DNA of 64,000 bases from Solibacteraceae bacterium (GTDB taxonomy: Bacteria > Acidobacteriota > Terriglobia > Bryobacterales > Bryobacteraceae): NCBI GenBank assembly GCA_026984795.1, contig JALSRK010000038.1, positions 1 to 64,000 on the forward strand, given 5' to 3'. Below the pieces are notes generated by a model. It had not been told where the DNA came from and did not search any database. It saw only the letters and a list, made by a program, of their open reading frames with translations. Positions 1-64,000 of the stretch are shown here, one piece after another; within the stretch, counting starts at the first letter, position 1; the number at the start of each line of letters is the position of its first letter. Position numbers and translations under genes: made by a program.

Positions 1-152
1 AACGGCGTCTTGGCTCCCCGGTAGTCGGCCTCAGGAGGATGCCCGAGTCCTCCCACCTCATCACCGGAGCCCATCAGCCCGTCGACCGTCAGCCTGCCGG
101 CTGCTTAAGGGCGGATTACGGTCCGGCTGGCCCCGGCGGGACGCCCGCGTCA

Positions 153-175
153 TAATACGGCCAGACAGGAGGTGA
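153..175 (+). promoter_or_regulatory. Possible -10 box and strong ribosome binding site for the first gene
   Basis: TAATAC at 153-158 could be a -10 box, but no good -35 is seen upstream. AGGAGGTGA at 167-175 is a near-perfect Shine-Dalgarno sequence six bases before the ATG at 182 and fixes that start. Nothing else recognisable is seen in bases 1-181. Confidence 0.5.
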
Positions 176-181
176 TTCACA

Positions 182-1507
182 ATGCCGGACCTGATGCGGC
201 GAACGTTCCTCGGGGTGGCCTCCGCGATGGCGCTGCGCGGCGGCCCCGGGCGGAAGAGTTCCGACACCCCCGCCGTGCTCGGCGGCGACCCGGTGCGGCG
301 CAAGCCGTTCCCGTCGTGGCCCCGCGTAGGTGACGTAGACCGGCGCAACTGGCGTAACGTGCTCGAAGCCTGCCGCTGGTGGCGGCGCGAGGGCCATTAC
401 GTGGTGGACTTCGAAAAGGCCTGGGCCAAACGCATGGGCGCCCGCTACGTGGTCGCCACGGCCAACGGCACCAGCGCCCTGATGGCCTCTCTCAGCGCCT
501 TGGAAGTCGGCCCGAAGGACGAAGTCCTCACCACGCCCAACACCTTCATCGCCACCATCAACGCGATCCTGGCCCACTTCGCCCTGCCCGTCTTCGTGGA
601 CACCGACCTCGACACCCACCTCATGGACCCGGCCAAGATCGAAGCCCTCATCACGCCCCGCACCCGCTGCATCCTGCCCGTCCACATCGGCGGCAACGTC
701 TGCGACATGGACCGCATCCGCGCCGTAGCCCGCAGACACGGCATCCCGGTGCTCGAGGACGCCTGCCAGGCCCACCTGGCCGAGTGGCGGGGCCAGCCGG
801 TCTCCACGTTGGGCGAGCTGGGCTGCTTCAGCTTCCAGAAGTACAAGAACGTCCCCGGCGGCGAGGCCGGCGCCGTGGTCACCAACGACGAGAAGCTCTA
901 CCGCCACGCCTACGGTTTCCACTCCCACTACCGGACGCCGCCGAACGAGGGCCGGATGGACCCGGCCGAGTGCCGCAACGGCATCAACCAGCGGATGGCC
1001 GAGTTTCAGGCCGCCTTGCTGCTCGCCCAGATGACCCGCATGGAAGAAAACGCCCGCACTCGCGACGCCGCCGCCTCCCGCCTGCGCGAGCTGCTCGAGG
1101 ACGTCCCCGGCATCACCCCGGCCAAGATGTACGAAGGCTGCACCCGCAACGCCTGGCACATGTTCATGATGCGCTACGACGCCGAGGCCTTCGCCGGCCT
1201 GCCCCGCGAGGGTTTCCTCCGGGCGATGCGCGCCGAGGGCATCCCCGTCTCGGCCGGCTACAACCGCCTGAACCGGCAGCCGTTCCTCGAGAACACTTTC
1301 AAGACGCGTATGTTCCGGGCCGTCTACACGGACAAGGAGATCGCCGCCTGGCGGGAGCGCAATCATTGCCCCGAGAACGACCGTCTCAGCGACGAGGTCA
1401 TCTGGCTCAGCCAGCCGGTGATGCTCGCGACGGCCGCCGACATGGAGGACATCGTCCTGGCGATGAAGAAGGTACAGCGGCACGCCGAGGCGATTCGGAA
1501 GGCGTGA
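182..1507 (+). CDS. DegT/DnrJ/EryC1/StrS family PLP aminotransferase with a twin-arginine-like leader
   Basis: The 441-residue protein has the fold-type I aminotransferase layout of the DegT/StrS sugar aminotransferases. The PLP-contacting Asp is in VLEDACQAH (D193) and the likely Schiff-base lysine is K222 in FSFQKYKNVPGGEAG. The family normally uses glutamate to aminate a keto-sugar or keto-inositol. The N-terminus (RRTFLGVASAMAL, residues 6-18) resembles a Tat signal, which is odd for an enzyme family that is usually cytoplasmic; the mature domain starts near residue 30 (AVLGGDPVR). The start is set by a strong AGGAGGTGA site. No sugar-nucleotide genes lie beside it, so the substrate cannot be named. 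The family call is secure; export is an inference. Confidence 0.9.
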   Translation: MPDLMRRTFLGVASAMALRGGPGRKSSDTPAVLGGDPVRRKPFPSWPRVGDVDRRNWRNVLEACRWWRREGHYVVDFEKAWAKRMGARYVVATANGTSALMASLSALEVGPKDEVLTTPNTFIATINAILAHFALPVFVDTDLDTHLMDPAKIEALITPRTRCILPVHIGGNVCDMDRIRAVARRHGIPVLEDACQAHLAEWRGQPVSTLGELGCFSFQKYKNVPGGEAGAVVTNDEKLYRHAYGFHSHYRTPPNEGRMDPAECRNGINQRMAEFQAALLLAQMTRMEENARTRDAAASRLRELLEDVPGITPAKMYEGCTRNAWHMFMMRYDAEAFAGLPREGFLRAMRAEGIPVSAGYNRLNRQPFLENTFKTRMFRAVYTDKEIAAWRERNHCPENDRLSDEVIWLSQPVMLATAADMEDIVLAMKKVQRHAEAIRKA

Positions 1508-1577
1508 GAGCGGGCGGCGAGAGCTCGCCATCCCGAAAGGCACTCGACGTCCCCCGGGGCACTGCCGCGTTTGGCCT

Positions 1578-2573
1578 CTAGCCCAGCAGGCGCGCCGCCA
1601 TGGCCCGCTTCAGCTCCTCGATCCCCTGGCCGGTGACGCTCGAGAGCTTGAAGAACGGCAACCCGCGCGACCGCGCCAGCTCCTCCAAGACCCGGATCCG
1701 CTCCGGATCCTGGGCCACGTCGATTTTCGAGGCCACCACCAGCATGGGCTTGGCGGCCAGCTCCGGGCTGAAGCTCCGAAGCTCGCTGACGATCACGTCG
1801 AAGTCGGCCGCCGGATCGCGGCCCGTGGCCTCGGAGACATCGACGAGGTGCACCAGCAGCCTCGTCCGTTCGATGTGCCTCAGGAAGCGCGTGCCCAGCC
1901 CGTGGCCCTGGTGGGCGCCCTCGATCAGCCCCGGAATGTCAGCCACGACGAAGCTGCGTTCGTCTTCGGCCTTCACCACGCCGAGGTGCGGCTCGAGCGT
2001 CGTGAAGGGATAGTCGGCCACCTTCGGCCGCGCCGCCGAGATGCGGGAGATCAGCGTCGATTTCCCGGCGTTCGGGAACCCCACCAGCCCGGCGTCGGCC
2101 AGCAGCTTCAGCTCCAGCCGCAGCCGCCGCTCCTCGCCCGGGAAGCCCGGCTCGTGCTCGAGCGGCGTCTGGTGCGTCGGCGTGGCGAACCGCGCGTTCC
2201 CCCGGCCGCCGCGCCCCCCCTTGGCCGCGACGAACCGCTGGCCGGGTTCGGTCAAGTCGCACAGGAACTCGTCCGTATCGGCGTCGTAGACCACCGTGCC
2301 CACCGGCACCGGCACCTCCACCGAAGCCCCGTTCCGCCCGGTCCGCTTCGAGCCCTCGCCGTGGCGGCCCCGCTCGGCCTTGTGCTCCGGGTTGTAGCGC
2401 AAGTGCAGCAACGTGTTGTAGCTCTCGGTGGCCACCAGGATCACGTCGCCGCCGCGGCCCCCGTCGCCGCCGCTCGGGCCGCCCTTAGGGACATACTTCT
2501 CCCGGTGGAACGCGAGGCACCCGTTGCCCCCGTCCCCGGCTTTCACCCGGATTTTCACCTCGTCGATGAACAT
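1578..2573 (-). CDS. obg: GTPase Obg/CgtA, ribosome assembly
   Basis: The protein is 331 residues. It has the glycine-rich Obg fold at the N-terminus (about 1-160, with [12 protein letters not shown]) followed by the G domain: G1 GFPNAGKS at 165-172 and G3 DIPG at 212-215. Obg binds late 50S precursors and links ribosome maturation to nucleotide levels. I start at the ATG at 2573 ([10 protein letters not shown], the family's usual N-terminus) rather than an in-frame ATG 33 bases upstream; GAAGAGAG lies just before it. It lacks the C-terminal OCT/TGS extension seen in some Gram-positive Obg proteins. It follows rplU-rpmA on the same strand, the classic order, with a terminator-like hairpin between. 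Confidence 0.97.
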
Positions 2574-2604
2574 TGCTCTCTTCCGCGGCAGCCGGCCGCC
2601 GGCC

Positions 2605-2637
2605 AATAAGAAAGCCGCCTGCTGGCGGGCAGGCGGC
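2605..2637 (-). terminator. Intrinsic terminator after rpmA
   Basis: On the minus strand, a 9-bp perfect stem (GCCGCCTGC at 2614-2622 with GCAGGCGGC at 2629-2637, six-base loop) is followed by the T-rich TTTCTTATT (2605-2613). It lies between the rpmA stop and the obg start, so it should end or attenuate the rplU-rpmA transcript before obg. Confidence 0.75.
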
Positions 2638-2666
2638 CTCGAAACTCCGTTGCTCGAGCGAGCCGT

Positions 2667-2939
2667 CTATTGCGGCTGCGCGGTCTCCTGCGGCACTACG
2701 TAGACGTACTTGCCCAGGCGGCCGCGGTTGCGGAACTCGACGATGCCGGGGATCTTGGCGAACAGCGTGTCGTCCTTGCCCCGGCCGACGTTCTGCCCCG
2801 GTTTGTACGGCGTTCCGCGCTGCCGCACGATGATCGAGCCGCCGGTGACGAACTGCCCGCTGAAAACCTTGATGCCCAGGCGCTTGGATTGCGAGTCGCG
2901 CCCGTTCTTCGAACTGCCGAGTCCTTTCTTGTGAGCCAT
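2667..2939 (-). CDS. rpmA: 50S ribosomal protein L27
   Basis: The 90-residue protein has the characteristic L27 start [19 protein letters not shown] and the conserved [14 protein letters not shown] segment. L27 sits at the peptidyl-transferase centre, where its N-terminal tail reaches toward the P-site tRNA. There is no Firmicutes-type cleavable N-terminal extension. It lies 10 bases downstream of rplU on the same strand, so the two are co-transcribed, and a hairpin terminator follows. Confidence 0.98.
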
Positions 2940-2949
2940 GATCCCTCCC

Positions 2950-3261
2950 TCAGGCGACGATCTCCTTCACCGTCACGCGGGTGAAGTTCTGCCGGTGGCC
3001 GATGGTCCGCTTGTACTGCTTCTTGCGCTTGAACTTGAAGACCAGGATCTTCTTGGCGCGGCCGTGCCCGGCGATCGTCGCCTTCACCTTCGCGCCGGCC
3101 ACCGCGTCGCCCGTCAGCAACTCGCCGTCGTCGTTGGAGACCGCCAGCACCCGGCCGAGCTCGATCTCGCTGCCGGGCTCGCCGGGCAGGGTCTCCACCT
3201 CGATCGTGTCGCCGGGCGACACGCGGTACTGTTTCCCGCCGGTTTCCACTACTGCGTACAT
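2950..3261 (-). CDS. rplU: 50S ribosomal protein L21
   Basis: The 103-residue protein begins [14 protein letters not shown] and ends [15 protein letters not shown], both diagnostic of L21, a 23S rRNA-binding protein of the large subunit. The length is normal. AAAAGGA precedes the ATG as ribosome binding site. It is first in the rplU-rpmA unit. A TAGAAT hexamer at 3349-3354 (minus strand) could be its -10 box, but no matching -35 is visible. Confidence 0.98.
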
Positions 3262-3850
3262 AGGAATCCTTTTCCGCTTCTCGACTGGTTTGGGAGGCTG
3301 TCCGACAAAGACACTGGAGCGGCCGCGGCCCTCCAGCCTCGTTATCTGATTCTACACCAGCGCCTCCGGCCTCCGCCACCCGGGACGCTCCCTTTCTTCG
3401 TCGCGTCCACTAACGGAAGCGCCCTGCCGAAGGCCCGAACACCGCGACCGACGGCGGAGCCGCCACGCGGTTGGGGGTCCTCTCATGACCGGTTCCGCTG
3501 CGGCGCTGGAATGCCTGCGAGCCGAATGGCCGAGGGCGGCTGTGGGCGCTCACGACTATGTACAGCGGAATGTTGCAGTTGGCGCTGCAAGCCGAACAGC
3601 CCACTGCCGCCGTTTCGCGCATCAGGTTTCGCAGGGTTGCCTCCCGAGGCCAGTCCGTGTTGATAATCAGTACAACATCATGACGAGGAGTCTGGGCTAC
3701 AACTCGTCGAGTCATTTCGGCGTGCACTTTGGTTTGAGGCGGGCGCCGCTCACCTCCGGCATCGGGATCCGCCGGGCGGGCGCAACCCGGCAAGCGCTGG
3801 CGGAAGTCCTTGCCAACCAAGTGCTCCGTGTTCGAGAACCGGAAAAGTAG
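3262..3850. other. 589-base intergenic region of atypical composition, no convincing gene
   Basis: The right half (about 3480-3830) holds open frames on both strands, but neither protein is recognisable. Codon third positions there are much less G/C-rich than in the neighbouring genes and no frame has a clear ribosome binding site. The left part must contain the rplU promoter and leader. I see no tRNA, repeat array or terminator here. Confidence 0.5.
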
Positions 3851-4735
3851 ATGGCGTCAACGTTGCTTTGCTTGTTGTTGCTGGCGGCGCAGGCCGGCTA
3901 CGACACCGCGCTGGAGAGTTATCGGGCCGGCCGCATTGCGGAGAGCCAGGCGCTACTGGAAGAGCTGGTCGCCCAAGGCTCCGGTGAGGCCAAGGTCTTC
4001 GGCCTGCTTGCCTGGTGCCACCATCGGCAGGGCCGCCCGAACAAGGCGCTGGCCGCGATCCGCCGGGCGATCGAATTGGCGCCGGACGACGTGACCTGGT
4101 ACAACCAGGCGGCTCAAATCCTTTTGGAGAATGGAGCTTTCGAGGCCGCCTACCGGACAGCCGTGAAGGCCCTCGACGTGGATCCCGACTCCCCACAGGC
4201 CTGGAAGCTCAAGGGCCGGCTGGAATTGGAGCGTGGAGCAAAGAAGCAGGCGCTGAAATCGTTCCTGCGCTCCACCAAGCTGAACCCCGCGGACCCCGAG
4301 GCGCTCATGTGGCTCGGCATCGCACGGGAAACGCTGTGGCAATACGAGGAGGCCGCCGCCGTCTTCGAGAGAGGGATTGCCAGATTTCCGACCTTCGCGC
4401 CGATGTATGCCGCCTACGGCGGCCTCCTGCTGGAACCGAGAGCGCAACCGGACGCGAGGGCGAAGAAGCGGGCGCAAGCGCTGATTGCGAAGGCGCTGGC
4501 CTTGGACCCCACCTTGCCCTACGCCCATTACGATCTCGGGAAGCTGCTGCTGCAAGAGGGCGAAGTGGCCGAGGCCGTCCGGCACCTGGAAGCGGCCGTG
4601 CGGTTGGATCCCCGGAACAGCCGGTACCACCTCACGCTGGCGAACGCTTACCGCTCGGCGGGGCGGAGGAAAGACCAGGCCCGGGAACTCGACGTCTACC
4701 GGAAACTGAAGGCTCAGGAAGCCGGGGGAAAGTAG
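3851..4735 (+). CDS. Exported tetratricopeptide-repeat protein
   Basis: The 294-residue protein starts with a short hydrophobic leader (ASTLLCLLLLAAQA, residues 2-15) and then consists of about seven TPR units, with repeated signatures such as AIELAPDD, ALDVDPDSPQAW, STKLNPADPEALMWLG and AAVRLDPRNSRYHLTLA. TPR arrays are protein-protein interaction scaffolds, and this one has no catalytic domain. A GGAAAAG motif precedes the ATG. The gene converges on the large TonB-receptor gene, and a perfect inverted repeat overlaps its stop codon. Such TPR proteins often neighbour Oar-like receptors in Acidobacteria, but a direct partner is only a guess. Confidence 0.88.
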   Translation: MASTLLCLLLLAAQAGYDTALESYRAGRIAESQALLEELVAQGSGEAKVFGLLAWCHHRQGRPNKALAAIRRAIELAPDDVTWYNQAAQILLENGAFEAAYRTAVKALDVDPDSPQAWKLKGRLELERGAKKQALKSFLRSTKLNPADPEALMWLGIARETLWQYEEAAAVFERGIARFPTFAPMYAAYGGLLLEPRAQPDARAKKRAQALIAKALALDPTLPYAHYDLGKLLLQEGEVAEAVRHLEAAVRLDPRNSRYHLTLANAYRSAGRRKDQARELDVYRKLKAQEAGGK

Positions 4736-4760
4736 GGGCGGCTTTCCGGCGCCGCCCCTA
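4733..4760. terminator. Bidirectional hairpin between convergent genes
   Basis: A perfect 10-bp inverted repeat, TAGGGGCGGC (4733-4742) and GCCGCCCCTA (4751-4760), starts at the TPR stop codon and lies between two convergent genes. There is no T tract on either side, so it may be a weak or Rho-assisted terminator serving both strands. Confidence 0.6.
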
Positions 4761-4777
4761 GCCCATACACTACAGCT

Positions 4778-7700
4778 TTACCAGTGAATGCGGGCCGTGT
4801 ACTGGACCTCGCGACCGTAGTTGCCGGGAAAGATCGATGTGCTCATGCCCATCGTGCCGCTGCCGACCCTGGTGTCGGGATTGCTCTCGATGAAGTGGTT
4901 GGGCATGTTGTAGAACTCGAAGCGGAGTTCCAGCTTCACCCTTTCCGTTATCGGGAAGTACTTCACCAGGGTGGAATCAAGGCTCCAGAAGCGCGGGCCC
5001 CGCAGGCCGTCGTAATACCACGGGTTGGTACGGGGGGTGAAAGCCGGCAATACCTTGAACACGTCCGGATTGAACGCCCGGCCCGCCGGCACGTTCTCCC
5101 GCGGATCGCCGGAGACCAGCGCCGGCCCGAAGGTGAGGAGCTGCCCCCCTTGCAACATGAACCAGTGACTGGTCGCCCAGCCTCCGATCAGCAGATCCAC
5201 GAACCTGCTGACTCCGGAGAGGTACCTCCGGCCGCGACCGAAGGGCAGTTCCCACGTGCCGGCGATCCGCAAGTAATGCCGCGGCTGACGACGGTCGATC
5301 CAAGTCTTCTTGTCGTAATAAACGTCGGTGTTGTAGACGTTGTTGAAGAACTCCGTGCGGCTCTCGCGATTGTACGTGTAACCGAAGATCAGGCTCAGGC
5401 CCGCGGCCATGCGCCGCTGAGCCTGGATCTGCAAGGCGTAGTACCGGTTGTTGATGCCGTCACGGAACATCTCGGTCAGGTTGACGTACTGCGGGTAAGG
5501 CTTGAGCAACTGCAGGACCGTGACTTCTTTCTGCACGCGGAGCTCGCCCGGCATCTTGTCGGCGGGCAACAGGTTATAAAACGGATTCGGAACTTTGGCC
5601 TCCACCGCCCCTTTATGCGTGTAAATCAGGTTCGGATCGACGAGGTTGATCGGCCGGTTGAAGCTTCCGCCCCACATGCTCCGGTCGTGCACATTATGGC
5701 CGAAGTGCATGAAGAACGTGGTGTCCAAGGCGAAGTTGCCCGGCAGCTGCCGCTGCAGAGACACATTGAACCGATCGGCCATCGGCGTCTTCAAATCCTG
5801 CTTCCACCAAGAGGCCGACGTCCCAAGCTGGGTGTAGATGCCCCGGCTCTTCCCAGGCGGCAGGATCAGCGGGTTCGAAGCCGGGAACGGGTCGCTGATC
5901 AAAGTGCGCGGCACGCCCTGAAGCGGCCCCAATGCGTTCGTCCTCTGAGAGAAGCCTTCCTTGCGAACGCTCCAGCCTTCGGTGTAGATAGTCCGGATCG
6001 GGGTTGCGAAACGCGCATAGCCGATCCGTAAGGACGTTCTGTCGTTCAGACGAATGGCGATCCCGACACGGGGCAAGAAGTTGGTCTTCGGGGGGTCGTA
6101 CACTCCGGGATGGTTGTCGTCGGTGAAGATCCAGGCGCCGGTGTACTTGTAAGGAATGTCGGCGATCGCCGTGACCTCCGGCGGCATGGTGACGCCCGAC
6201 TCAAGTTCGGGAATCGGCTGGTTCAGATCCAGCAGCCGGGAGAACATCCGCGTCTTTTCCGACGGCGCCGTCTCATACTCCCAGCGAAGACCGAAATTGA
6301 GGGTGACGTTGCGGGTCAGCTTGATGTCGTCCTGGACGTAGAGCGCGTACTGATCCAGCATGAGATGCCACATGGGGTTGATGTTGGCCCAGCCGCTCGT
6401 CACCACGCCCAGCAAGGCGGTGGCGAACTGGGAGCCGCTCTGCGAGGGGTCATAGCCCAAATACGTGCTCCCGGTCTCCACCGAGTTGAAAGTGAAGCCC
6501 CCGGGGCGGGGCTGGCCGTTCTTTTCCCAGGAGTTGCGCCACTGGACGCCGAACTTCAGCGTGTGAATGCCGCGGGTAAGGGCGAGCTTGGCTTGAATGT
6601 TGGTCTGGTACTCGCGCACCAGCCACCAGCCGGTTCGCCCCGCACTGGCTGAGCCGTTACCGGTGTAGGTGATGCCGGGGTAGTAGACTCCGGGCAGGGC
6701 CTCGGTCACCGGCTTGTACCACCCGTTCGGCCACAGCTCGGCCCAGACGTTTTCACGGCCCTTGGCCCACTGGGAATCGTAGTCGTCCTGGGCGCGGGTA
6801 TAACCGAAGCGGACGTCCAGCGTCGTGGCCGGGTCGAATATGTAGACCGCGTCCGCGGCGGCGTTTTCAGCATCCATCAGGCCGCCGTTGTCGGACCGCA
6901 CGGCGCGGGTGCCGCCCCAGTTCGGGTTGTCCAGGTCGGTGTGATAGATCGAGTAGCGGAAGTACGTCCGCAGCTTCTCGCTGGGAACGTAGTCGACCCG
7001 GTCGGAGATGTTCCAATACTTGTGCCACCAGTTGTATTGGGTCTTGAAGTTGTTGATGCCGCTGGGGTCGTCGCCGGGGTTGTTGGGCTTCCACAGGTCG
7101 TTGACCAGAATGCGGCCGGTGGGATCGATCCTCGACGATGGGATGACGTTGCCCGGGAACGGCATCCGGGTCACCGTCCCGGTGGCCGGGTCGAACTCGG
7201 TGGTAAACGGATCATAGATTGGGCGGAGGGTGCCTTGCGGCGTCAAGGTTTGCGAAAAATCGCCCTGCCGTTCCAGATCGGTGGGTACCGTCGAGACGTG
7301 GGCCCTCGCGGGCTGCGTCTGGCGCCACTGCTCGTAGACGAAGAAGTTGAACAACTTGTTCTTCTTGATCGGGTTGCCGAGCGTGCCGCCCCAGACATGG
7401 TTCTTGATGAAACTCGGCGTGCGCGTGATCCGGTTCACCATGGCGTTGAAGTACGGGTTGCGGCCGAAATAGTAGGCCGTGCCGTGGAATTCGTTGCTAC
7501 CCGACTTCATCGACAGGTTCAGCACACCGCCGGCGCTGAAGCCGTACTCGGCGTCGACGGCGTTCTGCTGCACGACAACTTCCTGAACGGCGTCCATGGG
7601 CGCGTTGTAGGAGCCCCGGGCGGCCACGCCCGTGGGCACGCCGTCAAGCAACTGATCGTTCTTGCCGGCGGTGGATCCTCCGACGTCCAGGCCGGAGTTC

Positions 7701-8248
7701 GACCACATGTAAAAGGGGTTGCGGTGGGACACGTCCCAGTAGCGGTTGACCACGGCAGGATTCAGCAGTGCAAGCGTGAACGGGTTCCGTGCCAGCACCG
7801 GGATGTCCCTCACCGCCTCATTGGGGACGGTCGTGGTCATGGTGGAAGTGTTGAATTGCACGGCCGGCACCTCCGCCGTCACCGTCACCTCCTGGGTGAC
7901 CGCGCCGACGGTCAGCACCGCGTTCACCGTTACGTCGCCCGCCGTCGCGACCCGAACGTTCTCTTGGACGTACCGGTTGAATCCAGGCGACTCGACGGTG
8001 ACTGTATAGAGGCCGGGTTGGACGAAATCAAACCGGTAGAAGCCGGCCTCATCGGTTTGACGCACAGTCTCGACACCGGTGTTGACGTTGGTGAGCGTAA
8101 CTGTGGCGCCGACAATGGCAGCGTGCGAAGGATCCGTTACGGTACCCTGTACCCGGCCGCGGTACTCCTGCCCGCTGGCCACGAGGGAGAACAAAAGGAC
8201 CATCGCCAGGCGCCACACAAGGGTCTGACGGCATCGGACGACAGACAT
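4778..8248 (-). CDS. Oar-like TonB-dependent outer-membrane receptor with N-terminal carboxypeptidase-regulatory domain
   Basis: The 1156-residue protein has a signal peptide (about 1-28), then a carboxypeptidase-regulatory-like beta-sandwich (YRGRVQGTVTDPSHAAIVGA through VTVNAVLTVGA, about 30-115), a plug-like region containing GGSTAGKNDQLLDGVP, and a long aromatic-rich C-terminal half typical of an outer-membrane beta-barrel ending TARIHW. This architecture is greatly expanded in Acidobacteria and is usually assigned to uptake of large polymers, but the ligand cannot be read from sequence. I start at the ATG at 8248 because AAGGAGGT sits at 8253-8260; an in-frame ATG 36 bases upstream lacks such a site. 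A near-consensus promoter precedes it. Confidence 0.93.
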   Translation of the reverse strand: MSVVRCRQTLVWRLAMVLLFSLVASGQEYRGRVQGTVTDPSHAAIVGATVTLTNVNTGVETVRQTDEAGFYRFDFVQPGLYTVTVESPGFNRYVQENVRVATAGDVTVNAVLTVGAVTQEVTVTAEVPAVQFNTSTMTTTVPNEAVRDIPVLARNPFTLALLNPAVVNRYWDVSHRNPFYMWSNSGLDVGGSTAGKNDQLLDGVPTGVAARGSYNAPMDAVQEVVVQQNAVDAEYGFSAGGVLNLSMKSGSNEFHGTAYYFGRNPYFNAMVNRITRTPSFIKNHVWGGTLGNPIKKNKLFNFFVYEQWRQTQPARAHVSTVPTDLERQGDFSQTLTPQGTLRPIYDPFTTEFDPATGTVTRMPFPGNVIPSSRIDPTGRILVNDLWKPNNPGDDPSGINNFKTQYNWWHKYWNISDRVDYVPSEKLRTYFRYSIYHTDLDNPNWGGTRAVRSDNGGLMDAENAAADAVYIFDPATTLDVRFGYTRAQDDYDSQWAKGRENVWAELWPNGWYKPVTEALPGVYYPGITYTGNGSASAGRTGWWLVREYQTNIQAKLALTRGIHTLKFGVQWRNSWEKNGQPRPGGFTFNSVETGSTYLGYDPSQSGSQFATALLGVVTSGWANINPMWHLMLDQYALYVQDDIKLTRNVTLNFGLRWEYETAPSEKTRMFSRLLDLNQPIPELESGVTMPPEVTAIADIPYKYTGAWIFTDDNHPGVYDPPKTNFLPRVGIAIRLNDRTSLRIGYARFATPIRTIYTEGWSVRKEGFSQRTNALGPLQGVPRTLISDPFPASNPLILPPGKSRGIYTQLGTSASWWKQDLKTPMADRFNVSLQRQLPGNFALDTTFFMHFGHNVHDRSMWGGSFNRPINLVDPNLIYTHKGAVEAKVPNPFYNLLPADKMPGELRVQKEVTVLQLLKPYPQYVNLTEMFRDGINNRYYALQIQAQRRMAAGLSLIFGYTYNRESRTEFFNNVYNTDVYYDKKTWIDRRQPRHYLRIAGTWELPFGRGRRYLSGVSRFVDLLIGGWATSHWFMLQGGQLLTFGPALVSGDPRENVPAGRAFNPDVFKVLPAFTPRTNPWYYDGLRGPRFWSLDSTLVKYFPITERVKLELRFEFYNMPNHFIESNPDTRVGSGTMGMSTSIFPGNYGREVQYTARIHW

Positions 8249-8311
8249 GTTGACCTCCTTTTCTACTCGGACTTGCCCACCCATACATCCCCGTGTAGGC
8301 GGAACGGCCGG

Positions 8312-8351
8312 ATTTTAGCACCACCTGGGCGGGTTGTCAAGGAGTTGTCAA
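8312..8351 (-). promoter_or_regulatory. Near-consensus sigma-70-type promoter with tandem TTGACA for the Oar-like receptor
   Basis: On the minus strand TTGACA (8335-8340) is followed after exactly 17 bases by TAAAAT (8312-8317). A second TTGACA lies 11 bases further upstream (8346-8351), about one helical turn away. Predicted transcription starts near 8305, giving a leader of about 57 bases before the ATG at 8248. The other bases of the 372-base gap (8249-8620) show no gene; a related TTGACA occurs on the plus strand near 8543. Confidence 0.7.
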
Positions 8352-8620
8352 GGCAAAGTAGAAACTTCCGGTCTTAATCTGGTCCGGGGGAGCCGGGTGG
8401 TAAGCTGGCGGGGTCGGCGGCCGGCACGCGGCGTCGGCGGATGCAACTCTAACAGCTGCGGGAAGCGTTACGGGAGGGCGAGGTCGGAAATCCGGCGCAG
8501 CTCCCTGCCTGTTCTCTGCAAATACATTCCCCGGTTGACCTCTTGACAAGGCGGATCCCCCCGAATCCGATTGATTTGCCTCGAAATCGAGTCCGTGGCG
8601 AAATCCCTGCAGGCCCGGCG

Positions 8621-9514
8621 TCAGGAGGCGCCGGCCTCCTCGAGGAACTCCAGGAACCGCCGGGCCGCCCGGTCCAGGTTTTCCACCGACCCTCCACCCA
8701 AGAGCGGGGCGCACATCTCGTAGCCTACGGCCCCGTCGTAGCCGCTTTCCCGCAACGCCCGGAAGAAGCCCCTGTAATCGATGAAGCCCTCGCCCATCGG
8801 CACCGCTTGCACCCAGGGCGTCTCCGGCGTATAGTTGACCAGCTCCGGGTGGTAGCGGAAGCGGGGCCGGAGCTGATAGTCGGCCGCCGTCGTGTGGCAG
8901 ATCCGCGGCGCCAGCTCCCGGGCCGCCGCCACGTAGTCGGTCCCGTGCAGCGCCGGCGACCAGGCGTCGAAGATCGGCCGGCAGTTCGGCTCGCCGACGG
9001 CGTCCACCAGATCCACCAGCGTCCGGTGGTCGCAGGCGAAGTCGTGGTGGTTCTGCACCCCGATCGTCACGCCGCACTCGGCCGCCCGCCGGGCGCACTC
9101 CCGCAGGCACTCCACGTTCGTCTCGAACAGCCGGGCGTAGCCGATCGCCGGGTGCTCGTAGCTGGTGAAGACCCGCACCACGGCCGCGCCCAGGATCTCG
9201 GCCATCCGCGCCAGCTCGGTGATGTGCTGGATCTGCATCTCCCGGTGGGGGATGTCGCCGTGCTCCAGGTCCGCCGTGAAGTTGTTGTAGCCGGCGATCA
9301 CGTAACAGCGCAGCCCTTTGGCCTCCAGCTTCTCCCGCAGCCGCCGGCAGGCTTCGGCCGGGTAGTCGAGCACCGACAGGTGGGGCCGCTTGGCCATCAG
9401 CATCACGCCGGGGAATCCGAGCGCGGCCGCCTTGTCGAGGAATTCCTCCAGCGCGAGCCGCACCTGCCCGGGCCAGACGCCCGCGTAGCTGACCGAATGG
9501 AGCACCGGAATCAT
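8621..9514 (-). CDS. Sugar phosphate isomerase/epimerase-like TIM-barrel protein (xylose isomerase-like)
   Basis: The 297-residue protein is a single AP-endonuclease-2/xylose-isomerase-like TIM barrel. Metal-site-like motifs fall in order along the strands: GVQNHHDFAC, PIFDAWSPALH and a C-terminal YEMCAPLLGGG. Relatives isomerise or dehydrate sugars and inositols (IolE/IolI, tagatose epimerases), but family membership does not give the substrate. I use the ATG at 9514 (MIPVLHSVSYAGVWPG); upstream in-frame sequence overlaps the divergent gene and is not conserved-looking. It is divergently arranged, 106 bases apart, with a GH2 glycosidase, suggesting shared carbohydrate use. Confidence 0.85.
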   Translation of the reverse strand: MIPVLHSVSYAGVWPGQVRLALEEFLDKAAALGFPGVMLMAKRPHLSVLDYPAEACRRLREKLEAKGLRCYVIAGYNNFTADLEHGDIPHREMQIQHITELARMAEILGAAVVRVFTSYEHPAIGYARLFETNVECLRECARRAAECGVTIGVQNHHDFACDHRTLVDLVDAVGEPNCRPIFDAWSPALHGTDYVAAARELAPRICHTTAADYQLRPRFRYHPELVNYTPETPWVQAVPMGEGFIDYRGFFRALRESGYDGAVGYEMCAPLLGGGSVENLDRAARRFLEFLEEAGAS

Positions 9515-9620
9515 GCGCACATCGTAAACGCCCCGGCCCCGCCCGCGCAATCGCTTTGCCGGTTCCGGGCGCTGACGCCGGCCGCGCAAACCGGATAAGA
9601 TCGGCCGCAAGGAGACCGCC

Positions 9621-11792
9621 ATGCCCCGGCCAACGCTACTGCTGTTCGCCGTCCTCGCCCTGCCCGCTTTTGCCGGCCGCCTCACGATCCCCCTCGACGG
9701 AACCTGGGAGATGGCCGATTCCGTCGAACCGGCACCGGCTCCCGCCCGCTTCGAGCACCAGACACCCGTGCCCGGACTCGCCAACCTGGCCCGGCCCCCG
9801 TTCCCCGACGTGGACCGCTACGACAGCGCCGCCGTCATCTCCAACCGCATCCGCAAGGGCATGTTGCCCGCCTCGGCCATGCCCGAAGGCCGCGGCGTCC
9901 CGCGCCAGAAACGCAACTACTTCTGGTACCGCCGCCGCTTCCGCATCCCGGAGAGGCGCGCCGTTGCCATCCTGAAGATCAACAAGGCCCAGTTCGGAAC
10001 CGCCGTCTGGGTGAACGGCAAGCCCGCCGGCGCGCACCTGGGCTGCTTCACCTCCGGCTACTTCGACGTCACGGACCTGGTGGACTGGGACGGCGAGAAC
10101 ACCCTCGTCGTGCGCATCGGCGCGCATCCCGGCGTGCTGCCCGACGAGATCCCCGCCGGGGACGACTTCGAGAAGAATCTCTGGACGCCCGGCATCTACG
10201 ACAGCGTCGCCCTCTACGCCACGGACAACCCGGTCGTCGAATCCATCCAGGTGGCCCCCCGCATCCAGACTTCCGAGATCCTCGTCCAGACCGTCCTGCG
10301 CAACTACGGCCCCAAGGGCGCCTTCGAACTCGTGCACCGCGTCCGCACGTGGAAGGACGGCCGCCAGGTCACCGAGTCCCGGCCCCAAACCATAAACCTC
10401 GCCGCCGGCGCCGAACGCACCATCACCCAGACCATCGCCATCCCCCACATGCGGCTCTGGAGCCCGGAAGACCCGTTCCTTTATGTTCTGGAAACCTCCA
10501 CCGGCGGCGACTCGGTCTCCACCCGCTTCGGCATGCGCGAGTTCCGCTTCGACACCGCCACCAAACGCGCCTACCTGAACGGCAAGGTCTATTTCCTGCG
10601 CGGCTCGAACATCACCTTGCACCGCTTCTTCGAAGATCCCCACTGCGGCCGCCTGCCCTGGGACGAGAAATGGGTGCGCAAGCTGCTCGTCGAGATCCCC
10701 AAGAAGATGCACTGGAACAGCTTCCGCTTCTGCATCGGCCCCGTACCCCAGATGTGGCTCGACGTCGCCGACGAGGCCGGCCTGCTCATCCAGAACGAGT
10801 ACTTCATCTGGACCGGCCACCCGAACTGGCGCGGCATGTTCCACAAGACCTACCCGGCCGGCGTGCTCATCCGCGAGTACACCGAATGGATGCGCGACAA
10901 CTGGAATCACCCGAGCGTCGTCATCTGGGACGCCAACAACGAGTCCTACGACGACGTCTTCGCCGACAAGGTGATCCCCGCCGTCCGCGGCCTCGACCTC
11001 TCGAACCGGCCCTGGGAGAACAGCTACAACCTGCCCGCCGGCCCGGACGATCCCGTCGAGGACCACCCCTACCTGTTCAGCCGCAACCAGCGGAAAGGCC
11101 GCACCGGCTTCTCCATGACCATGCTCGAGAAGATGAGCTCCCGCGGCGACGCCGGCTACACGCCCAGCGCCCACGCCGTCATCTGCAACGAGTACGGCTG
11201 GCTGTGGTTGAACCGCGACGGCTCGCCGACCTTGCTCACCCGGGAGATCTACCGCAAGCTCCTCGGCGAAAACGCCACCGCCGAGGAACGCTTCCGCACG
11301 CAGGCCTACCTGCTCGCCGGCCTCACCGAGTTCTGGCGCGCCTGGCGCAACTACGCCGGCGTGCTCCACTTCGTCTACCTGACCTCGAGCTATCCGGAGG
11401 CGTACACCTCCGATCACTTCCTCGACGTCGAGGCTCTCGATCTGGAGCCTCACTTCCTGGACTACGTCGGGGAAGCCTTCAAGCCCGTCGGCGTCTACAT
11501 CGATTTTTGGCGGCCGAAGCTGCCGCCGGGGGTCGAGCGCGACTATCACGTCATGGTGGTCAACGACCTGGACCGGCGCGTCCTCGGCCGCCTGCGTCTG
11601 GCTTTTCACGCCCCGGACGGCGCGGAGCTGGCCGCCGCCGAACAGCCGCTCGATCTGGCCCCGCTGGGCCAACGGACCTACAAGTTCGGTTTGAAAACGC
11701 CAGCGATTCGGGGGGAGGTCGAGTTGCGCGCCACCGCATTCCAGGCCGGTGGGGATCGCACCGTCTCCCGCCGGCGCCTGCGCCTCGAATGA
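9621..11792 (+). CDS. Secreted glycoside hydrolase family 2 protein
   Basis: The 723-residue protein has a signal peptide (MPRPTLLLFAVLALPAFAG), a jelly-roll sugar-binding domain (about 100-195, ending LWTPGIYDSVALYA), an immunoglobulin-like domain (about 205-290) and a TIM barrel starting at REFRFD. The predicted acid/base is E441 in VIWDANNES and the nucleophile is E524 in VICNEYGWLW, so both catalytic glutamates appear present. GH2 members are retaining beta-galactosidases, beta-mannosidases or beta-glucuronidases; which one is unclear, and the WDANNE sequence departs from the common WSLGNE. AAGGAG lies before the ATG. It probably degrades a beta-linked polysaccharide in the periplasm. Confidence 0.9.
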   Translation: MPRPTLLLFAVLALPAFAGRLTIPLDGTWEMADSVEPAPAPARFEHQTPVPGLANLARPPFPDVDRYDSAAVISNRIRKGMLPASAMPEGRGVPRQKRNYFWYRRRFRIPERRAVAILKINKAQFGTAVWVNGKPAGAHLGCFTSGYFDVTDLVDWDGENTLVVRIGAHPGVLPDEIPAGDDFEKNLWTPGIYDSVALYATDNPVVESIQVAPRIQTSEILVQTVLRNYGPKGAFELVHRVRTWKDGRQVTESRPQTINLAAGAERTITQTIAIPHMRLWSPEDPFLYVLETSTGGDSVSTRFGMREFRFDTATKRAYLNGKVYFLRGSNITLHRFFEDPHCGRLPWDEKWVRKLLVEIPKKMHWNSFRFCIGPVPQMWLDVADEAGLLIQNEYFIWTGHPNWRGMFHKTYPAGVLIREYTEWMRDNWNHPSVVIWDANNESYDDVFADKVIPAVRGLDLSNRPWENSYNLPAGPDDPVEDHPYLFSRNQRKGRTGFSMTMLEKMSSRGDAGYTPSAHAVICNEYGWLWLNRDGSPTLLTREIYRKLLGENATAEERFRTQAYLLAGLTEFWRAWRNYAGVLHFVYLTSSYPEAYTSDHFLDVEALDLEPHFLDYVGEAFKPVGVYIDFWRPKLPPGVERDYHVMVVNDLDRRVLGRLRLAFHAPDGAELAAAEQPLDLAPLGQRTYKFGLKTPAIRGEVELRATAFQAGGDRTVSRRRLRLE

Positions 11793-11943
11793 GGCGCCGT
11801 CCGGCGTTGCCGCCGCTCGTCTCTCTTTCGTTTTATTCGGAAAAATGAGAAAATATCAATTAGCCGCTGGATGACAGAACGCTTCGGAATATACCCGGCG
11901 CCGAGCTGTGGGGGGCGCTGAGCATTCCGGTGGTGGAGGATCG

Positions 11944-12327
11944 ATGTTGCCGAACTTCCTCGTCCCAGAGACCGAGCAACGCGCCAACGGGGAATCCGAG
12001 CCGATTGAACTCGGCGACTCCCGGGGTAAGCTGCTCTGTCTTACCCTCGGTATCACGCGCATCATCGAGCAGGAAAGCCTCGACGTCGCCATCTACGGTT
12101 CCACCGACGGCAAGGAATGGGGAAACAAGCCCTTGGCCTCTTTTCCGCAAAAGTTTTATTGCGGCACCTACACCATTCTCCTGGACCTGTCCCACCAGCC
12201 CGAGATCACCCACTTGAAAGCAGTGTGGAAGATGAACCGCTGGGGACGGGGGGAACCGAAGCCTCTTTTCGGTTTCTACGTCTTCGCCGAAGAGGCGCGT
12301 GAAATGCCCGCGGCGGCGGGCGCCTGA
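11944..12327 (+). CDS. Small conserved hypothetical protein
   Basis: The 127-residue soluble protein has no signal peptide or membrane segment. It looks like a compact beta-sandwich (GKLLCLTLGITRIIEQESLD, VAIYGSTDGKEWG, LKAVWKMNRWGRG). I do not recognise a named family. The ATG at 11944 is preceded by GGTGGAGGATCG, a good ribosome binding site. An AT-rich stretch at about 11825-11865, unusual for this genome, probably holds its promoter. Its stop lies 12 bases from that of larB on the opposite strand. Confidence 0.72.
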   Translation: MLPNFLVPETEQRANGESEPIELGDSRGKLLCLTLGITRIIEQESLDVAIYGSTDGKEWGNKPLASFPQKFYCGTYTILLDLSHQPEITHLKAVWKMNRWGRGEPKPLFGFYVFAEEAREMPAAAGA

Positions 12328-12339
12328 GTCCGCACGGCT

Positions 12340-13086
12340 TCAGAGCCGGTTGATGAGGCTCGCCACATAGCCGGCGCCGAAGCCGTTGTCGATGTTGACG
12401 ACGGTCACGTTGCTGGCGCAACTGTTCAGCATGCCCAGCAGCGCCGCCAGGCCGTGAAAGCTCGCCCCGTAGCCCACGCTGGTCGGCACGGCGATCACCG
12501 GGCAGGAGATGAGCCCGCCCACGGCGCTGGGCAGCGCGCCTTCCATGCCCGCGCAAACCACCGCTACCCGCGCTTTCGAAAGCCGTTCCGCGTTGCCCAG
12601 CAGCCGGTGGATCCCCGCCACGCCCACGTCGTAGATCGCGTCGACCCGGTTGCCCATCGTCTCGGCCGTGATCCGCGCCTCTTCGGCCACCGGAACGTCG
12701 CTGGTGCCCGCACACACAACCGCGATGGTTCCCTTGCCGTGAATCGTCCGGTCCCGCCAGACGCGGAACGCCCGGGAACGCGGAAAGTACTCACCCTCGG
12801 GGAACTTCTCCGCCAGAAGCGCCGCCGTGGCCTCATCGACGCGCGTCGCCAGCAGGTTCCGGCTTCTCTGCAGTACCTTGCCGGCTATCTCGGCCACCTG
12901 CTCCGGTGTCTTACCCTGGGCGAAGACGACCTCCGGCATGCCGTGGCGCAGCGCCCGGTGGTGGTCGAGTTTAGCGAAGCCGAGATCCTCGAACGGCATG
13001 TGCCGCAGGCGGTCCAGCGCCTCGTCTACGCTCGTGGCCCCCGCGCGCACGCTCTCGAGCAGTTCCTTGAGTTTCTCCGGATCCAT
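12340..13086 (-). CDS. larB: LarB, pyridinium-3,5-biscarboxylate synthase of nickel-pincer cofactor biosynthesis
   Basis: The 248-residue protein matches LarB: an N-terminal helical domain (about 1-110, with [20 protein letters not shown]) and a C-terminal PurE/AIR-carboxylase-like Rossmann domain ([42 protein letters not shown]-like segment, [12 protein letters not shown]). LarB carboxylates and hydrolyses nicotinate adenine dinucleotide as the first step to the nickel-pincer cofactor of lactate racemase-type enzymes. LarC and LarE are not in the window, so the pathway must continue elsewhere or this copy serves another role. It lies six bases downstream of a DUF192 lipoprotein gene on the same strand. 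Confidence 0.92.
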
Positions 13087-13092
13087 CGACCC

Positions 13093-13554
13093 TCAGATCT
13101 GTATCTTCCGCCCCACGCGGATGCCGTGCTTCTCCGCACTTCCCGCCGGCAGCTCCAGCACCATGAGCGCCCGCTTCGTGCCGCCGTAGTTCGGGCACTG
13201 TTTCGGGTCCTTCGAGGGGCAGGGAGGCGTGTTCGGCGAGATCTCGACCACGATCCCGTTCTGGTCCATCCAGATGATGTCCAACGGGATCTTCACTTGG
13301 AACATCCAGTAAGAGTACTCTCCCGGCTCCCCATGGATGAACAGCATCCCCCGGCCCTCGGGCAGCGAGTCGCGGAACATCATGCCGCGCATCATGTCCT
13401 GGGGGCGCGTCATCACTTCGGCCCGTACGCGAAACCCATCGGGTAAAGTCACGACAAGCGTGTTGAATTCGTCCACTTTGATGGGTCGCTCCCCGCAACC
13501 GTAACACCAGGTCGCAGCGCTGAGGAACACGCACAGGGTGACACGGGAAAGCAT
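13093..13554 (-). CDS. DUF192 lipoprotein
   Basis: The 153-residue protein has a hydrophobic leader ending in a cysteine-containing segment (WCYGCGERP), consistent with a lipoprotein, and one DUF192 domain: VMTRPQDMMRGMMFRDSLPE and GMLFIHGEPGEYSYWM are the family hallmarks. DUF192 proteins are small exported or envelope proteins of unknown biochemical role. A pair of cysteines (CPSKDPKQC) in the second half is not typical and may form a disulfide. The gene is first in a two-gene unit with larB and is divergent from the menaquinone operon. Confidence 0.88.
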   Translation of the reverse strand: MLSRVTLCVFLSAATWCYGCGERPIKVDEFNTLVVTLPDGFRVRAEVMTRPQDMMRGMMFRDSLPEGRGMLFIHGEPGEYSYWMFQVKIPLDIIWMDQNGIVVEISPNTPPCPSKDPKQCPNYGGTKRALMVLELPAGSAEKHGIRVGRKIQI

Positions 13555-13602
13555 GCACTAAAATGGTACCGGAACCGGCCCTCCGGCGCAGAATCCTTCC
13601 TT

Positions 13603-14493
13603 ATGGCTGCATGGCTCGCCAAGCTCCGCCTCACGCTCGAAATGATCAAGTTCGAGCACTCCGTCTTCGCCCTCCCTTTCGCCCTCACCGGCGCGCTGCT
13701 GGCGTTGAAAACGGTGGATTTCGCCGTCCCGGGCCTCGGCTGGAAGCTGCTGTGGATCGTCGTGGCCATGGTGAGCGCCCGCTCGGCCGCCATGACCTTC
13801 AACCGGATCCTCGACGCCGACATCGACGCCCGCAACCCGCGCACCGCCGGCCGCCACATTCCCGCGGGCATCCTCTCGAAGAGCTTCGCCTGGGCCTTCC
13901 TCGCCTCAGCCTCCGGCGTTTTCTTGATCGCCGCCCGGGCGCTGAATCCGCTCTGCTTCCGCCTGGCCCCGTTGGCCCTGGCGATCCTGTTCTTCTACTC
14001 CTTCACCAAGCGCTTCACCTCGTTCTCCCATCTGGTGCTGGGCTTCTGCCTCGGCGTTGCCCCGGCGGCGGCCTGGATCGCCATTACCGGCTCCCTCGAT
14101 CCCCGCATCCTGTGGCTCACCGCCGCGGTCACCCTCTGGACCGCCGGTTTCGACATCATCTACTCCTGCCAGGACTACGAGTTCGACGCCTCTGAGGGGC
14201 TGTTCAGCCTGCCGAGGCGCCTCGGCATCGCCGGCGCTTTGTGGGTCGCGCGCCTCTTCCACCTCGCCATGATCGCCTGCCTGCTCGTGTTGGCCCGCAG
14301 CTTCGAGCTCGGCGCCGCCAGCCTCGCCGGGGTGGTCTTCATCGCCGGCCTGCTCGCCTGGGAGCACCGGCTGGTGAAACCGGAGGATCTGAGCAAAGTG
14401 GACGCCGCCTTCTTCACGGTCAACGGCTACGTGAGCGTGCTATTCTTCTTTTTTTGGGCCGCCGATATCCTGTGGCTTGGGCGAGGGGCATGA
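13603..14493 (+). CDS. mqnP: UbiA-family prenyltransferase, probable MqnP of futalosine menaquinone synthesis
   Basis: The 296-residue integral membrane protein has about eight to nine hydrophobic segments and the two aspartate-rich UbiA motifs: NRILDADIDARNPRT (about 67-81) and DIIYSCQDYEFD (about 184-195). UbiA enzymes attach a polyprenyl chain to an aromatic acid at the membrane. Because it overlaps mqnE by four bases (ATGA), it is best read as the prenyltransferase of the futalosine route acting on 1,4-dihydroxy-6-naphthoate, rather than a ubiquinone enzyme. Substrate assignment is by context. Confidence 0.88.
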   Translation: MAAWLAKLRLTLEMIKFEHSVFALPFALTGALLALKTVDFAVPGLGWKLLWIVVAMVSARSAAMTFNRILDADIDARNPRTAGRHIPAGILSKSFAWAFLASASGVFLIAARALNPLCFRLAPLALAILFFYSFTKRFTSFSHLVLGFCLGVAPAAAWIAITGSLDPRILWLTAAVTLWTAGFDIIYSCQDYEFDASEGLFSLPRRLGIAGALWVARLFHLAMIACLLVLARSFELGAASLAGVVFIAGLLAWEHRLVKPEDLSKVDAAFFTVNGYVSVLFFFFWAADILWLGRGA

Positions 14494-15614
14494 GCAAACG
14501 GCCGATCTTCGAGGACCAGCGCCTGCAAGCGATCCTGGCGCGCGTCGAGGCCGGCGAACGCCTCGGCTTCGAAGACGGCCTCGTGCTCTACCGCACGCCG
14601 GACCTGCTCGGCGCCGGCTACATCGCCAACCGCGTCCGCGAGCGCTTGCACGGCAACGTCACCTACTTCAACGTCAACCGCCACATCAACCCCACCGACG
14701 TCTGCGTGGCGAGCTGCCGCCTCTGCGCCTTCGGCAAGCGCCCCAAGGACCCGAAAGCTTACACCATGTCCCTCGAGCAGGTCTGGGAAACCGCCGGGCG
14801 GGGCTATTCGGAAGCCATCACCGAGTTCCACATCGTCGGCGGGCTCCACCCCACCCTCACCCTCGACTGGTACTGCCAGATGCTCCGCGGCCTGAAGCAA
14901 CGCTTCCCCGCCGTCCACCTGAAAGCGCTGACCATGGTCGAGGTCGCCTACCTGGCCAAACGCACCGGCTGCCCGGTCCGCGAGGCTCTCCAGCGCCTCA
15001 AGGACGCCGGGCTCGACTCGATGCCCGGCGGCGGCGCCGAAATCTTCAACGACCGCGTCCGCCGCATCATCTGCGACCACAAGATCGACGGCAACCAGTG
15101 GCTCGAGGTGGCCCGCGAGGCCCACCGCCTCGGCATCAAGTCCAACTGCACCATGCTCTACGGCCACATCGAGAACGAAGAGGACCGGGTGGACCACCTG
15201 CTGCGCCTGCGGGCGCTGCAGGAGGAAACCGGCGGCTTCGTCGCCTTCATCCCCCTCGCCTTCCACCCCGAAAACACCCCCCTCCAGCACCTGCCGCCGA
15301 CCACCGGGTTCGCCGATCTGAAGAACATCGCTGTGGCCCGGCTCCTGCTCGACAACATCCCCCACATCAAGGCTTATTGGGTGATGATGACGCCCCGCAT
15401 CGCCCAGATCGCCCAGCGCTTCGGCGCCGACGACATCGACGGCACCGTGGTCGAGGAGAAGATCTACCACGACGCCGGCGCCACCACCCGCCAGGCCTTG
15501 CGGCGCGAGGAGCTGCTCACCCTGATCCGAAAAGCCGGCCGGGAACCCGTTGAACGTGACACGCTCTACCGGCCCGTCCAGCGCACCGAATCCACCTTCA
15601 CCGTCGTGGTGTGA
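14490..15614 (+). CDS. mqnE: Aminodeoxyfutalosine synthase MqnE (radical SAM)
   Basis: The 374-residue protein carries the radical-SAM cluster motif CVASCRLC (C72, C76, C79) and family-typical segments VTYFNVNRHINPTDVC, TEFHIVGGLHPTL, MPGGGAEIF and FIPLAFHPENTPLQ. MqnE joins 3-[(1-carboxyvinyl)oxy]benzoate to SAM to make aminodeoxyfutalosine, the entry reaction of the futalosine pathway to menaquinone. I start at the ATG at 14490, which overlaps the stop of the prenyltransferase gene (ATGA) and follows GAGGGG. The downstream gene overlaps as GTGA, so the three are translationally coupled. Confidence 0.95.
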   Translation: MSKRPIFEDQRLQAILARVEAGERLGFEDGLVLYRTPDLLGAGYIANRVRERLHGNVTYFNVNRHINPTDVCVASCRLCAFGKRPKDPKAYTMSLEQVWETAGRGYSEAITEFHIVGGLHPTLTLDWYCQMLRGLKQRFPAVHLKALTMVEVAYLAKRTGCPVREALQRLKDAGLDSMPGGGAEIFNDRVRRIICDHKIDGNQWLEVAREAHRLGIKSNCTMLYGHIENEEDRVDHLLRLRALQEETGGFVAFIPLAFHPENTPLQHLPPTTGFADLKNIAVARLLLDNIPHIKAYWVMMTPRIAQIAQRFGADDIDGTVVEEKIYHDAGATTRQALRREELLTLIRKAGREPVERDTLYRPVQRTESTFTVVV

Positions 15615-16240
15615 CGCGGATGCTGCTCGCCCTCATCCGCCACCTGCCCACGGAATGGAACCGGAAAGGTTTCCTTCAGGGCCGCCGGGACACCCCGCTG
15701 GCGGCTCTCGATGCAAGAGACGCCGCCGCCGTCGAGCAGAACCGCCGCCGCCTCGAAACCCTCGGCCCTTTCGACATCGTCCTGGCCAGCAGCCTCCGCC
15801 GAACCCAACAGACCGCCCGGATCTACGGCTACCCCGGCTTCACCGCCGAACCCCTGCTCGATGAGCTGGACTACGGACCCTGGGAGGGCAAGCTCCGCGA
15901 GGAGTTCTATCAGGCGTTGGGACGCCGGTGGTTCGACGACCCCGGCGGCCTCGCGCTCGGCGAGACCATGCAAGAGTTCGAGGCGCGGCTCAGGCGCTTC
16001 GCCCGCAAGTACGCCCCCCTGCCGAGCGTGCTGGCTTTCGCCCACGGCTCTTGGATGCGCGCCTTCCGCTCCCTCCTGGAACACGGCGATCTCAGCGCCA
16101 TGAATCGCTTCTGGATCGAGAACAACGAACTTCTCGTTGCGGAAGTTCCCGCCGGCCGCCTCGAGACCGGCCGCGCTACTCCAGGGGAATCTCGAAGTAA
16201 AAGAGTTCCTGCCCCGTCGCCGCCTCGACGATCCCCGTGA
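15611..16240 (+). CDS. Histidine phosphatase (phosphoglycerate mutase-like) family protein
   Basis: The 209-residue protein has the branch-1 histidine phosphatase core: LIRHLPTEWN (R10, catalytic H11), SSLRRTQQTA (conserved Arg), acid residue near E85, and second catalytic histidine H145 in FAHGSWMR. It should hydrolyse a phosphomonoester, but the substrate is unknown. The start is GTG overlapping the mqnE stop, with an ATG three codons later as alternative. The last 25 residues are low-complexity and lie antisense to the 3' end of the convergent gene, so the functional domain ends near residue 185. Its coupling to mqnE hints at a role beside menaquinone synthesis. Confidence 0.87.
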   Translation: MTRMLLALIRHLPTEWNRKGFLQGRRDTPLAALDARDAAAVEQNRRRLETLGPFDIVLASSLRRTQQTARIYGYPGFTAEPLLDELDYGPWEGKLREEFYQALGRRWFDDPGGLALGETMQEFEARLRRFARKYAPLPSVLAFAHGSWMRAFRSLLEHGDLSAMNRFWIENNELLVAEVPAGRLETGRATPGESRSKRVPAPSPPRRSP

Positions 16241-16778
16241 TATAGAGGACCGAGTCGGGAAACGAAGCCGTGTTGAAGTAGAAGAAGCCGTAAGCGAAAT
16301 CGCCCGGCGGCAGCATCTTGGCGCTGAAAGCGCGGGACTCGATCTCGAAGGCGGCCAGGGGATTCTTCTTACGCCTCCCAAGACCGGGAATCGGATACCG
16401 CGGCGTCATGACCCCCGGCTTCGGCCGCTCGACACCATAAAGAAAGCGCACCTCGTCGGCCGGAATCGCCTGAATCCGGCGGCTGTCCGGCCGGATGTAT
16501 TCCACCCTCATCCCGTCCAGCCGCAGCGCCTTGTCCGAGTCGTTCTGCATCACCACCAGCACCGGCAGCACCCCATAGCGGTTCGGGTTCAGCTTCCCGA
16601 AGGCGGTCTTCGTCTCCTTGGCCGTAGTGAAGGCGTCGGCGGCGATGGTGAGGCCGGCCACCGTCTGGCGGTTCGGGTATTCCGCCGCCGGCTTGGGATG
16701 GAATGCGACCGGTTTATCCGCCCGCAACAGGACGACTATACTCAGTAGGAGTATCAAGCTATTGAGACGGACGCTCAT
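16176..16778 (-). CDS. Exported hypothetical protein
   Basis: The 200-residue protein has a signal peptide (SLILLLSIVVLLRA) and a predicted beta-rich domain with segments such as PVLVVMQNDSDKALRLDGM and GYFFYFNTASF-like FFYFNTASFPDSVLYITG. I do not recognise a family; the layout resembles exported proteins that describe optional conserved residues around an Ig-like fold. GAGGTAA precedes the ATG. Its 3' end overlaps the histidine phosphatase gene by 65 bases, and its 5' end overlaps the proposed TTG start of the divergent waaA-lpxK gene by 17 bases. Confidence 0.75.
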   Translation of the reverse strand: MSVRLNSLILLLSIVVLLRADKPVAFHPKPAAEYPNRQTVAGLTIAADAFTTAKETKTAFGKLNPNRYGVLPVLVVMQNDSDKALRLDGMRVEYIRPDSRRIQAIPADEVRFLYGVERPKPGVMTPRYPIPGLGRRKKNPLAAFEIESRAFSAKMLPPGDFAYGFFYFNTASFPDSVLYITGIVEAATGQELFYFEIPLE

Positions 16779-19209
16779 TTACCTCGTCTACCGCCTGTTC
16801 CAGATCGTCGCTTTCCCTTGCCTTGTAGTTTATCTGCTGGCGCGCGGATGGCGGGATCCCCGCTACTTCTCCCGCATCTGGGAGCGGCTCGGCTTCCTCC
16901 CGCATGCGTTTCAGGGGACGGCCCCCGGAGCCGTCTGGTTGCACGCGGTCTCTGTCGGCGAAGTCATGTCCGCCCTGCGGCTGCTTAGAGGGCTCCGGGC
17001 CGAGTACCGCGCCCGCCGGATCTTCGTTTCCGTCACCACGCTTGCCGGCCGGGAGCTGGCCGAGGAAAAGCTCAAGGGCCTGGTGGACGGCGTCTTCTAC
17101 GCTCCCATCGACTACTGTTTCGCCGTCCGCAACGTGCTCCGCGTGCTGCGGCCCTCGGTCGTTGTCATCCTCGAAACCGAGATTTGGCCCAACTGGTACC
17201 GGGAGATCAAACGGACCGGCGCCGGGCTGCTCGTCGCCAACGGCCGGATCTCCGACAAGGCCTGGCCCCGTTACCGGCGGTGGCGGTGGTTTTGGCGGGT
17301 GGTCCTGCCGCATGCCGACGCCATCCTGGCCCAGAGCTCCCAGGCCGCTGCCCGGTTTCGCGAACTCGGCGCTCCTGCGGCACGCGTGCGGCACGCCGGA
17401 AACCTGAAGTACGACTTCGAGACCGCCGGGGCCAGAGCCCCGGAGCCCGTGCGCCGGCTCATCGAAAGGTGCTCGCCGGCTTGCGTCTGGATCGCCGCCA
17501 GCACGATGCCCCCCGCCCGGCCCGGGGATGTAGACGAAGACGACGCCGTCATCGCCGCTTTCCAGCAGCTCGCGGCGGAGCGCCGGGACCTACTGCTCAT
17601 CCTGGCCCCGCGGCGGCCGGCCCGTTTCGCCGTCGTCGCCGACAAGCTGAAACGGGCGGGCTTGCCGTTCCTGCGCCGCTCGGCCCTGGGCGAGCGAGAC
17701 CGCCTGCCCCTGCCCGGCGTCCTGTTGCTCGATACCATCGGAGAACTCTACAGCCTGTTTCCACTGGCCGACGTGGTCTTCATGGGCGGCACGCTGGCCG
17801 ACCGAGGCGGGCACAACCTTTTGGAGCCGGCCTTCTTCGCCCGGCCCGTCATCGCCGGCCCCCACCTGGAGAACTTCGCCGAAATCGCCCGGGAGTTTCG
17901 CGAAGCCGGCGCCGTCGTCTCTGTCGGGGGTCCCCAGGAGCTGGGTCCAGCGGTCGAACGTCTCCTCACCGACTCTGCTCTCCGGGAGACGGTCGGCCGG
18001 CGGGCCTTCGAGATCGCGCGGAGCAAGAGCGGCGCGGTCAAGGCCGTCATCGACGAAGTCGGACGGCTGAGCCGCTGGTCCATCGTGCGGCCGGTCCCCA
18101 CCTGGCCGGCGTGGCTGCTCCTCAAGCCGCTCTCCTGGGTGTGGCTCGCCGGAGTGACATGGCGGCGCGCCCGCGCGCTCCGCCGTCGGCGGCGTCTCAG
18201 CGTTCCGGTAGTGAGCATCGGTGGACTGGGCGTCGGGGGCGCCGGCAAGACTCCGTTCACCGTCCACCTCGCTCGGCGTCTCCATGAGGGGGGCCGACAC
18301 GTGGCCGTCCTCACCCGCGGCTACCGCCGCCGCGTCCCTGAAAAGATGACGGTCCTGGAGGCCGATTCCTCAGCGCCCGTCTCCGTCACCGGCGATGAAG
18401 CGCAATTGATTCTGCGGGCCGGCGTCGCCCATCTGGGCATCGGAGCCGACCGCTACCGCACCGGCCGTCTCGTCGAGCAACGCTTCCACCCCGACGTGAT
18501 CCTGCTCGACGATGGGTTCCAACACTGGCAACTCCACCGTGACCTCGACATCGTCCTCATCGATGCACTGAACCCCTGGTGCGACGGCGACCTGCTTCCC
18601 CTGGGACGTCTGCGCGAGCCCCTCTCCGCCCTGCGGCGCGCCGGCCTGTTCGTGATCACCCGGGCCGAGCCCGGCACCCCCCTGGACGGCATCCGCGCTC
18701 GCCTCGAGGAGCTGAATCCCCAGGCCCCAGTATTCCAGTCCCGCATGCGTCCGAAACAGTGGATCGATGCCGGCTCGGGAAACCGTGTGGCCTGCGGCGC
18801 TCTCCGCTCCCGACCCAACGCCGCCTTCTGCGCCCTCGCCAACCCGGCTTCGTTCTGGCGGACACTCTCCGGGCTGGGCTGCCGGCCCCTGCGCTGCTGG
18901 AAGTTCACTGACCACCACCACTACAAGCCCCGGGAGCTCAAACGCATGGCCGCCGATGCGAGGGCTGCCGGCGCCGAGGTCTTGCTGACCACGGAAAAGG
19001 ATTTCATGAACCTTCCTCCGGGCGCGGCGAACCTCGTGGCTCCGCTCCGCCTGCTCTGGCTCCAGGCGGAAGTCGAAGTGGACCGCGAGGCCGAACTGCT
19101 CGATCTCCTCGATCGCCGCCTCCGCACCGCCGGAGCACACCCCGAAACGCCGGATGCCGCCCTCCGCGCGCGCGTCGCCTCCAGCCCCAGCCGGCCCCCC
19201 GGCCGCTGA
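16762..19209 (+). CDS. waaA-lpxK: Fused Kdo transferase WaaA and tetraacyldisaccharide 4'-kinase LpxK
   Basis: One uninterrupted 815-residue reading frame encodes two lipid A pathway enzymes. Residues 1-440 are WaaA/KdtA: N-terminal membrane anchor (LIYLVYRLFQIVAFPCLVVY), HAVSVGEV with catalytic E67, LETEIWPNWYRE and FMGGTLADRGGHNLLEPA. Residues about 445-790 are LpxK: P-loop VGGAGKTP with K496 and DDGFQHW at 583-589. LpxK phosphorylates the lipid A disaccharide precursor; WaaA adds Kdo from CMP-Kdo. No in-frame ATG fits, so I propose TTG at 16762 preceded by AGGAG (16747-16751). Both catalytic sets look intact. The tail after 790 is disordered. Confidence 0.92.
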   Translation: MRRTLIYLVYRLFQIVAFPCLVVYLLARGWRDPRYFSRIWERLGFLPHAFQGTAPGAVWLHAVSVGEVMSALRLLRGLRAEYRARRIFVSVTTLAGRELAEEKLKGLVDGVFYAPIDYCFAVRNVLRVLRPSVVVILETEIWPNWYREIKRTGAGLLVANGRISDKAWPRYRRWRWFWRVVLPHADAILAQSSQAAARFRELGAPAARVRHAGNLKYDFETAGARAPEPVRRLIERCSPACVWIAASTMPPARPGDVDEDDAVIAAFQQLAAERRDLLLILAPRRPARFAVVADKLKRAGLPFLRRSALGERDRLPLPGVLLLDTIGELYSLFPLADVVFMGGTLADRGGHNLLEPAFFARPVIAGPHLENFAEIAREFREAGAVVSVGGPQELGPAVERLLTDSALRETVGRRAFEIARSKSGAVKAVIDEVGRLSRWSIVRPVPTWPAWLLLKPLSWVWLAGVTWRRARALRRRRRLSVPVVSIGGLGVGGAGKTPFTVHLARRLHEGGRHVAVLTRGYRRRVPEKMTVLEADSSAPVSVTGDEAQLILRAGVAHLGIGADRYRTGRLVEQRFHPDVILLDDGFQHWQLHRDLDIVLIDALNPWCDGDLLPLGRLREPLSALRRAGLFVITRAEPGTPLDGIRARLEELNPQAPVFQSRMRPKQWIDAGSGNRVACGALRSRPNAAFCALANPASFWRTLSGLGCRPLRCWKFTDHHHYKPRELKRMAADARAAGAEVLLTTEKDFMNLPPGAANLVAPLRLLWLQAEVEVDREAELLDLLDRRLRTAGAHPETPDAALRARVASSPSRPPGR

Positions 19210-19261
19210 CGCCGCCGGCCCCGGCGGTCTCCCTCAGCCGGGAACTTGGTACTGTATCGGG

Positions 19262-20512
19262 ATGGCGCTTGTCTTCCAAGCGATTGTCGGGATCCTCGTC
19301 CTGTTAGGGGCGGCGTGGCTGCTGAGTGAGGACCGCCGGCGTGTACCGTGGCGCGCCGTGGCCGCCGGCGTCGGACTCCAGTTCGTGCTGGCCGTTAGCC
19401 TCCTGCGCCTGCCGGGCTTCCGCAACCTCTTTTTCGCCCTCAACGGAGTCATGAATGCCCTGAACACCGCCCTTCGAGAGGGAACAACGTTTGTCTTCGG
19501 CTATCTGGGCGGCGGCGAGCCCCCGTTCCCGGTCACCGAGCCTCCCAAGACCTACCTGTTCGCCTTCCAATCGTTGCCCTTCATCATTCTGATCAGTGCC
19601 CTGGCGGCGGTGCTCTTCTACTGGCGCGTGCTGCCCGCCGTCGTCAAAGCGATGTCCGCCGTCCTGCAGCGAACGATGAAACTCGGCGGCGCCGTCGGCC
19701 TCGGCGTTTCGGCCAATGTTTTCATGGGAATGGTCGAAGCTCCGCTGCTCGTGGCCCCGTATGTCGCCCGGATGAGCCGCGGCGAACTGTTCCTCCTCAT
19801 GACCAGTGGCATGGCCACTGTGGCCGGCACCGTAATGGTCGTCTACGCCAATGTCCTCGAGGGCGTGATTCCCAACCCGTTGGGCCACATCTTGACCGCT
19901 TCCCTTATCAATGCCCCCGCCTCGGTCGTCGTCGCTTCGCTGCTCGTGCCCCCCGGCGACAAGCCGACCGAAGGGGAACTCACTCCTCCCCAGCAGGCGC
20001 ACAGCACCGTGGACGCCATCTCCCACGGCACCGAGCAGGGCGTCCGGCTGCTGATCAACATCACCGCCATGCTCATCGTTCTGATCGCTCTCGTCAGCCT
20101 CGCCAACCAGATCCTCGGCCTGCTTCCCGAAATCGGCGGCGCCCCGCTCACGTTGCAGCGGATCCTCGGCATCCTGGTAGCCCCCGTGGCCTGGCTTCTC
20201 GGCATCCCGTGGCGCGAAGCTATGGCTGCTGGATCGCTGCTGGGCACGAAAGTGGTGCTGAATGAGTTCATCGCCTACGTGGACCTGGCCCATCTCGGCC
20301 CCGAGGTCCTCAGCCTGAAGAGCCGGCTGATCATGAGCTACGCACTCTGCGGATTCGCCAACTTCGGCAGCCTCGGCATCATGATCGGCGGCCTCGGCAC
20401 GATGGTTCCCGAGCGCCGCCGCGACATTACGCAAATGGGAATGAAATCGATCCTGGGGGGAGTGATGGCCACGTGCCTCACCGGCGCTATCGCCGGACTC
20501 GTCGCCCCGTGA
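19262..20512 (+). CDS. Concentrative nucleoside transporter (CNT family)
   Basis: The 416-residue membrane protein has the CNT layout: an N-terminal segment with AWLLSEDRRRVPWR and VGLQFVLAVSLLR, a gate domain, and the C-terminal transport core with GVSANVFMGMVEAPLL, GTKVVLNEFIAY and CGFANFGSLGIMIGGLG. CNT proteins couple uptake of nucleosides to a sodium or proton gradient. I use the ATG at 19262 (MALVFQAIVGILVLLG); the site before it is weak. It follows waaA-lpxK by 52 bases and may be read from the same transcript. Confidence 0.94.
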   Translation: MALVFQAIVGILVLLGAAWLLSEDRRRVPWRAVAAGVGLQFVLAVSLLRLPGFRNLFFALNGVMNALNTALREGTTFVFGYLGGGEPPFPVTEPPKTYLFAFQSLPFIILISALAAVLFYWRVLPAVVKAMSAVLQRTMKLGGAVGLGVSANVFMGMVEAPLLVAPYVARMSRGELFLLMTSGMATVAGTVMVVYANVLEGVIPNPLGHILTASLINAPASVVVASLLVPPGDKPTEGELTPPQQAHSTVDAISHGTEQGVRLLINITAMLIVLIALVSLANQILGLLPEIGGAPLTLQRILGILVAPVAWLLGIPWREAMAAGSLLGTKVVLNEFIAYVDLAHLGPEVLSLKSRLIMSYALCGFANFGSLGIMIGGLGTMVPERRRDITQMGMKSILGGVMATCLTGAIAGLVAP

Positions 20513-20541
20513 TCCCGGATCCCTGCTTGGGGAGAGTGCGA

Positions 20542-20558
20542 AGGCCGGAGCCCGGCTT
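20542..20558. terminator. Weak hairpin between convergent genes
   Basis: A stem GCCGG (20544-20548)/CCGGC (20552-20556) with a three-base loop, extended by AG/TT flanks, lies between the nucleoside transporter stop and the stop of the JAMM-like gene. There is no T tract, so termination strength is doubtful. Confidence 0.3.
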
Positions 20559-20583
20559 CAGGCGCAACGAGCAAGTCCGCCCG

Positions 20584-21711
20584 CTACTTGGGATTCGTCG
20601 TCCGGAACTCTACTGTCTGGGAAACGACCGTGCCCGGGGCGGTCACGACATCGAGCCGGAACCTCACCCCACCAGTGGCCTTGCGATAAATCACACTGCC
20701 GTTCCTCAAATGGGCTGCGTCCAGCTCCACCGTTTTTTCCCTGTCCCCCTCGATGATGGAGAGAGACGCTTTCTCGGCGTTGAGAATGGCCGGCGCGTTC
20801 CGGTCCCAGCGCACGTGGATGCTGCCGGCCGACGGCGTGGCCGTCAAATGCAGATCGAACGGGTTGGCCTCTTCGGAAACCAGTGGCCGGGAAGTCACGC
20901 TCAAGGCGATCTGGAACCCAATGATCGTCCCCAACAACAGGAAGATGAACGACAGCGGGATCCATACCCAGCCGCCCCGCAGCTTCAGCGTCCGCTTGGG
21001 GACTACGGTCGTGTCCGTCACCGGCTTCCCGTCCGGCTGGCTCTCCGCCTCGGCGGAGAACTTCCCGCCTCGCCACGGCTCAGCCGTCAAGTCGTCCGTC
21101 AAGAATCTCGCACTCACCTCGGCCTCCGTCTCATGCTCTCCAGCGGTTCCGCCGCCGAGCTCTTCCCGCCGGAACGGGAACTCCTTGTACGACGTGTCGG
21201 TCCTGAAAGCGCCGTTTTCGCGGAAGAAGAAGCCCGCCACCGGCGCCCGCGTCGTGAACGGCTTCACCAGCAACGCCACCGCCCCGTCGTCCGGGAAATA
21301 GCGGTCCAGTAACTCGTGATCGTTCGAGTCCAATACCAGGCCCGGCCGCGTATGCCCCCGGTAGAAGCCCACCGGCCTCAGCCCCGCGCCGGACTTCAAC
21401 CGGGCCAAGGCCTCCTCGAACCGCTCCCGCGTCTCCCCGCGCACGACGTACGAGGGGCCTTCCGAATGCGCACACGGCACGGCCTCCACCGCCTGAATGC
21501 GCACCCACGGCTTGTCGCCGCCTTCCACCGCGCCCAGCAGAATCCCGCCATGCTCCAGACCTCGCCGCTCGCCCGGCCGCAGCCCGGCGCACACCTGGCG
21601 CCGGATCTGCTCGATCACGCCGTAGTCGATCTCGATCGAAACGCCCCTGCCCGGGACCTCCCATAAGTAGCCTCGCTTGCCGGCGGCTTCGATGGTTCCC
21701 GTCCTCTCCAT
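20584..21711 (-). CDS. Membrane protein with degenerate JAMM/MPN-like domain and fibronectin-like tail
   Basis: The 375-residue protein has three parts. Residues about 22-185 resemble a JAMM/MPN isopeptidase fold: LEHGGILLG (E53), VGFYRGHTRPG (H120 kept, the first histidine of HxH replaced by R118) and DSND (128-131). Residues about 245-270 form one membrane helix (WIPLSFIFLLLGTIIGFQI). Residues about 285-375 look like a fibronectin type III-like domain (SIHVRWDRNAPAI). With the metal site incomplete, it may bind rather than cleave its target. The domain order puts the JAMM-like part in the cytoplasm and the tail outside. Function unknown. Confidence 0.75.
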   Translation of the reverse strand: MERTGTIEAAGKRGYLWEVPGRGVSIEIDYGVIEQIRRQVCAGLRPGERRGLEHGGILLGAVEGGDKPWVRIQAVEAVPCAHSEGPSYVVRGETRERFEEALARLKSGAGLRPVGFYRGHTRPGLVLDSNDHELLDRYFPDDGAVALLVKPFTTRAPVAGFFFRENGAFRTDTSYKEFPFRREELGGGTAGEHETEAEVSARFLTDDLTAEPWRGGKFSAEAESQPDGKPVTDTTVVPKRTLKLRGGWVWIPLSFIFLLLGTIIGFQIALSVTSRPLVSEEANPFDLHLTATPSAGSIHVRWDRNAPAILNAEKASLSIIEGDREKTVELDAAHLRNGSVIYRKATGGVRFRLDVVTAPGTVVSQTVEFRTTNPK

Positions 21712-22040
21712 GTCTTTCGATGAGGCGTTGGGCGGCGCTTACCAGGGACCGTGTCTTCACCCAACCCTTCTTCAGAGTTTGCCTTCCCTATTATCGGTGG
21801 TTTCCTCAATTTCGTTTAATGCAAGGGGAGGATGCTCTTCCCTCATCCCGCCTCGAGAGCATCGAACACAGGCGTCCCTTCCGGGGTCTCAAGCCTGCGT
21901 CCCTGGGGGAGATCGGAACAGTCAGAGGAACACCCGAAGGCGCCAGGCTTCTGGATGGGCGCCCGGCCTTCGCGTGGCGATCCAGGCCCGCCGCGACGGC
22001 AACCGGCCGCAGCGGGCCTTCCCGGCCGTGGCGCTGATCC
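21712..22040. other. 329-base gap between two minus-strand genes
   Basis: No convincing gene is present. An AT-rich stretch at about 21770-21830 probably contains the promoter of the JAMM-like gene on the minus strand; no clean -35/-10 pair was found. The remainder is ordinary GC-rich sequence. Confidence 0.45.
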
Positions 22041-23537
22041 TTAATCTTTCTCGAGCGCCTTGGTCCACCGTTCGAGCTGCTTGCGCGCCAGGTCGCGGCC
22101 GCCGATGCCAAAGGCGATCGCCGCCGCCACCGCCACCGCACCCAACGTAAGCCCGAACGCCAGGCTGATGATCTCGTTCGCCAGGCCCATCTGGCGGAGG
22201 GCCATGGCGCCGGTCAGCAGCAGAATCGCCACCCGCGTGAGTCCCGCGAGCAGGCTGGCATGAGCCCCACCAGCCGACCTCACGGCTCCGGCGGCAAAAT
22301 TGGCCAGGAAAAGACCGAGGCCGAACACCACCAGGCCGAGAGCGATATGGCCGGCCAGCTCGAGCAGATCCGTCAGAATCTGCGACAGCCTCGCGAACCC
22401 CAGCATGTCGCTGGCTTCGATGGCCGCAAACGTCAGCAAGGCCGCCATCACCAGCGTCCCTACCAATTCGGAGGGTTTCCGGCTGTCCTCTTCGGCCGCG
22501 CCGCCCAGCCCCAGGCGGCCCATCAGCCCGTCAAAGCCCACTCCGGCGAGCAGATTCGCCACCAGGCCGGCCACGAGGCGGGCGATGACGTAGGCGACCG
22601 TCAGCAGAAGCGCCGCCCCGAACAGTTGCGGCACCGCCGCCAGCAACGCGTTCAGCATGTTCGACGCCGGAGCTGTCAGCGACTCCAATCCCAGGGCGTT
22701 CAAGGAAGCGATCAATATGGGGATGAGGATCAGCACGTAGGCGATGAGCCCCACCAACCCGGAGAGCTTCTGCTCGCCGAGGACGGTGGCGAGCCCTACC
22801 CGTTCGCCCAGCCGGTCCAGACCGGCCGCCGCCAGCAGGTTTGTCACGATCCGGCGGACGATCCGGGCCAGGAACCACCCGACGAACAGCGTCACCCCCG
22901 CGGCAACCATGTTCGGCAGGAAGCTCAGAAACTTATCGAGCATCGCCTGCACCGGCGCGAGGATGCCCTCGAGCGACAGGGCGCCAAGAATGGCCGGCAG
23001 GAACAGCAGGAACACCAGCCAATAGAGCGCATCAGCCAGGGTGTCCGATAGAGGGACCTTCTCCTCCTCGGCCAGGCCCGCTTCGGCCGAGAGCTTGTCG
23101 TCGATGCGCGTCGCGTCCAGCACCCGGCGCACCACCATCCGCACGATCGTCGCTACCAGCCAGGCGGCCACCGTGAGCGCCAGCGCGCCGAGAACCCGTG
23201 GAGCGAACTCGAAGATCCGCGTCAACAAGCGGTTGAGCGGCTCGGTGATCACCGTCAGCCCGAGCGTCTGGAAGAATCCGATCAGCACGAACAACATCAC
23301 CAGGTAGTAAACGCACCGGGCGATCCAGGCCTCGAGATCGATGGCCTCGACCTTTTCCTCTCCGGCGATCCACTTGGCGATGCGGTCGTCGATCGTCGTC
23401 CGTTTCAGCAGGGCCCGGACAACGGCGGCGATTGCCAGAGCCACCAGCCACCCGACCACCAGCACCACTACGGCCGCGGCCAGCCGCGGCAGATACGGAC
23501 CCACAACAGCAACTAGAGATTCGCGAATCGACTCCAT
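22041..23537 (-). CDS. Conserved TM-helix-repeat membrane protein, mechanosensitive-channel-like
   Basis: The 498-residue protein contains repeated 'conserved TM helix' units: hydrophobic helices each followed by a charged turn and helix (VVGWLVALAIAAVVRALLK, AWLVATIVRMVVRRVL, FVGWFLARIVRRIVTNLL, YVIARLVAGLVANLL). This repeat is related to the pore-lining helix of MscS-type channels, but no MscS beta domain is present. The spacing gives about 10-11 membrane segments. It is probably a channel or membrane scaffold of unknown gating. GGAGG precedes the ATG at 23537. Confidence 0.85.
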   Translation of the reverse strand: MESIRESLVAVVGPYLPRLAAAVVVLVVGWLVALAIAAVVRALLKRTTIDDRIAKWIAGEEKVEAIDLEAWIARCVYYLVMLFVLIGFFQTLGLTVITEPLNRLLTRIFEFAPRVLGALALTVAAWLVATIVRMVVRRVLDATRIDDKLSAEAGLAEEEKVPLSDTLADALYWLVFLLFLPAILGALSLEGILAPVQAMLDKFLSFLPNMVAAGVTLFVGWFLARIVRRIVTNLLAAAGLDRLGERVGLATVLGEQKLSGLVGLIAYVLILIPILIASLNALGLESLTAPASNMLNALLAAVPQLFGAALLLTVAYVIARLVAGLVANLLAGVGFDGLMGRLGLGGAAEEDSRKPSELVGTLVMAALLTFAAIEASDMLGFARLSQILTDLLELAGHIALGLVVFGLGLFLANFAAGAVRSAGGAHASLLAGLTRVAILLLTGAMALRQMGLANEIISLAFGLTLGAVAVAAAIAFGIGGRDLARKQLERWTKALEKD

Positions 23538-23656
23538 TGGTATCCTCCGTCCAGAATGCGTGCTCTCATCAGACTAACCCCGTTGCCCCGATTTGTCACG
23601 AGGATTCCCACCGATTCCCGCACCCGCGGCGCCTGCTTCTACCGGGCCCGGAGCGC

Positions 23657-25468
23657 TCAGTCTCGACCGTAATACGGCGCCAGTTCCCGGGCGGCCCGCC
23701 GGCCTTCCCGAATCGCCCCCAGCCAGAACTGATGCCCGTTCAGTTCCGAATGGGCGAACGCGATCCGCTCCACAGGACGCCGCATCACGTCCCGCGGCGA
23801 GGGGCGCCCGTCCCTGCCGAAGTAGAATCCCGGCGTCGGGTTGACGAAGGCATGGCCCCACCGGTTCAGGATGATCCCGGCGATAGCCTGCACCGCCTCG
23901 GAGCCGAACAGACGCCGCATCTGATCCCGGATCTTCTCCTCGTACTCGGCATAGGAAGTGGAGAGCAACTCCATCCGCCCCCTCTGGCCCTGCTCCTGCG
24001 CCGGCACGCCGGGATAATAGAACGGCACGTAGAAGGTGAGCACCGTCGGCGCGTCGGGGTGGAGGGGTGGCCGGTAACCGGGTAGCAGCATGGGCCGCCG
24101 CACGTTGGTGGCGAAGCCGAAACCCTCGAACCAGCGGGCGGAGCTGATGCCCCGGTCATAGAGGAACCGCCAGTGGCGGACCGCGACGTTGGCCACCAAC
24201 ATCGGCGAGTGCAGGAACATCTTCAGCGCTTCCCGCTTGTCAGCCGGCAGGTCCTCGACGATATAACCGGCCACGTGGGCGCCGCCGGCCATCACTGCGG
24301 CCGCCGCCCGCAGCCGGAACAGCCGGCCGCCCCGCTCGTAAATCACCGTGACGCCCTCGTCCTCCTGCCGCACCCGCACCACGGTTGCACCCAGGCGGAT
24401 GCGCACCCGGTTGCCTTCCCGGTCCAGGACCCCGAAACGCACCCGGGCGTTGATGACTTCCCCCAGACCGTGCCCGCCGCGGATCGCCTCCGGAATCAGC
24501 GCCTTCACCAGGTACCGGGCCAGCCCCGTGTTGCCCCCCGGGAACATGTGCCAGGTATGGTCCGGCGCCTCATCGAACTCGACCGGGAAGTCTCCCCATC
24601 CCGACCAGGCCCGGAATCCGGGCATCGCGACCTGATACGCGGCGTAGGCCGAGAGCGCATCAGAGCCGAGGCCCATCGCCGCGGCCAGCACCGGGTCGAT
24701 ATAGGACGTCGCCTCCCGGGGTATCCCCATCACCTTCTCGACATAGTCCCGGTAGGTCATCGAGTCCAGCCACTGCGGCCAGTCTTCGCCTTCGTAATAA
24801 CGTTTCCGGGTGTCGATCCACCGCCTCATGGCCTCGGAAGCATGCTGTTTCCAGAAGTCCCGCACCCAGCGGCCGTCGACGAGGTGGCCGAAGCTCGGCG
24901 CCTGAAGCCAGTACTGGAAGCCGTAGTTGGTCCGGTCGAACTCGAGCCGCCGGAGGTCTTTCGGCCAGGGGGCATACTCGAACTTCCGCGGGATCTTCAG
25001 ACGCTCGAAGACCTCGTAGTCATCGCCAGCGGGATCGATCGGGATGTCGAACTCGTTCGCCCCTTGGGGGCCGACGAGCCGGATGCCGTCAACGAGCACC
25101 TCGTTGCGCTTCGACACTCCGCCGAATATCGGGTGATTGTCGAGTACCAGGCAGGTACGGTCCGGTCCCGAGCTGTCCAGGAAATGAAGGGCGGCGCCCA
25201 GGCCGCTCATACCGCCGCCGATGACCGCCAGGCTGAAATGCTCGCCGGTCTCCCGGACATCCAGGTCCGGGGCCCGATATTCGCCATCCCGAATGCGGTG
25301 GGCCGCCTCCAGCACCTCCCAGGTGTTCCCGTTGGCCATGGCATAGTCTCCGATGCCGCCAGGACCGTCGAAACCGGGGTCCGCCGCCAGCGGGGCGGGC
25401 ATCTTCAGCAAGGAAAGGCCGCTCCCCAGCAGCGCCGTGTTGAAAAAGTCCCTCCGGGTGATTGCCAT
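23657..25468 (-). CDS. Tat-exported FAD/NAD(P)-binding oxidoreductase, spermidine dehydrogenase-like
   Basis: The 603-residue protein starts with a twin-arginine signal (ITRRDFFNTALLGSGLSLL) and has a dinucleotide-binding motif VIGGGMSGLGAALHFL at about 82-97. The overall layout, including the region GGNTGLARYLVKALIP and the C-terminal ELNGHQFWLGAIREGRRAA, resembles SpdH-type FAD amine oxidoreductases. That family oxidises polyamines in the periplasm, but the true substrate here is not shown by sequence. No heme or cytochrome partner lies beside it. A possible ribosome binding site GGAGAC lies just upstream of the ATG at 25468. Confidence 0.85.
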   Translation of the reverse strand: MAITRRDFFNTALLGSGLSLLKMPAPLAADPGFDGPGGIGDYAMANGNTWEVLEAAHRIRDGEYRAPDLDVRETGEHFSLAVIGGGMSGLGAALHFLDSSGPDRTCLVLDNHPIFGGVSKRNEVLVDGIRLVGPQGANEFDIPIDPAGDDYEVFERLKIPRKFEYAPWPKDLRRLEFDRTNYGFQYWLQAPSFGHLVDGRWVRDFWKQHASEAMRRWIDTRKRYYEGEDWPQWLDSMTYRDYVEKVMGIPREATSYIDPVLAAAMGLGSDALSAYAAYQVAMPGFRAWSGWGDFPVEFDEAPDHTWHMFPGGNTGLARYLVKALIPEAIRGGHGLGEVINARVRFGVLDREGNRVRIRLGATVVRVRQEDEGVTVIYERGGRLFRLRAAAAVMAGGAHVAGYIVEDLPADKREALKMFLHSPMLVANVAVRHWRFLYDRGISSARWFEGFGFATNVRRPMLLPGYRPPLHPDAPTVLTFYVPFYYPGVPAQEQGQRGRMELLSTSYAEYEEKIRDQMRRLFGSEAVQAIAGIILNRWGHAFVNPTPGFYFGRDGRPSPRDVMRRPVERIAFAHSELNGHQFWLGAIREGRRAARELAPYYGRD

Positions 25469-25668
25469 CTACCGTCTCCTTAACGGCGGCTCCGTCCGGC
25501 GGGAGAATCGGTCGCTCTGCCGACGCCGCTCTCCCGACTGGCCGGCAGCGCCCAAGCCAGGCCATGCCGCCGCTTCACATTCTACGCGCATCCCCTGCGC
25601 GAGGCGCACCCCCCCACTCGCGAAAGGACCTCCGTCCCGTCGGAGGGCGGTCTGGGGGATGCCGGGAT

Positions 25669-25698
25669 TTGGTTTGCGCCTCGCCGGGCTGCTACACT
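25669..25698 (+). promoter_or_regulatory. Candidate promoter for the RRM gene
   Basis: TTGGTT (25669-25674) and TACACT (25693-25698) are separated by 18 bases. Transcription would start near 25705, leaving an untranslated leader of about 76 bases before the RRM gene. No other gene is seen in the 312-base divergent gap 25469-25780. Confidence 0.35.
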
Positions 25699-25780
25699 GT
25701 AGATGCCCGGCGACACGGCTGACGCTCGATAACTGCGCGGCCCATGGCCGCGCCGGCCAGCCCCGGTGCTTGACCGCTCG

Positions 25781-26062
25781 ATGATGCGCATTTACGTCGG
25801 CAATCTTGAGTTTGATGTTTCGGAAACCGAGATCCGCCGCCGGTTCGAGAGGTTCGGCGCCGTCCACCGGGTTGAGATCGCCAAGGATTGGGAGACCGGA
25901 CATTCCCGCGGGTTTGGTTTCGTCGAAATGCCCGATCCCCAGGGGGCCGAGCGCGCGATTCAAGCGTTGAACGGCCAGGAACTCAACGGGCGCAAAATGA
26001 CGGTGCGGCAGGCCCCTCAGGTTCCCCCCATCGGATTCGATTCGCTTCCGCTGGCGCGCTGA
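25781..26062 (+). CDS. RRM-domain RNA-binding protein
   Basis: The 93-residue protein is almost entirely one RNA recognition motif: RNP2 IYVGNLEF near the N-terminus and RNP1 SRGFGFVEM in the middle, followed by ALNGQELNGRKMTV. Such single-RRM proteins bind single-stranded RNA and in cyanobacteria are often cold-induced; role here unknown. Tandem ATG codons at 25781 and 25784 are both possible starts. A leader of about 76 bases is suggested by the candidate promoter. A small basic protein gene follows 67 bases later. Confidence 0.92.
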   Translation: MMRIYVGNLEFDVSETEIRRRFERFGAVHRVEIAKDWETGHSRGFGFVEMPDPQGAERAIQALNGQELNGRKMTVRQAPQVPPIGFDSLPLAR

Positions 26063-26129
26063 CCCCCAGACCCGGGCCGCCAGAGCAACGGCCCCAACCA
26101 GACGATTGCCTGCCGCCGTAAGGAGGTTG

Positions 26130-26354
26130 ATGCCAAGACCAAGCAGCTCGTTCAAGAAACGCCAAAAAGAACGCAACCGGCTCGAAAAACAGCGGGAAAA
26201 GGCTGAGAAGCGGGCGCAGCGGCGCAGAGAAAAACAGGAACGTGGCGTCTCCAGTCTGGACGACGCCATCGATTTCGAGGCCTCCATCTACGACTTCATC
26301 CCCCCGGAAGACCGCCCGCAACCCGAACCGGCCCCGGAAGAAAAGCCGAACTGA
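26130..26354 (+). CDS. Small, highly charged conserved protein
   Basis: The 74-residue protein is strongly basic in its first half (SSSFKKRQKERNRLEKQREK continuing with more KR/ER pairs), predicted to be one long charged helix or coiled coil, and then has an acidic, proline-rich tail (DAIDFEASIYDFIPPEDRP). AAGGAGG lies seven bases before the ATG, a strong site that fixes the start. No family is recognised. Its charge and location after an RNA-binding protein suggest a nucleic-acid or ribosome association, but that is a guess. Confidence 0.75.
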   Translation: MPRPSSSFKKRQKERNRLEKQREKAEKRAQRRREKQERGVSSLDDAIDFEASIYDFIPPEDRPQPEPAPEEKPN

Positions 26355-26442
26355 TCCCGCCGGCCGCTGCCGGAGGCCGCTGCGCCGGTCTCCGGCCGGC
26401 GGCCCGCTAAAGGCATCACGGCATCCAGCCGATGAATTCCAC

Positions 26443-27486
26443 GTGGAAGAGCCCATAGGCGGCAAGGAGCCCGGCAACAGGGTCCTCTCGGAAGATGAGA
26501 TCGACACTGCCTTCCGCAGTGTCCGGGACACCCAGCGGGACGCGGATCCCGCCGCCGGCGCCCAGCCATACGATTTCCGGCGCCCGGACCGGATCCCCAA
26601 AGATCAGCTCCGGGCCATCCACTTGCTGCACGAGAACTTCGCTCGTAGCCTCGCCTCGAGCCTCTCGGCTTACCTGCGCGCCTACGTCACCGTCAACCTG
26701 GTCTCCGTGGAACAGCTCTCTTTCATGGAGTTTTCGCAGTGCCTGCCGTCGCCCACGATCCTGATTTCCCTGGGCCTGAAACCCTATGAAGGCAACGCCG
26801 TCCTCGAAATCAATCCCTCCCTCGCCTTTCCCGTTCTGGAGATGATGCTCGGCGGCAAGGCGGCCGGCCAGTCCCCGGTCAACCGCGAGATCACCGAAAT
26901 CGAGGAGAAGATCCTCGAGGGGATCCTGCGCATCATTCTCCAGGACCTGCGCGAAGCCTGGTCGGCGGTCGCTCCCCTGGCTTTCAGCGTCGAGGCCCAC
27001 GAGACCGAACCGCAGTTGCTGCAGATCCTCGCCCCCAACGAGGCCATAGTGGCTATCAGCATCGAGGTGCGCGTTGGCGAGAATGCCGGGATGTTGAACC
27101 TCGGCATCCCTTCGATCACCGTCAAGATGTTGCGCCAGCGGTTCGATCAGCAGTGGGCGCTGCGGAAGAGCGAATCCTCGGAAGCCGACCGGAAGCGAAT
27201 CCTCACACTCGTCCAGGCCGCCACCGTGATGCTGGATACCCGCCTCAACGGCAACACCCTCCGGGTGGAAGACCTGTTGGATCTGAAAACCGGCGACATC
27301 CTGGCCTTCGATTATCCGGTCAGCCGACCGCTCGAAGTCGAGCTGAACGGAAAGCGGAGGTTTTCCGGCGAAGTTGTCGACAACGGTCGCAAACGCGCTG
27401 TCGTCCTCGGCGATCTCAGGCTGCCTCAGCCCGGCGAGCGCGATGATCGCCACCCGCTCGTCTCCTTCGTGGCCGACCCGGACTGA
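26443..27486 (+). CDS. fliM: Flagellar motor switch protein FliM
   Basis: The 347-residue protein has all FliM parts: the N-terminal CheY-binding peptide RVLSEDEIDTAF, the linker into YDFRRPDRIPKDQLRAIHLL, the CheC-like middle domain (about 40-230, with FARSLASSLSAYLR) and the C-terminal SpoA domain (about 260-340, with LLDLKTGDILAFDYPVSRPLEV). FliM forms the C-ring that sets rotation direction. No ATG fits; I use GTG at 26443, which gives a normal N-terminus, though its ribosome site is weak. No other flagellar gene is present nearby. The 3' end overlaps a convergent gene by 61 bases. Confidence 0.9.
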   Translation: MEEPIGGKEPGNRVLSEDEIDTAFRSVRDTQRDADPAAGAQPYDFRRPDRIPKDQLRAIHLLHENFARSLASSLSAYLRAYVTVNLVSVEQLSFMEFSQCLPSPTILISLGLKPYEGNAVLEINPSLAFPVLEMMLGGKAAGQSPVNREITEIEEKILEGILRIILQDLREAWSAVAPLAFSVEAHETEPQLLQILAPNEAIVAISIEVRVGENAGMLNLGIPSITVKMLRQRFDQQWALRKSESSEADRKRILTLVQAATVMLDTRLNGNTLRVEDLLDLKTGDILAFDYPVSRPLEVELNGKRRFSGEVVDNGRKRAVVLGDLRLPQPGERDDRHPLVSFVADPD

Positions 27487-28385
27487 GGCCCCTCTTTGAA
27501 GCCGGCCGGCGCGAGGGGCCGGCGAGAAGCCTTCGAGTCCCCGGCTCGCCGCCCTTGGGCCCCAACGCCCGCTTTGTGGTAGCCCCGGTAGCGGATCTCT
27601 TGCTCGAAGCTCAGCAGTTTGAAGAACCCGATCCGGAGCTTCACCCGGTACTGCAAGCGCACCGGCGCCCAGAAGTCCCCATCCACCGGCGCGTTCTCGA
27701 CTACCACAGCGCCTCCGCGGTACATGCGGACGAGGAAGAGCCCAAACCAGAGATCCTTCACCAGTTCCGCTTCCGCACGCACCCAGTTGCAGGTCTCCTT
27801 GTCGATGTAGAGCGTCCCCTCCAGACCGGTGAACAGCTTCGCGCGGGACGTGCGGGGCCGGTATCCCGGCCGCGGCCTGGCCCGGACCACCCACACGGAG
27901 CGGTGCGCCACTTCGTCTTCGCCGGCCACCTCGAAGAGGAACGCCGCGGCGATCTCTTTCATTGGGTCCCTGACCCGCCGGCTCCGCCTCCGGTACTCCC
28001 GGATCCGGTGCGCCCGCTGCCTCGGCGTCTCGGCCCGCCGCTCAGCAATCACCCGTTCCAGCTTGATCCGCTCCGACTCCTCCTCCTCCGGCGACAACGG
28101 CTTGTCGAATCGCGAAATCAGGCGCCGGTAGGGCGTGCCCTGGATCTGGAGCACCTGGAAGGCCTTCACATCGGTCTTCTTGGGACGCCCGTGCTTGTCG
28201 AAATCGACCTTGCGCACCCACTCCACCCATTCATAGTCCTGCAGGCGTTCCCAGTTCCGGCCGTCGGCGCGCAGCGAGCAACGGACGAGTTTATAGGGAT
28301 CGGGCTGGGCGCCGGCCGAGCTCACCGACAGCGCCACTAGCGCGATCCCGACGCCTATGCGGAACCCGAGCCCCCCACCCCTCAT
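27426..28385 (-). CDS. Exported hypothetical protein
   Basis: The 319-residue protein has a signal peptide (IGVGIALVALSVSSAGA) and a central domain with alternating beta strands (LEGTLYIDKETCNWVRAEAE, VPVQLQYRV-like VRLQYRVKLRIGFFK) reminiscent of periplasmic outer-membrane-lipoprotein-sorting-like proteins, but I cannot assign it. A very charged stretch lies at about 85-145. The last 45 residues are low-complexity and antisense to the 3' end of fliM. The ATG overlaps the stop of hyuA (ATGA), so it is translationally coupled to it. Confidence 0.75.
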   Translation of the reverse strand: MRGGGLGFRIGVGIALVALSVSSAGAQPDPYKLVRCSLRADGRNWERLQDYEWVEWVRKVDFDKHGRPKKTDVKAFQVLQIQGTPYRRLISRFDKPLSPEEEESERIKLERVIAERRAETPRQRAHRIREYRRRSRRVRDPMKEIAAAFLFEVAGEDEVAHRSVWVVRARPRPGYRPRTSRAKLFTGLEGTLYIDKETCNWVRAEAELVKDLWFGLFLVRMYRGGAVVVENAPVDGDFWAPVRLQYRVKLRIGFFKLLSFEQEIRYRGYHKAGVGAQGRRAGDSKASRRPLAPAGFKEGPQSGSATKETSGWRSSRSPG

Positions 28386-30307
28386 ACTCCCGCCCGCTCC
28401 ACGATCAAACTCCCCGCACGGTCCCGGCGCACCCGCCAGCCGGGCGGCACGAGCGTCGTCGCCCCGTAGTCCAGCACGAGCAACGGGCCGGGCCGGGCTT
28501 CACTGGAAACCGCCGCCCGGGCCAACACCGGAGTGCGCCGCCAGCGTCCGCCGGTGAAGACTCGGCGCACCTCGCCCTGCTGTGCCGAAGCCGCCCGCGA
28601 CGCCCGCCACCGCGGCTTCGGGTACCGCAGCCGGGCCCGCACGCGCAGCGTCACCACCTCCACCGGGTGGTCCCGACGCGCGTAGCCGTACGTCCGCTCG
28701 TGAGCGCGGTGAAAAGCGGCCGCCGGATCGCCGTCTCCCCAAGACACCGTAAGCTCGTAGCTCTGCCCCGCGTACCGGAGGTCGGCCATCCGGATCAGTT
28801 CCGCGCCTGGCGTCTCCCGCTCGGCGATCCTCTCGAGCCGCCGGAACCGCCTCTCGTAGTCCCTGCGCCCCAGAACCCCGTGCGCATAATCCCGGATCCG
28901 GTCCGCCAGCAGCATTCCCAAGGCTGACAGCATCCCTGCGTGTTCCGGCACGATCACCGTGCGGATGCCCAGCTCCGCCGCCAGCTCGCAAGCGTGCAGT
29001 CCGCCGCAGCCCCCAAAAGCCACCAGGGCGAACCGCCGCGGATCGTAGCCGCGCTCCACTGAGATGGCCCGGACCGCCCTCTCCATCCCCGCATTGGCCA
29101 CCCGCAGAATACCCGCCGCCGCCTCCACGCGTCCGATGTCCAACGCCGCGGCGATCCGGTCCACCGCCGCCGCAGACCGCTCCTCCTCGATCGGCATCTC
29201 CCCGCCGAGGAACTGCCGTGAGCCGATCCGGCCGAGCACCACGTGGGCATCGGTCACCGTGGCATCCATGCCGCGGCCGTAACAAGCCGGGCCCGGATCC
29301 GCCCCGGCGCTCTCGGGCCCTACCGCGAGCCGTCCTCCTTCGTCCACCCGCGCGATCGAGCCGCCGCCCGCCCCCACGGTGTGAATATCCAGCATCGGGA
29401 TCCGGATCGGCAGGCCCCCCACGCGCGATTCCACCGTCTCCCCCGGCTCGCCCTCGGCCAGGCTGACGTCGGTGGAAGTCCCGCCCATGTCAAAGCCCAT
29501 CACCAGCGGGTAGCCGGCCCGCCGCCCGACGTAGACCGCCCCCACCACGCCGCCGGCCGGTCCCGAAAGCACCGTCCGCACCGGGTGCCGCCGCGCCTCC
29601 CGGGCGGTCATCGAACCGCCGTTGGACTGGAAGATGGAGATTTCCTGGTTTGAAGCCCTCTCCAAACGCCTGAGGTAACTTTCCATCAGCGGCCCTACAT
29701 AAGCGTTGATCACCGTGGTCGCCGTCCGCTCGTACTCGCGGAACTCGGGGCTGATCTCGTGAGAGACGCACACGTAGCCCAGGTCCCGCAGCGCCTTCGC
29801 CGCCACGCGCTCGTTGCTCGCGTTGGCGTAGGAGTGCAGGAAGCTCACCGCCACCGCTTCCACTCCCGCCGCTTCGAGGCGCCGCCTCAGCTCCTCGAGC
29901 GCCTTCGGATCCGCCTCCGTCTCCACCCTGCCGTCGTACAGAGTACGCTCGGCCACGCCGAACGCAAGATCCCGCCCCACCAGCAGGCGGCGCGGCCGTG
30001 GGAGCAGGTTGTAGAGTTCCTCGCGATTCTGCCGGCCGATCTCGAGGATGTCCTCGAAGCCCGCCGTCGTCACCAGCGCCGTCCGCGCCCCTTTTCGCTC
30101 GAGCAAAGCGTTCGTGGCCACCGTGGATCCGTGAACCACCTCGGCCGCCGCCCCCGCCGCTGCCCGCCTGATGCCGGCGAGAATCACGCCGGCCGGGTTC
30201 GCGGGATCGGAGCGCATCTTGAATGCGCTCATCCGTCCTCCCGGGCCGATGGCAACGAAGTCGGTGAAGGTGCCCCCGGCGTCCACTCCAATCCGCAACA
30301 GCCGCAC
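28382..30307 (-). CDS. hyuA: Hydantoinase/oxoprolinase A family protein (HyuA)
   Basis: The 641-residue protein has the ASKHA-type ATPase features of HyuA: IGVDAGGTFTDFV at the start, GFDMGGTSTDVSL in the middle, VGAGGGSIARVDEGG, and FGGCGGLHA in the C-terminal part. HyuA subunits use ATP to open cyclic amides such as hydantoins or 5-oxoproline, normally together with HyuB. No hyuB is present next to it, and the coupled downstream gene is unrelated. I propose GTG at 30307 since family proteins begin at this point; an ATG at 30373 is also in frame but would approach the divergent aroC start. Confidence 0.88.
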   Translation of the reverse strand: MRLLRIGVDAGGTFTDFVAIGPGGRMSAFKMRSDPANPAGVILAGIRRAAAGAAAEVVHGSTVATNALLERKGARTALVTTAGFEDILEIGRQNREELYNLLPRPRRLLVGRDLAFGVAERTLYDGRVETEADPKALEELRRRLEAAGVEAVAVSFLHSYANASNERVAAKALRDLGYVCVSHEISPEFREYERTATTVINAYVGPLMESYLRRLERASNQEISIFQSNGGSMTAREARRHPVRTVLSGPAGGVVGAVYVGRRAGYPLVMGFDMGGTSTDVSLAEGEPGETVESRVGGLPIRIPMLDIHTVGAGGGSIARVDEGGRLAVGPESAGADPGPACYGRGMDATVTDAHVVLGRIGSRQFLGGEMPIEEERSAAAVDRIAAALDIGRVEAAAGILRVANAGMERAVRAISVERGYDPRRFALVAFGGCGGLHACELAAELGIRTVIVPEHAGMLSALGMLLADRIRDYAHGVLGRRDYERRFRRLERIAERETPGAELIRMADLRYAGQSYELTVSWGDGDPAAAFHRAHERTYGYARRDHPVEVVTLRVRARLRYPKPRWRASRAASAQQGEVRRVFTGGRWRRTPVLARAAVSSEARPGPLLVLDYGATTLVPPGWRVRRDRAGSLIVERAGV

Positions 30308-30385
30308 GCACCGATTTTCCCATGCCGCCGCGCCCTTCCGCCCGCCGAGCCGCCGGAACCCGTTTGTTACCATGAGACTACCGAG

Positions 30386-31558
30386 ATGCTTCGTTTCGAG
30401 ACCGCCGGAGAGTCCCACGGGGAGTGCCTCGTCGCCACCCTCACCGGCTTGCCCGCCGGGGTGCCCGTCTCGGTCGAGAAGATCGACCGCGAGCTCTGGC
30501 GCCGCCAGCAAGGCTACGGCCGCGGCGGCCGCATGAAGATCGAGACCGACCGCGTCCGCATCGTCGCCGGCGTCCGCCACTCCCACACCATCGGCTCGCC
30601 CATAGCGCTCATCCTCGAGAACAAGGACTGGAAGAACTGGACCGAGGCGCTGCCCGTCGAATCTCAGCCCGGCAGCGAGGACAAGAAGAGGCCGGTCACC
30701 CGGCCCCGTCCCGGCCATGCCGATCTCGCCGGGGTTCTCAAGTACGACTTCCGCGACGCCCGCTACGTGCTGGAGCGTGCCAGCGCCCGCGAGACGACGG
30801 CCCGGGTCGCCGTCGGCGCCCTCGCCAAGCAGTTTCTGGAACAGTTCGGCATCTCGGTCTTGAGCCACGTCGTCGCCGTGGGGCCCGCCCGCCTGGAACG
30901 GCCCGCCGCCTGGGAGGAACTCGTCGCCCTCAGCCGCAAGGACGAGGTGCTGCTCAACTGCGTGGATCCCGAGACCGAAGCCCGCATGAAGGAGGTCGTC
31001 GATAGAGCTTTGCGCACCGGAGACACCGTCGGCGGCATCTTCGAAGTAGTGGCCCACAACGTGCCCCCGGGCCTGGGTTCCCACATCGCCTGGGATACGC
31101 GGCTCGACGGGCGCCTGGCCCAGGCGGTCGTCTCGATACAGGCCGTCAAGGGCGTGGAGATCGGCGAAGCCGCCGCCGGGGCCGCCAGCTTCGGCTCGAA
31201 AGTGCAGGACACGATCCATTACGATAAGAAAGAGAGGCGGTTCACCCGCGGGGCGAACCGCGCCGGGGGCCTCGAAGGCGGCATCACCAACGGACAGGAC
31301 GTCGTCGTCCGGGGGATGCTGAAGCCGATCTCGACGCTGCGGCGGCCGCTCGAGTCGGTGGATCTCGTAACGCGAGAGCCTTCGGAGGCGGCTTACGAGC
31401 GCAGCGACGTCTGCGTCGTCCCGGCCGCCGGCGTCATCGGGGAGGCCATGGTCGCCATCGTGCTCGCCCAGGCGTTTCTCGAAAAGTTCGGCGGCGACTC
31501 CTTGGGCGAGACGAAGCGCAACTTCGAGGGCTACCTGGAACAGGTGAGGCGTTACTGA
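30386..31558 (+). CDS. aroC: Chorismate synthase
   Basis: The 390-residue protein is a full-length chorismate synthase, starting MLRFETAGESHGECLVATL and carrying GYGRGGRMKIETDRV, GHADLAGVLKY, RASARETTARVAVGALAK and GGITNGQDVVVR. It eliminates phosphate from EPSP to give chorismate, using reduced FMN. I start at the ATG at 30386, with a weak GAGACTACCGAG leader. It is the first gene of aroC-def-fmt-argJ, with each junction overlapping or nearly so. Confidence 0.97.
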   Translation: MLRFETAGESHGECLVATLTGLPAGVPVSVEKIDRELWRRQQGYGRGGRMKIETDRVRIVAGVRHSHTIGSPIALILENKDWKNWTEALPVESQPGSEDKKRPVTRPRPGHADLAGVLKYDFRDARYVLERASARETTARVAVGALAKQFLEQFGISVLSHVVAVGPARLERPAAWEELVALSRKDEVLLNCVDPETEARMKEVVDRALRTGDTVGGIFEVVAHNVPPGLGSHIAWDTRLDGRLAQAVVSIQAVKGVEIGEAAAGAASFGSKVQDTIHYDKKERRFTRGANRAGGLEGGITNGQDVVVRGMLKPISTLRRPLESVDLVTREPSEAAYERSDVCVVPAAGVIGEAMVAIVLAQAFLEKFGGDSLGETKRNFEGYLEQVRRY

Positions 31559-32121
31559 TGATCTACGATGTGATTCGTTACCCGGACCCGCGGCTGGAGA
31601 CGCCGTGTGATCCGGTCGAGGAATTCGACACCGCCGAGCTGAAACAGCTCGTCGCCGACATGTTCGATACCATGTACTACCACAAAGGCGTCGGACTGGC
31701 CGCCCCGCAGATCGGCGTGATGAAGCAGATCGCCGTCCTCGACGTCTCCCTCGGCGAGGATCCGGGGCAGAAGATCGTCATCATCAACCCCAAGATCGCC
31801 CGCCAGGAAGGCCGAATCCGCGAAGAGGAAGGCTGCCTCTGCTTCCCGGGCTTCCGCGAGAAGATCACCCGCGCCGCCCGCGTCGTCGTCGCCGCCAAGG
31901 ACGTCTCCGGCATGGAGATCCGCATCGAGGCCGGCGACCTACTCTCCCGCGCGCTGCAGCACGAGATCGACCACCTCAACGGCATCCTCTTCATCCGGCA
32001 CATGAGCGCCCTCAAGCGCGACCTGATCCGCCGCAAGATCCGCAAGATGATCAAGGCCGGCGAGTGGGGTCCGGTGGTTCCCGGACCGAAACGGGAAGAA
32101 TCCTCGGTGGTGAAGGCTTAG
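31558..32121 (+). CDS. def: Peptide deformylase
   Basis: The 187-residue enzyme has the three deformylase motifs: GVGLAAPQIG (44-53), EGCLCFPG (91-98, metal ligand C93) and HEIDHLNG (135-142, ligands H135 and H139, catalytic E136). Motif 2 reads EGCLC rather than the usual EGCLS. It removes the formyl group from nascent proteins. The ATG overlaps the aroC stop by one base (TGATG), and fmt follows 11 bases later, pairing formylation with deformylation. Confidence 0.97.
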   Translation: MIYDVIRYPDPRLETPCDPVEEFDTAELKQLVADMFDTMYYHKGVGLAAPQIGVMKQIAVLDVSLGEDPGQKIVIINPKIARQEGRIREEEGCLCFPGFREKITRAARVVVAAKDVSGMEIRIEAGDLLSRALQHEIDHLNGILFIRHMSALKRDLIRRKIRKMIKAGEWGPVVPGPKREESSVVKA

Positions 32122-32132
32122 GCGAGGCGACG

Positions 32133-33074
32133 GTGCGGATCGCGTTTCTCGGCACCCCCGAATTCGCCGTCCCGTCGCTCGAACGCCTCATCGAGAGCGG
32201 CTTCGACATCGCCGCCGTCGTCACCCAGCCCGACAAGCCCAAGGGCCGCGGCCGGAAGCTCGCCGCTCCGCCGGTGAAAGAAGCCGCCTTGAAAGCCGGC
32301 CTGCCGGTCCACCAGCCCACCAGGCTCAAGACCCCCGAAGCCGTCGAGCTGTTCCGCAGTTTCAACGCCGAGGCCATGGCCGTGGTCGCCTACGGCAAGA
32401 TCATCCCCCAGGCGATCATCGACATCCCGCCCCTGGGCCTCGTCAACGTCCACGCGTCCCTGCTGCCCAAGTACCGCGGCGCCGCCCCCGTCCAGTGGGC
32501 CGTCGCCGAGGGCGAGACCCGCACCGGAGTCACCACCATGCTCATCGACGCCGGCCTCGACTCCGGCGACATCCTGCTCGCCGCCGAGACCGAGATCGGC
32601 CCCGAGGAGACCGCCGTCGAGCTCAGCGAGCGCCTCGCGCAGATGGGCGCCGACCTGCTGGTCCGCACCCTGCGCGGCCTGAAGGAGGGCGTCATCCGGC
32701 CCACGCCGCAAGATCACGAGAAGGCCACCTTCGCCCCGATGCTCACCAGGGAGGCCGGCCGCATCGACTGGCGCTGGCCGGCGCAGAAGATCCACAACCG
32801 CGTCCGCGGCTTCCAGCCCTGGCCGGGCTCTTGGACCACCTTCCGCAGCAAGCTGCTTCACATCTGGAAATCGCGCCCCGCCGAGGTTCCGGCCTCCGGC
32901 GAGCCCGGCACGTTCCAGCCGGGGCACGAGCGGGTCGTCGTCAACTGCGGCGAAGGCACCGCTTTGGAACTCGTGGAGGTCCAGCCGGAGGCCAGGAAGC
33001 GCATGCCCGCCTCGGCCTTCGCCCGCGGCCAGCACATCGAAGGGGGAGAACGGTTGGGAGAGGAAGGATCGTGA
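32133..33074 (+). CDS. fmt: Methionyl-tRNA formyltransferase
   Basis: The 313-residue protein has the N-terminal formyl-transfer domain (IAFLGTPEFAVPSL, then VNVHASLLPKYRGAAPVQWA with N105 and H107, and GLDSGD) and the C-terminal OB-like domain (about 205-305, with PMLTREAGRIDW and VRGFQPWPGSW). It formylates initiator Met-tRNA from 10-formyl-tetrahydrofolate. The start is GTG at 32133. The gene overlaps argJ as GTGA at 33071-33074. Confidence 0.97.
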   Translation: MRIAFLGTPEFAVPSLERLIESGFDIAAVVTQPDKPKGRGRKLAAPPVKEAALKAGLPVHQPTRLKTPEAVELFRSFNAEAMAVVAYGKIIPQAIIDIPPLGLVNVHASLLPKYRGAAPVQWAVAEGETRTGVTTMLIDAGLDSGDILLAAETEIGPEETAVELSERLAQMGADLLVRTLRGLKEGVIRPTPQDHEKATFAPMLTREAGRIDWRWPAQKIHNRVRGFQPWPGSWTTFRSKLLHIWKSRPAEVPASGEPGTFQPGHERVVVNCGEGTALELVEVQPEARKRMPASAFARGQHIEGGERLGEEGS

Positions 33075-34249
33075 AGATTCCCCAAGGCTACCGCTTCGCT
33101 TCCACCTACGCAGGAATCCGCAAGGAACGCAAGGACGACCTGGCGCTCATCGTCAGCGACCCTCCGGCCGCCGCCGCCGCAGTCTTCACCACCAACCGCG
33201 TCCAGGCCGCCCCACTGCGTGTCGGCCGGGAACATCTCGCCCGATCCGGAGGCCGGGTGCGCGCCGTCCTCGTCAATGCCGGCAACGCCAACTGCGCTAC
33301 CCGCACCGGCCTCCAGGTGGCCAGGAAATGCTGCCGGGAACTCGCCCGCCGCCTTGGCGCCAAGGCCGTCGAGATCTTTCCCTCCTCCACCGGGGTCATC
33401 GGCGTGGAGCTGGACGTCGAACTCATCATCGCCAGGCTCCCAGATCTCGTGGCCCACTTGGCCCCGGACCGCCTGCCCGACGTCGCCGACGCCATCATGA
33501 CCACCGATACGGTGCCCAAGATCGCCACCCGCGAGCTGAAGCTCTGCGGCGGCTCAGTGCGCATCGCCGGGGTCACCAAAGGCGCCGGGATGATCCACCC
33601 CAACATGGCCACCACGCTGGCCTTTCTGATGACCGACGCCGCCATCGCGCCGGCCGTGCTGCGGCGGCTGCTCGTCAACGCCGTCGAGCAGAGCTACCAC
33701 CGCCTCTCGGTCGATGGCGACACTTCCACCAACGACACTGTCCTGCTGCTCGCCAACGGCGCCTCCGGCCGCCGCCTCGGGCCCCGGGACCGCCCGGCCT
33801 TCCAGGCCGCCCTAGACGATCTCGCCGCCGATCTCGCCCGCCAGATCGCCCGCGATGGCGAAGGCGCCCGCACCTTGGTCACCATTGAGGTCGAAGGAAC
33901 GCGGGACGATGCCGCTGCCGCGGCGATCGCCCGGTCCATCGCCAACTCGCCCTTGGTGAAGACTGCCATCGCCGGCCGGGATCCGAACTGGGGCCGTGTC
34001 CTCGTAGCTGCCGGCTATGCCGGCGTGGAGTTCGATCCAGCCAAAGTGGATATCTATCTCCAGGGCGTCAAGGTCTGCGAGAGGGGACTGGCCGCCGACT
34101 TCCCCGAAGAGGAAATGGAGCGCCGGCTCGCCGCGCCTGAGTGCGCCATCCGTTTCGTCATCCGGGGCCGCGGCGAGGGCCGGACCCGTTTCTGGACCTG
34201 CGACTTAACGGAAGGCTACGTCCACATCAACGCCGACTACCGCACCTGA
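33071..34249 (+). CDS. argJ: Bifunctional glutamate N-acetyltransferase / ornithine acetyltransferase ArgJ
   Basis: The 392-residue precursor has the self-cleavage site KGAGMIHPNMA/TTLAF, so T181 becomes the N-terminal nucleophile of the beta chain. Other family segments are FTTNRVQAAPLR, NAGNANCATRTG, DGDTSTNDTVLLLANG and GRDPNWGRVLVAAGYAGV. ArgJ recycles the acetyl group between N-acetylornithine and glutamate in arginine synthesis. The start is GTG overlapping the fmt stop. It is the last gene of the operon. Whether it also uses acetyl-CoA (bifunctional) is not decidable from sequence alone. Confidence 0.96.
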   Translation: MKIPQGYRFASTYAGIRKERKDDLALIVSDPPAAAAAVFTTNRVQAAPLRVGREHLARSGGRVRAVLVNAGNANCATRTGLQVARKCCRELARRLGAKAVEIFPSSTGVIGVELDVELIIARLPDLVAHLAPDRLPDVADAIMTTDTVPKIATRELKLCGGSVRIAGVTKGAGMIHPNMATTLAFLMTDAAIAPAVLRRLLVNAVEQSYHRLSVDGDTSTNDTVLLLANGASGRRLGPRDRPAFQAALDDLAADLARQIARDGEGARTLVTIEVEGTRDDAAAAAIARSIANSPLVKTAIAGRDPNWGRVLVAAGYAGVEFDPAKVDIYLQGVKVCERGLAADFPEEEMERRLAAPECAIRFVIRGRGEGRTRFWTCDLTEGYVHINADYRT

Positions 34250-34263
34250 GTTTCGGGCGCCTC

Positions 34264-34278
34264 CGAGGCGACGCCTCG
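34264..34278. terminator. Short hairpin between argJ and the NfrB-like gene
   Basis: CGAGGCG (34264-34270) and CGCCTCG (34272-34278) form an inverted repeat between two convergent genes. There is no T tract; it could help end both transcripts, but evidence is thin. Confidence 0.3.
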
Positions 34279-34290
34279 CTGCCCCCCGGA

Positions 34291-36123
34291 TCATAACAGC
34301 GTGTCCGCCAGCCGGCGGAAGTTCGCCGGCGTCACCAGCTTCACCCGAATCTCCAGCCGGGTGAACCGCCGCAGGGCGTCGTGAAGCTCATCGGTGGGCG
34401 GGTCCGGGCTGGCCAGATGCAGGCTGCCGCGCTCCACCTTCACCGGCAGCACTCTCCACTCCTGCGCGAACCGCGCCGGCAAACTCCGGGCCACCTCCGG
34501 GCGCACCTGCCGGGGCTCGATCCGCTCTACCGGCAGGCCGTGCTGCAGACTCAGCGCTTCGTAGAGCTTCTCCTCCTCGATCCACCCGCCCTCCAGCAGG
34601 TGCTCGGCCAGGTCCTTCCCCGGCGGCGCCGACGTTTTGGCCTCCAGCAGCTCGACGGCCGACAGGTAGCCGGAACCCAGCAAGATCTCCTCGAGCGACC
34701 GCTTCTCGGCCACCAGCGCCGTCCGCGCCGGGTAGGCGTGCTCCGTCTTCACCCACACCAGAGGTTGGTTCCGCCAGACCGCCGCCGCGAAGCTCCACAC
34801 CGCCCGCGCCGTCGCCACCGAGTTCAGCCAGTTCCCGTACAGCAGGCGCAAAGGCGTCCCGCAAGCGAACCGCCACCCGTAGATCCGGGCCACGGAGACC
34901 GTCCGGGCCCCGAGGTGGATCAGTTGCAGCACCGCGTTCACCGTCAACGCCACCCACAGCCAGGGCGCTGCGACCTGCTCCCCAAGCCCCCAAACCCCGC
35001 CGGCCGCCCGCGCCCCCAGCCACGTCCCGGCCCCGTATAGGAACACCAGGTTCGCCAGCACGCTTACCGGATTGCCGACCAGGCTCTTGCGGTCGCGGAA
35101 CAGCCAGTAGCGCTGCCGCCATCCCCCGCGCCAGCCGTGGCGACGCCAAGCCTGCAAGGTAATCCCCGTCACCCAGCGGGATCGCTGCCGCACCGCCTCA
35201 CGGAACCGGCGCGGAAAGTACTCCCGCGTCGCCACCGGACCGCCCCGGCGCATCTGGATCGGCAGGAAGAGCTGCCGGCAGCCCAGCCCATGGAGCCGCA
35301 GCCCGTTCTCGTAATCTTCCGTCAGGCTCGCAGGATCGAAGATCCGGTTCGACTCCGCCCTTGCCAGCCGCTCCAGGCTCTCTCTCCGGTAACCGGTGCC
35401 CACCCCGCATGAGGGAATGAAGCCCCCGAGCGCCTGCCGCGCCGCCAGGTCGATCGTGTGGCAGTGCGCGAAATCGTCGCAATAGAGCCCGTGTGTCCAT
35501 TCCCGCAGCGGGGTCGGCAGCGCCAGCACCGGAACCTGCACCATCCCGTAGTCCCGCGCGAAATAGTTGATCCAGTGCAGCTCGTCCGGGTGGATCAGAT
35601 CCTCGGCGTCATGGATCACCACGATCTCGAACCGGACGGCGTGTTCCTCCTCGTAGAGCAGCATCCGCTGGTAGATCCAGTTCAGGCAGTCGGCCTTCGA
35701 CGTCGGCCCGTCGTGGGGGCATAGAGCCAGGTGGACGTTGCCGTAGCGCCGCTCCAGCGCTCGCACCGCGTCCAGCGTCGCCGCGTCGTTCGGGTACGCT
35801 CCGATGAAGAAGTCGTAGCGGGGATAGCGAAGAGCCGCAATGTTGTGGCTCACCATCTCCCCGATCACCCGGCCTTCCTTCCAGCAAGGGACGAACACGG
35901 CGATGCGGCGCCGCGCAGCGGCCTCCAGCTCTTCGTCCGTGGGGATTCTCACCGGGGAACGTCGCGCCCGCAGGAACACCAGCAGCACGAACAGGTCGTC
36001 CACTCCGCTGATCAGGATCCACACCGCCAAGGCTGCCACCAGGCCGCCTAGCCAGTGGTCCAGGAGGGCCCCAGGGGCGCCGAGAGACACTTCCACGATA
36101 GTGGAGTGGACCGGCGGGGCCAT
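34291..36123 (-). CDS. NfrB-like membrane glycosyltransferase with C-terminal MshEN-like domain
   Basis: The 610-residue protein begins with a membrane helix (about 27-50), followed by a GT2 catalytic domain: VFVPCWKEGRVIGEMV, VIHDAEDLIHPDEL (DxD-like site), LTEDYENGLRL and QRSRWVTGI (QxxRW). Two or three more helices follow (about 345-430). Residues about 500-610 form a domain like MshEN/GSPII_E N-terminal regions (LGSGYLSAVELLEA, EGGWIEEEKLYEALSLQHGL), a known c-di-GMP-binding fold. In E. coli NfrB this layout belongs to a c-di-GMP-controlled exopolysaccharide synthase. GGAGG precedes the ATG. No NfrA-like outer-membrane partner is in view. Confidence 0.9.
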   Translation of the reverse strand: MAPPVHSTIVEVSLGAPGALLDHWLGGLVAALAVWILISGVDDLFVLLVFLRARRSPVRIPTDEELEAAARRRIAVFVPCWKEGRVIGEMVSHNIAALRYPRYDFFIGAYPNDAATLDAVRALERRYGNVHLALCPHDGPTSKADCLNWIYQRMLLYEEEHAVRFEIVVIHDAEDLIHPDELHWINYFARDYGMVQVPVLALPTPLREWTHGLYCDDFAHCHTIDLAARQALGGFIPSCGVGTGYRRESLERLARAESNRIFDPASLTEDYENGLRLHGLGCRQLFLPIQMRRGGPVATREYFPRRFREAVRQRSRWVTGITLQAWRRHGWRGGWRQRYWLFRDRKSLVGNPVSVLANLVFLYGAGTWLGARAAGGVWGLGEQVAAPWLWVALTVNAVLQLIHLGARTVSVARIYGWRFACGTPLRLLYGNWLNSVATARAVWSFAAAVWRNQPLVWVKTEHAYPARTALVAEKRSLEEILLGSGYLSAVELLEAKTSAPPGKDLAEHLLEGGWIEEEKLYEALSLQHGLPVERIEPRQVRPEVARSLPARFAQEWRVLPVKVERGSLHLASPDPPTDELHDALRRFTRLEIRVKLVTPANFRRLADTLL

Positions 36124-36238
36124 GATTCACGCCTCCGGTGTGGGAGAATCTCGTCATGAGACCGCCGCGGTGTCCCGCCGGGCCCCGTTGCCACCCCCGA
36201 ACGCCTGTGGGCGCCTCCCGGCGGCCGGGACAGTTGCG

Positions 36239-37735
36239 ATGATTCTCCGCCTGGCGCTCTTGTGGCTGGCATCGGCTGCGGCTCTGTTTGCTTCCCTCAT
36301 CCTCGACCGCGCCCCGGAAGCCCGCGCCGTCGCCGAAGTCTTCGTCGAAGCCGATGGAATCCGCGTTGAATGGGACGTCCGCTCCGGCCCGCGGCCCGAA
36401 CTGGCCATCCAGCCGGACCGTCCCCGCCGCCCGCACCGGATCAGACTCGCCCCGCCGCCGGAGACCGGCGAGAAGCAGCTCGGCCTCGTCGTCTACCACC
36501 TCGGACTGCCGGTCTCCGACCTCCATTACCTCGCCGCGCCGGAAACGGTCGAACTGGACTGGCGGAACCCCTGGCGCTCCCGCATGGCCGACCCCAAGCT
36601 GCGCCGCGTTTACAGCTCGCCCCTCAGCGTCTTCCTCTACGTGAGTCGCTACCAGGTCCGCGTCGAGGTCGTCGGGCGGCCGGCGGAACTCGGCCTGCCG
36701 GCTCCGGATCCGCAAGGCTTCCGCCGCAAGGTCGAAGGCTTTCTCCAGGGCCGCTGGAGGTTGAGGATCGATGGCCGTGAGTCGTCGCCTGCGCTCGACC
36801 GCTGCGAGTTCCTGGAACGGCGGGTCCGCGCCACGCGCCCCATTCCGGCGCCGTCGGGCGAGCGATTCCGGGCGGCGATCCTGGGAGTCACCTACCGTCT
36901 CCGCCGGGAGGATTATCCGAAAAAGGCCGAGCTCGAATGGAACTACTTCCCGCCCACCGCTCCCCGCATCGTCGCCGCCGTCACCGAAGACGCCTTCCTG
37001 GAGCCGGCCACGCTCACCCCGGAGAACAACACCCTGCGCTGGAGCCGTGCCGCCGCCCCCCGGTCCATCACTACCCCGCCGCCTGTCCCGCCGCCTCCGC
37101 CTCGCTGGTGGCGCTGGATACCCTGGGTCTCCGCGGCCGCCCTGCCGCTGCTGGCCCTGCTCACCCTCCGCCTGTGGAAACGACGGCGGCGCCGCCAAAC
37201 CCTCCGCAGAAGCGAAGCCGCAACCGCCGTGCTGCTCGTCGCCCTCGCCGCCGCCGGCCTGGGCGCGCGGCGTTCGGCCGTCCCTTCCCAGCCGGCGGCG
37301 CGCTACATCGTCCAGGCCCTGCTCGAGAACATCTACCAGGCCGCCGGCCAGCCCACCGAGGAGCGCGTCTACGACGCCCTCGCCCGCTCCATCGCCGGTG
37401 AGTACCTCACCGACGCTTACCTCGAAGTGCGCCGCGAGTTGGAGATCGAGCGCACCGGCGGCGCCCGCATTCGGGTTGCCGAGATCCGCGTGGAAGAAGC
37501 CGAACCCGAGCCCCTCGGCGGCGGCCCCGCTTTCCGCTGTCACGCACGGTGGACCGTGGCCGGCTCCGTCGCCCACTGGGGACACGTCCACTTCCGGCGC
37601 AACCGTTACGAAGGCGTCCTTACCGTCCGCTCCATCGGGGGACGGTGGAAGCTGACCGGCATGGAGCTGACCAACGAGCAGCGAATCGCCGCCCCCGCCT
37701 TCAGCGGCGGTTCTCGAGCTTCTCGATCACCTTGA
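36239..37735 (+). CDS. Membrane protein of unknown function
   Basis: The 498-residue protein has a signal peptide or anchor (ILRLALLWLASAAALFASLI), a long extracytoplasmic beta-rich domain (about 25-275), a proline-rich hinge (TTPPPVPPPPPRWW), two membrane segments (IPWVSAAALPLLALLTLRLW and AATAVLLVALAAAGLGA) and a second soluble domain (about 360-480). I recognise no family. It starts at ATG 36239. It is divergent from the NfrB-like glycosyltransferase, so a role in the same glycan process is possible. Its 3' end overlaps the M28 gene by 35 bases. Confidence 0.72.
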   Translation: MILRLALLWLASAAALFASLILDRAPEARAVAEVFVEADGIRVEWDVRSGPRPELAIQPDRPRRPHRIRLAPPPETGEKQLGLVVYHLGLPVSDLHYLAAPETVELDWRNPWRSRMADPKLRRVYSSPLSVFLYVSRYQVRVEVVGRPAELGLPAPDPQGFRRKVEGFLQGRWRLRIDGRESSPALDRCEFLERRVRATRPIPAPSGERFRAAILGVTYRLRREDYPKKAELEWNYFPPTAPRIVAAVTEDAFLEPATLTPENNTLRWSRAAAPRSITTPPPVPPPPPRWWRWIPWVSAAALPLLALLTLRLWKRRRRRQTLRRSEAATAVLLVALAAAGLGARRSAVPSQPAARYIVQALLENIYQAAGQPTEERVYDALARSIAGEYLTDAYLEVRRELEIERTGGARIRVAEIRVEEAEPEPLGGGPAFRCHARWTVAGSVAHWGHVHFRRNRYEGVLTVRSIGGRWKLTGMELTNEQRIAAPAFSGGSRASRSP

Positions 37736-38576
37736 GCACCACGTTCCCGACAACCTGGAAACTCCGGGCGTCCAGCTTGTCCACGGTGTCCTCGGCCGTG
37801 TGCCAGTAACGGTTCCCCTCGCCGTAGTCGAAGTCGATGAGATCCACCGCCGTTACCCCCAGCCGCAGGAACGGCACGTGATCGTCCTCGACGAAACCCC
37901 GCTCCTCCAGGAAGTGGCGCCCGTAGCCCAGCTCCCGGGCCGTGTTCCAAATCAGGCCCAGCAGCGAAGCCACCGAATAGCCCTCCCGCAGGATTCCCAG
38001 GTCCCGGTCGCCGATCATGTCCACGTTGATCAGCGCCCGGACCCGCTCCAGCCGCCCCTGCCGCCGCCACTTCTCGGCCAGGTTCCGGCTGCCGTACAGC
38101 CCGTCCCGCTCAGACCACTCCCCGAAGGCCTCTTCGCCGTCGAACCAGACCAGACAGACGGTGAGCTTGTGCTCGCGCCCCGCCAGCGCCCGGGCCATTT
38201 CCAGCAGGAACCCGGTAGACGCCCCCCCGTCGTTGGCCCCTACAAAACGGACCCCCTCGATGCGCTTCGTATCGTAGTGGCCGGAGATCACCACCCTCGC
38301 CTCGGACTCACCCGGAAAGCACAGAATGAAGTTCGTCATCCGGATCTTCCCCCGAGGCGTCGCAGCCGTGAACGAGTCCTCCTCCAGTTCACCTTCGGTC
38401 TTGCCCGCCTCCCAGCGGATGAACTCCTGGACCTTCCGGTGCCCCGGGGAGCCCGGATACCGTTCGCCGAACGCCACCACCCTCCGGGTGAGCTCGAGGG
38501 CCGATCCGCCGGAGAAGTCCGCCCCCCCGAGCGCCGCGGCCGCCGCCAGCGTCAGGAGCGCTTCTCGGCCACGCAT
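37701..38576 (-). CDS. M28-family glutaminyl-peptide cyclotransferase-like protein
   Basis: The 291-residue protein has a short signal peptide (MRGREALLTLAAAAALGGA) and an M28 zinc-hydrolase fold: SGHYDTKR (H100, D102), ANDGGASTGFLLEMARAL (D116), FDGEEAF (E149) and RYWHTAEDTVDKL (H259). The set D-E-H with VWHT-like ending and the segment PFLRLGVTAVDLIDF fits the glutaminyl cyclase subgroup better than aminopeptidases; such enzymes make N-terminal pyroglutamate on exported proteins. It is the last gene of a four-gene minus-strand unit and overlaps the upstream methyltransferase by 25 bases. Confidence 0.87.
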   Translation of the reverse strand: MRGREALLTLAAAAALGGADFSGGSALELTRRVVAFGERYPGSPGHRKVQEFIRWEAGKTEGELEEDSFTAATPRGKIRMTNFILCFPGESEARVVISGHYDTKRIEGVRFVGANDGGASTGFLLEMARALAGREHKLTVCLVWFDGEEAFGEWSERDGLYGSRNLAEKWRRQGRLERVRALINVDMIGDRDLGILREGYSVASLLGLIWNTARELGYGRHFLEERGFVEDDHVPFLRLGVTAVDLIDFDYGEGNRYWHTAEDTVDKLDARSFQVVGNVVLKVIEKLENRR

Positions 38577-39241
38577 ACGTACCCCAAAGTCAAGGCCCGC
38601 TCCCGGTCCAGCCCGTCGAGCAGCGGCAGCAGCAGCGCCGGCGGCGCGACCAGCAAGGCGGCGAGCGGCACGAGCAGCGCCGGCACGAAGTTCAACCCGT
38701 AAAAGAGGCGCCGCGACAGCAGGCGGAAGAAACCGCCCATCGGCTCGATCCGCACTACTCGCCCGCCCGCGGCCCGGACCAGATGTTCCACCCCGTGGCG
38801 CGTGTAGCGGTAGTAGTCGTGCGGCGCCTGGTGGATCTCCCAGGCCGCCGGCACGACGAGCAGCAGGCGCCCGCCGGGCTCCAGGATGCGCAACAGCTCC
38901 GCGGCCACCCGCTGCGGCTCGGCCACGTGCTCGAGCGTCACGATGTTCAGGCACCCCCGGAAGCTACCATCGCGGAAGGGAAGCGCCGCCAGGTCTGCCA
39001 CGCAGTCCAGCCGCGAATAGTCCCAGCCCGGATCGCCCACTCCGAGGTCCACCGCCACGTAGCGCTGCCGCCGGAACGCCCCGGCGTGGCGCGTCTCGCC
39101 CGCCCCGGCATCCAGCACCCGGCTCCCCTCCGGCAGTCCGGCGGCCAGCGCCCCCACCGCCTCGTCGATCCGCCGCTCGAAGTCCATCACCCAGCGGCGC
39201 AGGAAGCCCGGTAGCAGGCGCGCCCAGCGGCCGTATCTCAT
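38552..39241 (-). CDS. SAM-dependent class I methyltransferase
   Basis: The 229-residue protein has a SAM-binding Rossmann domain: motif I VLDAGAGETRHAGAF (about 40-54), LPFRDGSFRGCLNIVTLEHV and RILEPGGRLLLVVP. After the catalytic domain comes a hydrophobic stretch (about 180-215, FVPALLVPLAALLVAPPALLLPLL) that probably anchors it to the membrane. The substrate is unknown; the operon context with a GT2 suggests a glycan or lipid-linked sugar. Its ATG overlaps the upstream gene's stop (ATGA). Confidence 0.88.
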   Translation of the reverse strand: MRYGRWARLLPGFLRRWVMDFERRIDEAVGALAAGLPEGSRVLDAGAGETRHAGAFRRQRYVAVDLGVGDPGWDYSRLDCVADLAALPFRDGSFRGCLNIVTLEHVAEPQRVAAELLRILEPGGRLLLVVPAAWEIHQAPHDYYRYTRHGVEHLVRAAGGRVVRIEPMGGFFRLLSRRLFYGLNFVPALLVPLAALLVAPPALLLPLLDGLDRERALTLGYVCVAEKRS

Positions 39242-40236
39242 CGCTTCTTGCGGGCCTCCATCATCACCGTGCTGCCGGCGTGGCACGCCGCTTCGAGCAG
39301 TGCGAACGGAAGCGAGGCCGCTACGAGCAGAAAGTAAAGGCAGTCCTTCGCCAGCTTCCGGCTGGGCGTCTCTTCGGCTCGCCGCACCCGCCGAACCATC
39401 GGGTCCCACTGCGGGGCCAGACTCGTCGCCAGGCCGGCCGGATTGTCCCGCAAGGAAAAATACTTCGTTCGGACCACCTCGAACCCGTTCCGGTCCAGCA
39501 GGATCTCCAGATCCTTCGCCTTGAAGTTCCACAAATGCCGCGGCACGTCCAGGCCCGACCAGTTCTCCCCCAGCAGCAAGAACTGCCAGGAAGCGGCGTT
39601 GGGCACCTGCACGATCAGCCGCCCGTCGGGCTGCAGCAGCCGGTGGGCCGCGCGCAAATAAGAGGCCGGATCGTAGAGGTGTTCCAGCACGTGGAACATG
39701 GTGATCGCGGCGAGGCTTTCGTCGGCGAAGGGCGCATGGCTCAAAGAAGCGCAGACCGTCGGTACCTCGTTGAACTCCCAAGCCACGCCCGCCGCCCCGA
39801 GCGAGAAGTCCAGACCGATCCCTTGCACCCCTTGCTCCCGCATCATCTTCAGAAACAGACCGCCGCCGCAGCCGACATCCAGCAGGGGGCCTTTGGCCGT
39901 CGATCGCGCCAGGGCTTTCCGCACGAACCGGAGGTGGTCCCGAAGCACTGTCCGCCGGTAGAACTCGGCGAACTGCGAGGCGACGTCTTCCTCCGGGACG
40001 TGCCAGTACTCGGGCGGGTAGTAGCGGGGCAGCTCTTGCGGCGTCGGCCGCGGGCAGAGCCGCAACAGATGGCAGGTACGGCATTCCACCACTGCGAACA
40101 GCCGGTCGGTGACGCCATATAACCGGTCTCCGGCCTGGAAAAGCACCCGGCAATCGGCCCCGCCGCAGGCTGGACAGGGCTCCGGCCTTCCCGGTCCCCC
40201 GGCGCCCGCCGGCTGAGCACCGCCCGGCGGGTTCAG
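39238..40236 (-). CDS. SAM-dependent methyltransferase with N-terminal zinc-ribbon-like cysteines
   Basis: The protein has an N-terminal cysteine cluster (CPACGGADC and CRTCHLLRLC) followed by a class I methyltransferase domain (LLDVGCGGGLFLKMM, ITMFHVLEHLYDPASYLRAA, DGRLIVQVPN). This is the common sugar or glycan C/O-methyltransferase layout. No ATG, GTG or TTG fits the expected N-terminus. A CTG at 40236 would overlap the GT2 stop (CTGA) after AGGCGG and give 332 residues; a much longer N-terminus starting inside the GT2 gene is less likely. The start is therefore uncertain, the domain call is not. Confidence 0.85.
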   Translation of the reverse strand: MNPPGGAQPAGAGGPGRPEPCPACGGADCRVLFQAGDRLYGVTDRLFAVVECRTCHLLRLCPRPTPQELPRYYPPEYWHVPEEDVASQFAEFYRRTVLRDHLRFVRKALARSTAKGPLLDVGCGGGLFLKMMREQGVQGIGLDFSLGAAGVAWEFNEVPTVCASLSHAPFADESLAAITMFHVLEHLYDPASYLRAAHRLLQPDGRLIVQVPNAASWQFLLLGENWSGLDVPRHLWNFKAKDLEILLDRNGFEVVRTKYFSLRDNPAGLATSLAPQWDPMVRRVRRAEETPSRKLAKDCLYFLLVAASLPFALLEAACHAGSTVMMEARKKR

Positions 40237-41276
40237 CCCGCCTGAAACGTCAGATCGCGCAGCGGAATCCGGTACCGCATCAGCAGCGCCCGCACCTCCT
40301 TCGGGCTCAGCTTTCGGATCCGCTTCATCTCGCGCCGTTTCCGGAGCATCCGCGGCGCCAGCCACAGCGCCTCCAGATCCCCCTTCAACATCGCCCCCGC
40401 CAGCCGCATCTTGCCGGCCAGCCCGGGAAACCGCTGCGTCTCGCCCTGGTTCCTCCCGGCCGCCACCAGGCCGGCCGCAATCCTCGTGAGGTAGTAGGCG
40501 CCGTTCAGCCATAACAGGCTCCACGGGAACAGCTTCGCCGCGAGCAGCACCCGGTTCCGCTCAATGAGTTCCACCCGCCGGGTCGAGGCCGCGCCCAGCG
40601 TCGAAGCCCGCCGGTGGCGGACCACCGCCTCCGGCACATATAGACACCGCCAGCCGGCGATCCGCGCCCGCAGCCCCAGTTCGGCATCGTCACCGTAGGC
40701 AAAGAAATCCTCGTCAAACCCGCCGATCTCATCCAGCATGCGCCGCCGGTACATCGCCGCGCAACCATCCGGCCAGAGCACTTCCTCCCGCCGGTCGTAT
40801 TGGCCGTTGTCCGGCTCTCCCGTCCCCCGCCCGCGGTTCTGCCCGTCAGGGTAAATCAGGTGCCCCGCCTTGTCGATCCGGGGCGGATCCTCCCAGGTCA
40901 GGATCTTCGATGCGGCCATACCGATCCCCGGATCCTCGAAGGCCCCCAGCAGTGCCTCCAGCCATCCGGGCGACGCCTCGGCGTCGTTGTTCAGGAGGGC
41001 GACGAACGGTTCCTCGGAGGCCGCGATTCCCTGGTTGTTGGCCGCGCAAAAGCCGAGGTTCTCCCGGTTGCGGACGATCTCGAGGTCGAAAGGCGCGGCG
41101 CCGAACTCTCTTTCGGCCGCCTCCGCGGAGCCGTCGGTCGATCCATTGTCCACCAGAACGACCCGGAAACCGGTCACCGTCTGTCCGGCCAGGGATCCTA
41201 GACATCCGCGGAGCAATTCGCGGCGATTGTGATTCACCACGATCACGCTGACGGGCGCTCGCCGCTCAAAATCCAC
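40233..41276 (-). CDS. GT2 family glycosyltransferase, rhamnosyltransferase-like
   Basis: The 347-residue protein is a GT-A fold enzyme: PVSVIVVNHNRRELLRGCL, VLVDNGSTDGS, NRENLGFCAANNQGI, ALLNNDAEASPGW (metal site) and GFDEDFFAYGDDAELGLRAR. It resembles the WbbL-type rhamnosyltransferases that build O-antigen or other surface glycans. The C-terminal 90 residues contain a basic, weakly hydrophobic region that may attach to the membrane. It is the first gene of a unit with two methyltransferases and an M28 enzyme, all coupled by overlaps. Its promoter appears to share a palindromic -10 region with the divergent RodZ-like gene. Confidence 0.92.
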   Translation of the reverse strand: MDFERRAPVSVIVVNHNRRELLRGCLGSLAGQTVTGFRVVLVDNGSTDGSAEAAEREFGAAPFDLEIVRNRENLGFCAANNQGIAASEEPFVALLNNDAEASPGWLEALLGAFEDPGIGMAASKILTWEDPPRIDKAGHLIYPDGQNRGRGTGEPDNGQYDRREEVLWPDGCAAMYRRRMLDEIGGFDEDFFAYGDDAELGLRARIAGWRCLYVPEAVVRHRRASTLGAASTRRVELIERNRVLLAAKLFPWSLLWLNGAYYLTRIAAGLVAAGRNQGETQRFPGLAGKMRLAGAMLKGDLEALWLAPRMLRKRREMKRIRKLSPKEVRALLMRYRIPLRDLTFQAG

Positions 41277-41282
41277 CGACTG

Positions 41283-41292
41283 TATAATTATA
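41283..41292. promoter_or_regulatory. Palindromic -10 region shared by divergent genes
   Basis: TATAATTATA is a perfect palindrome, so a consensus -10 TATAAT can be read on the plus strand (41283-41288, toward the RodZ-like gene) and on the minus strand (41287-41292, toward the GT2 gene). Neither side has a good -35. On the minus side the transcript would start only a few bases before the GT2 ATG. Confidence 0.5.
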
Positions 41293-41317
41293 GCCGCAGG
41301 AATGAGTTAAGGAGGCC

Positions 41318-42205
41318 ATGGCGTCCCCGGGTGAGATCCTCCGCTTGGCGCGCGAGCGTCAGGGCCGTCGGCTCCAGGACGTGGCTGAGGAAATCAAGGT
41401 CAGCCCTCATTACCTCGAAGCCATTGAACAGGGGGACCTGAGCCGCCTGCCCGGGGGGTTCTTCACCCGCAGCTTCGTGCGCCAGTACGCCCGGGCTCTG
41501 TCCATCCCCTCCCACCAGGTCGAAACCGAACTCGAGCAGTGGATTGCCGAAGCCGCCCCGCCCGAGTCTCCCCCTTTGACCCCTCGAACGATGGACGCTG
41601 GCCTCACTCCCATCGTCGAAGTCGTAGCCGGGGCACGGCGACCCCGCAGCCGCATGCTGGGCGCCGTCGCCGCTCTGGTCGCGGTAGCCGGGGCGTGTGC
41701 CGTGGTGTACTCTCTCTGGCTGCAGGAGAGCCTTGCCCCGCCCGAACTCCTACCCCCACCCGCCCGGGAATCCTCGCCCACACCGAACGCCGCCTCCCTG
41801 GCACGGCCGCCGACCCCATCCCCCGCCACCGCCGCCGGGCCACTGACGCAAACCCCGGCTCCGCCCCGCCCCAGGGGCCCCCTCTGGTTCGAGATCTCCG
41901 CTCGGGACACGACCTGGGTCCGGGTGAAGGCGGCCGACGAAACACTGTTCGAAGGAATCTTGGAACCGGGAGAGAAGCGGCGCTTCGAAGGCTTGACCCT
42001 GGCCACGATGCGGGTGGGTAACGCCGGCGGCCTGGAGCTGAGCGTGAACGGGCGATCCATCGGCGCCCTCGGGCCCCCGGGCCACATCCGCATCGTCACT
42101 CTGACCCCGAACCGGACCGAGGTCTCGTCGCCGCGTCCCAGGCAACCTGCCGGCCTCACCCGGGAAGCCCCCGGACCGCCTCAGGGCGAGGAAGGCCCCG
42201 AGTGA
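41318..42205 (+). CDS. rodZ: RodZ-like helix-turn-helix membrane protein
   Basis: The 295-residue protein has an N-terminal HTH_25 domain (GEILRLARERQGRRLQDVAE, residues 5-24, then IKVSPHYLEAIEQGDLSRLP), a single membrane helix (AVAALVAVAGACAVVYSLWL, about 111-132), a proline-rich linker, and a C-terminal DUF4115-like beta domain (WFEISARDTTWVRVKAADE). RodZ links MreB to the cell-wall elongation machinery. AAGGAGG precedes the ATG. No mreB or pbp2 lies nearby, so the RodZ name rests on architecture. It overlaps pgsA by 25 bases, tail to tail. Confidence 0.88.
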   Translation: MASPGEILRLARERQGRRLQDVAEEIKVSPHYLEAIEQGDLSRLPGGFFTRSFVRQYARALSIPSHQVETELEQWIAEAAPPESPPLTPRTMDAGLTPIVEVVAGARRPRSRMLGAVAALVAVAGACAVVYSLWLQESLAPPELLPPPARESSPTPNAASLARPPTPSPATAAGPLTQTPAPPRPRGPLWFEISARDTTWVRVKAADETLFEGILEPGEKRRFEGLTLATMRVGNAGGLELSVNGRSIGALGPPGHIRIVTLTPNRTEVSSPRPRQPAGLTREAPGPPQGEEGPE

Positions 42206-42843
42206 GCCGGCTTGCGCCGCCGTAGTCGCTCCAGCCGTTGCCGCCGTTCGAGCGCGAGCAGCTCGCGCCGCCGCCGGCGCTTCACGCTGTCGTCCACCCG
42301 CCGCCAGAACTTCCGGAAGTAGTCCCCCGCCGACACCACGGCGAACACCACCACACCCCACAGCCAGACATCGGCCACCAGCCGGAGGGACGGCCAATGC
42401 ACGCTCAGCATCACCAGCGCGATGGCCGCCACTTGAGTCACCATCTTCGTCTTGCCCAACTCGCTCGCCCGGATAGTGAATCCCTCCGCCGCCGCAATGC
42501 TGCGCAAGCCCGTTACGGCGAATTCTCGGGCCACGATGATGATGGCGATCCAAGCCGGCACCAGGTGCACCTGTACGAGCGCGATCAAGGCAGCCGAAAT
42601 CAACAGCTTGTCGGCGATGGGATCGAGAAGCGTTCCCACCGTGGTGATCTGCCCCCAGCGGCGCGCCAGATACCCGTCCAGCAGGTCGGTCGTGGCCGCC
42701 GCCAGGAAGATTGCCAGCGCCAGCAACTCGTTCGTGATCTGGACGCCCCCAACCGGAACCCGCAGGTCTTCCTGCACCAGAGCCGCCACCAGCAGCGGCA
42801 CAAAAAAAATGCGCAAGAGGGTGAGCAGGTTGGGTAGATTCAT
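42181..42843 (-). CDS. pgsA: CDP-diacylglycerol-glycerol-3-phosphate 3-phosphatidyltransferase
   Basis: The 220-residue membrane protein carries a perfect CDP-alcohol phosphotransferase motif: D53, D56, G57, A60, R61, G70, D74 and D78 in DLLDGYLARRWGQ and onwards. It makes phosphatidylglycerol phosphate, the first committed step of anionic phospholipids. The N-terminus MNLPNLLTLLRIFFVPLLV is typical of PgsA. The C-terminus has an unusual extra 45-residue arginine-rich tail (VKRRRRRELLALERRQRLE). A TATATT box lies about 10 bases upstream of the ATG on this strand, suggesting a very short leader. Confidence 0.94.
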   Translation of the reverse strand: MNLPNLLTLLRIFFVPLLVAALVQEDLRVPVGGVQITNELLALAIFLAAATTDLLDGYLARRWGQITTVGTLLDPIADKLLISAALIALVQVHLVPAWIAIIIVAREFAVTGLRSIAAAEGFTIRASELGKTKMVTQVAAIALVMLSVHWPSLRLVADVWLWGVVVFAVVSAGDYFRKFWRRVDDSVKRRRRRELLALERRQRLERLRRRKPAHSGPSSP

Positions 42844-42913
42844 TCAGAAGCTACAAATATACCGCAGGAGTCGCCCGGCTTCGGCCGGAACCGGCCTCGG
42901 ATCCCGTCCCGCG

Positions 42914-44311
42914 CTAGGCTGACGGGGCCCGGATTCCTGCTACCTCCCTTCCGCCGGCCAGTTCCGCCGGCTCCTCGGCGGCCGCCGGCTTCCAGTCAAC
43001 CACGTATTCGGCCAGTTGCCGGACGATCGACTCGGGCGCCTCGGCTTCCACCATGCACTCGTCCCCGCGCAGTTCCGCGTGTAGCACCCGGCCGTGCTCA
43101 TGAAGCAGATGCATGGGGCGGCCCTGCCCGGCCGGCAGCCAAAACACCGCCCGGATCAGCGGCTCGCCGGGAAGACGCTCGTCGATTGCCTTCAGCAGCC
43201 GCTCCAGCCCTTCCCCGGTTCGGGCCGAAACCGCCACCGCACCCAGACCCTTTCCGCCGTGCTTGTCTCCCGGCAGCCGCGCGCCGATCCTGGCCCGCAG
43301 TGCTTCCACATCCACCTTGCCGTCGAGCCGGTCCACCTTGTTGAACGCCAGAATCTGCGGCACCGCCGCCGCGCCGATCTCCGCGAGCACCTCGAGCACT
43401 TGTACGGCCTGCTCGGCGGCGTCCGGACGCGAGACGTCCACCACGTGGAGCAGCAGGCTCGCTTCGCCGATCTCTTCGAGCGTCGCCCGGAACGCCTCCA
43501 CCAGCGTAGTCGGGAGGCGGCGAATGAACCCCACCGTGTCCGACAATACCACCCGCCGGCGCGACGGCAGCGTTACCACCCGCACCGTCGGGTCCAGCGT
43601 GGCGAACAGCCGGTCGTCGGCATAGACCTCGGCCCCGGTCAGCCGGTTGAACAGAGTCGATTTGCCCGCGTTGGTGTAGCCGACCAGGGTGATCGCCGGC
43701 AGCGGAACCCCTCGCCGCTGCTTGCGCTGGGTCAGCCGGGACCGCCGCACCGCTTCCAACTGCGCCCGGATCTTGCGGATCCGCCGGGCGATCCGGCGGC
43801 GATCGGTCTCCAGCTTCGTCTCCCCCGGACCCCGCGTGCCGATGCCCCCGCCGAGGCGCGACATCTCTACGCCCCGGCCCGTCAGCCGCGGCAGCAGGTA
43901 GTTGAGTTGGGCCAGCTCCACCTGCAACTGTCCTTCGCGCGTTCGGGCGCGGCGGGCGAAGATGTCGAGGATCAGTTGCGTCCGGTCAACGACCCTCCTT
44001 GCCAGAGCCGCCTCGATGTTGCGCAACTGCGTCGGCGTTAGATTGTGATCGAAAACTACGAGGTCGGCGTCCTTGGCTTCGGCCTCCCGAGCGATCTCTT
44101 CGAGCTTGCCCGCCCCCACCAGCGTGGCCGGGTCATAGGCCGTGCGGCGCTGCAGAATCCGTCCCACCACCTCGGCGCCGGCGCTCCGGGCGAGCGTCTG
44201 GAGTTCATCCAATGATTCCACTGGATCGAACTCTCCGGAGACGCTGCGGCCCCCGCCGCGCCGCACCAGGCACACACCGACGAGCAGCGCACGCTCTGTC
44301 GTAGTGCTCAC
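42914..44311 (-). CDS. hflX: Ribosome-associated GTPase HflX
   Basis: The 465-residue protein has the HflX N-terminal domain (VGRILQRRTAYDPATLVGAG), the linker LGGGIGTRGPGETKLETDRR and the G domain with G1 GYTNAGKST and G3 DTVGFIRRLP. HflX splits stalled or idle ribosomes, often after stress. I use GTG at 44311 because GGAGGG lies six to seven bases before it; an ATG 45 bases upstream lacks such a site. It follows hfq on the same strand, the conserved hfq-hflX order. The C-terminal 80 residues contain an extra beta-rich domain. Confidence 0.95.
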   Translation of the reverse strand: MSTTTERALLVGVCLVRRGGGRSVSGEFDPVESLDELQTLARSAGAEVVGRILQRRTAYDPATLVGAGKLEEIAREAEAKDADLVVFDHNLTPTQLRNIEAALARRVVDRTQLILDIFARRARTREGQLQVELAQLNYLLPRLTGRGVEMSRLGGGIGTRGPGETKLETDRRRIARRIRKIRAQLEAVRRSRLTQRKQRRGVPLPAITLVGYTNAGKSTLFNRLTGAEVYADDRLFATLDPTVRVVTLPSRRRVVLSDTVGFIRRLPTTLVEAFRATLEEIGEASLLLHVVDVSRPDAAEQAVQVLEVLAEIGAAAVPQILAFNKVDRLDGKVDVEALRARIGARLPGDKHGGKGLGAVAVSARTGEGLERLLKAIDERLPGEPLIRAVFWLPAGQGRPMHLLHEHGRVLHAELRGDECMVEAEAPESIVRQLAEYVVDWKPAAAEEPAELAGGREVAGIRAPSA

Positions 44312-44470
44312 ACGACCCTCCCTCGCCGCTACCGGCGAATGCCCCTCGAAAGTCAAGCGGAAGGCGCCGCGTCCTTCACCGAAAGGCGCCCGCTTTCAGT
44401 CTATCCACGTATACGTAAGCGCGGGGCCGTGCGTTCCACCGCCCCAAGGGCGGCGCCGCTGCCGCCGGAC

Positions 44471-44782
44471 TCAGGCCTCCGGCGCCCCGGGTTGCTTCGG
44501 AACCGCCGGCTGTGGCGCGCTCGGTGCGCTCGCCGGCGCGTGCGCATGCGCCCCATGGCCGCCGTGTCCATGGGCGCCTTTCGAAACCACGACCGTCGAA
44601 ATGGCGTGCTTGAAAATCAACTGCTCCTGGCTGTTCGTTTCCAGGATCACCGAATACTTGTCGAAGCTCTTGATCCGCCCGGACAGCTTGACGCCACTCA
44701 TCAGATAGATGGTGAGAAAGATCTTCTCCTTGCGAGCGGTATTGAGGAAGGCTTCCTGGATGTTTTGGGGTAGTTTATCCAT
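44471..44782 (-). CDS. hfq: RNA chaperone Hfq with histidine-rich C-terminal tail
   Basis: The 103-residue protein has the Sm core: [17 protein letters not shown] at the N-terminus, [17 protein letters not shown] (Sm1) and [10 protein letters not shown] (Sm2, with K58-H59). Hfq hexamers bind small RNAs and mRNAs. The tail after residue 68 is unusual: [11 protein letters not shown] (71-81) has five histidines in eleven residues, followed by a proline/alanine-rich end. AAGGAAAAAG lies upstream of the ATG as ribosome site. A candidate promoter with 17-base spacing lies about 115 bases upstream. Confidence 0.95.
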
Positions 44783-44901
44783 TTTTCTTTTTCCTTTTTA
44801 CCCGGCAGGGCCAGGCTCATACATCGCTTCCCGCTCCCTGGGCGCCCGCGGCTCTCGGGCGCTCCTCCCCGTTTCCGCCGGCCGCCGGGAGCGACTTTGC
44901 C

Positions 44902-44930
44902 ACTGTAACAGGTCGCTGTTGCTCGGGCAA
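44902..44930 (-). promoter_or_regulatory. Candidate promoter for hfq
   Basis: On the minus strand TTGCCC (44925-44930) and TACAGT (44902-44907) are 17 bases apart. Transcription would begin near 44895, giving an untranslated leader of about 110 bases before hfq. The rest of the 264-base divergent gap (44783-45046) shows no gene; TAGAAT at 45030-45035 is a possible -10 for polX. Confidence 0.4.
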
Positions 44931-45046
44931 GCCGCCGCAGCGCCCGGCTCCAGAGGCCACGGAGAAGCCGGGCCCGCACTACCGGCCGGCGCCCCAGCCG
45001 CGGGGCCGGCCCGCTTCCAGCCCCGGGAGTAGAATCAAGACAGGGG

Positions 45047-46792
45047 ATGCCTATGGAGAACCGCGAAATCGCCCGCTTGATCGCCGAAACCGCCGACTTG
45101 ATGGAGATCGCCTCCGAAGACCCCTTCCGCGTCCGCAGCTACCGGAACGCCGCGGGCGTCATCGAAAACCTTCCGGAACGCATCGAAGAGATCGCCAAGG
45201 ACGAGAAGCGCAAGCTCACCGACATCCCCGGCATCGGCAAGGGCATCGCCGCCGTGATACAGGAGATCCTCTCCCGCGGCTCCTTCGAGCGCCGCGACAA
45301 GCTCCTCGAGAAATATCCCCCTACCGCCCTCGAACTGCTCAAGATCCAAGGTCTCGGCCCCAAGACCATCGCCGCCGTCATCGACCGTTTCCGCGTCAGC
45401 ACCATCGACGATCTGGAAAAGCTCTGCCGCGAGCAGAAGCTCCGCACCCTCCCCCGCATGGGAGCCAAGCTCGAAGAAAAGATCCTGCGCTCCATCGCCC
45501 ACTATCGCAAGAGCGCCGGCCGCTTCCTCCTCGCCTTCGGCGTCCAGGTGGCCGAAGAACTCATCGCCTATCTGCAAAACGGGACCGACGGCGCCGGCCT
45601 CGACCAGATCACCCCGGCCGGCAGCCTCCGGCGCGGCAAAGAGACCATCGGCGACCTCGATCTGCTCGTCACCGGCAAGAAGGCCGCCCGGGCGCTCGAG
45701 CGCTTCGTTCAACACCCGAAGGTCACCGAAGTGCTCGGCAAGGGCGAGAACAAAGCCAGCGCCCGCATCGGCATCGAAGGTCTCCAGGTCGATGTCCGCG
45801 CCCTGCCGCCTCAGAGCTACGGCTCCGCCTTGCAGTACTTCACCGGCAGCAAGGACCACAATGTCGCCCTGCGCCAGCTCGCCCTCAAAAAGGGCTACTC
45901 GCTCAACGAGTACGGCCTCTTCCGTACCAAAGACGACCGCCGTGTGGCTGGGCGCACCGAGGAAGAAGTCTATGCCGCCCTCGGGCTGGAGTGGATCCCT
46001 CCGGAACTGCGCGAGAACCAGGGCGAGATCGAGGCCGCCGCCTCCGGCAAGCTGCCGCGCCTGGTCGAGCTCTCCGAGATCCGGGGCGATATCCATATGC
46101 ACACCACCGAGAGCGACGGGCGGGTGCCGCTGGAAGAAATGGCCGCCGCGGCGCAGCAACGCGGCTACGAATACATCGCCATCACCGACCATTCCAAGGC
46201 CTTGGCCATGGCCAACGGACTCGACGAAAAGCGCGTCGTCGCCTTCGCCCGCCGCGTCCGCGAGTGGAACCGTAACGGCTCGGGCATCCGCATCTTCTCC
46301 GGCCTGGAATGCGACATCCTCAAGGACGGCTCCATGGACATCGCCGGCGACGCCCTCGCCGAACTCGACCTCGTCATCGCCAGCGTCCACAGCTACATGA
46401 ACATGGAGCCCGCCGAGATGACCGACCGGCTCCTGAAGGCCCTCGAGAACCCATACGTCAAGGTCCTGGGCCACCCCACCGGCCGACTCCTGCTGAACCG
46501 CGAGGCCTACCACTACGACTTCGAGAAAGTGGCCGAAGAGGCGGCCCGGCGCGGCGTGGCGTTCGAGATCAACGCCAGCCCCGAACGCCTCGACCTGCAC
46601 GCCACGCTCCTGCGCATCGCCAAGAGCAAGGGCGCCCGCTTCACCATCTCCACCGACGCCCACCACCCGGCCCACTTGGCCAACATCCGCTTCGGCGTCC
46701 TGATGGCCCGGCGCGGCTGGCTGACGGCCGGGGACATACTCAACACCCTGCCCGCGGACAAGTTTCTCCGCGCCCTGCGGCCGAAACCCTAG
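45047..46792 (+). CDS. polX: DNA polymerase X family protein with PHP domain (PolX)
   Basis: The 581-residue protein has the bacterial PolX layout: an N-terminal 8-kDa-like and HhH region ([37 protein letters not shown]), the polymerase palm with [17 protein letters not shown] (D203, D205), and a C-terminal PHP domain from about 340 ([27 protein letters not shown]) that supplies 3'-5' exonuclease activity. It fills short gaps in base-excision repair. ATG codons at 45047 and 45053 are both possible; AGGGG precedes them. The leader may be only a few bases long given TAGAAT at 45030. Confidence 0.95.
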
Positions 46793-46833
46793 CCGCGCAT
46801 GCCGGCGCGTCACAAGAACCCGAGGAGTCCCAG

Positions 46834-47361
46834 ATGAAAATCGTCTCTTCCCGCGAAGTCTTCCGCAGCAAGATCTTCCACGTCACTGACGAGCGCGCCG
46901 TCGCCCGGGACGGCTTCGAGATCCGGCGGGCCATCGTGCAGCACCCCGGCGCCGCCGTCATGCTCGCCGTCGACGACAACGGCCGCATCCTCCTGGTCCA
47001 CCAGTTCCGCCTGCCCGCCAGGCGCTATCTCTGGGAGCTGCCCGCCGGCCGCATCGATCCCGGCGAAACCCCGCTCCAGACCGCCCGCCGGGAGCTCCAG
47101 GAAGAGACGGGCTATCGCGCCCGCCGCTGGAAGAAGCTGCTCTCCTTCTTCCCCACCCCGGGCTACGTCTCCGAGAAAATGACCCTCTACCTCGCCACCG
47201 GGCTCGAGGCCGGCGAGGTCTCGCCCATGGACGACGAGAAGATCCGCTGCCGCTGGTTCGCCCCTGAGGAGGTGGCCGTCATGATCGAGAAGAACAAGAT
47301 CCTCGACGGCAAGACAATCGCCGGCATCCTTTTCTACCTCCGGGTTCGGGATCGCCTCTGA
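46834..47361 (+). CDS. Nudix hydrolase, ADP-ribose pyrophosphatase-like
   Basis: The 175-residue protein has a perfect Nudix box beginning at G72: [18 protein letters not shown] followed by EETGY, with E78, R86, E87, E90 and E91. The N-terminal [19 protein letters not shown] and [12 protein letters not shown] are typical of the ADP-ribose/sugar nucleotide diphosphatase branch (NudF-like). It hydrolyses X-P-P-Y bonds. GAGGAG lies upstream of the ATG. It follows polX by 41 bases and is likely co-transcribed. Confidence 0.92.
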
Positions 47362-47373
47362 ACGTCTCCGCCT

Positions 47374-47972
<599 letters not shown>

Positions 47973-47976
<4 letters not shown>

Positions 47977-48692
47977 GTCTTCCCGAGCGCCTCCCTCTGG
48001 ATGGCGAGCAGCTCCTTGATTCCCCCGCGGCCCAACTCCAGCATCCGCGCGAGCTGCTCGTCGGTGAAGGCCGCCTTCTCGCCGGTGGCCTGGACCTCGA
48101 CGAAGCGGTCCTGGTCCGTCATCACGATATTCATGTCCACCTCGGCCTGGGCGTCCTCTTCGTAACACAGATCCAGCAGCGCCTCGCCCTCGAGAATCCC
48201 CACGCTCACCGCCGCCACCGCCCCAGTGAGGGGGTCGCCCGTCACCGCCCCATACTCCACCAGTTGCCGGATCGCCAGCGCCAGCGCCACGTAGGCCCCC
48301 GTGATCGCCGCCGTCCTCGTCCCGCCGTCGGCCTGGATCACGTCGCAATCGACGATGATCGTCCGCTCCCCCAGAGCGTCCAGGTTCACCACGTTGCGCA
48401 ACGACCGGCCGATCAGCCGCTGGATCTCCAGCGTCCGCCCGGACTGCCGCCCCCGCTGCACCTCCCGCGGCGTCCGCGTCGCCGTGGCCCGCGGAAGCAT
48501 CGCATATTCGGCCGTCACCCATCCTCGCCCGCTCCCACGAAGCCACTGGGGCACCGATTCTTCCAGCGACGCCGCGCACAAGACCCGCGTGTTGCCAAGT
48601 TCGATCAAGGCCGATCCCTCAGCCGTCGCCAGGTAGCCTGTCTGCAGTTTCACCGCGCGGAGCTCGTCCGCTCTCCGGTTGTCGATTCTCAT
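47973..48692 (-). CDS. rph: Ribonuclease PH
   Basis: The 239-residue protein carries RNase PH signatures: [69 protein letters not shown] and [16 protein letters not shown]. It trims tRNA 3' ends with phosphate. It starts only four bases after the stop of a 46-residue membrane protein gene and overlaps rdgB, forming a three-gene unit. Confidence 0.97.
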
Positions 48693-48696
48693 CCCT

Positions 48697-48837
48697 TCAG
48701 CTCGCCGACCGCAGGATCGCGTAGAAGAGCAGCGAAATCAGAACAATCGCCGCCAGGATCGCCACCACGCAGGGAATTGCCTCGAGGTTGGCCTTCGTTT
48801 TCTTCTTCCCGCTCCGCGCCGGTTTGATCTTCGCCAT
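48697..48837 (-). CDS. 46-residue single-pass membrane protein upstream of rph
   Basis: The short reading frame encodes [20 protein letters not shown] followed by a hydrophobic helix ([21 protein letters not shown]) and LRSAS. The basic N-terminus and helix at about 21-41 predict a cytoplasmic-in anchor. The stop is four bases before the rph ATG, so the two are likely translated from one message. The ribosome binding site before the ATG is weak (GGTAAATCGCC). I recognise no family. Confidence 0.6.
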
Positions 48838-49102
48838 GGCGATTTACCATCTTCGCAAATCCTGCGTCTCCGCACCCATCACACGCCGGCGTGCCGTACG
48901 ATGGACGGCGCCCGGCCTCCCTTCCGCTCCAGCCGCCGATCCCCCGGCGCCACGGCGAGCGGTTCCTCGAGCACCCCCGGCCGGCTTCCTCTCCTGCGGC
49001 ACGCCCGGGCCCTGTGCCCGAAACCGGAGCCCGGATGCGCATTCTCAATGGAGAGGTCTCCGGCCTGGAAGCGGCTTCGTACAATGGAATCACGAGAGGC
49101 GA

Positions 49103-51268
49103 GTGGTTGCCGGAGTGCAGCAGCGCGAATCCAATCCGGCCGCCGGCCGCGTCGGCCGGCTTTTCGAAATCGCCGTTCTCGGCCTGGTAACCAGCGGCTT
49201 CCTCGCTCTGCTCGGCTCCGGCTATCTCGACTTGCCGAGCACCGCCGGCACTACCGCAGCTATCCTTGTTCGGGCCGTCCTGCTGGTTTCCGGACGTCCC
49301 CTCCGGATCCCCGGCAAGTGGATGACGGCCCTGGCCCTCCTCTACATGGGCTTCTACCCGCTCGACTACCTCTTCCTCTCCGGCGATTTCCTCACCGCCA
49401 CCGTGCACCTGGTGCTCTTCCTCGCCGCCGTCAGAATCCTGTCGGCCGCCACCGACCGCGACTACGCGTTCCTCATCCTCGTCGCCTTCCTCGAGATCGT
49501 CGCCGCCTCCCTGCTATCGGCCAGCTTGAACTATTTCGCCTTCCTGGCCCTGTTTCTGGTCTTCGGCGTCGCCACCCTGGCCGTTTGGGAAATCCGCCGG
49601 GCCGCCGCCTCCGGCCGCACGGTCACCGAGGGCGCCAGGGACCGGCTCGCCACGCGTCTCACCGGGCTCGCTTTGGTCGTCTCCACCGGCATCCTGCTCA
49701 TCGCCGCCGGCCTGTTCTTTATCCTCCCCCGCACGGCCCGGGCCGCCTTCGAGCATCTTGTGCCCGAGCGCTTCCACCTCACCGCCTTTTCCGGTGAAGT
49801 CACCCTGGGCGAGATCGGAGAGATCAAACGCCAAACGACGCCTCTCATGCATGTGCGGATCCCCGGGGCCCGGGGCCCGGTCCACCTGAAGTGGCGGGGC
49901 ATGGCTCTGGGCGAGTTCGATGGCCGCCGCTGGTACAATTCCTCGGCCGAAGGGGAAACTCTGCGTGTTCGCAGCGGCCTCCTGCGGCTCGCCGACGATG
50001 ATCAGCGGCGCCTCCAGGGTCCCCGGCTCAACTACGAGGTCCGCCTGAAGAGCTTCGCTTCCGGCACCCTGTTCATCGCCGGACATGCTGAGTTCATCCG
50101 CATCGACGCCCCCACTCTCATCCGCACCCCTGAAGGCAGTTTCCGGCTGCAGTACCCGCGCTCGGGAGTGATCCGCTACGGCGTCTACAGCTACCTCGGC
50201 GATTCCGCTTCGCCTCCCGCCGGCCTCAGCGCCCGCGAGCGTGAACGCTACCTCTCCCTGCCTCCCCTGGATCCCCGCATCCCCCGGCTGGCTCGCCGGG
50301 TTACCGCCGGCGCCGGTGACGATCTCGACCGCGCCCAGGCCCTCGAGCGCTACCTTCGAGCGGAATTCGGCTACACCCTCGAGGCCCCCGAGACCGCCGC
50401 GCCTGACCCCCTCGCCGATTTCCTCTTCCGCCGCCGGGAAGGCCATTGCGAGTACTTCGCCTCCGCCATGGCCGTTATGCTCCGCGGCCTCGGCATTCCC
50501 GCACGAGTGGTTACCGGTTTCCAGAGCGGCGCGTACAACCCTATCAGCGGCTGGCAGGTGATCCGCGCTTCCGACGCCCATAGCTGGGTCGAAGCCTGGC
50601 TACCGGACCGCGGATGGGTGCCTTTCGATCCCACTCCGCCGGATCCCAACCCGCCCGCCGCCGGCTTCCTCAGTCGCCTCGCCCTCTTGATCGACGCTGC
50701 CGATACGTTCTGGCAAGGCTGGGTGCTCGATTACGACCTCAACCGCCAGCTCTTCCTGGCCTCCCGCCTCCAGCATTCCACCAGGCGATTCTCTTTCGCC
50801 TGGCTCGAAGAAGCCGGCTCCGCCGGAGGCCGGTTGTGGGCCGGCGTCCGCAGGTTCGCGCTGCGTTTCGGCGTCTTCTTCGTCGACCTGGTCCTGGTGG
50901 CCGGCGTCGTCTTCTGGCTCGCCCGCTGGTGGGTTCGCCGGCGCCGGTTCCTGTCACGGCAGCAGAGGTTGCGGGAGGGCCGGGCCGAGGCCTCCGATGC
51001 CACCCGACTCTACCTTCGTGCGCTGGATCTGCTGGAGCGGAAAGGATTCCACCGGCCCCCGTGGCTCACCGCTTCCGAGTTCGCCCGCCACCTGCCGCCC
51101 GGCCCCGTGGCGGAATCCTTCCAGACCCTCGCGGCCGAGTACGAAAGGCTGCGGTTCGGCCGGAGAAGCGAGGCCGGCCGCCGGCTGATGGCCTCGTTCT
51201 TGGCGCTGGAGCGGGCGCTTGCCGGCGCCGGGCCGGCGCGATTGCTGCCGGGAGGACGCCGTGCGTGA
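49103..51268 (+). CDS. TgpA-like membrane transglutaminase (DUF3488 plus transglutaminase domain)
   Basis: The 721-residue protein has five to six N-terminal membrane segments (about 20-215), a DUF3488-type periplasmic region, and a transglutaminase domain with C449 ([20 protein letters not shown]), H493 ([10 protein letters not shown]) and D509 (VPFDPTPPD). A further membrane helix lies at about 600-620 and a cytoplasmic tail follows, ending with a DUF4129-like region ([20 protein letters not shown]). The family is envelope-associated and usually sits with MoxR and DUF58 genes, absent here. GTG at 49103 after GAGAGGCGA is the proposed start; a GTG four codons later is possible. Confidence 0.88.
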
Positions 51269-51632
51269 TTTTCTCGACACGACCTTCCCCGCCGCCCACC
51301 CCAACCTCGGGGACCTCGTCAACCGCAACCTGCTGCGGTCCGAGATCGAGGGCGGCGTTTCGCTCCGCGATCTCCCCCCGGAAACCACCCTCGAGGTCCA
51401 CACCCAGAACCGTGTCTACCGCCTCGTCTGCCGCCCGGACGGAGACGCCCTCATCAGCGGCCATCCGAAGTACTGCCCAGCCCCGGTGCGGGTGAAGATC
51501 TGCGGCTCCAACTGGGGCGGCTCGATGCTCAAGCTCGGCTACATCGGCCGCGGCATGCATCTCGAGTTCCGCCACCCGGACTACGATCGGCCCATCGTCA
51601 CCTCGAGAATCGTCGACATCCGCGAACTGTGA
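51261..51632 (+). CDS. Small hypothetical protein coupled to the transglutaminase gene
   Basis: The 123-residue protein starts with GTG at 51261 after GGAGGACGCC and overlaps the transglutaminase stop by eight bases, so it is translationally coupled. It contains a central beta-rich segment ([20 protein letters not shown]) and [20 protein letters not shown] near the end. No signal peptide, membrane segment or known family is visible. Confidence 0.72.
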
Positions 51633-51682
51633 GGCGCCGTGAGGCAGCCGCACCGCCCCGCAAGCGCCACTCCCCGGCCCGC

Positions 51683-54097
51683 CTAACGGCCCCGGTGCGG
51701 CGCGATGTAGCGCACTCCCGCGAGCCGGGCCGCTTCCTCCAGCTTCTCGAACGGCAGCCAGCCGATCCGCACCGCAGCTACTTTCGACTCGCCTGTGTCG
51801 CGGAAGCCCAGCGCCTTCAGCCGCGCCGCCACCGTCCCGTCCGCCGGGTCGATCCAGATCTCCACCGCGATCTTGCCCTGCTGCACCGTCAGACCCGCCG
51901 GCGAACCCGATGCCAAAGCTCGCTGCAACGCTGGGTGGAACTTGCTTTCCGCCGCCGGCGCTCCGCCGGGCCGCTGCGGTCGTGCTGCAGCAGCGTCCGG
52001 CGGACTCAGAGGTTCCCGCAGTTCCTGCCGCGGCCAGCCGATCACGCCGCCGATGACGCCGCTCGCTTTGTGCATCCCGAAAGCCGCCGCCATCGCCCGT
52101 CGCTTCGTCTCGCCGGGGCCGAACACGCCCTCGTAGCCGACGCCCTCGGGCATTTCCACCGGCACCTCGATCCGCCGCGGCCGGCCGCCTTCCACCACGA
52201 CCGTCTCCTCGACCGCCACGAACGAAGTGAACTGCGTCACCAGCCCGTAGTCGAGCCCCAGCTTCGTCACTGCGTCTCGAATCTCGGCCTTCGGAACGCC
52301 GCGCTGCATTCCCGCCCAGTCCCGGTCCATCAGCGCCGCGATCTGGCGCCGCGCCCAGAGCTTCGCGATCGCCTCGTGCGCCGGGGCCTCGGCCGGTAGT
52401 TCTATCGGAATCGAGCGTACGTACGGCTTGCCCGACATCTTGCCTTCCAGCCGGATCACGCCCTTGGCCGGAGCCGTGTACCGCCCGGTGACCACCACCG
52501 GAGCCGCCGCGAACAGATCGGGGATCCGCTGCGGGAAGACGTCGGTCACCGGTAGCCCGCCCCAGTCGATCCGGATGTCGGTGAGCAGCGGATTGCGGAT
52601 CCGCTCGTGGAACCGCCGCGCCGCCGCCGAACCGTCCTCGTTCAGGCCCACGTACTCGGCGGCGCCCCGGCTCAGCTCCGCCATTTTGTCGAGCAGGAAC
52701 CGGTTCACCGAGCTGCCGATGCCGAACGAGAACACCCGCGCGTTCTCATAACGCCCGACCTCCCCCAGGATCGCCATGTCGTTGCCTACATAACCGTCGG
52801 TGAGGAAGCAGACGATCCTCACGCCCTCGCCCGTTTCCGATGGCGCCAGCGCCGCCCGGATCGCCTTCATCATTTCCGTTCCTCCGCCGCCCCGCCGCGA
52901 CTCGATGAAGGCCTGCGCCCGGCGGATGTTGGCCTCCGTCCCCGGCACGGGCTCCGGGAACAGGATGTGCGTGTCGCCGGCGAAGGTGATCACGTTGAAC
53001 CGGTCCCGCGGATAGAGCCCCTCGAGCGCCAGCCGGATCACCTCCTTGGCCTTCTTGATCGGCCGGCCGGACATCGACCCCGAGGTGTCCAGCACGAAGA
53101 CCAGATCCTTCGGCGCCACGTCTTCCACCGTCACCCGCTCCGGCGGCTGCAGGATCAGCGTGAAGAAGCCGCCGCGCTCGTCCCGGTGCGCCAGAACGCC
53201 CTCGCGGATCCCCGCCCCGCGCGAATCGTAGCGCAGAACGAAGTCCTTGTTCGGGATCACCGCCCGCCGCTTCAGCCGCACCACGGCCCGCTCCGGAGCC
53301 GGCCGCTCCACCTCGATCTCGTGCGTCGGCGACTCGACGCGGCGCAGCGGGACCCCGGCGTCCAGCCTCACCTTCAACGAGATGTCGTGCCCGGCTCGCG
53401 TCGCCGGCTTCACCACCGGCGGCGTGATCCGCGAGGCGTCCGGCACTCGATCGGTATCCGGCGCCCAGCCGCCCCCGGAAGCGCCGGCCGGCTGGCCGGG
53501 AATGTAGCGCGGCCCCACCACCATCGGGAACGAGAATTCGGAAACGCCCTCCTCGTAGCCAAGCGTCTCGACGTAGCTGATCTCGATCTCCACCGCCGCC
53601 CCCGGCGGGATGTTCGCCACCGACTGGGTGAAGACGTTCGGCCGCTCCTGGTCCAGCAGCGACGCCAGATGCCCCCGCGCCTTGGCCGCCTCGTAGATCG
53701 CCCGCGCCTCTTCCCGCCGCTTGATCTTGCCCACGATCACGCGGTCGCCGATCTTCATCACCATCCGGTCCACCGCCGCTCGCCGGGACAGCGGAAAGAC
53801 GTAGACCGCCTCGATCGGCTCGCCGAACGGGTTCTCGAACTGCTGGACGACCGTGACCCGGGCCAGGAACCCGCTGATCTCGACCGCCACGTCCGTGTGC
53901 TTCAGCGGACAGGCCGCCTCGCCGGGGGCGCCTTCTTCCAGACGGATCAACGCCCCCGCACTTGCTGCCCCCGCGGTCACTCCGGCTTCCGCCGCCGGCG
54001 CCCCGCCCCAGCCCGCCGCGAACACACCGAGAAGCAACAGCGCCGCCGCGGCGCTCAACCGGGCCGCCCGGCCCGAGAAACGGTGATTCGGATCCAT
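51683..54097 (-). CDS. Exported VIT and von Willebrand factor A domain protein
   Basis: The 804-residue protein has a signal peptide (about 10-38), a VIT domain (about 55-180, with FENPFGEPIEAVYVFPLSRR and KIKRREEARAIYEAAK) and a vWA domain (about 330-500) with a MIDAS motif DTSGSMSG (337-344) and FLTDGYVGN. A linker region has GVIGGVIGWPRQ (about 680-692), and the C-terminal part (about 725-800) is a small mixed domain (LKALGFRDTGESKVAAVRIG). VIT/vWA proteins are thought to bind metals and partner proteins at the surface. I start at 54097 after AAGGAGGA. Confidence 0.9.
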   Translation of the reverse strand: MDPNHRFSGRAARLSAAAALLLLGVFAAGWGGAPAAEAGVTAGAASAGALIRLEEGAPGEAACPLKHTDVAVEISGFLARVTVVQQFENPFGEPIEAVYVFPLSRRAAVDRMVMKIGDRVIVGKIKRREEARAIYEAAKARGHLASLLDQERPNVFTQSVANIPPGAAVEIEISYVETLGYEEGVSEFSFPMVVGPRYIPGQPAGASGGGWAPDTDRVPDASRITPPVVKPATRAGHDISLKVRLDAGVPLRRVESPTHEIEVERPAPERAVVRLKRRAVIPNKDFVLRYDSRGAGIREGVLAHRDERGGFFTLILQPPERVTVEDVAPKDLVFVLDTSGSMSGRPIKKAKEVIRLALEGLYPRDRFNVITFAGDTHILFPEPVPGTEANIRRAQAFIESRRGGGGTEMMKAIRAALAPSETGEGVRIVCFLTDGYVGNDMAILGEVGRYENARVFSFGIGSSVNRFLLDKMAELSRGAAEYVGLNEDGSAAARRFHERIRNPLLTDIRIDWGGLPVTDVFPQRIPDLFAAAPVVVTGRYTAPAKGVIRLEGKMSGKPYVRSIPIELPAEAPAHEAIAKLWARRQIAALMDRDWAGMQRGVPKAEIRDAVTKLGLDYGLVTQFTSFVAVEETVVVEGGRPRRIEVPVEMPEGVGYEGVFGPGETKRRAMAAAFGMHKASGVIGGVIGWPRQELREPLSPPDAAAARPQRPGGAPAAESKFHPALQRALASGSPAGLTVQQGKIAVEIWIDPADGTVAARLKALGFRDTGESKVAAVRIGWLPFEKLEEAARLAGVRYIAPHRGR

Positions 54098-54271
54098 CGT
54101 CGATTCCTCCTTCACCGGCGTAATGCCGCCTCGGGCCGGATCCTTTCAAGCATTCTCACGACGGCTCTTGGAGAACTCGCAATACAGCCAGGGCTCGCAA
54201 CGCCAAGTCCCAACGGCCCGCTACAGTGCGGGAGCAGCACTACACCCAAGCACATGGAGGGCGGTGGATCA

Positions 54272-54301
54272 TTATGCTATTATGTTTGTGTAGGTGCATA
54301 A
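54272..54301 (+). promoter_or_regulatory. Promoter and possible operator of the toxin-antitoxin pair
   Basis: An extended -10, TGC-TATTAT, lies at 54275-54283 in a locally AT-rich stretch. An inverted repeat TTATGC (54272-54277) with GCATAA (54296-54301), 18 bases apart, brackets it just before the antitoxin ATG at 54305. This fits autoregulation by a ribbon-helix-helix antitoxin. Confidence 0.45.
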
Positions 54302-54304
54302 GCC

Positions 54305-54550
54305 ATGCCGGTCCAACGCACTACTGTCGTTCTCCCCCCGCCTCTGAAAAGAGAGGCGCAAACTTTAGCCCGAGAACTGGGGATTTCATTCGCAAGACTT
54401 GTAAGAAATGCCCTCCAGGAAGAGATCGCGCGGCACCGCCGCAAGCACAAAGGCTACGATCCATTTTTCGACGACGCCGCGGTCTACCGGGGGCGGGTTC
54501 CCAAAAACTATTCACGAGACCACGACCGATTCCTCTATGACGAACGATGA
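54305..54550 (+). CDS. Ribbon-helix-helix-type antitoxin (VapB-like)
   Basis: The 81-residue protein starts with a beta strand and two helices typical of a CopG/Arc-like DNA-binding fold (QRTTVVLPPPLKREAQTLAR, then LGISFARLVRNALQEEIARH), followed by an acidic/aromatic tail (YDPFFDDAAVYRG) that would bind the toxin. Its stop overlaps the toxin ATG (ATGA). Antitoxins of this sort neutralise the PIN toxin and repress their own operon. Confidence 0.8.
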   Translation: MPVQRTTVVLPPPLKREAQTLARELGISFARLVRNALQEEIARHRRKHKGYDPFFDDAAVYRGRVPKNYSRDHDRFLYDER

Positions 54551-54954
54551 TCTTTGTCGATACCGGCCCGTTATTGGCTCGATACCTCGAAACCGACTCG
54601 TACCACCGGCGAGCTGTTTCTGCTTGGGAAAAAGTGCGAGGGAGACGGCTGTTCACGAGCAACTATGTCCTGGCTGAAACGTGGACCCTTCTTGGGCGCC
54701 GGGCGGGCAATGCTTTCGCTGCGCAACGCGCCATCAATCTACATCGCTCCGCGGCCTGGACCGTCCTTTACGCAAATGAGGAAACCGACATGGCAGCAAT
54801 CCAGTTGATGGAGAGGTACGGAGATCAAGATCTGAGCTTCACTGACTGCGTGTCGTTTGCTCTCATGAAACAGCACCGAATCAGTCAAGTCTTCACTTTC
54901 GACCATCATTTCCTGCTGCCAGGATTCGAGATCGTCGGCTGGGCGCGCGAGTAA
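54547..54954 (+). CDS. PIN-domain toxin (VapC-like ribonuclease)
   Basis: The 135-residue protein has the PIN active-site acids: D5 (IFVDTGPL), E44 (VLAETWTLL), D100 (SFTDCVSFALM) and D119 (FTFDHHF). PIN toxins cut RNA with divalent metal ions, often tRNA or rRNA. It is coupled to the RHH-like antitoxin upstream. The pair's base composition is a little lower in G/C than neighbouring genes, consistent with acquisition by transfer. Confidence 0.9.
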   Translation: MIFVDTGPLLARYLETDSYHRRAVSAWEKVRGRRLFTSNYVLAETWTLLGRRAGNAFAAQRAINLHRSAAWTVLYANEETDMAAIQLMERYGDQDLSFTDCVSFALMKQHRISQVFTFDHHFLLPGFEIVGWARE

Positions 54955-54967
54955 CCGTCAACGTCCC

Positions 54968-54982
54968 TCCGGTCCCACCGGA
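54968..54982. terminator. Hairpin between the PIN toxin and anti-sigma genes
   Basis: TCCGGT (54968-54973) and ACCGGA (54977-54982) form a perfect 6-bp stem with a three-base loop between two convergent genes. No T tract follows, so it is a weak candidate. Confidence 0.3.
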
Positions 54983-55031
54983 TACAGATTCCGTCGGGAA
55001 CTCGAATCATGTTCACTCAACGTGGGTCATC

Positions 55032-56183
55032 CTACCGCCCCGCCGCGCGGTATTCCAGCGTGACCTCCGCCCAGTGCTCGGCCGCCCCGGGCTCGAACGC
55101 CTCTCCACTCTCCAGTTCGTCCAACGGCAACGCCTCTTCGGAGACGATCACCCGGTACCTGCACACCCCCGGCTCCGGTTGCGGCGGCAGCCCCCCGCGG
55201 GCGGGCAGGAAAACCGGCTGCCCGGCTTCCACCCGGCCGCTGTGGATCAGCCGCCAGCCGGATCCTCCGGTCTGCTCGGCGACGTATAGGAAGCCGGGAA
55301 CCGGCGCGACCACCCGCAGACGCACCACCTCGCCCGGCTTGAACCGGTAGCCCGCCGGGGCTGCCTCGAACTCTCGGTCCGCCCTCAGCCGCTGCACCGT
55401 CACCCGGAGGCGCGCCACTTCGGCCGGTCGGGCAAGTACCGCGGGCGGCGGCGCAACCCCCGCGGATCCTCCCATCACCGCTCCGCGCTCCGGGATCACC
55501 CCGCCTATGACGCCCGGCGCGCGCCTGGCCTCGGCGATCATCGCCCGGCGGGCGGTCCCGAGCGCCGGAGCCGCTCCGGCCCGCACCATGTCCCGCCGCG
55601 GCGCGAGCGGCAACGCGGGGGCCGCCGGCCGCCCCTCCGGTGGCACCTTCGCCTTGGCCCGGGCCGCCCTCTGCGGCTTCCCTTCCACCGCTGCCGCTTC
55701 TGCTTCCACGCGCTCGGCCGCCGACTCGCGCGCCTCTCCCGGCTGCCGCGTCGGCTCTTCCACGGCCGTTCCGGGCAGCTCGCCGCCCTTTGACGCCGCC
55801 TCGCCTCCGGCTTTCTCCACCGCCCGCGGAACCGCCGCCTTCGGCTCCGTCCGCATCGCCACCTCGTAGGCCGGCGGCCTCGTCAGCACCGTGATCCCTA
55901 CGACCAGCACGCCGACAAACGCCGCCGCTGCCGCGATGGGCGCCGGCCGCCACCACGCCGCCAGCCGCTCGCCCAAACCCGGCCGCTGCTCGGCCAACGC
56001 CGCCGCCAGCTCGCGCCGGTAGCTTTCATCACTGAAGAGCTCCCGCAACGCCTCTTCATCCGCCAGCGCGTCGAAGATCTCCTGGTCCTCGAGCGCCGCT
56101 CGGAACAGCGCCCGCCGCTCGGCATCGCTGAGCGTGCCGGTGGCGTAACCCCCGAGAAGCTTGCGGATCTCGTCCCGCGTCAT
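55032..56183 (-). CDS. Anti-sigma-factor-like membrane protein with DUF4384 domain
   Basis: The 383-residue protein has a cytoplasmic N-terminal helical domain (EIRKLLGGYATGTLSDAERR, 5-24, then EDQEIFDALADEEALRELF), one membrane helix (81-100), a long alanine/proline-rich stalk (about 105-260) containing GVIGGVIPERGAVMGG, and a C-terminal DUF4384-type beta domain (about 275-380, YRFKPGEVVRLRVVAPVPGF). There is no zinc-binding HxxxCxxC, so it is not a standard ZAS anti-sigma. The ATG overlaps the sigma-factor stop (ATGA), after GGGAGG, the usual sign of a sigma/anti-sigma pair. Confidence 0.82.
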   Translation of the reverse strand: MTRDEIRKLLGGYATGTLSDAERRALFRAALEDQEIFDALADEEALRELFSDESYRRELAAALAEQRPGLGERLAAWWRPAPIAAAAAFVGVLVVGITVLTRPPAYEVAMRTEPKAAVPRAVEKAGGEAASKGGELPGTAVEEPTRQPGEARESAAERVEAEAAAVEGKPQRAARAKAKVPPEGRPAAPALPLAPRRDMVRAGAAPALGTARRAMIAEARRAPGVIGGVIPERGAVMGGSAGVAPPPAVLARPAEVARLRVTVQRLRADREFEAAPAGYRFKPGEVVRLRVVAPVPGFLYVAEQTGGSGWRLIHSGRVEAGQPVFLPARGGLPPQPEPGVCRYRVIVSEEALPLDELESGEAFEPGAAEHWAEVTLEYRAAGR

Positions 56184-56782
56184 CGTTCCGCCTCCCAGCT
56201 CCCGCCCAGCAGGGCCAGCAGCTTCTGCCGGCAGCGATAATCCCACGTGTAGACGGTGTTGAGCGAGGCCGCTCCCATCTCCCGCTGAATCTCGGCGAAG
56301 CTCTTGCCTTCCAGCTTCAACCGGAAGATCTGCCGGCACCGCCCGCTCAGCTTCTCAATCGCCGTCCGCAGCCGCTCCCGCCTCTCGCGCATCTCGGCTT
56401 CGGCTTCGGGATCCGGCGCTGGATCGGCCGGCTGCACGTCGTCCAAGGCAGCCTGCCGGTCTTCCCCGCGGCGAGCCCGCTTCCTGCGCCACGCCGCCAT
56501 CTTGAAGCGCAGGATCCGGAACGCCAGCGGCGCCAGCTCTTCGGCGGCGCCCACCTGCGGGTACTTCGTTTCGAGCACGATGAGCACCTCCTGCGCCAGA
56601 TCCTCGGCCGCCTCCCTCCCTATACGGGATGCCGCGTAGCCCACGATCCTTTCGCGCAGCCGGCCAAGGACCGCCTCGCGGCCTCGGAGTTCCCCGGACC
56701 CCGTGGGCAGCACCGGACTTTGAGGCGTTGTCTTCGCGACTCTCGGCTCCCTTCCGCTCCCCACTCGTCTCTCCGCTCCCAT
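56180..56782 (-). CDS. ECF-type RNA polymerase sigma factor
   Basis: The 200-residue protein has sigma region 2 (about 45-110, with AAEDLAQEVLIVLETKYPQV) and region 4 (about 140-195, IEKLSGRCRQIFRLKLEGKS, then FAEIQREMGAASLNTVYTWD), joined by an acidic linker (DDVQPADPAPDPEAEAE). ECF sigma factors redirect RNA polymerase to a small regulon in response to envelope or stress signals. The N-terminal 30 residues are disordered, so a GTG or other start within them is possible. It is coupled to the membrane-bound DUF4384 protein. Confidence 0.88.
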   Translation of the reverse strand: MGAERRVGSGREPRVAKTTPQSPVLPTGSGELRGREAVLGRLRERIVGYAASRIGREAAEDLAQEVLIVLETKYPQVGAAEELAPLAFRILRFKMAAWRRKRARRGEDRQAALDDVQPADPAPDPEAEAEMRERRERLRTAIEKLSGRCRQIFRLKLEGKSFAEIQREMGAASLNTVYTWDYRCRQKLLALLGGSWEAER

Positions 56783-56952
56783 CTCAGACCTGCCGGCGGA
56801 TCAACGCCGCCGGCTCGCCGGCGATCCCTTCGCTCAGGCGGACTCCCAAGCCGCTCCGCCGGCGCCCGTATCGTCACCGACGCCTCCCGGCCCGCCGAAG
56901 TTCCCCCGGGGCGCCACCACCAACTCTCTCACCCGGCCTCCTGGTGCGTCAG

Positions 56953-56961
56953 TGATATAAT
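56953..56961 (+). promoter_or_regulatory. Extended -10 promoter for the LysR gene
   Basis: TGA-TATAAT (56953-56961) is a perfect extended -10 element, with no recognisable -35, as expected for this promoter class. Transcription would start near 56968, about 104 bases before the LysR ATG. No other gene is seen in the 289-base divergent gap. Confidence 0.55.
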
Positions 56962-57071
56962 CAAGTCAACTTTCGCGCCGCAGGTGCGGGACTTGTGGCG
57001 GGCCCCTTGGTTCGACGCCGTTTCCCAGCCGCAGGACTCCCGTAATATCTGGGAACCGGACGGCCGGTGTT

Positions 57072-58070
57072 ATGGATCTGGATCAGCTCCATACCTTCCT
57101 GGAGATCGTCAGGCTGAAGAGTTTCTCTAAAGCCGCTCAGACCTGCTTCCGCACCCAGCCGGCGATCAGCGCCCAGGTCCGCCAGCTCGAGCAGGAGCTC
57201 AACACCCAGCTCTTCGACCGGCTGGGCACCCGCATCGCCCTCACCCCTGCCGGCCGCATCTTCGCCGAGTACGCCGCGAGGATCCTCGAGCTTCGCCGCC
57301 AGGCCCAGGACGAGATCAACGAGCTGGAACACCACCCCCGGGGCGAGCTCGTCATCGCCGCCAACGAGGCCAATTGCATCTACGTCCTTCCCCACGTCTT
57401 CTCCCAGTTCAAGAAGCAGTTCCCCAACGTCCAGCTTCAGGTGGACCGTTCTTACGGTTCCCGCGTCGTCCAGGCGGTGCTCGAAAACCAGGCCGATTTC
57501 GGCATCACCCAGCTCCCGGTGCCCGAAAAGCGCCTCCAGGTCGTGGCCATCCACACCGACGAGGTCCGCTTGATCGTCCCCACCGGCCACCGCCTCGCCG
57601 GCCGCAAGTCCGTGCGGGCGCGCGACGTAGTCGGAGAAGCGCTGCTGCTGCCCCGCGCCGGAACCACTCGGGCCCGGCTCAACCAGTGGCTCGACCTCGT
57701 CGAGGACGAGATCCAGATCTCGATGGAGCTCGACTCCACCGAGATGATGAAACGCTTCGTCCGCGCCGGCCTGGGTATCACCTTCATGGCCGTCTCCTAC
57801 TGCCGCGAGGAGATGGCTGCCGGCCAGCTTGCCGGCGTGCCGCTCGCTCCCGAACCGATGATCCGCCGCCTCGGGCTTGTCTACCGCAAAGACAAGGCAT
57901 TGTCCCGGGCCGCTCTGGGCTTGATTCAGGTTATCCTGGATCATGCGCTGAAGGGCGGCGAGGCCGGCGGGGAGTTGCAGGCCGTCCAGTCGGAACGCGG
58001 AGGCATGGAGGGAAGCGTTGAGAAAAATCTGCACTCCCGGGCTGTCCGGCGCCGTCGTGGGGTCCGATGA
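57072..58070 (+). CDS. LysR-family transcriptional regulator
   Basis: The 332-residue protein has the LysR winged helix (DQLHTFLEIVRLKSFSKAAQ, then PAISAQVRQLEQELNTQLFD) and a periplasmic-binding-like effector domain (about 90-295, with GELVIAANEANCIYVLPHVF). LysR regulators bind a small-molecule co-inducer and usually act on a neighbouring gene. The C-terminal 40 residues are an unusual extension. The target is unknown; the downstream genes through korDABC are possible but the kor operon has its own promoter. Confidence 0.9.
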   Translation: MDLDQLHTFLEIVRLKSFSKAAQTCFRTQPAISAQVRQLEQELNTQLFDRLGTRIALTPAGRIFAEYAARILELRRQAQDEINELEHHPRGELVIAANEANCIYVLPHVFSQFKKQFPNVQLQVDRSYGSRVVQAVLENQADFGITQLPVPEKRLQVVAIHTDEVRLIVPTGHRLAGRKSVRARDVVGEALLLPRAGTTRARLNQWLDLVEDEIQISMELDSTEMMKRFVRAGLGITFMAVSYCREEMAAGQLAGVPLAPEPMIRRLGLVYRKDKALSRAALGLIQVILDHALKGGEAGGELQAVQSERGGMEGSVEKNLHSRAVRRRRGVR

Positions 58071-58091
58071 GAAACTAGGAGCTTGATCCCC

Positions 58092-58454
58092 ATGGAACGG
58101 CTCACTACCAAGTACTCGACCATCTTGATCGCTGTGGGCGGCCAGACCCGTTTCTACCGTTCTCTCGAGGAGGTGCCGGACCATCTGCGGGAACAGCTTG
58201 TTCATTCCACCACCGGGGAGAACGCGGCCACCCTCCTCATCGCCGATCCCAACGGCCGCCAGGAGATCCTCCGTCTCATCGCCCAAAAGCAGGAAGAGCT
58301 CAAGTATGCCGCTTTGGCCACCGGCCTGGTCCAGCGCTCCACCTGGGACTCTGAGGCCGCCGCCCACTGGCGCTTTTGGCTTTCCTGGCTCGGGCGCACC
58401 CTGCTCGTCGGCTCCCTCGGCTACATCATCTGGCTGCTGGCCAGCTTTCGTTGA
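58092..58454 (+). CDS. Small membrane-anchored hypothetical protein
   Basis: The 120-residue protein has a soluble N-terminal part (YSTILIAVGGQTRFYRSLEE and HSTTGENAATLLIADPNGR) and one C-terminal membrane helix (TLLVGSLGYIIWLLASF, about 102-118). AGGAG lies about 10 bases before the ATG at 58092. No family is recognised. It follows the LysR gene by 21 bases and may be co-transcribed. Confidence 0.75.
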   Translation: MERLTTKYSTILIAVGGQTRFYRSLEEVPDHLREQLVHSTTGENAATLLIADPNGRQEILRLIAQKQEELKYAALATGLVQRSTWDSEAAAHWRFWLSWLGRTLLVGSLGYIIWLLASFR

Positions 58455-58555
58455 CGGGTAGTCCTACTAGTTCTCCAGCCCCCGTTCTTGGAGAGTCCAA
58501 ACCCCACAAAGGAGGGTGTGGGATCTCGCGGTTCCCGCCGATACCCGCTTGTACC

Positions 58556-58981
58556 ATGAACACAGCCGCCCGAGCGTGCGGCTCGGTGAGGGAGATCCCC
58601 GGCCGCGCCGAAGCTCTTGAGTGTCTCTTTGCGCTGTTCTCCAGGCCGAGCCCCGGCCCCGCCTACGCCCTCATCGTCCTGATAGACGAGGCGACGTGGT
58701 CGCTCGAGACCGGCGACTCCGCGGCCGCCGACCGTCTGCTCCAGGCCGCCTACCAGGTTCTGCTCCGCCACGTTCCCGACGACACCCGCGCCTTCCGGTG
58801 GTCCGCCACTTCTCTGCTGCTCGTCCAGGCGCGCAGCCCCGCAACCCCGGCCCCGCCCACGCCGCCGGAAAGGCGCGCTAAGCTGTTTAATCTGGACGAC
58901 TTCTGCAGCTGTAACCACCTCGTTCGCGCTCTCGATCTGTGGGTCGGGCGCAACCTCTTTGAACCCCGGCCCCAATTCTAG
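58556..58981 (+). CDS. Degenerate GGDEF-domain protein
   Basis: The 141-residue protein aligns by eye with the first half of a GGDEF domain: YALIVLIDEATWSLETGDSA stands where VLLxDLDxFKxINDxxGHxxGD is expected, followed by ADRLLQAAYQVLLRHVPDDT and AFRWSATSLLLVQA in place of the R-GGDEF strand. The signature GGDEF loop and the metal-binding aspartates are absent, so it cannot make c-di-GMP. It may be a regulatory remnant. The ATG at 58556 has no good ribosome site. A PilZ protein gene follows 36 bases later. Confidence 0.55.
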   Translation: MNTAARACGSVREIPGRAEALECLFALFSRPSPGPAYALIVLIDEATWSLETGDSAAADRLLQAAYQVLLRHVPDDTRAFRWSATSLLLVQARSPATPAPPTPPERRAKLFNLDDFCSCNHLVRALDLWVGRNLFEPRPQF

Positions 58982-59017
58982 CTCATACTCCCGCCGAACC
59001 GGCCGATACGTCTCGGT

Positions 59018-59377
59018 ATGGAGCGGCGGCGCGAACCTCGTTTCCAGTCCGGGCAGCAGGTGGAAACTCACATCCTCGGTCGCGAGCCGGCCGTCGTTTC
59101 CGGCCACGTCGAGAATATCTCCGGACGTGGGATGCGCCTCATCCTCGACCGGACGGTCCCGCCCGACACAGCCGTCATGATCAAGACCGAGACCGCCTGC
59201 CTGCTCGCTGAAGTCTGCTATTCCGAACCCGTGCGCGAAGGCTACGCCATCGGCCTGAAGCTGGATCAGGTCCTCTTCCAGACCGCGGAACTCGCCGCGC
59301 TCAATCGCGCTCTCCTCGGCCGGCCAGCCACGGAAGAGAAGTCCTCGCCGCCTCCGGCCCGGTCCCCCCTGGGCTGA
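59018..59377 (+). CDS. PilZ-domain protein
   Basis: The 119-residue protein opens with RRREPRF and continues SGHVENISGRGMRLILDR and a second half EVCYSEPVREGYAIGLKLDQ, matching the PilZ domain: the RxxxR motif and the (D/N)xSxxG motif (here NISGRG). PilZ domains usually bind c-di-GMP. It is directly downstream of the degenerate GGDEF gene and upstream of korDABC. The ribosome site is weak. Confidence 0.8.
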   Translation: MERRREPRFQSGQQVETHILGREPAVVSGHVENISGRGMRLILDRTVPPDTAVMIKTETACLLAEVCYSEPVREGYAIGLKLDQVLFQTAELAALNRALLGRPATEEKSSPPPARSPLG

Positions 59378-59426
59378 CCCCCGATCCCCGGAAACCTTGT
59401 CACGGAGATCCAGCTCTTTTCGTCTA

Positions 59427-59455
59427 TTGTGGTAGGCTGCTTGCTTGCATAATAC
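59427..59455 (+). promoter_or_regulatory. Promoter for korDABC
   Basis: TTGTGG (59427-59432) and TAATAC (59450-59455) are exactly 17 bases apart. Transcription would start near 59462, about 35 bases before the korD ATG at 59497, which also rules out a TTG start at 59461. Confidence 0.55.
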
Positions 59456-59496
59456 CGGGGTTGAGTGATTTGCCCCACAAGCAGGGGTGTGCATAT

Positions 59497-59745
59497 ATGC
59501 CGAAGGGCACCGTCACCATCATTGCGGAACGCTGCAAAGGATGCGGCTTCTGTGTCGAGTTCTGCCCCACCAAGGTGTTGGAACTATCGACTGCATTCAA
59601 TTCCAAGGGATACCATCCGCCTCACGTCGTAGCCCCCGAAAAGTGTAGCGGCTGCGATCTCTGTGGCATGTACTGCCCGGACTTCGCCATCTACGGCGTC
59701 AAGAACGGCAACGCTTCTTCCGGGGAGGACAAGAAGAACAAATGA
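59497..59745 (+). CDS. korD: 2-oxoglutarate:ferredoxin oxidoreductase delta subunit (ferredoxin-like)
   Basis: The 82-residue protein binds two [4Fe-4S] clusters through CKGCGFCVEFCP (C13, C16, C19, C23) and CSGCDLCGMYCP (C50, C53, C56, C60). It passes electrons from the TPP-bound subunits to ferredoxin. It is the first gene of korDABC; the stop overlaps the korA ATG (ATGA). The start at 59497 agrees with the promoter position. Confidence 0.93.
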   Translation: MPKGTVTIIAERCKGCGFCVEFCPTKVLELSTAFNSKGYHPPHVVAPEKCSGCDLCGMYCPDFAIYGVKNGNASSGEDKKNK

Positions 59746-60902
59746 TTACCGCCGACCCGAAAGGCGTCCTCACCGGCGCCCACTTCATCGACGGCGACCA
59801 GGCCTGCACCGAGGGGTGCCTCGCCGCAGGTGCGCGATTTGCCGCAGGCTACCCGATCACGCCATCCACCGAGGTCGTCGAACGCTTCGCCCGCCGCATC
59901 CCCACGGTCGGCGGCCGCTTCATCCAGATGGAGGACGAGCTCGCCTCCTCCATCGCCATTCTCGGCGCCGTCTGGGGGGGCGCCAAGGCCTTCACCGTCA
60001 CCAGCGGGCCCGGCTTCTCTTTGATGATGGAGCATCTCGGGCTCGCCGTCATGACCGAGACCCCGTGTGTCATCGTCAACGTGCAGCGTGGCGGCCCTTC
60101 TACCGGCCTTCCCACCTTACCCGGCCAGGCCGACATGATGCAGGCCCGCTGGGGCTCCCACGGCGACTACGAGATCATCGCCCTCTCGCCCCAGTCCCCG
60201 CAGGAGTGCTTCGACCTCAGCATCACCGCCTTCAATCTCTCTGAGCAGTTCCGCGTCCCCGTGCTCTTCATGATGGACGAGGTCGTCGGCCACATGACCG
60301 AGAAGGTCATCATCCCCCCGGCCGAGGAGATCGAGATCTACCCCCGCCGCCTCACGGTGAAGCCTCCAGAAGAGTACCTCCCCTACGCCGTGGACGGCGA
60401 CCTCGTGCCCGAAATGGTCCACGCGGGAATGGGCTACCGGTTCCACATCACCGGCTTGACGCACGACGAACGGGGCTACCCGGCGATGAATCCCGAAGCC
60501 CAGGACAAACTCATCCGCCGGCTCAAGGACAAGATCCTCGAGAATGCAGACCGGATCATCACCCTGGAGGAAGAAGGCCTCGACTCCGCCGACGTCGTCG
60601 TCGTCTCCTACGGGATCACCGCCCGGGTCGCGCAGCGGGCGATCGAGCTTGCCCGCGCCAAGGGCTTGAAAGTCGGCAAGCTCCGCCTCGTCACCGTTTG
60701 GCCCTTCCCCGAACAGAAGATCCGCGACCTGGCCGGACGCGTCAGAGCCTTTGTGGTCCCGGAGCTCAACCTGGGTCAGATCGTCCGCGAAGTGGAACGC
60801 TGCGCGGCGGGTCAGGCCCGCGTCATTTCCGTACCCCACGCCGGCGGTTCGGTCCACCGGCCTGAACAGATTCTGGAAAGGATTGAGGAGGCGGCAAAAT
60901 AA
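59742..60902 (+). CDS. korA: 2-oxoglutarate:ferredoxin oxidoreductase alpha subunit
   Basis: The 386-residue subunit has the pyrimidine-binding fold of 2-oxoacid:acceptor oxidoreductases: GAHFIDGDQACTEGCLAAGA, AGYPITPSTEVVERFARRIP, MEDELASSIAILGAVWGGAK, TSGPGFSLMMEHLG, and the C-terminal PEQILERIEEA. With the other subunits it oxidatively decarboxylates 2-oxoglutarate (or a related 2-oxoacid) to acyl-CoA and reduced ferredoxin. The substrate is by subunit similarity only. Confidence 0.94.
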   Translation: MITADPKGVLTGAHFIDGDQACTEGCLAAGARFAAGYPITPSTEVVERFARRIPTVGGRFIQMEDELASSIAILGAVWGGAKAFTVTSGPGFSLMMEHLGLAVMTETPCVIVNVQRGGPSTGLPTLPGQADMMQARWGSHGDYEIIALSPQSPQECFDLSITAFNLSEQFRVPVLFMMDEVVGHMTEKVIIPPAEEIEIYPRRLTVKPPEEYLPYAVDGDLVPEMVHAGMGYRFHITGLTHDERGYPAMNPEAQDKLIRRLKDKILENADRIITLEEEGLDSADVVVVSYGITARVAQRAIELARAKGLKVGKLRLVTVWPFPEQKIRDLAGRVRAFVVPELNLGQIVREVERCAAGQARVISVPHAGGSVHRPEQILERIEEAAK

Positions 60903-61780
60903 TGGCCACCACAACTTGTGAAATCGCCCCGGCGAACCCCGTCGAGCAGTTCCTGCGGACAGACCGCATTCCTCACATCTGGTGCCCCGGTTGCGGCATC
61001 GGCACCTCGGTGAACTGCTTTACCCGTGCCCTCATCGAACTGGACGCCGACCTGGACAAGATCGCGGTGGTCTCCGGAATCGGCTGCTCCGGCCGCGTCG
61101 CCGGTTATCTGAAGCTGGATTCCTTCCATACCACCCACGGCCGGGCCATCCCCTTCGCTACCGGGTTGAAGCTCGCCAGGCCGGAACTCACCGTCGTCGT
61201 CTACTCCGGTGACGGCGACCTCTTCGCCATTGGTGGGAACCATTTCATTCACGCCGCCCGGCGGAACATCGACCTGAAGGTAATCTGCATCAACAACTTT
61301 ATCTACGGCATGACCGGCGGCCAGGTGGCCCCCACTACTCCCGTTTCCGCTATCGCTACTACCACCCCGTTCGGCTCTTTCGAGCCCCCGTTCAATCTTC
61401 CCCAGCTCGCGGAAGCCGCCGGCGCTACCTTCGTCGCCCGCTGGACTACCTACCACGTCCGCCAGCTCACCCGTACCATCAAGGAGATGCTCAAGCGGAA
61501 AGGCTTCAGCTTCATTGAGGTGCTCTCGCCCTGCCCCACCCTCTTCCAGCGCCGCAACAAGCAGGGCGACGGGCTGGCTGCCATGAAGATGTACAAACAG
61601 TTGAGCAAGACGCGTAACGGCGCCCCCACGGCCGAGACCGCCATCGAGCAGGGCAAGCCGATCATCGTCGGCAAGTTCGTCGATATCGAACGGCCCAGCT
61701 ACCTGGGGTCGATGGAGCAGATGCTTTCCTCCCGTCTGGGCGACCGTTACGTGCATGTGGAGAACCTCGAATGGCACTAA
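60902..61780 (+). CDS. korB: 2-oxoglutarate:ferredoxin oxidoreductase beta subunit (TPP-binding)
   Basis: The 292-residue subunit has the TPP site: IPHIWCPGCGIGTSVNCF, GIGCSGRVAGYL, and GDGDLFAIGGNHFIHAARRN with INNFIYGMTGGQ. The WCPGCG cysteines and the GDGD...NN motif bind the cofactor and Mg2+. It overlaps korA by one base and korC by ten. Confidence 0.95.
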   Translation: MATTTCEIAPANPVEQFLRTDRIPHIWCPGCGIGTSVNCFTRALIELDADLDKIAVVSGIGCSGRVAGYLKLDSFHTTHGRAIPFATGLKLARPELTVVVYSGDGDLFAIGGNHFIHAARRNIDLKVICINNFIYGMTGGQVAPTTPVSAIATTTPFGSFEPPFNLPQLAEAAGATFVARWTTYHVRQLTRTIKEMLKRKGFSFIEVLSPCPTLFQRRNKQGDGLAAMKMYKQLSKTRNGAPTAETAIEQGKPIIVGKFVDIERPSYLGSMEQMLSSRLGDRYVHVENLEWH

Positions 61781-62385
61781 CGGAACTTCGCGTGGCGGGG
61801 TTCGGCGGTCAAGGCGTCATCCTCGCCGGCATGATCATAGGCAAGGCCGCTTCCATCTTCGAAAACGGCTACGCCACGCTGACTCAAAGCTTCGGCCCCG
61901 AGGCCCGCGGCAGCGCCTGCAGCGCCCAGCTCGTCCTCTCCGACGAACCGGTCCTGTACCCGTACATTACCCAGCCGCACATCCTGATCGCCATGTCCCA
62001 GGACGCTTACAACAAATTCGCCACGGATGTGCGTCCGGGCGGCATCGTCCTCATCGAGGAAGAACTCGTCCGGGTCAGCGAGATCCCGCCCGGGGTGAAG
62101 ATCTGCGGCATCCCCGCCACCCGCCTCGCCGAGCAGATCGGCAAACGGCTGGTGCTCAATATCGTCATGGTGGGCTTCTTCGGCGCCGTTACGAAACTCA
62201 TCGACCGCGAGGCGCTGCGCAAGGCCGTGGCCGATTCGGTGCCGCCCGGCACCACCGAGATGAACCTCCAGGCCTTTGACCGCGGTTACGAATACGGACT
62301 GGAGAGCCGCTGCGCGGAGCAGTTGCCCGAAAGCCTCCCCGTCGAGCGCGGCCTTGAAGGACAGTTCGCCGGTTCGGAGTCCTGA
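61771..62385 (+). CDS. korC: 2-oxoglutarate:ferredoxin oxidoreductase gamma subunit
   Basis: The 204-residue subunit matches the gamma domain of the family (VAGFGGQGVILAGMIIGKAA, SFGPEARGSACSAQLVLSDE, RPGGIVLIEEELVR, NIVMVGFFGAVTKLI). With KorD, A and B it makes the four-subunit enzyme. It is the last gene of the operon; a GC-rich gap then leads to the convergent purH. Confidence 0.94.
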   Translation: MALTELRVAGFGGQGVILAGMIIGKAASIFENGYATLTQSFGPEARGSACSAQLVLSDEPVLYPYITQPHILIAMSQDAYNKFATDVRPGGIVLIEEELVRVSEIPPGVKICGIPATRLAEQIGKRLVLNIVMVGFFGAVTKLIDREALRKAVADSVPPGTTEMNLQAFDRGYEYGLESRCAEQLPESLPVERGLEGQFAGSES

Positions 62386-62440
62386 CAAGCCGCGCGTCCC
62401 CCGAACATCGCGCGCCGGCGCCTCCCGCGCCGCCTTTCCA

Positions 62441-62456
62441 CGGGCCTTGCGGCCCG
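62441..62456. terminator. Weak hairpin between korC and purH
   Basis: CGGGCC (62441-62446), loop TTGC, and GGCCCG (62451-62456) form a 6-bp stem between the convergent korC and purH. It lacks a T tract and is only a weak candidate. Confidence 0.3.
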
Positions 62457-62472
62457 GCGCCGGCTGAGGCGC

Positions 62473-64000
62473 TTAGTGGCGGAAGTGCCGGAAGCCGGTG
62501 AATACCATCGCCAGCCCCAGCCGGTTCGCCGCCTCGATTACCTCGGCGTCCCGCACCGAGCCGCCCGGCTGGATCACCGCTGTAATGCCGTGCCTGGCCG
62601 CCTCCTCCACTCCGTCCGGGAACGGGAAGAAGGCGTCGGAGGCCATCACCGATCCATGCAGCGGCAGCACCGCCTTCATCGCTCCCACCTTCACCGCGTC
62701 CACCCGGCTCATCTGGCCCGCCCCGGCCGCGATCAGCCGCCCCGGCTCGGCGTAGACGATTGCGTTCGATTTCACGTGCTTCACCACCTTCCAGCCGAAC
62801 TCGAGCGCCCGCCATTCCTCCTCGCTCGGCTGCCGCTCGGAGACCACTTTCGCCTCTTGCCGCTCGAGCTTCCTGTCGTCTTCGGTCTGGGCCAGCAGCC
62901 CGCCGCTGATCGACTTCACCACCAGCCCCTTCGCCGCCGGCCTGGCCACCCGCACCAGCCGCAAGTTCTTCTTCTTCGTCAGGATCTCCAGCGCCTCCTC
63001 ACTGAACTCCGGCGCCGCGATCGCCTCGATGAACGTCTTGGCGATCTCCGCCGCGGTGGCCCCGTCCAGGGAGCGGTTGAACGCCAGCACCCCGCCGAAG
63101 GCTGAGATCGGATCGGCCTCGAAGGCCCGCCGGTAGCTCTCGGCCAGTTCCTCGTGCTCGGCGCAACCGCACGGGTTCGTGTGCTTGATGACCACCGAGG
63201 CCGGGGCCTCGAACTCGTTCACCAGTTGCCAGGCCGCGTCCAGATCCACCAGGTTGTTGAACGAGAGCTCCTTGCCGTGCAGCTTCTCGCCGCCGGCGAT
63301 GCCCCCCGCCTCCTCGGCCGCGTACAGCGCCGCCGACTGGTGCGGGTTCTCTCCGTAGCGCAGGCTCAGCCGCCGCGGCGCCTGAATGTCGAGCGCCGCC
63401 GGCAGCTCGCCTTCCGGCTCGTCGCGGAACTCTCCGTCCACCATCGAGATCCGCGCCAGCCGCCGGGTGATCGCCCGGTCATAGGCGGCCGTGAGGGCAA
63501 ACGCCTTCTTGGCCAGTTGCCAGTGCGTGGCCGGCGTCAACTCCTTCTTGGCTTCCAGCTCGGCCAGGATCGCCGGGTAGTCGGCCGGCGAGGTCACCAC
63601 CGCCACGTCCTGCCAGTTCTTGGCCGCCGCCCGGATCATCGTCGGCCCGCCGATGTCGATGTTCTCGATCAGCTCGGCCACCGTGGCCGCCGGCTTCGCC
63701 GCCACCTTCTCGAAGGCGTAGAGGTTCACCACCACCATATCGATCGCCGGAATGCCGTGCTCGGCCAGCGCCTGCATGTGCTCGGGCTTCGACCGCAGCG
63801 CCAGAATGCCCCCCGCGATCCGGGGATGGATCGTCTTCACCCGCCCGTCGAGCATCTCCGGAAAGCCGGTGACCTCGGCCACGTCCTGGACTTCCACGCC
63901 CGCCTCCCGCAAGAGCCGGGCCGTGCCTCCCGTCGATAGGATCTCGACGCCGAGCCGCCGGAGTCCCTGGGCGAACTCGGCGACGCCGGATTTGTCCGTT
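62473..64000 (-). CDS. purH: Bifunctional AICAR transformylase/IMP cyclohydrolase, truncated by the window edge
   Basis: The visible 508 residues cover nearly all of PurH. The reading frame runs on from the right edge (TDKSGVAEFAQGLRRLGVEI near the N-terminus, matching the family) through the IMP cyclohydrolase domain (DGRVKTIHPRIAGGILALR, NIDIGGPTMIRAAAKN) to the AICAR transformylase domain (LRYGENPHQSAALYA, VVIKHTNPCGCAEHEELAES, SDAFFPFPDGVEEAA, ending GFRHFRH). It catalyses the last two steps of purine synthesis. Roughly the first ten residues lie outside the window. Confidence 0.96.
   Translation of the reverse strand, partial: TDKSGVAEFAQGLRRLGVEILSTGGTARLLREAGVEVQDVAEVTGFPEMLDGRVKTIHPRIAGGILALRSKPEHMQALAEHGIPAIDMVVVNLYAFEKVAAKPAATVAELIENIDIGGPTMIRAAAKNWQDVAVVTSPADYPAILAELEAKKELTPATHWQLAKKAFALTAAYDRAITRRLARISMVDGEFRDEPEGELPAALDIQAPRRLSLRYGENPHQSAALYAAEEAGGIAGGEKLHGKELSFNNLVDLDAAWQLVNEFEAPASVVIKHTNPCGCAEHEELAESYRRAFEADPISAFGGVLAFNRSLDGATAAEIAKTFIEAIAAPEFSEEALEILTKKKNLRLVRVARPAAKGLVVKSISGGLLAQTEDDRKLERQEAKVVSERQPSEEEWRALEFGWKVVKHVKSNAIVYAEPGRLIAAGAGQMSRVDAVKVGAMKAVLPLHGSVMASDAFFPFPDGVEEAARHGITAVIQPGGSVRDAEVIEAANRLGLAMVFTGFRHFRH

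Follow-up and report, generated by a model that had tools for sequence, protein, structure and literature searches.

A waaA-lpxK fusion in Bryobacterales and a second fusion of the same kind in Selenomonas and its relatives

A single frame encoding WaaA and LpxK

The window, a stretch of 64,000 nucleotides from a Solibacteraceae bacterium, contains a gene in which waaA and lpxK are fused. WaaA and LpxK catalyse consecutive steps in the synthesis of the outer-membrane lipid of Gram-negative bacteria and are normally separate proteins. In the window, a single frame encodes a complete WaaA half followed by a complete LpxK half (Table 1), which confirms that the fusion is real. The uninterrupted frame of 815 codons claimed by the original prediction was indeed found to be open from its start to its stop codon, and the motifs that it had described as intact (E67, P-loop K496 and DDGFQHW) were all found at the positions it had given. 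The start codon of this gene is TTG and not ATG, which we regard as a weaker point.

Table 1. Coordinates of the fused gene, its parts and its divergent neighbour in the window
Feature	Coordinates	Strand	Description
Fused waaA-lpxK gene	16762..19209	+	815 codons + TGA (19207-19209), start TTG, one uninterrupted open frame
Shine-Dalgarno-like AGGAG	16747..16751	+	10 nt 5' of the TTG start
WaaA half, residues 1-439	16762..18078	+	N-terminal helix 2-31, then GT-B fold; Pfam PF04413, predicted model, PDB 2xci_B
WaaA catalytic Glu E67	16960..16962	+	Aligned with E31 of Aquifex WaaA; E in 53/53 loci of the order
Junction/linker, residues 439-448	18076..18105	+	AF2 model, alignment of 73 fused loci
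LpxK half, residues 449-790	18106..19131	+	Pfam PF02606; PDB 4ehx, 4ehy
LpxK P-loop Lys K496	18247..18249	+	Aligned with K51 of Aquifex LpxK; K in 53/53 loci of the order
Conserved neighbour gene, head to head with fused gene	16176..16778	-	About 200 residues, no Pfam family

In the Pfam searches, PF04413 matched residues 38-218 (E 1.4e-54; 184.8 bits as compared to a curated cut-off of 23.9) and PF02606 matched residues 452-787 (E 2.7e-79; 267.1 bits as compared to a curated cut-off of 27). The LpxK model TIGR00682 scored above its cut-off (167.9 vs. 91.95 bits) and the narrower LpxK model NF001892.0 below it (96.3 vs. 327). Five NCBIfam models of WaaA matched, all below their equivalog cut-offs (the best was NF004388.0, with 333.9 vs. 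438 bits), a shortfall that probably reflects lineage distance.

The AlphaFold (AF2) model, calculated from an input alignment of 57 sequences, 18 of which were fused, has two confidently predicted domains (pLDDT 94.5, pTM 0.91; linker blocks 94-97), and the linker sits between the last helix of WaaA (residues 425-439) and the first helix of LpxK (residues 448-474). Residues 34-439 aligned with PDB 2xci_B (Z 34.6, rmsd 3.8, 352 residues), residues 449-788 with 4ehx (Z 31.7) and residues 457-789 with 4ehy (Z 36.0, rmsd 2.1, 301 residues). The alignment with 4ehx starts at residue 1 of that structure, and the N-terminal helix of the LpxK half is present both there and in the model. According to the part of the review PMC6286764 on which we draw, the N-terminal helix of LpxK likely mediates membrane association. 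Since both halves keep their N-terminal helices, the fused protein would be expected to rest on the inner membrane, where its two active sites would be close to the lipid.

The active-site residues were compared with those of the Aquifex enzymes. E31, E98, K162, R212, N273 and E276 of Aquifex WaaA correspond to E67, E138, K216, R284, N352 and E355 of the window protein, the numbering having been matched by hand on the Aquifex alignment or, for N273 and E276, solely by motif. All six are invariant in the 53 loci of the order described below, which represent 51 distinct loci, two genes having been fetched twice (L005/L037 and L032/L040). K51, D99/E100, D138/D139 and H261 of Aquifex LpxK correspond to K496, D545/E546, D583/D584 and H718. 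K496, E546 and D584 are invariant in the 53 loci, H718 is found in 52 (with a gap in the other one), D583 in 52 (P in one) and D545 in 49 (E in four). The importance of WaaA E31 and the roles of the other matched residues of both enzymes are given in the same part of the review (PMC6286764). As judged from sequence, both halves are probably active, and Kdo transfer is predicted for the WaaA half and 4'-kinase activity for the LpxK half.

The genome to which the window belongs (5.23 Mb in 77 contigs, 96.8% complete) gave one match for each of the WaaA and LpxK families, both within the fused gene, and the genome search found no second WaaA or LpxK family match elsewhere in it. The pathway search covered four other enzymes, and each of them (LpxC, LpxB, an LpxL-type acyltransferase and KdsB, which makes CMP-Kdo) gave one match above the cut-off.

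The gene lying head to head with the fused gene usually accompanies it but does not encode any part of the enzyme. Its product, which is probably secreted, is predicted to fold as a beta-sandwich and gave only weak matches, ApaG among them. Once repeats were removed, this gene was found to adjoin 50 of the 51 fused loci of the window's kind; the exception, L035, includes hardly any upstream DNA. The neighbour also adjoins the separate waaA in 7 of the 11 same-class loci in which both genes are together. In 21 of the 50 loci, the start codons of the neighbour and of the fused gene are exactly 16 nt apart on opposite strands, and the coding starts therefore overlap by 17 nt.

Distribution and origins of the fusion

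The original prediction had suggested searching other genomes for the same architecture. This was done in 61 genomes. Besides the window's own genome, the set included 36 from the same family, a further 20 from the order and another 4 from the class, and the fusion was found widely: the frame is open across the junction in 51 of the 57 order-level genomes, each read in DNA. Fifty of these genes are nearly full length, and the remaining one (G003) is cut by a contig end inside LpxK. In two further genomes (G011 and G016) the gene is cut at contig ends and the junction is not readable, and four gave no match (G005, G039 and G054, which are 84% complete or less, and G019, 91%). The fused architecture is shared by the 53 loci of the order (51 distinct), and nine more were read afterwards. 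No return to separate genes was found among the 51 order genomes with a readable junction. The named fused relatives are titled Bryobacter, Bryobacteraceae, Bryobacterales or Solibacteraceae (three only 'Acidobacteriales' or 'Acidobacteriota'), and because of these titles we call the order Bryobacterales. In all four genomes of the same class belonging to other orders, waaA and lpxK are separate (with waaA of G058 divided between two contigs).

A broader sample comprised 396 Acidobacteriota genomes, 371 of which gave matches. Among the full-frame matches listed, the truly fused ones were three of the window's family and one locus (L128) from genome G338; this is a lower bound, and the scan scored at most two candidates per genome, so that divergent fusions may have gone unnoticed. 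The idea that fusions are more widespread in Acidobacteriota was considered and rejected. The matches listed included 24 full-span ones outside the window's family, 23 of which were fetched (L114-L136), and 22 of these proved to be same-frame neighbours with at least one in-frame stop between them; L128 was the sole fused locus in this set, and the 24th candidate (G072, L175) is separate. With L128 as the one exception, waaA and lpxK are adjacent yet unfused in the other Acidobacteriota read, and the fusion can serve as a lineage marker of the window's order among the Acidobacteriota genomes read.

A second fusion was observed in Selenomonas and its relatives. A scan of named genomes with the fused protein as bait, which is not a census, was evaluated on the best 80 of 153 loci. 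Ten of these loci carried a fusion like that of the window, 18 further fused loci bore the title Selenomonas, Selenomonadaceae or Selenomonadales, and 52 were unfused (16 with both genes separate and 36 with one gene only). All the loci bearing these three titles in the best 80 of 153 were fused, and the fused named isolates include Selenomonas ruminantium HD4 and ATCC 12561. In Megasphaera, Pelosinus and one soil Bacillota MAG, which are relatives of Selenomonas, the two genes are neighbouring and separate; for Halothermothrix orenii, the part of PMC2626281 considered here gives two gene numbers, for lpxK and kdtA. The two fusions differ in length between the domains: from the HN of the WaaA GGHN motif to the P-loop there are 166-174 residues in the 18 Selenomonas-type loci, as compared to 129-144 in the 53 loci of the order.

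Trees of WaaA and LpxK were calculated from 119 of 180 loci, 60 of them fused. Near-identical, truncated and same-genome loci were removed by hand, loci without one of the genes fell out, and L185-L193, fetched after the trees, are absent from them. In both trees the Selenomonas-type fusions nest within separate genes of Negativicutes, and the window's group sits with Acidobacteriota. In the WaaA tree, the fusions of the order group as a single clade (99, starred). The LpxK tree shows this less firmly: there they join three separate genes of the same class in one supported group without a settled internal branching order, and their clade in the 40-row LpxK tree has 88, unstarred. Forcing both fused groups together lowered the log-likelihood by 216 (WaaA) and 142 (LpxK). 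A single origin with transfer between Bryobacterales and the Selenomonas-type group was rejected by the AU test (p 2.3e-47 for WaaA and 2.9e-68 for LpxK), carried out on a 40-row subset of the 119 rows with quick trees, L128 and L159 not being counted. Because the trees separate the two fused groups and the AU tests reject joining them, the fusion arose at least twice. The singletons L128 and L159 might represent further origins; each consists of one contig (14.7 or 5.4 kb) and could also derive from error or contamination.

The unfused pairs suggest how the fusion may have formed. Three of the 63 separate pairs, whose genes are distant, were set aside, and in the 60 neighbouring pairs measured waaA directly precedes lpxK. 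With the lpxK start chosen by a heuristic, lpxK lies in the frame of waaA in 27 of the 60 pairs, a count inflated by loci L114-L136, which were chosen for sharing a frame; it lies in one other frame in 23 and in the third in 10, and some of the loci are duplicates or near-copies (L137/L174; L083/L094/L110). In one family of the same class (f8), the best lpxK start overlaps the waaA stop by 4 nt in 5 of 8 loci. In the separate relatives, the two genes either overlap at their stop and start codons or are divided by an in-frame stop, so that few mutations would suffice for a fusion. In the ancestor of the order, the stop between the nearly overlapping neighbours, waaA and then lpxK, would have been lost, and the resulting fused gene would have been kept since. 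Both fusions share one N-to-C order (WaaA then LpxK). This may reflect gene order and not selection, considering that waaA lies just before lpxK in the measured separate pairs.

Function, benefit and number of chains

We consider it highly probable that the gene encodes one bifunctional membrane-surface enzyme, which originated by stop loss in the ancestor of the order and has been retained. The C-terminal LpxK half would phosphorylate the lipid A disaccharide, yielding the substrate of the N-terminal WaaA half, and the latter, in the same chain, would then move Kdo from CMP-Kdo onto lipid IVA. LpxK must act first because of the substrate preferences given in the part of PMC6286764 considered: no activity of LpxK was seen on substrates already bearing Kdo, and E. 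coli WaaA makes poor use of the disaccharide without the 4'-phosphate, although this compound serves, to a lesser extent, as a substrate of Aquifex WaaA. The claim of the original prediction that the two enzymes act consecutively agrees with this source, which fits the order LpxK then WaaA. The intermediate, lipid IVA, is a membrane lipid. The benefit of the fusion would consist in a fixed 1:1 amount and in closeness at the inner membrane, and lipid IVA might conceivably be channelled directly, as the original prediction had proposed.

On the question of benefit, the serious rival is a neutral fusion, to which we assign a little less than an even chance; it does not challenge the single chain. 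It holds that the stop was lost by accident, that the fused protein works as well as the separate pair, with no gain in channelling or regulation, and that it persists since re-splitting is improbable. The overlapping codons or in-frame stops of separate relatives, the poorly conserved linker sequence and the adjacent, unfused pair of the Acidobacteriota read outside the order (with one exception) all agree with neutrality, which has more difficulty in accounting for two or more independent origins in distant groups and for the lack of any re-split among the 51 order genomes with a readable junction. More doubtful, and offered tentatively, is an adaptive and convergent module that couples 4'-phosphorylation to Kdo addition in Bryobacterales and Selenomonadaceae. 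Both lipid sites would face the same membrane patch, lipid IVA would hardly accumulate, and two regulated points would be merged into one protein with a single point of control; in E. coli, the points proposed as regulated are LpxK flux and WaaA turnover by FtsH (PMC6286764, in the part considered). The recurrent natural fusion provides a single construct with which to ask whether LPS lipid intermediates are handed over or diffuse freely.

The reading as one bifunctional enzyme was also weighed against two proteins from one gene, with an internal start near the junction, or proteolytic cleavage, yielding free LpxK alongside the fused protein or in its place. We judge this very improbable. The original prediction named an internal start and stop near base 18080 as one observation that would refute it; the window junction (residues 428-490) contains no stop codon, and its only in-frame starts are four GTGs (residues 442, 460, 465 and 484), none of which has a Shine-Dalgarno match. 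No conserved internal start was found at the junction of the 53 loci of the order. In-frame ATG, GTG and TTG codons are frequent there (241 in the 53 loci, 31 of them ATG), and in one column of the junction alignment, on the side close to the start of LpxK, 31 of the 53 loci have a start codon, but control windows have start columns common to up to 41. Junction starts with a Shine-Dalgarno match of at least 4 occur in 13 of the 53 loci, as compared to 8 to 40 in 12 windows along the gene, one of them overlapping the junction to a large extent; for ATG with such a match the values are 5 and 0 to 22, respectively. This test has low power, given that a Shine-Dalgarno match is seen in just 27 of 60 genuine separate lpxK genes, and the junction data argue weakly against a hidden lpxK start.

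In close pairs, most changes at the junction are synonymous (pN 0.069 vs. pS 0.493 in L039/L167). Selenomonas-type pairs gave pN 0.005-0.128 and pS 0.20-0.85, and the junction of L156/L157 shows little constraint (pN 0.087, pS 0.125). The original prediction had named a single polypeptide with a conserved linker across relatives as support; in the alignment of 73 fused loci the single frame is kept, and the linker sequence varies between genera. As read from the alignment, this varying sequence shows no specific linker function. Finally, an assembly or sequencing error that removed a real stop has a negligible probability: the window genome consists of 77 contigs and many of the relatives were assembled from metagenomes, but the same frame is present in 51 of the 57 order genomes and an analogous fusion in named Selenomonas isolates, so that error is already refuted by recurrence, and a frameshift deleting a real stop, a possibility raised by the original prediction, cannot account for a fusion that recurs in some 50 assemblies.

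Comparison with known systems

The chemistry and the folds are known, and the fused architecture is without a description in the literature searched: full-text searches, with subscription literature mostly outside reach, found no published waaA-lpxK fusion. Annotation databases may well label the protein bifunctional. WaaA/KdtA of Aquifex aeolicus (PDB 2xci/2xcu; PF04413) has the same GT-B fold, catalytic Glu, and CMP-binding and other active-site residues; however, it is a stand-alone protein, whereas the C-terminal helix of the window WaaA continues via a short linker into LpxK. Similarly, LpxK of Aquifex aeolicus (PDB 4ehx/4ehy/4lkv; PF02606) is the same P-loop kinase, with the Walker B DD, the catalytic His and the N-terminal helix, but it stands alone with a free N-terminus, whereas in the window protein this helix is joined to WaaA.

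As far as gene clusters are concerned, PMC5007114, which deals with the outer membranes of Firmicutes, gives the genes as a single cluster; the words 'lpxK' and 'fused' are absent from its main text, where the sole 'fusion' concerns OmpM. The waaA-lpxK gene cluster of PMC3087551 has the same genes in the same order, but as separate genes, and the part of that paper considered here stresses that their products catalyse consecutive steps; it names a fused lpxC/fabZ and does not mention a waaA-lpxK fusion. The LpxC/FabZ fusion of Bacteroidetes, Chlorobi and Verrucomicrobia, as described in the same part of PMC3087551, likewise joins neighbouring envelope-lipid genes, and differs from the waaA-lpxK fusion in that it involves other enzymes and other lineages.

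The divergent neighbour of the fused gene

In Bryobacterales, the usual partner of waaA is a divergently transcribed gene, which also adjoins waaA in 7 of 11 other loci of the same class and is present whether waaA is fused or unfused. This long-kept linkage to waaA suggests an envelope role for its product. The protein gave no Pfam match; its predicted fold is a beta-sandwich (pLDDT 82.7), and weak ApaG/Ig-like matches were obtained with this model.

With start codons chosen by sequence only, the head-to-head overlap in the window is bounded by the TTG of the fused gene and the ATG of its neighbour, and an identical start-to-start spacing was found in 21 of 50 related loci. The overlap would vanish if the neighbour used an alternative TTG start.

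Features of the window and of three outlying loci
Feature	Location	Strand	Description
Start-codon overlap, fused gene and divergent neighbour	window 16762-16778	opposite	head-to-head; 17 nt in common
Divergent neighbour	window 16176-16778	-	about 200 residues; hydrophobic N-terminus
UbiA-type prenyltransferase, then radical SAM/CofH-MqnC-type protein	window 13603-15611	+	
498-residue protein	window 22041-23537	-	four stretches match PF05552
L128, fused waaA-lpxK	G338:C203, 1426-3903		Acidobacteriota family other than the window's
L159, second fused waaA-lpxK	G031:C107, 572-2983		divergent, 36% identity
L160, separate waaA and lpxK	G030:C386, 265-2615	reverse	

Outlying fused and separate loci

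L160 comes from a contig of 3.9 kb belonging to a genome in which the fused gene is also present. The WaaA and LpxK trees alike group it with f8, a same-class family having separate genes, which points to L160 being probably contamination. The divergent fused copy L159, on a 5.4 kb contig binned into a genome from the window's family, is placed away from Bryobacterales in the WaaA tree and is likely contamination or a foreign copy. In L128 the linker is longer and has a Met inside; this gene is possibly a further, recent fusion, or else an error in a single assembly.

Other genes in the window

The domain matched four times in the 498-residue protein is the conserved TM helix of mechanosensitive channels. 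The UbiA-type and radical SAM pair calls to mind the futalosine menaquinone route.
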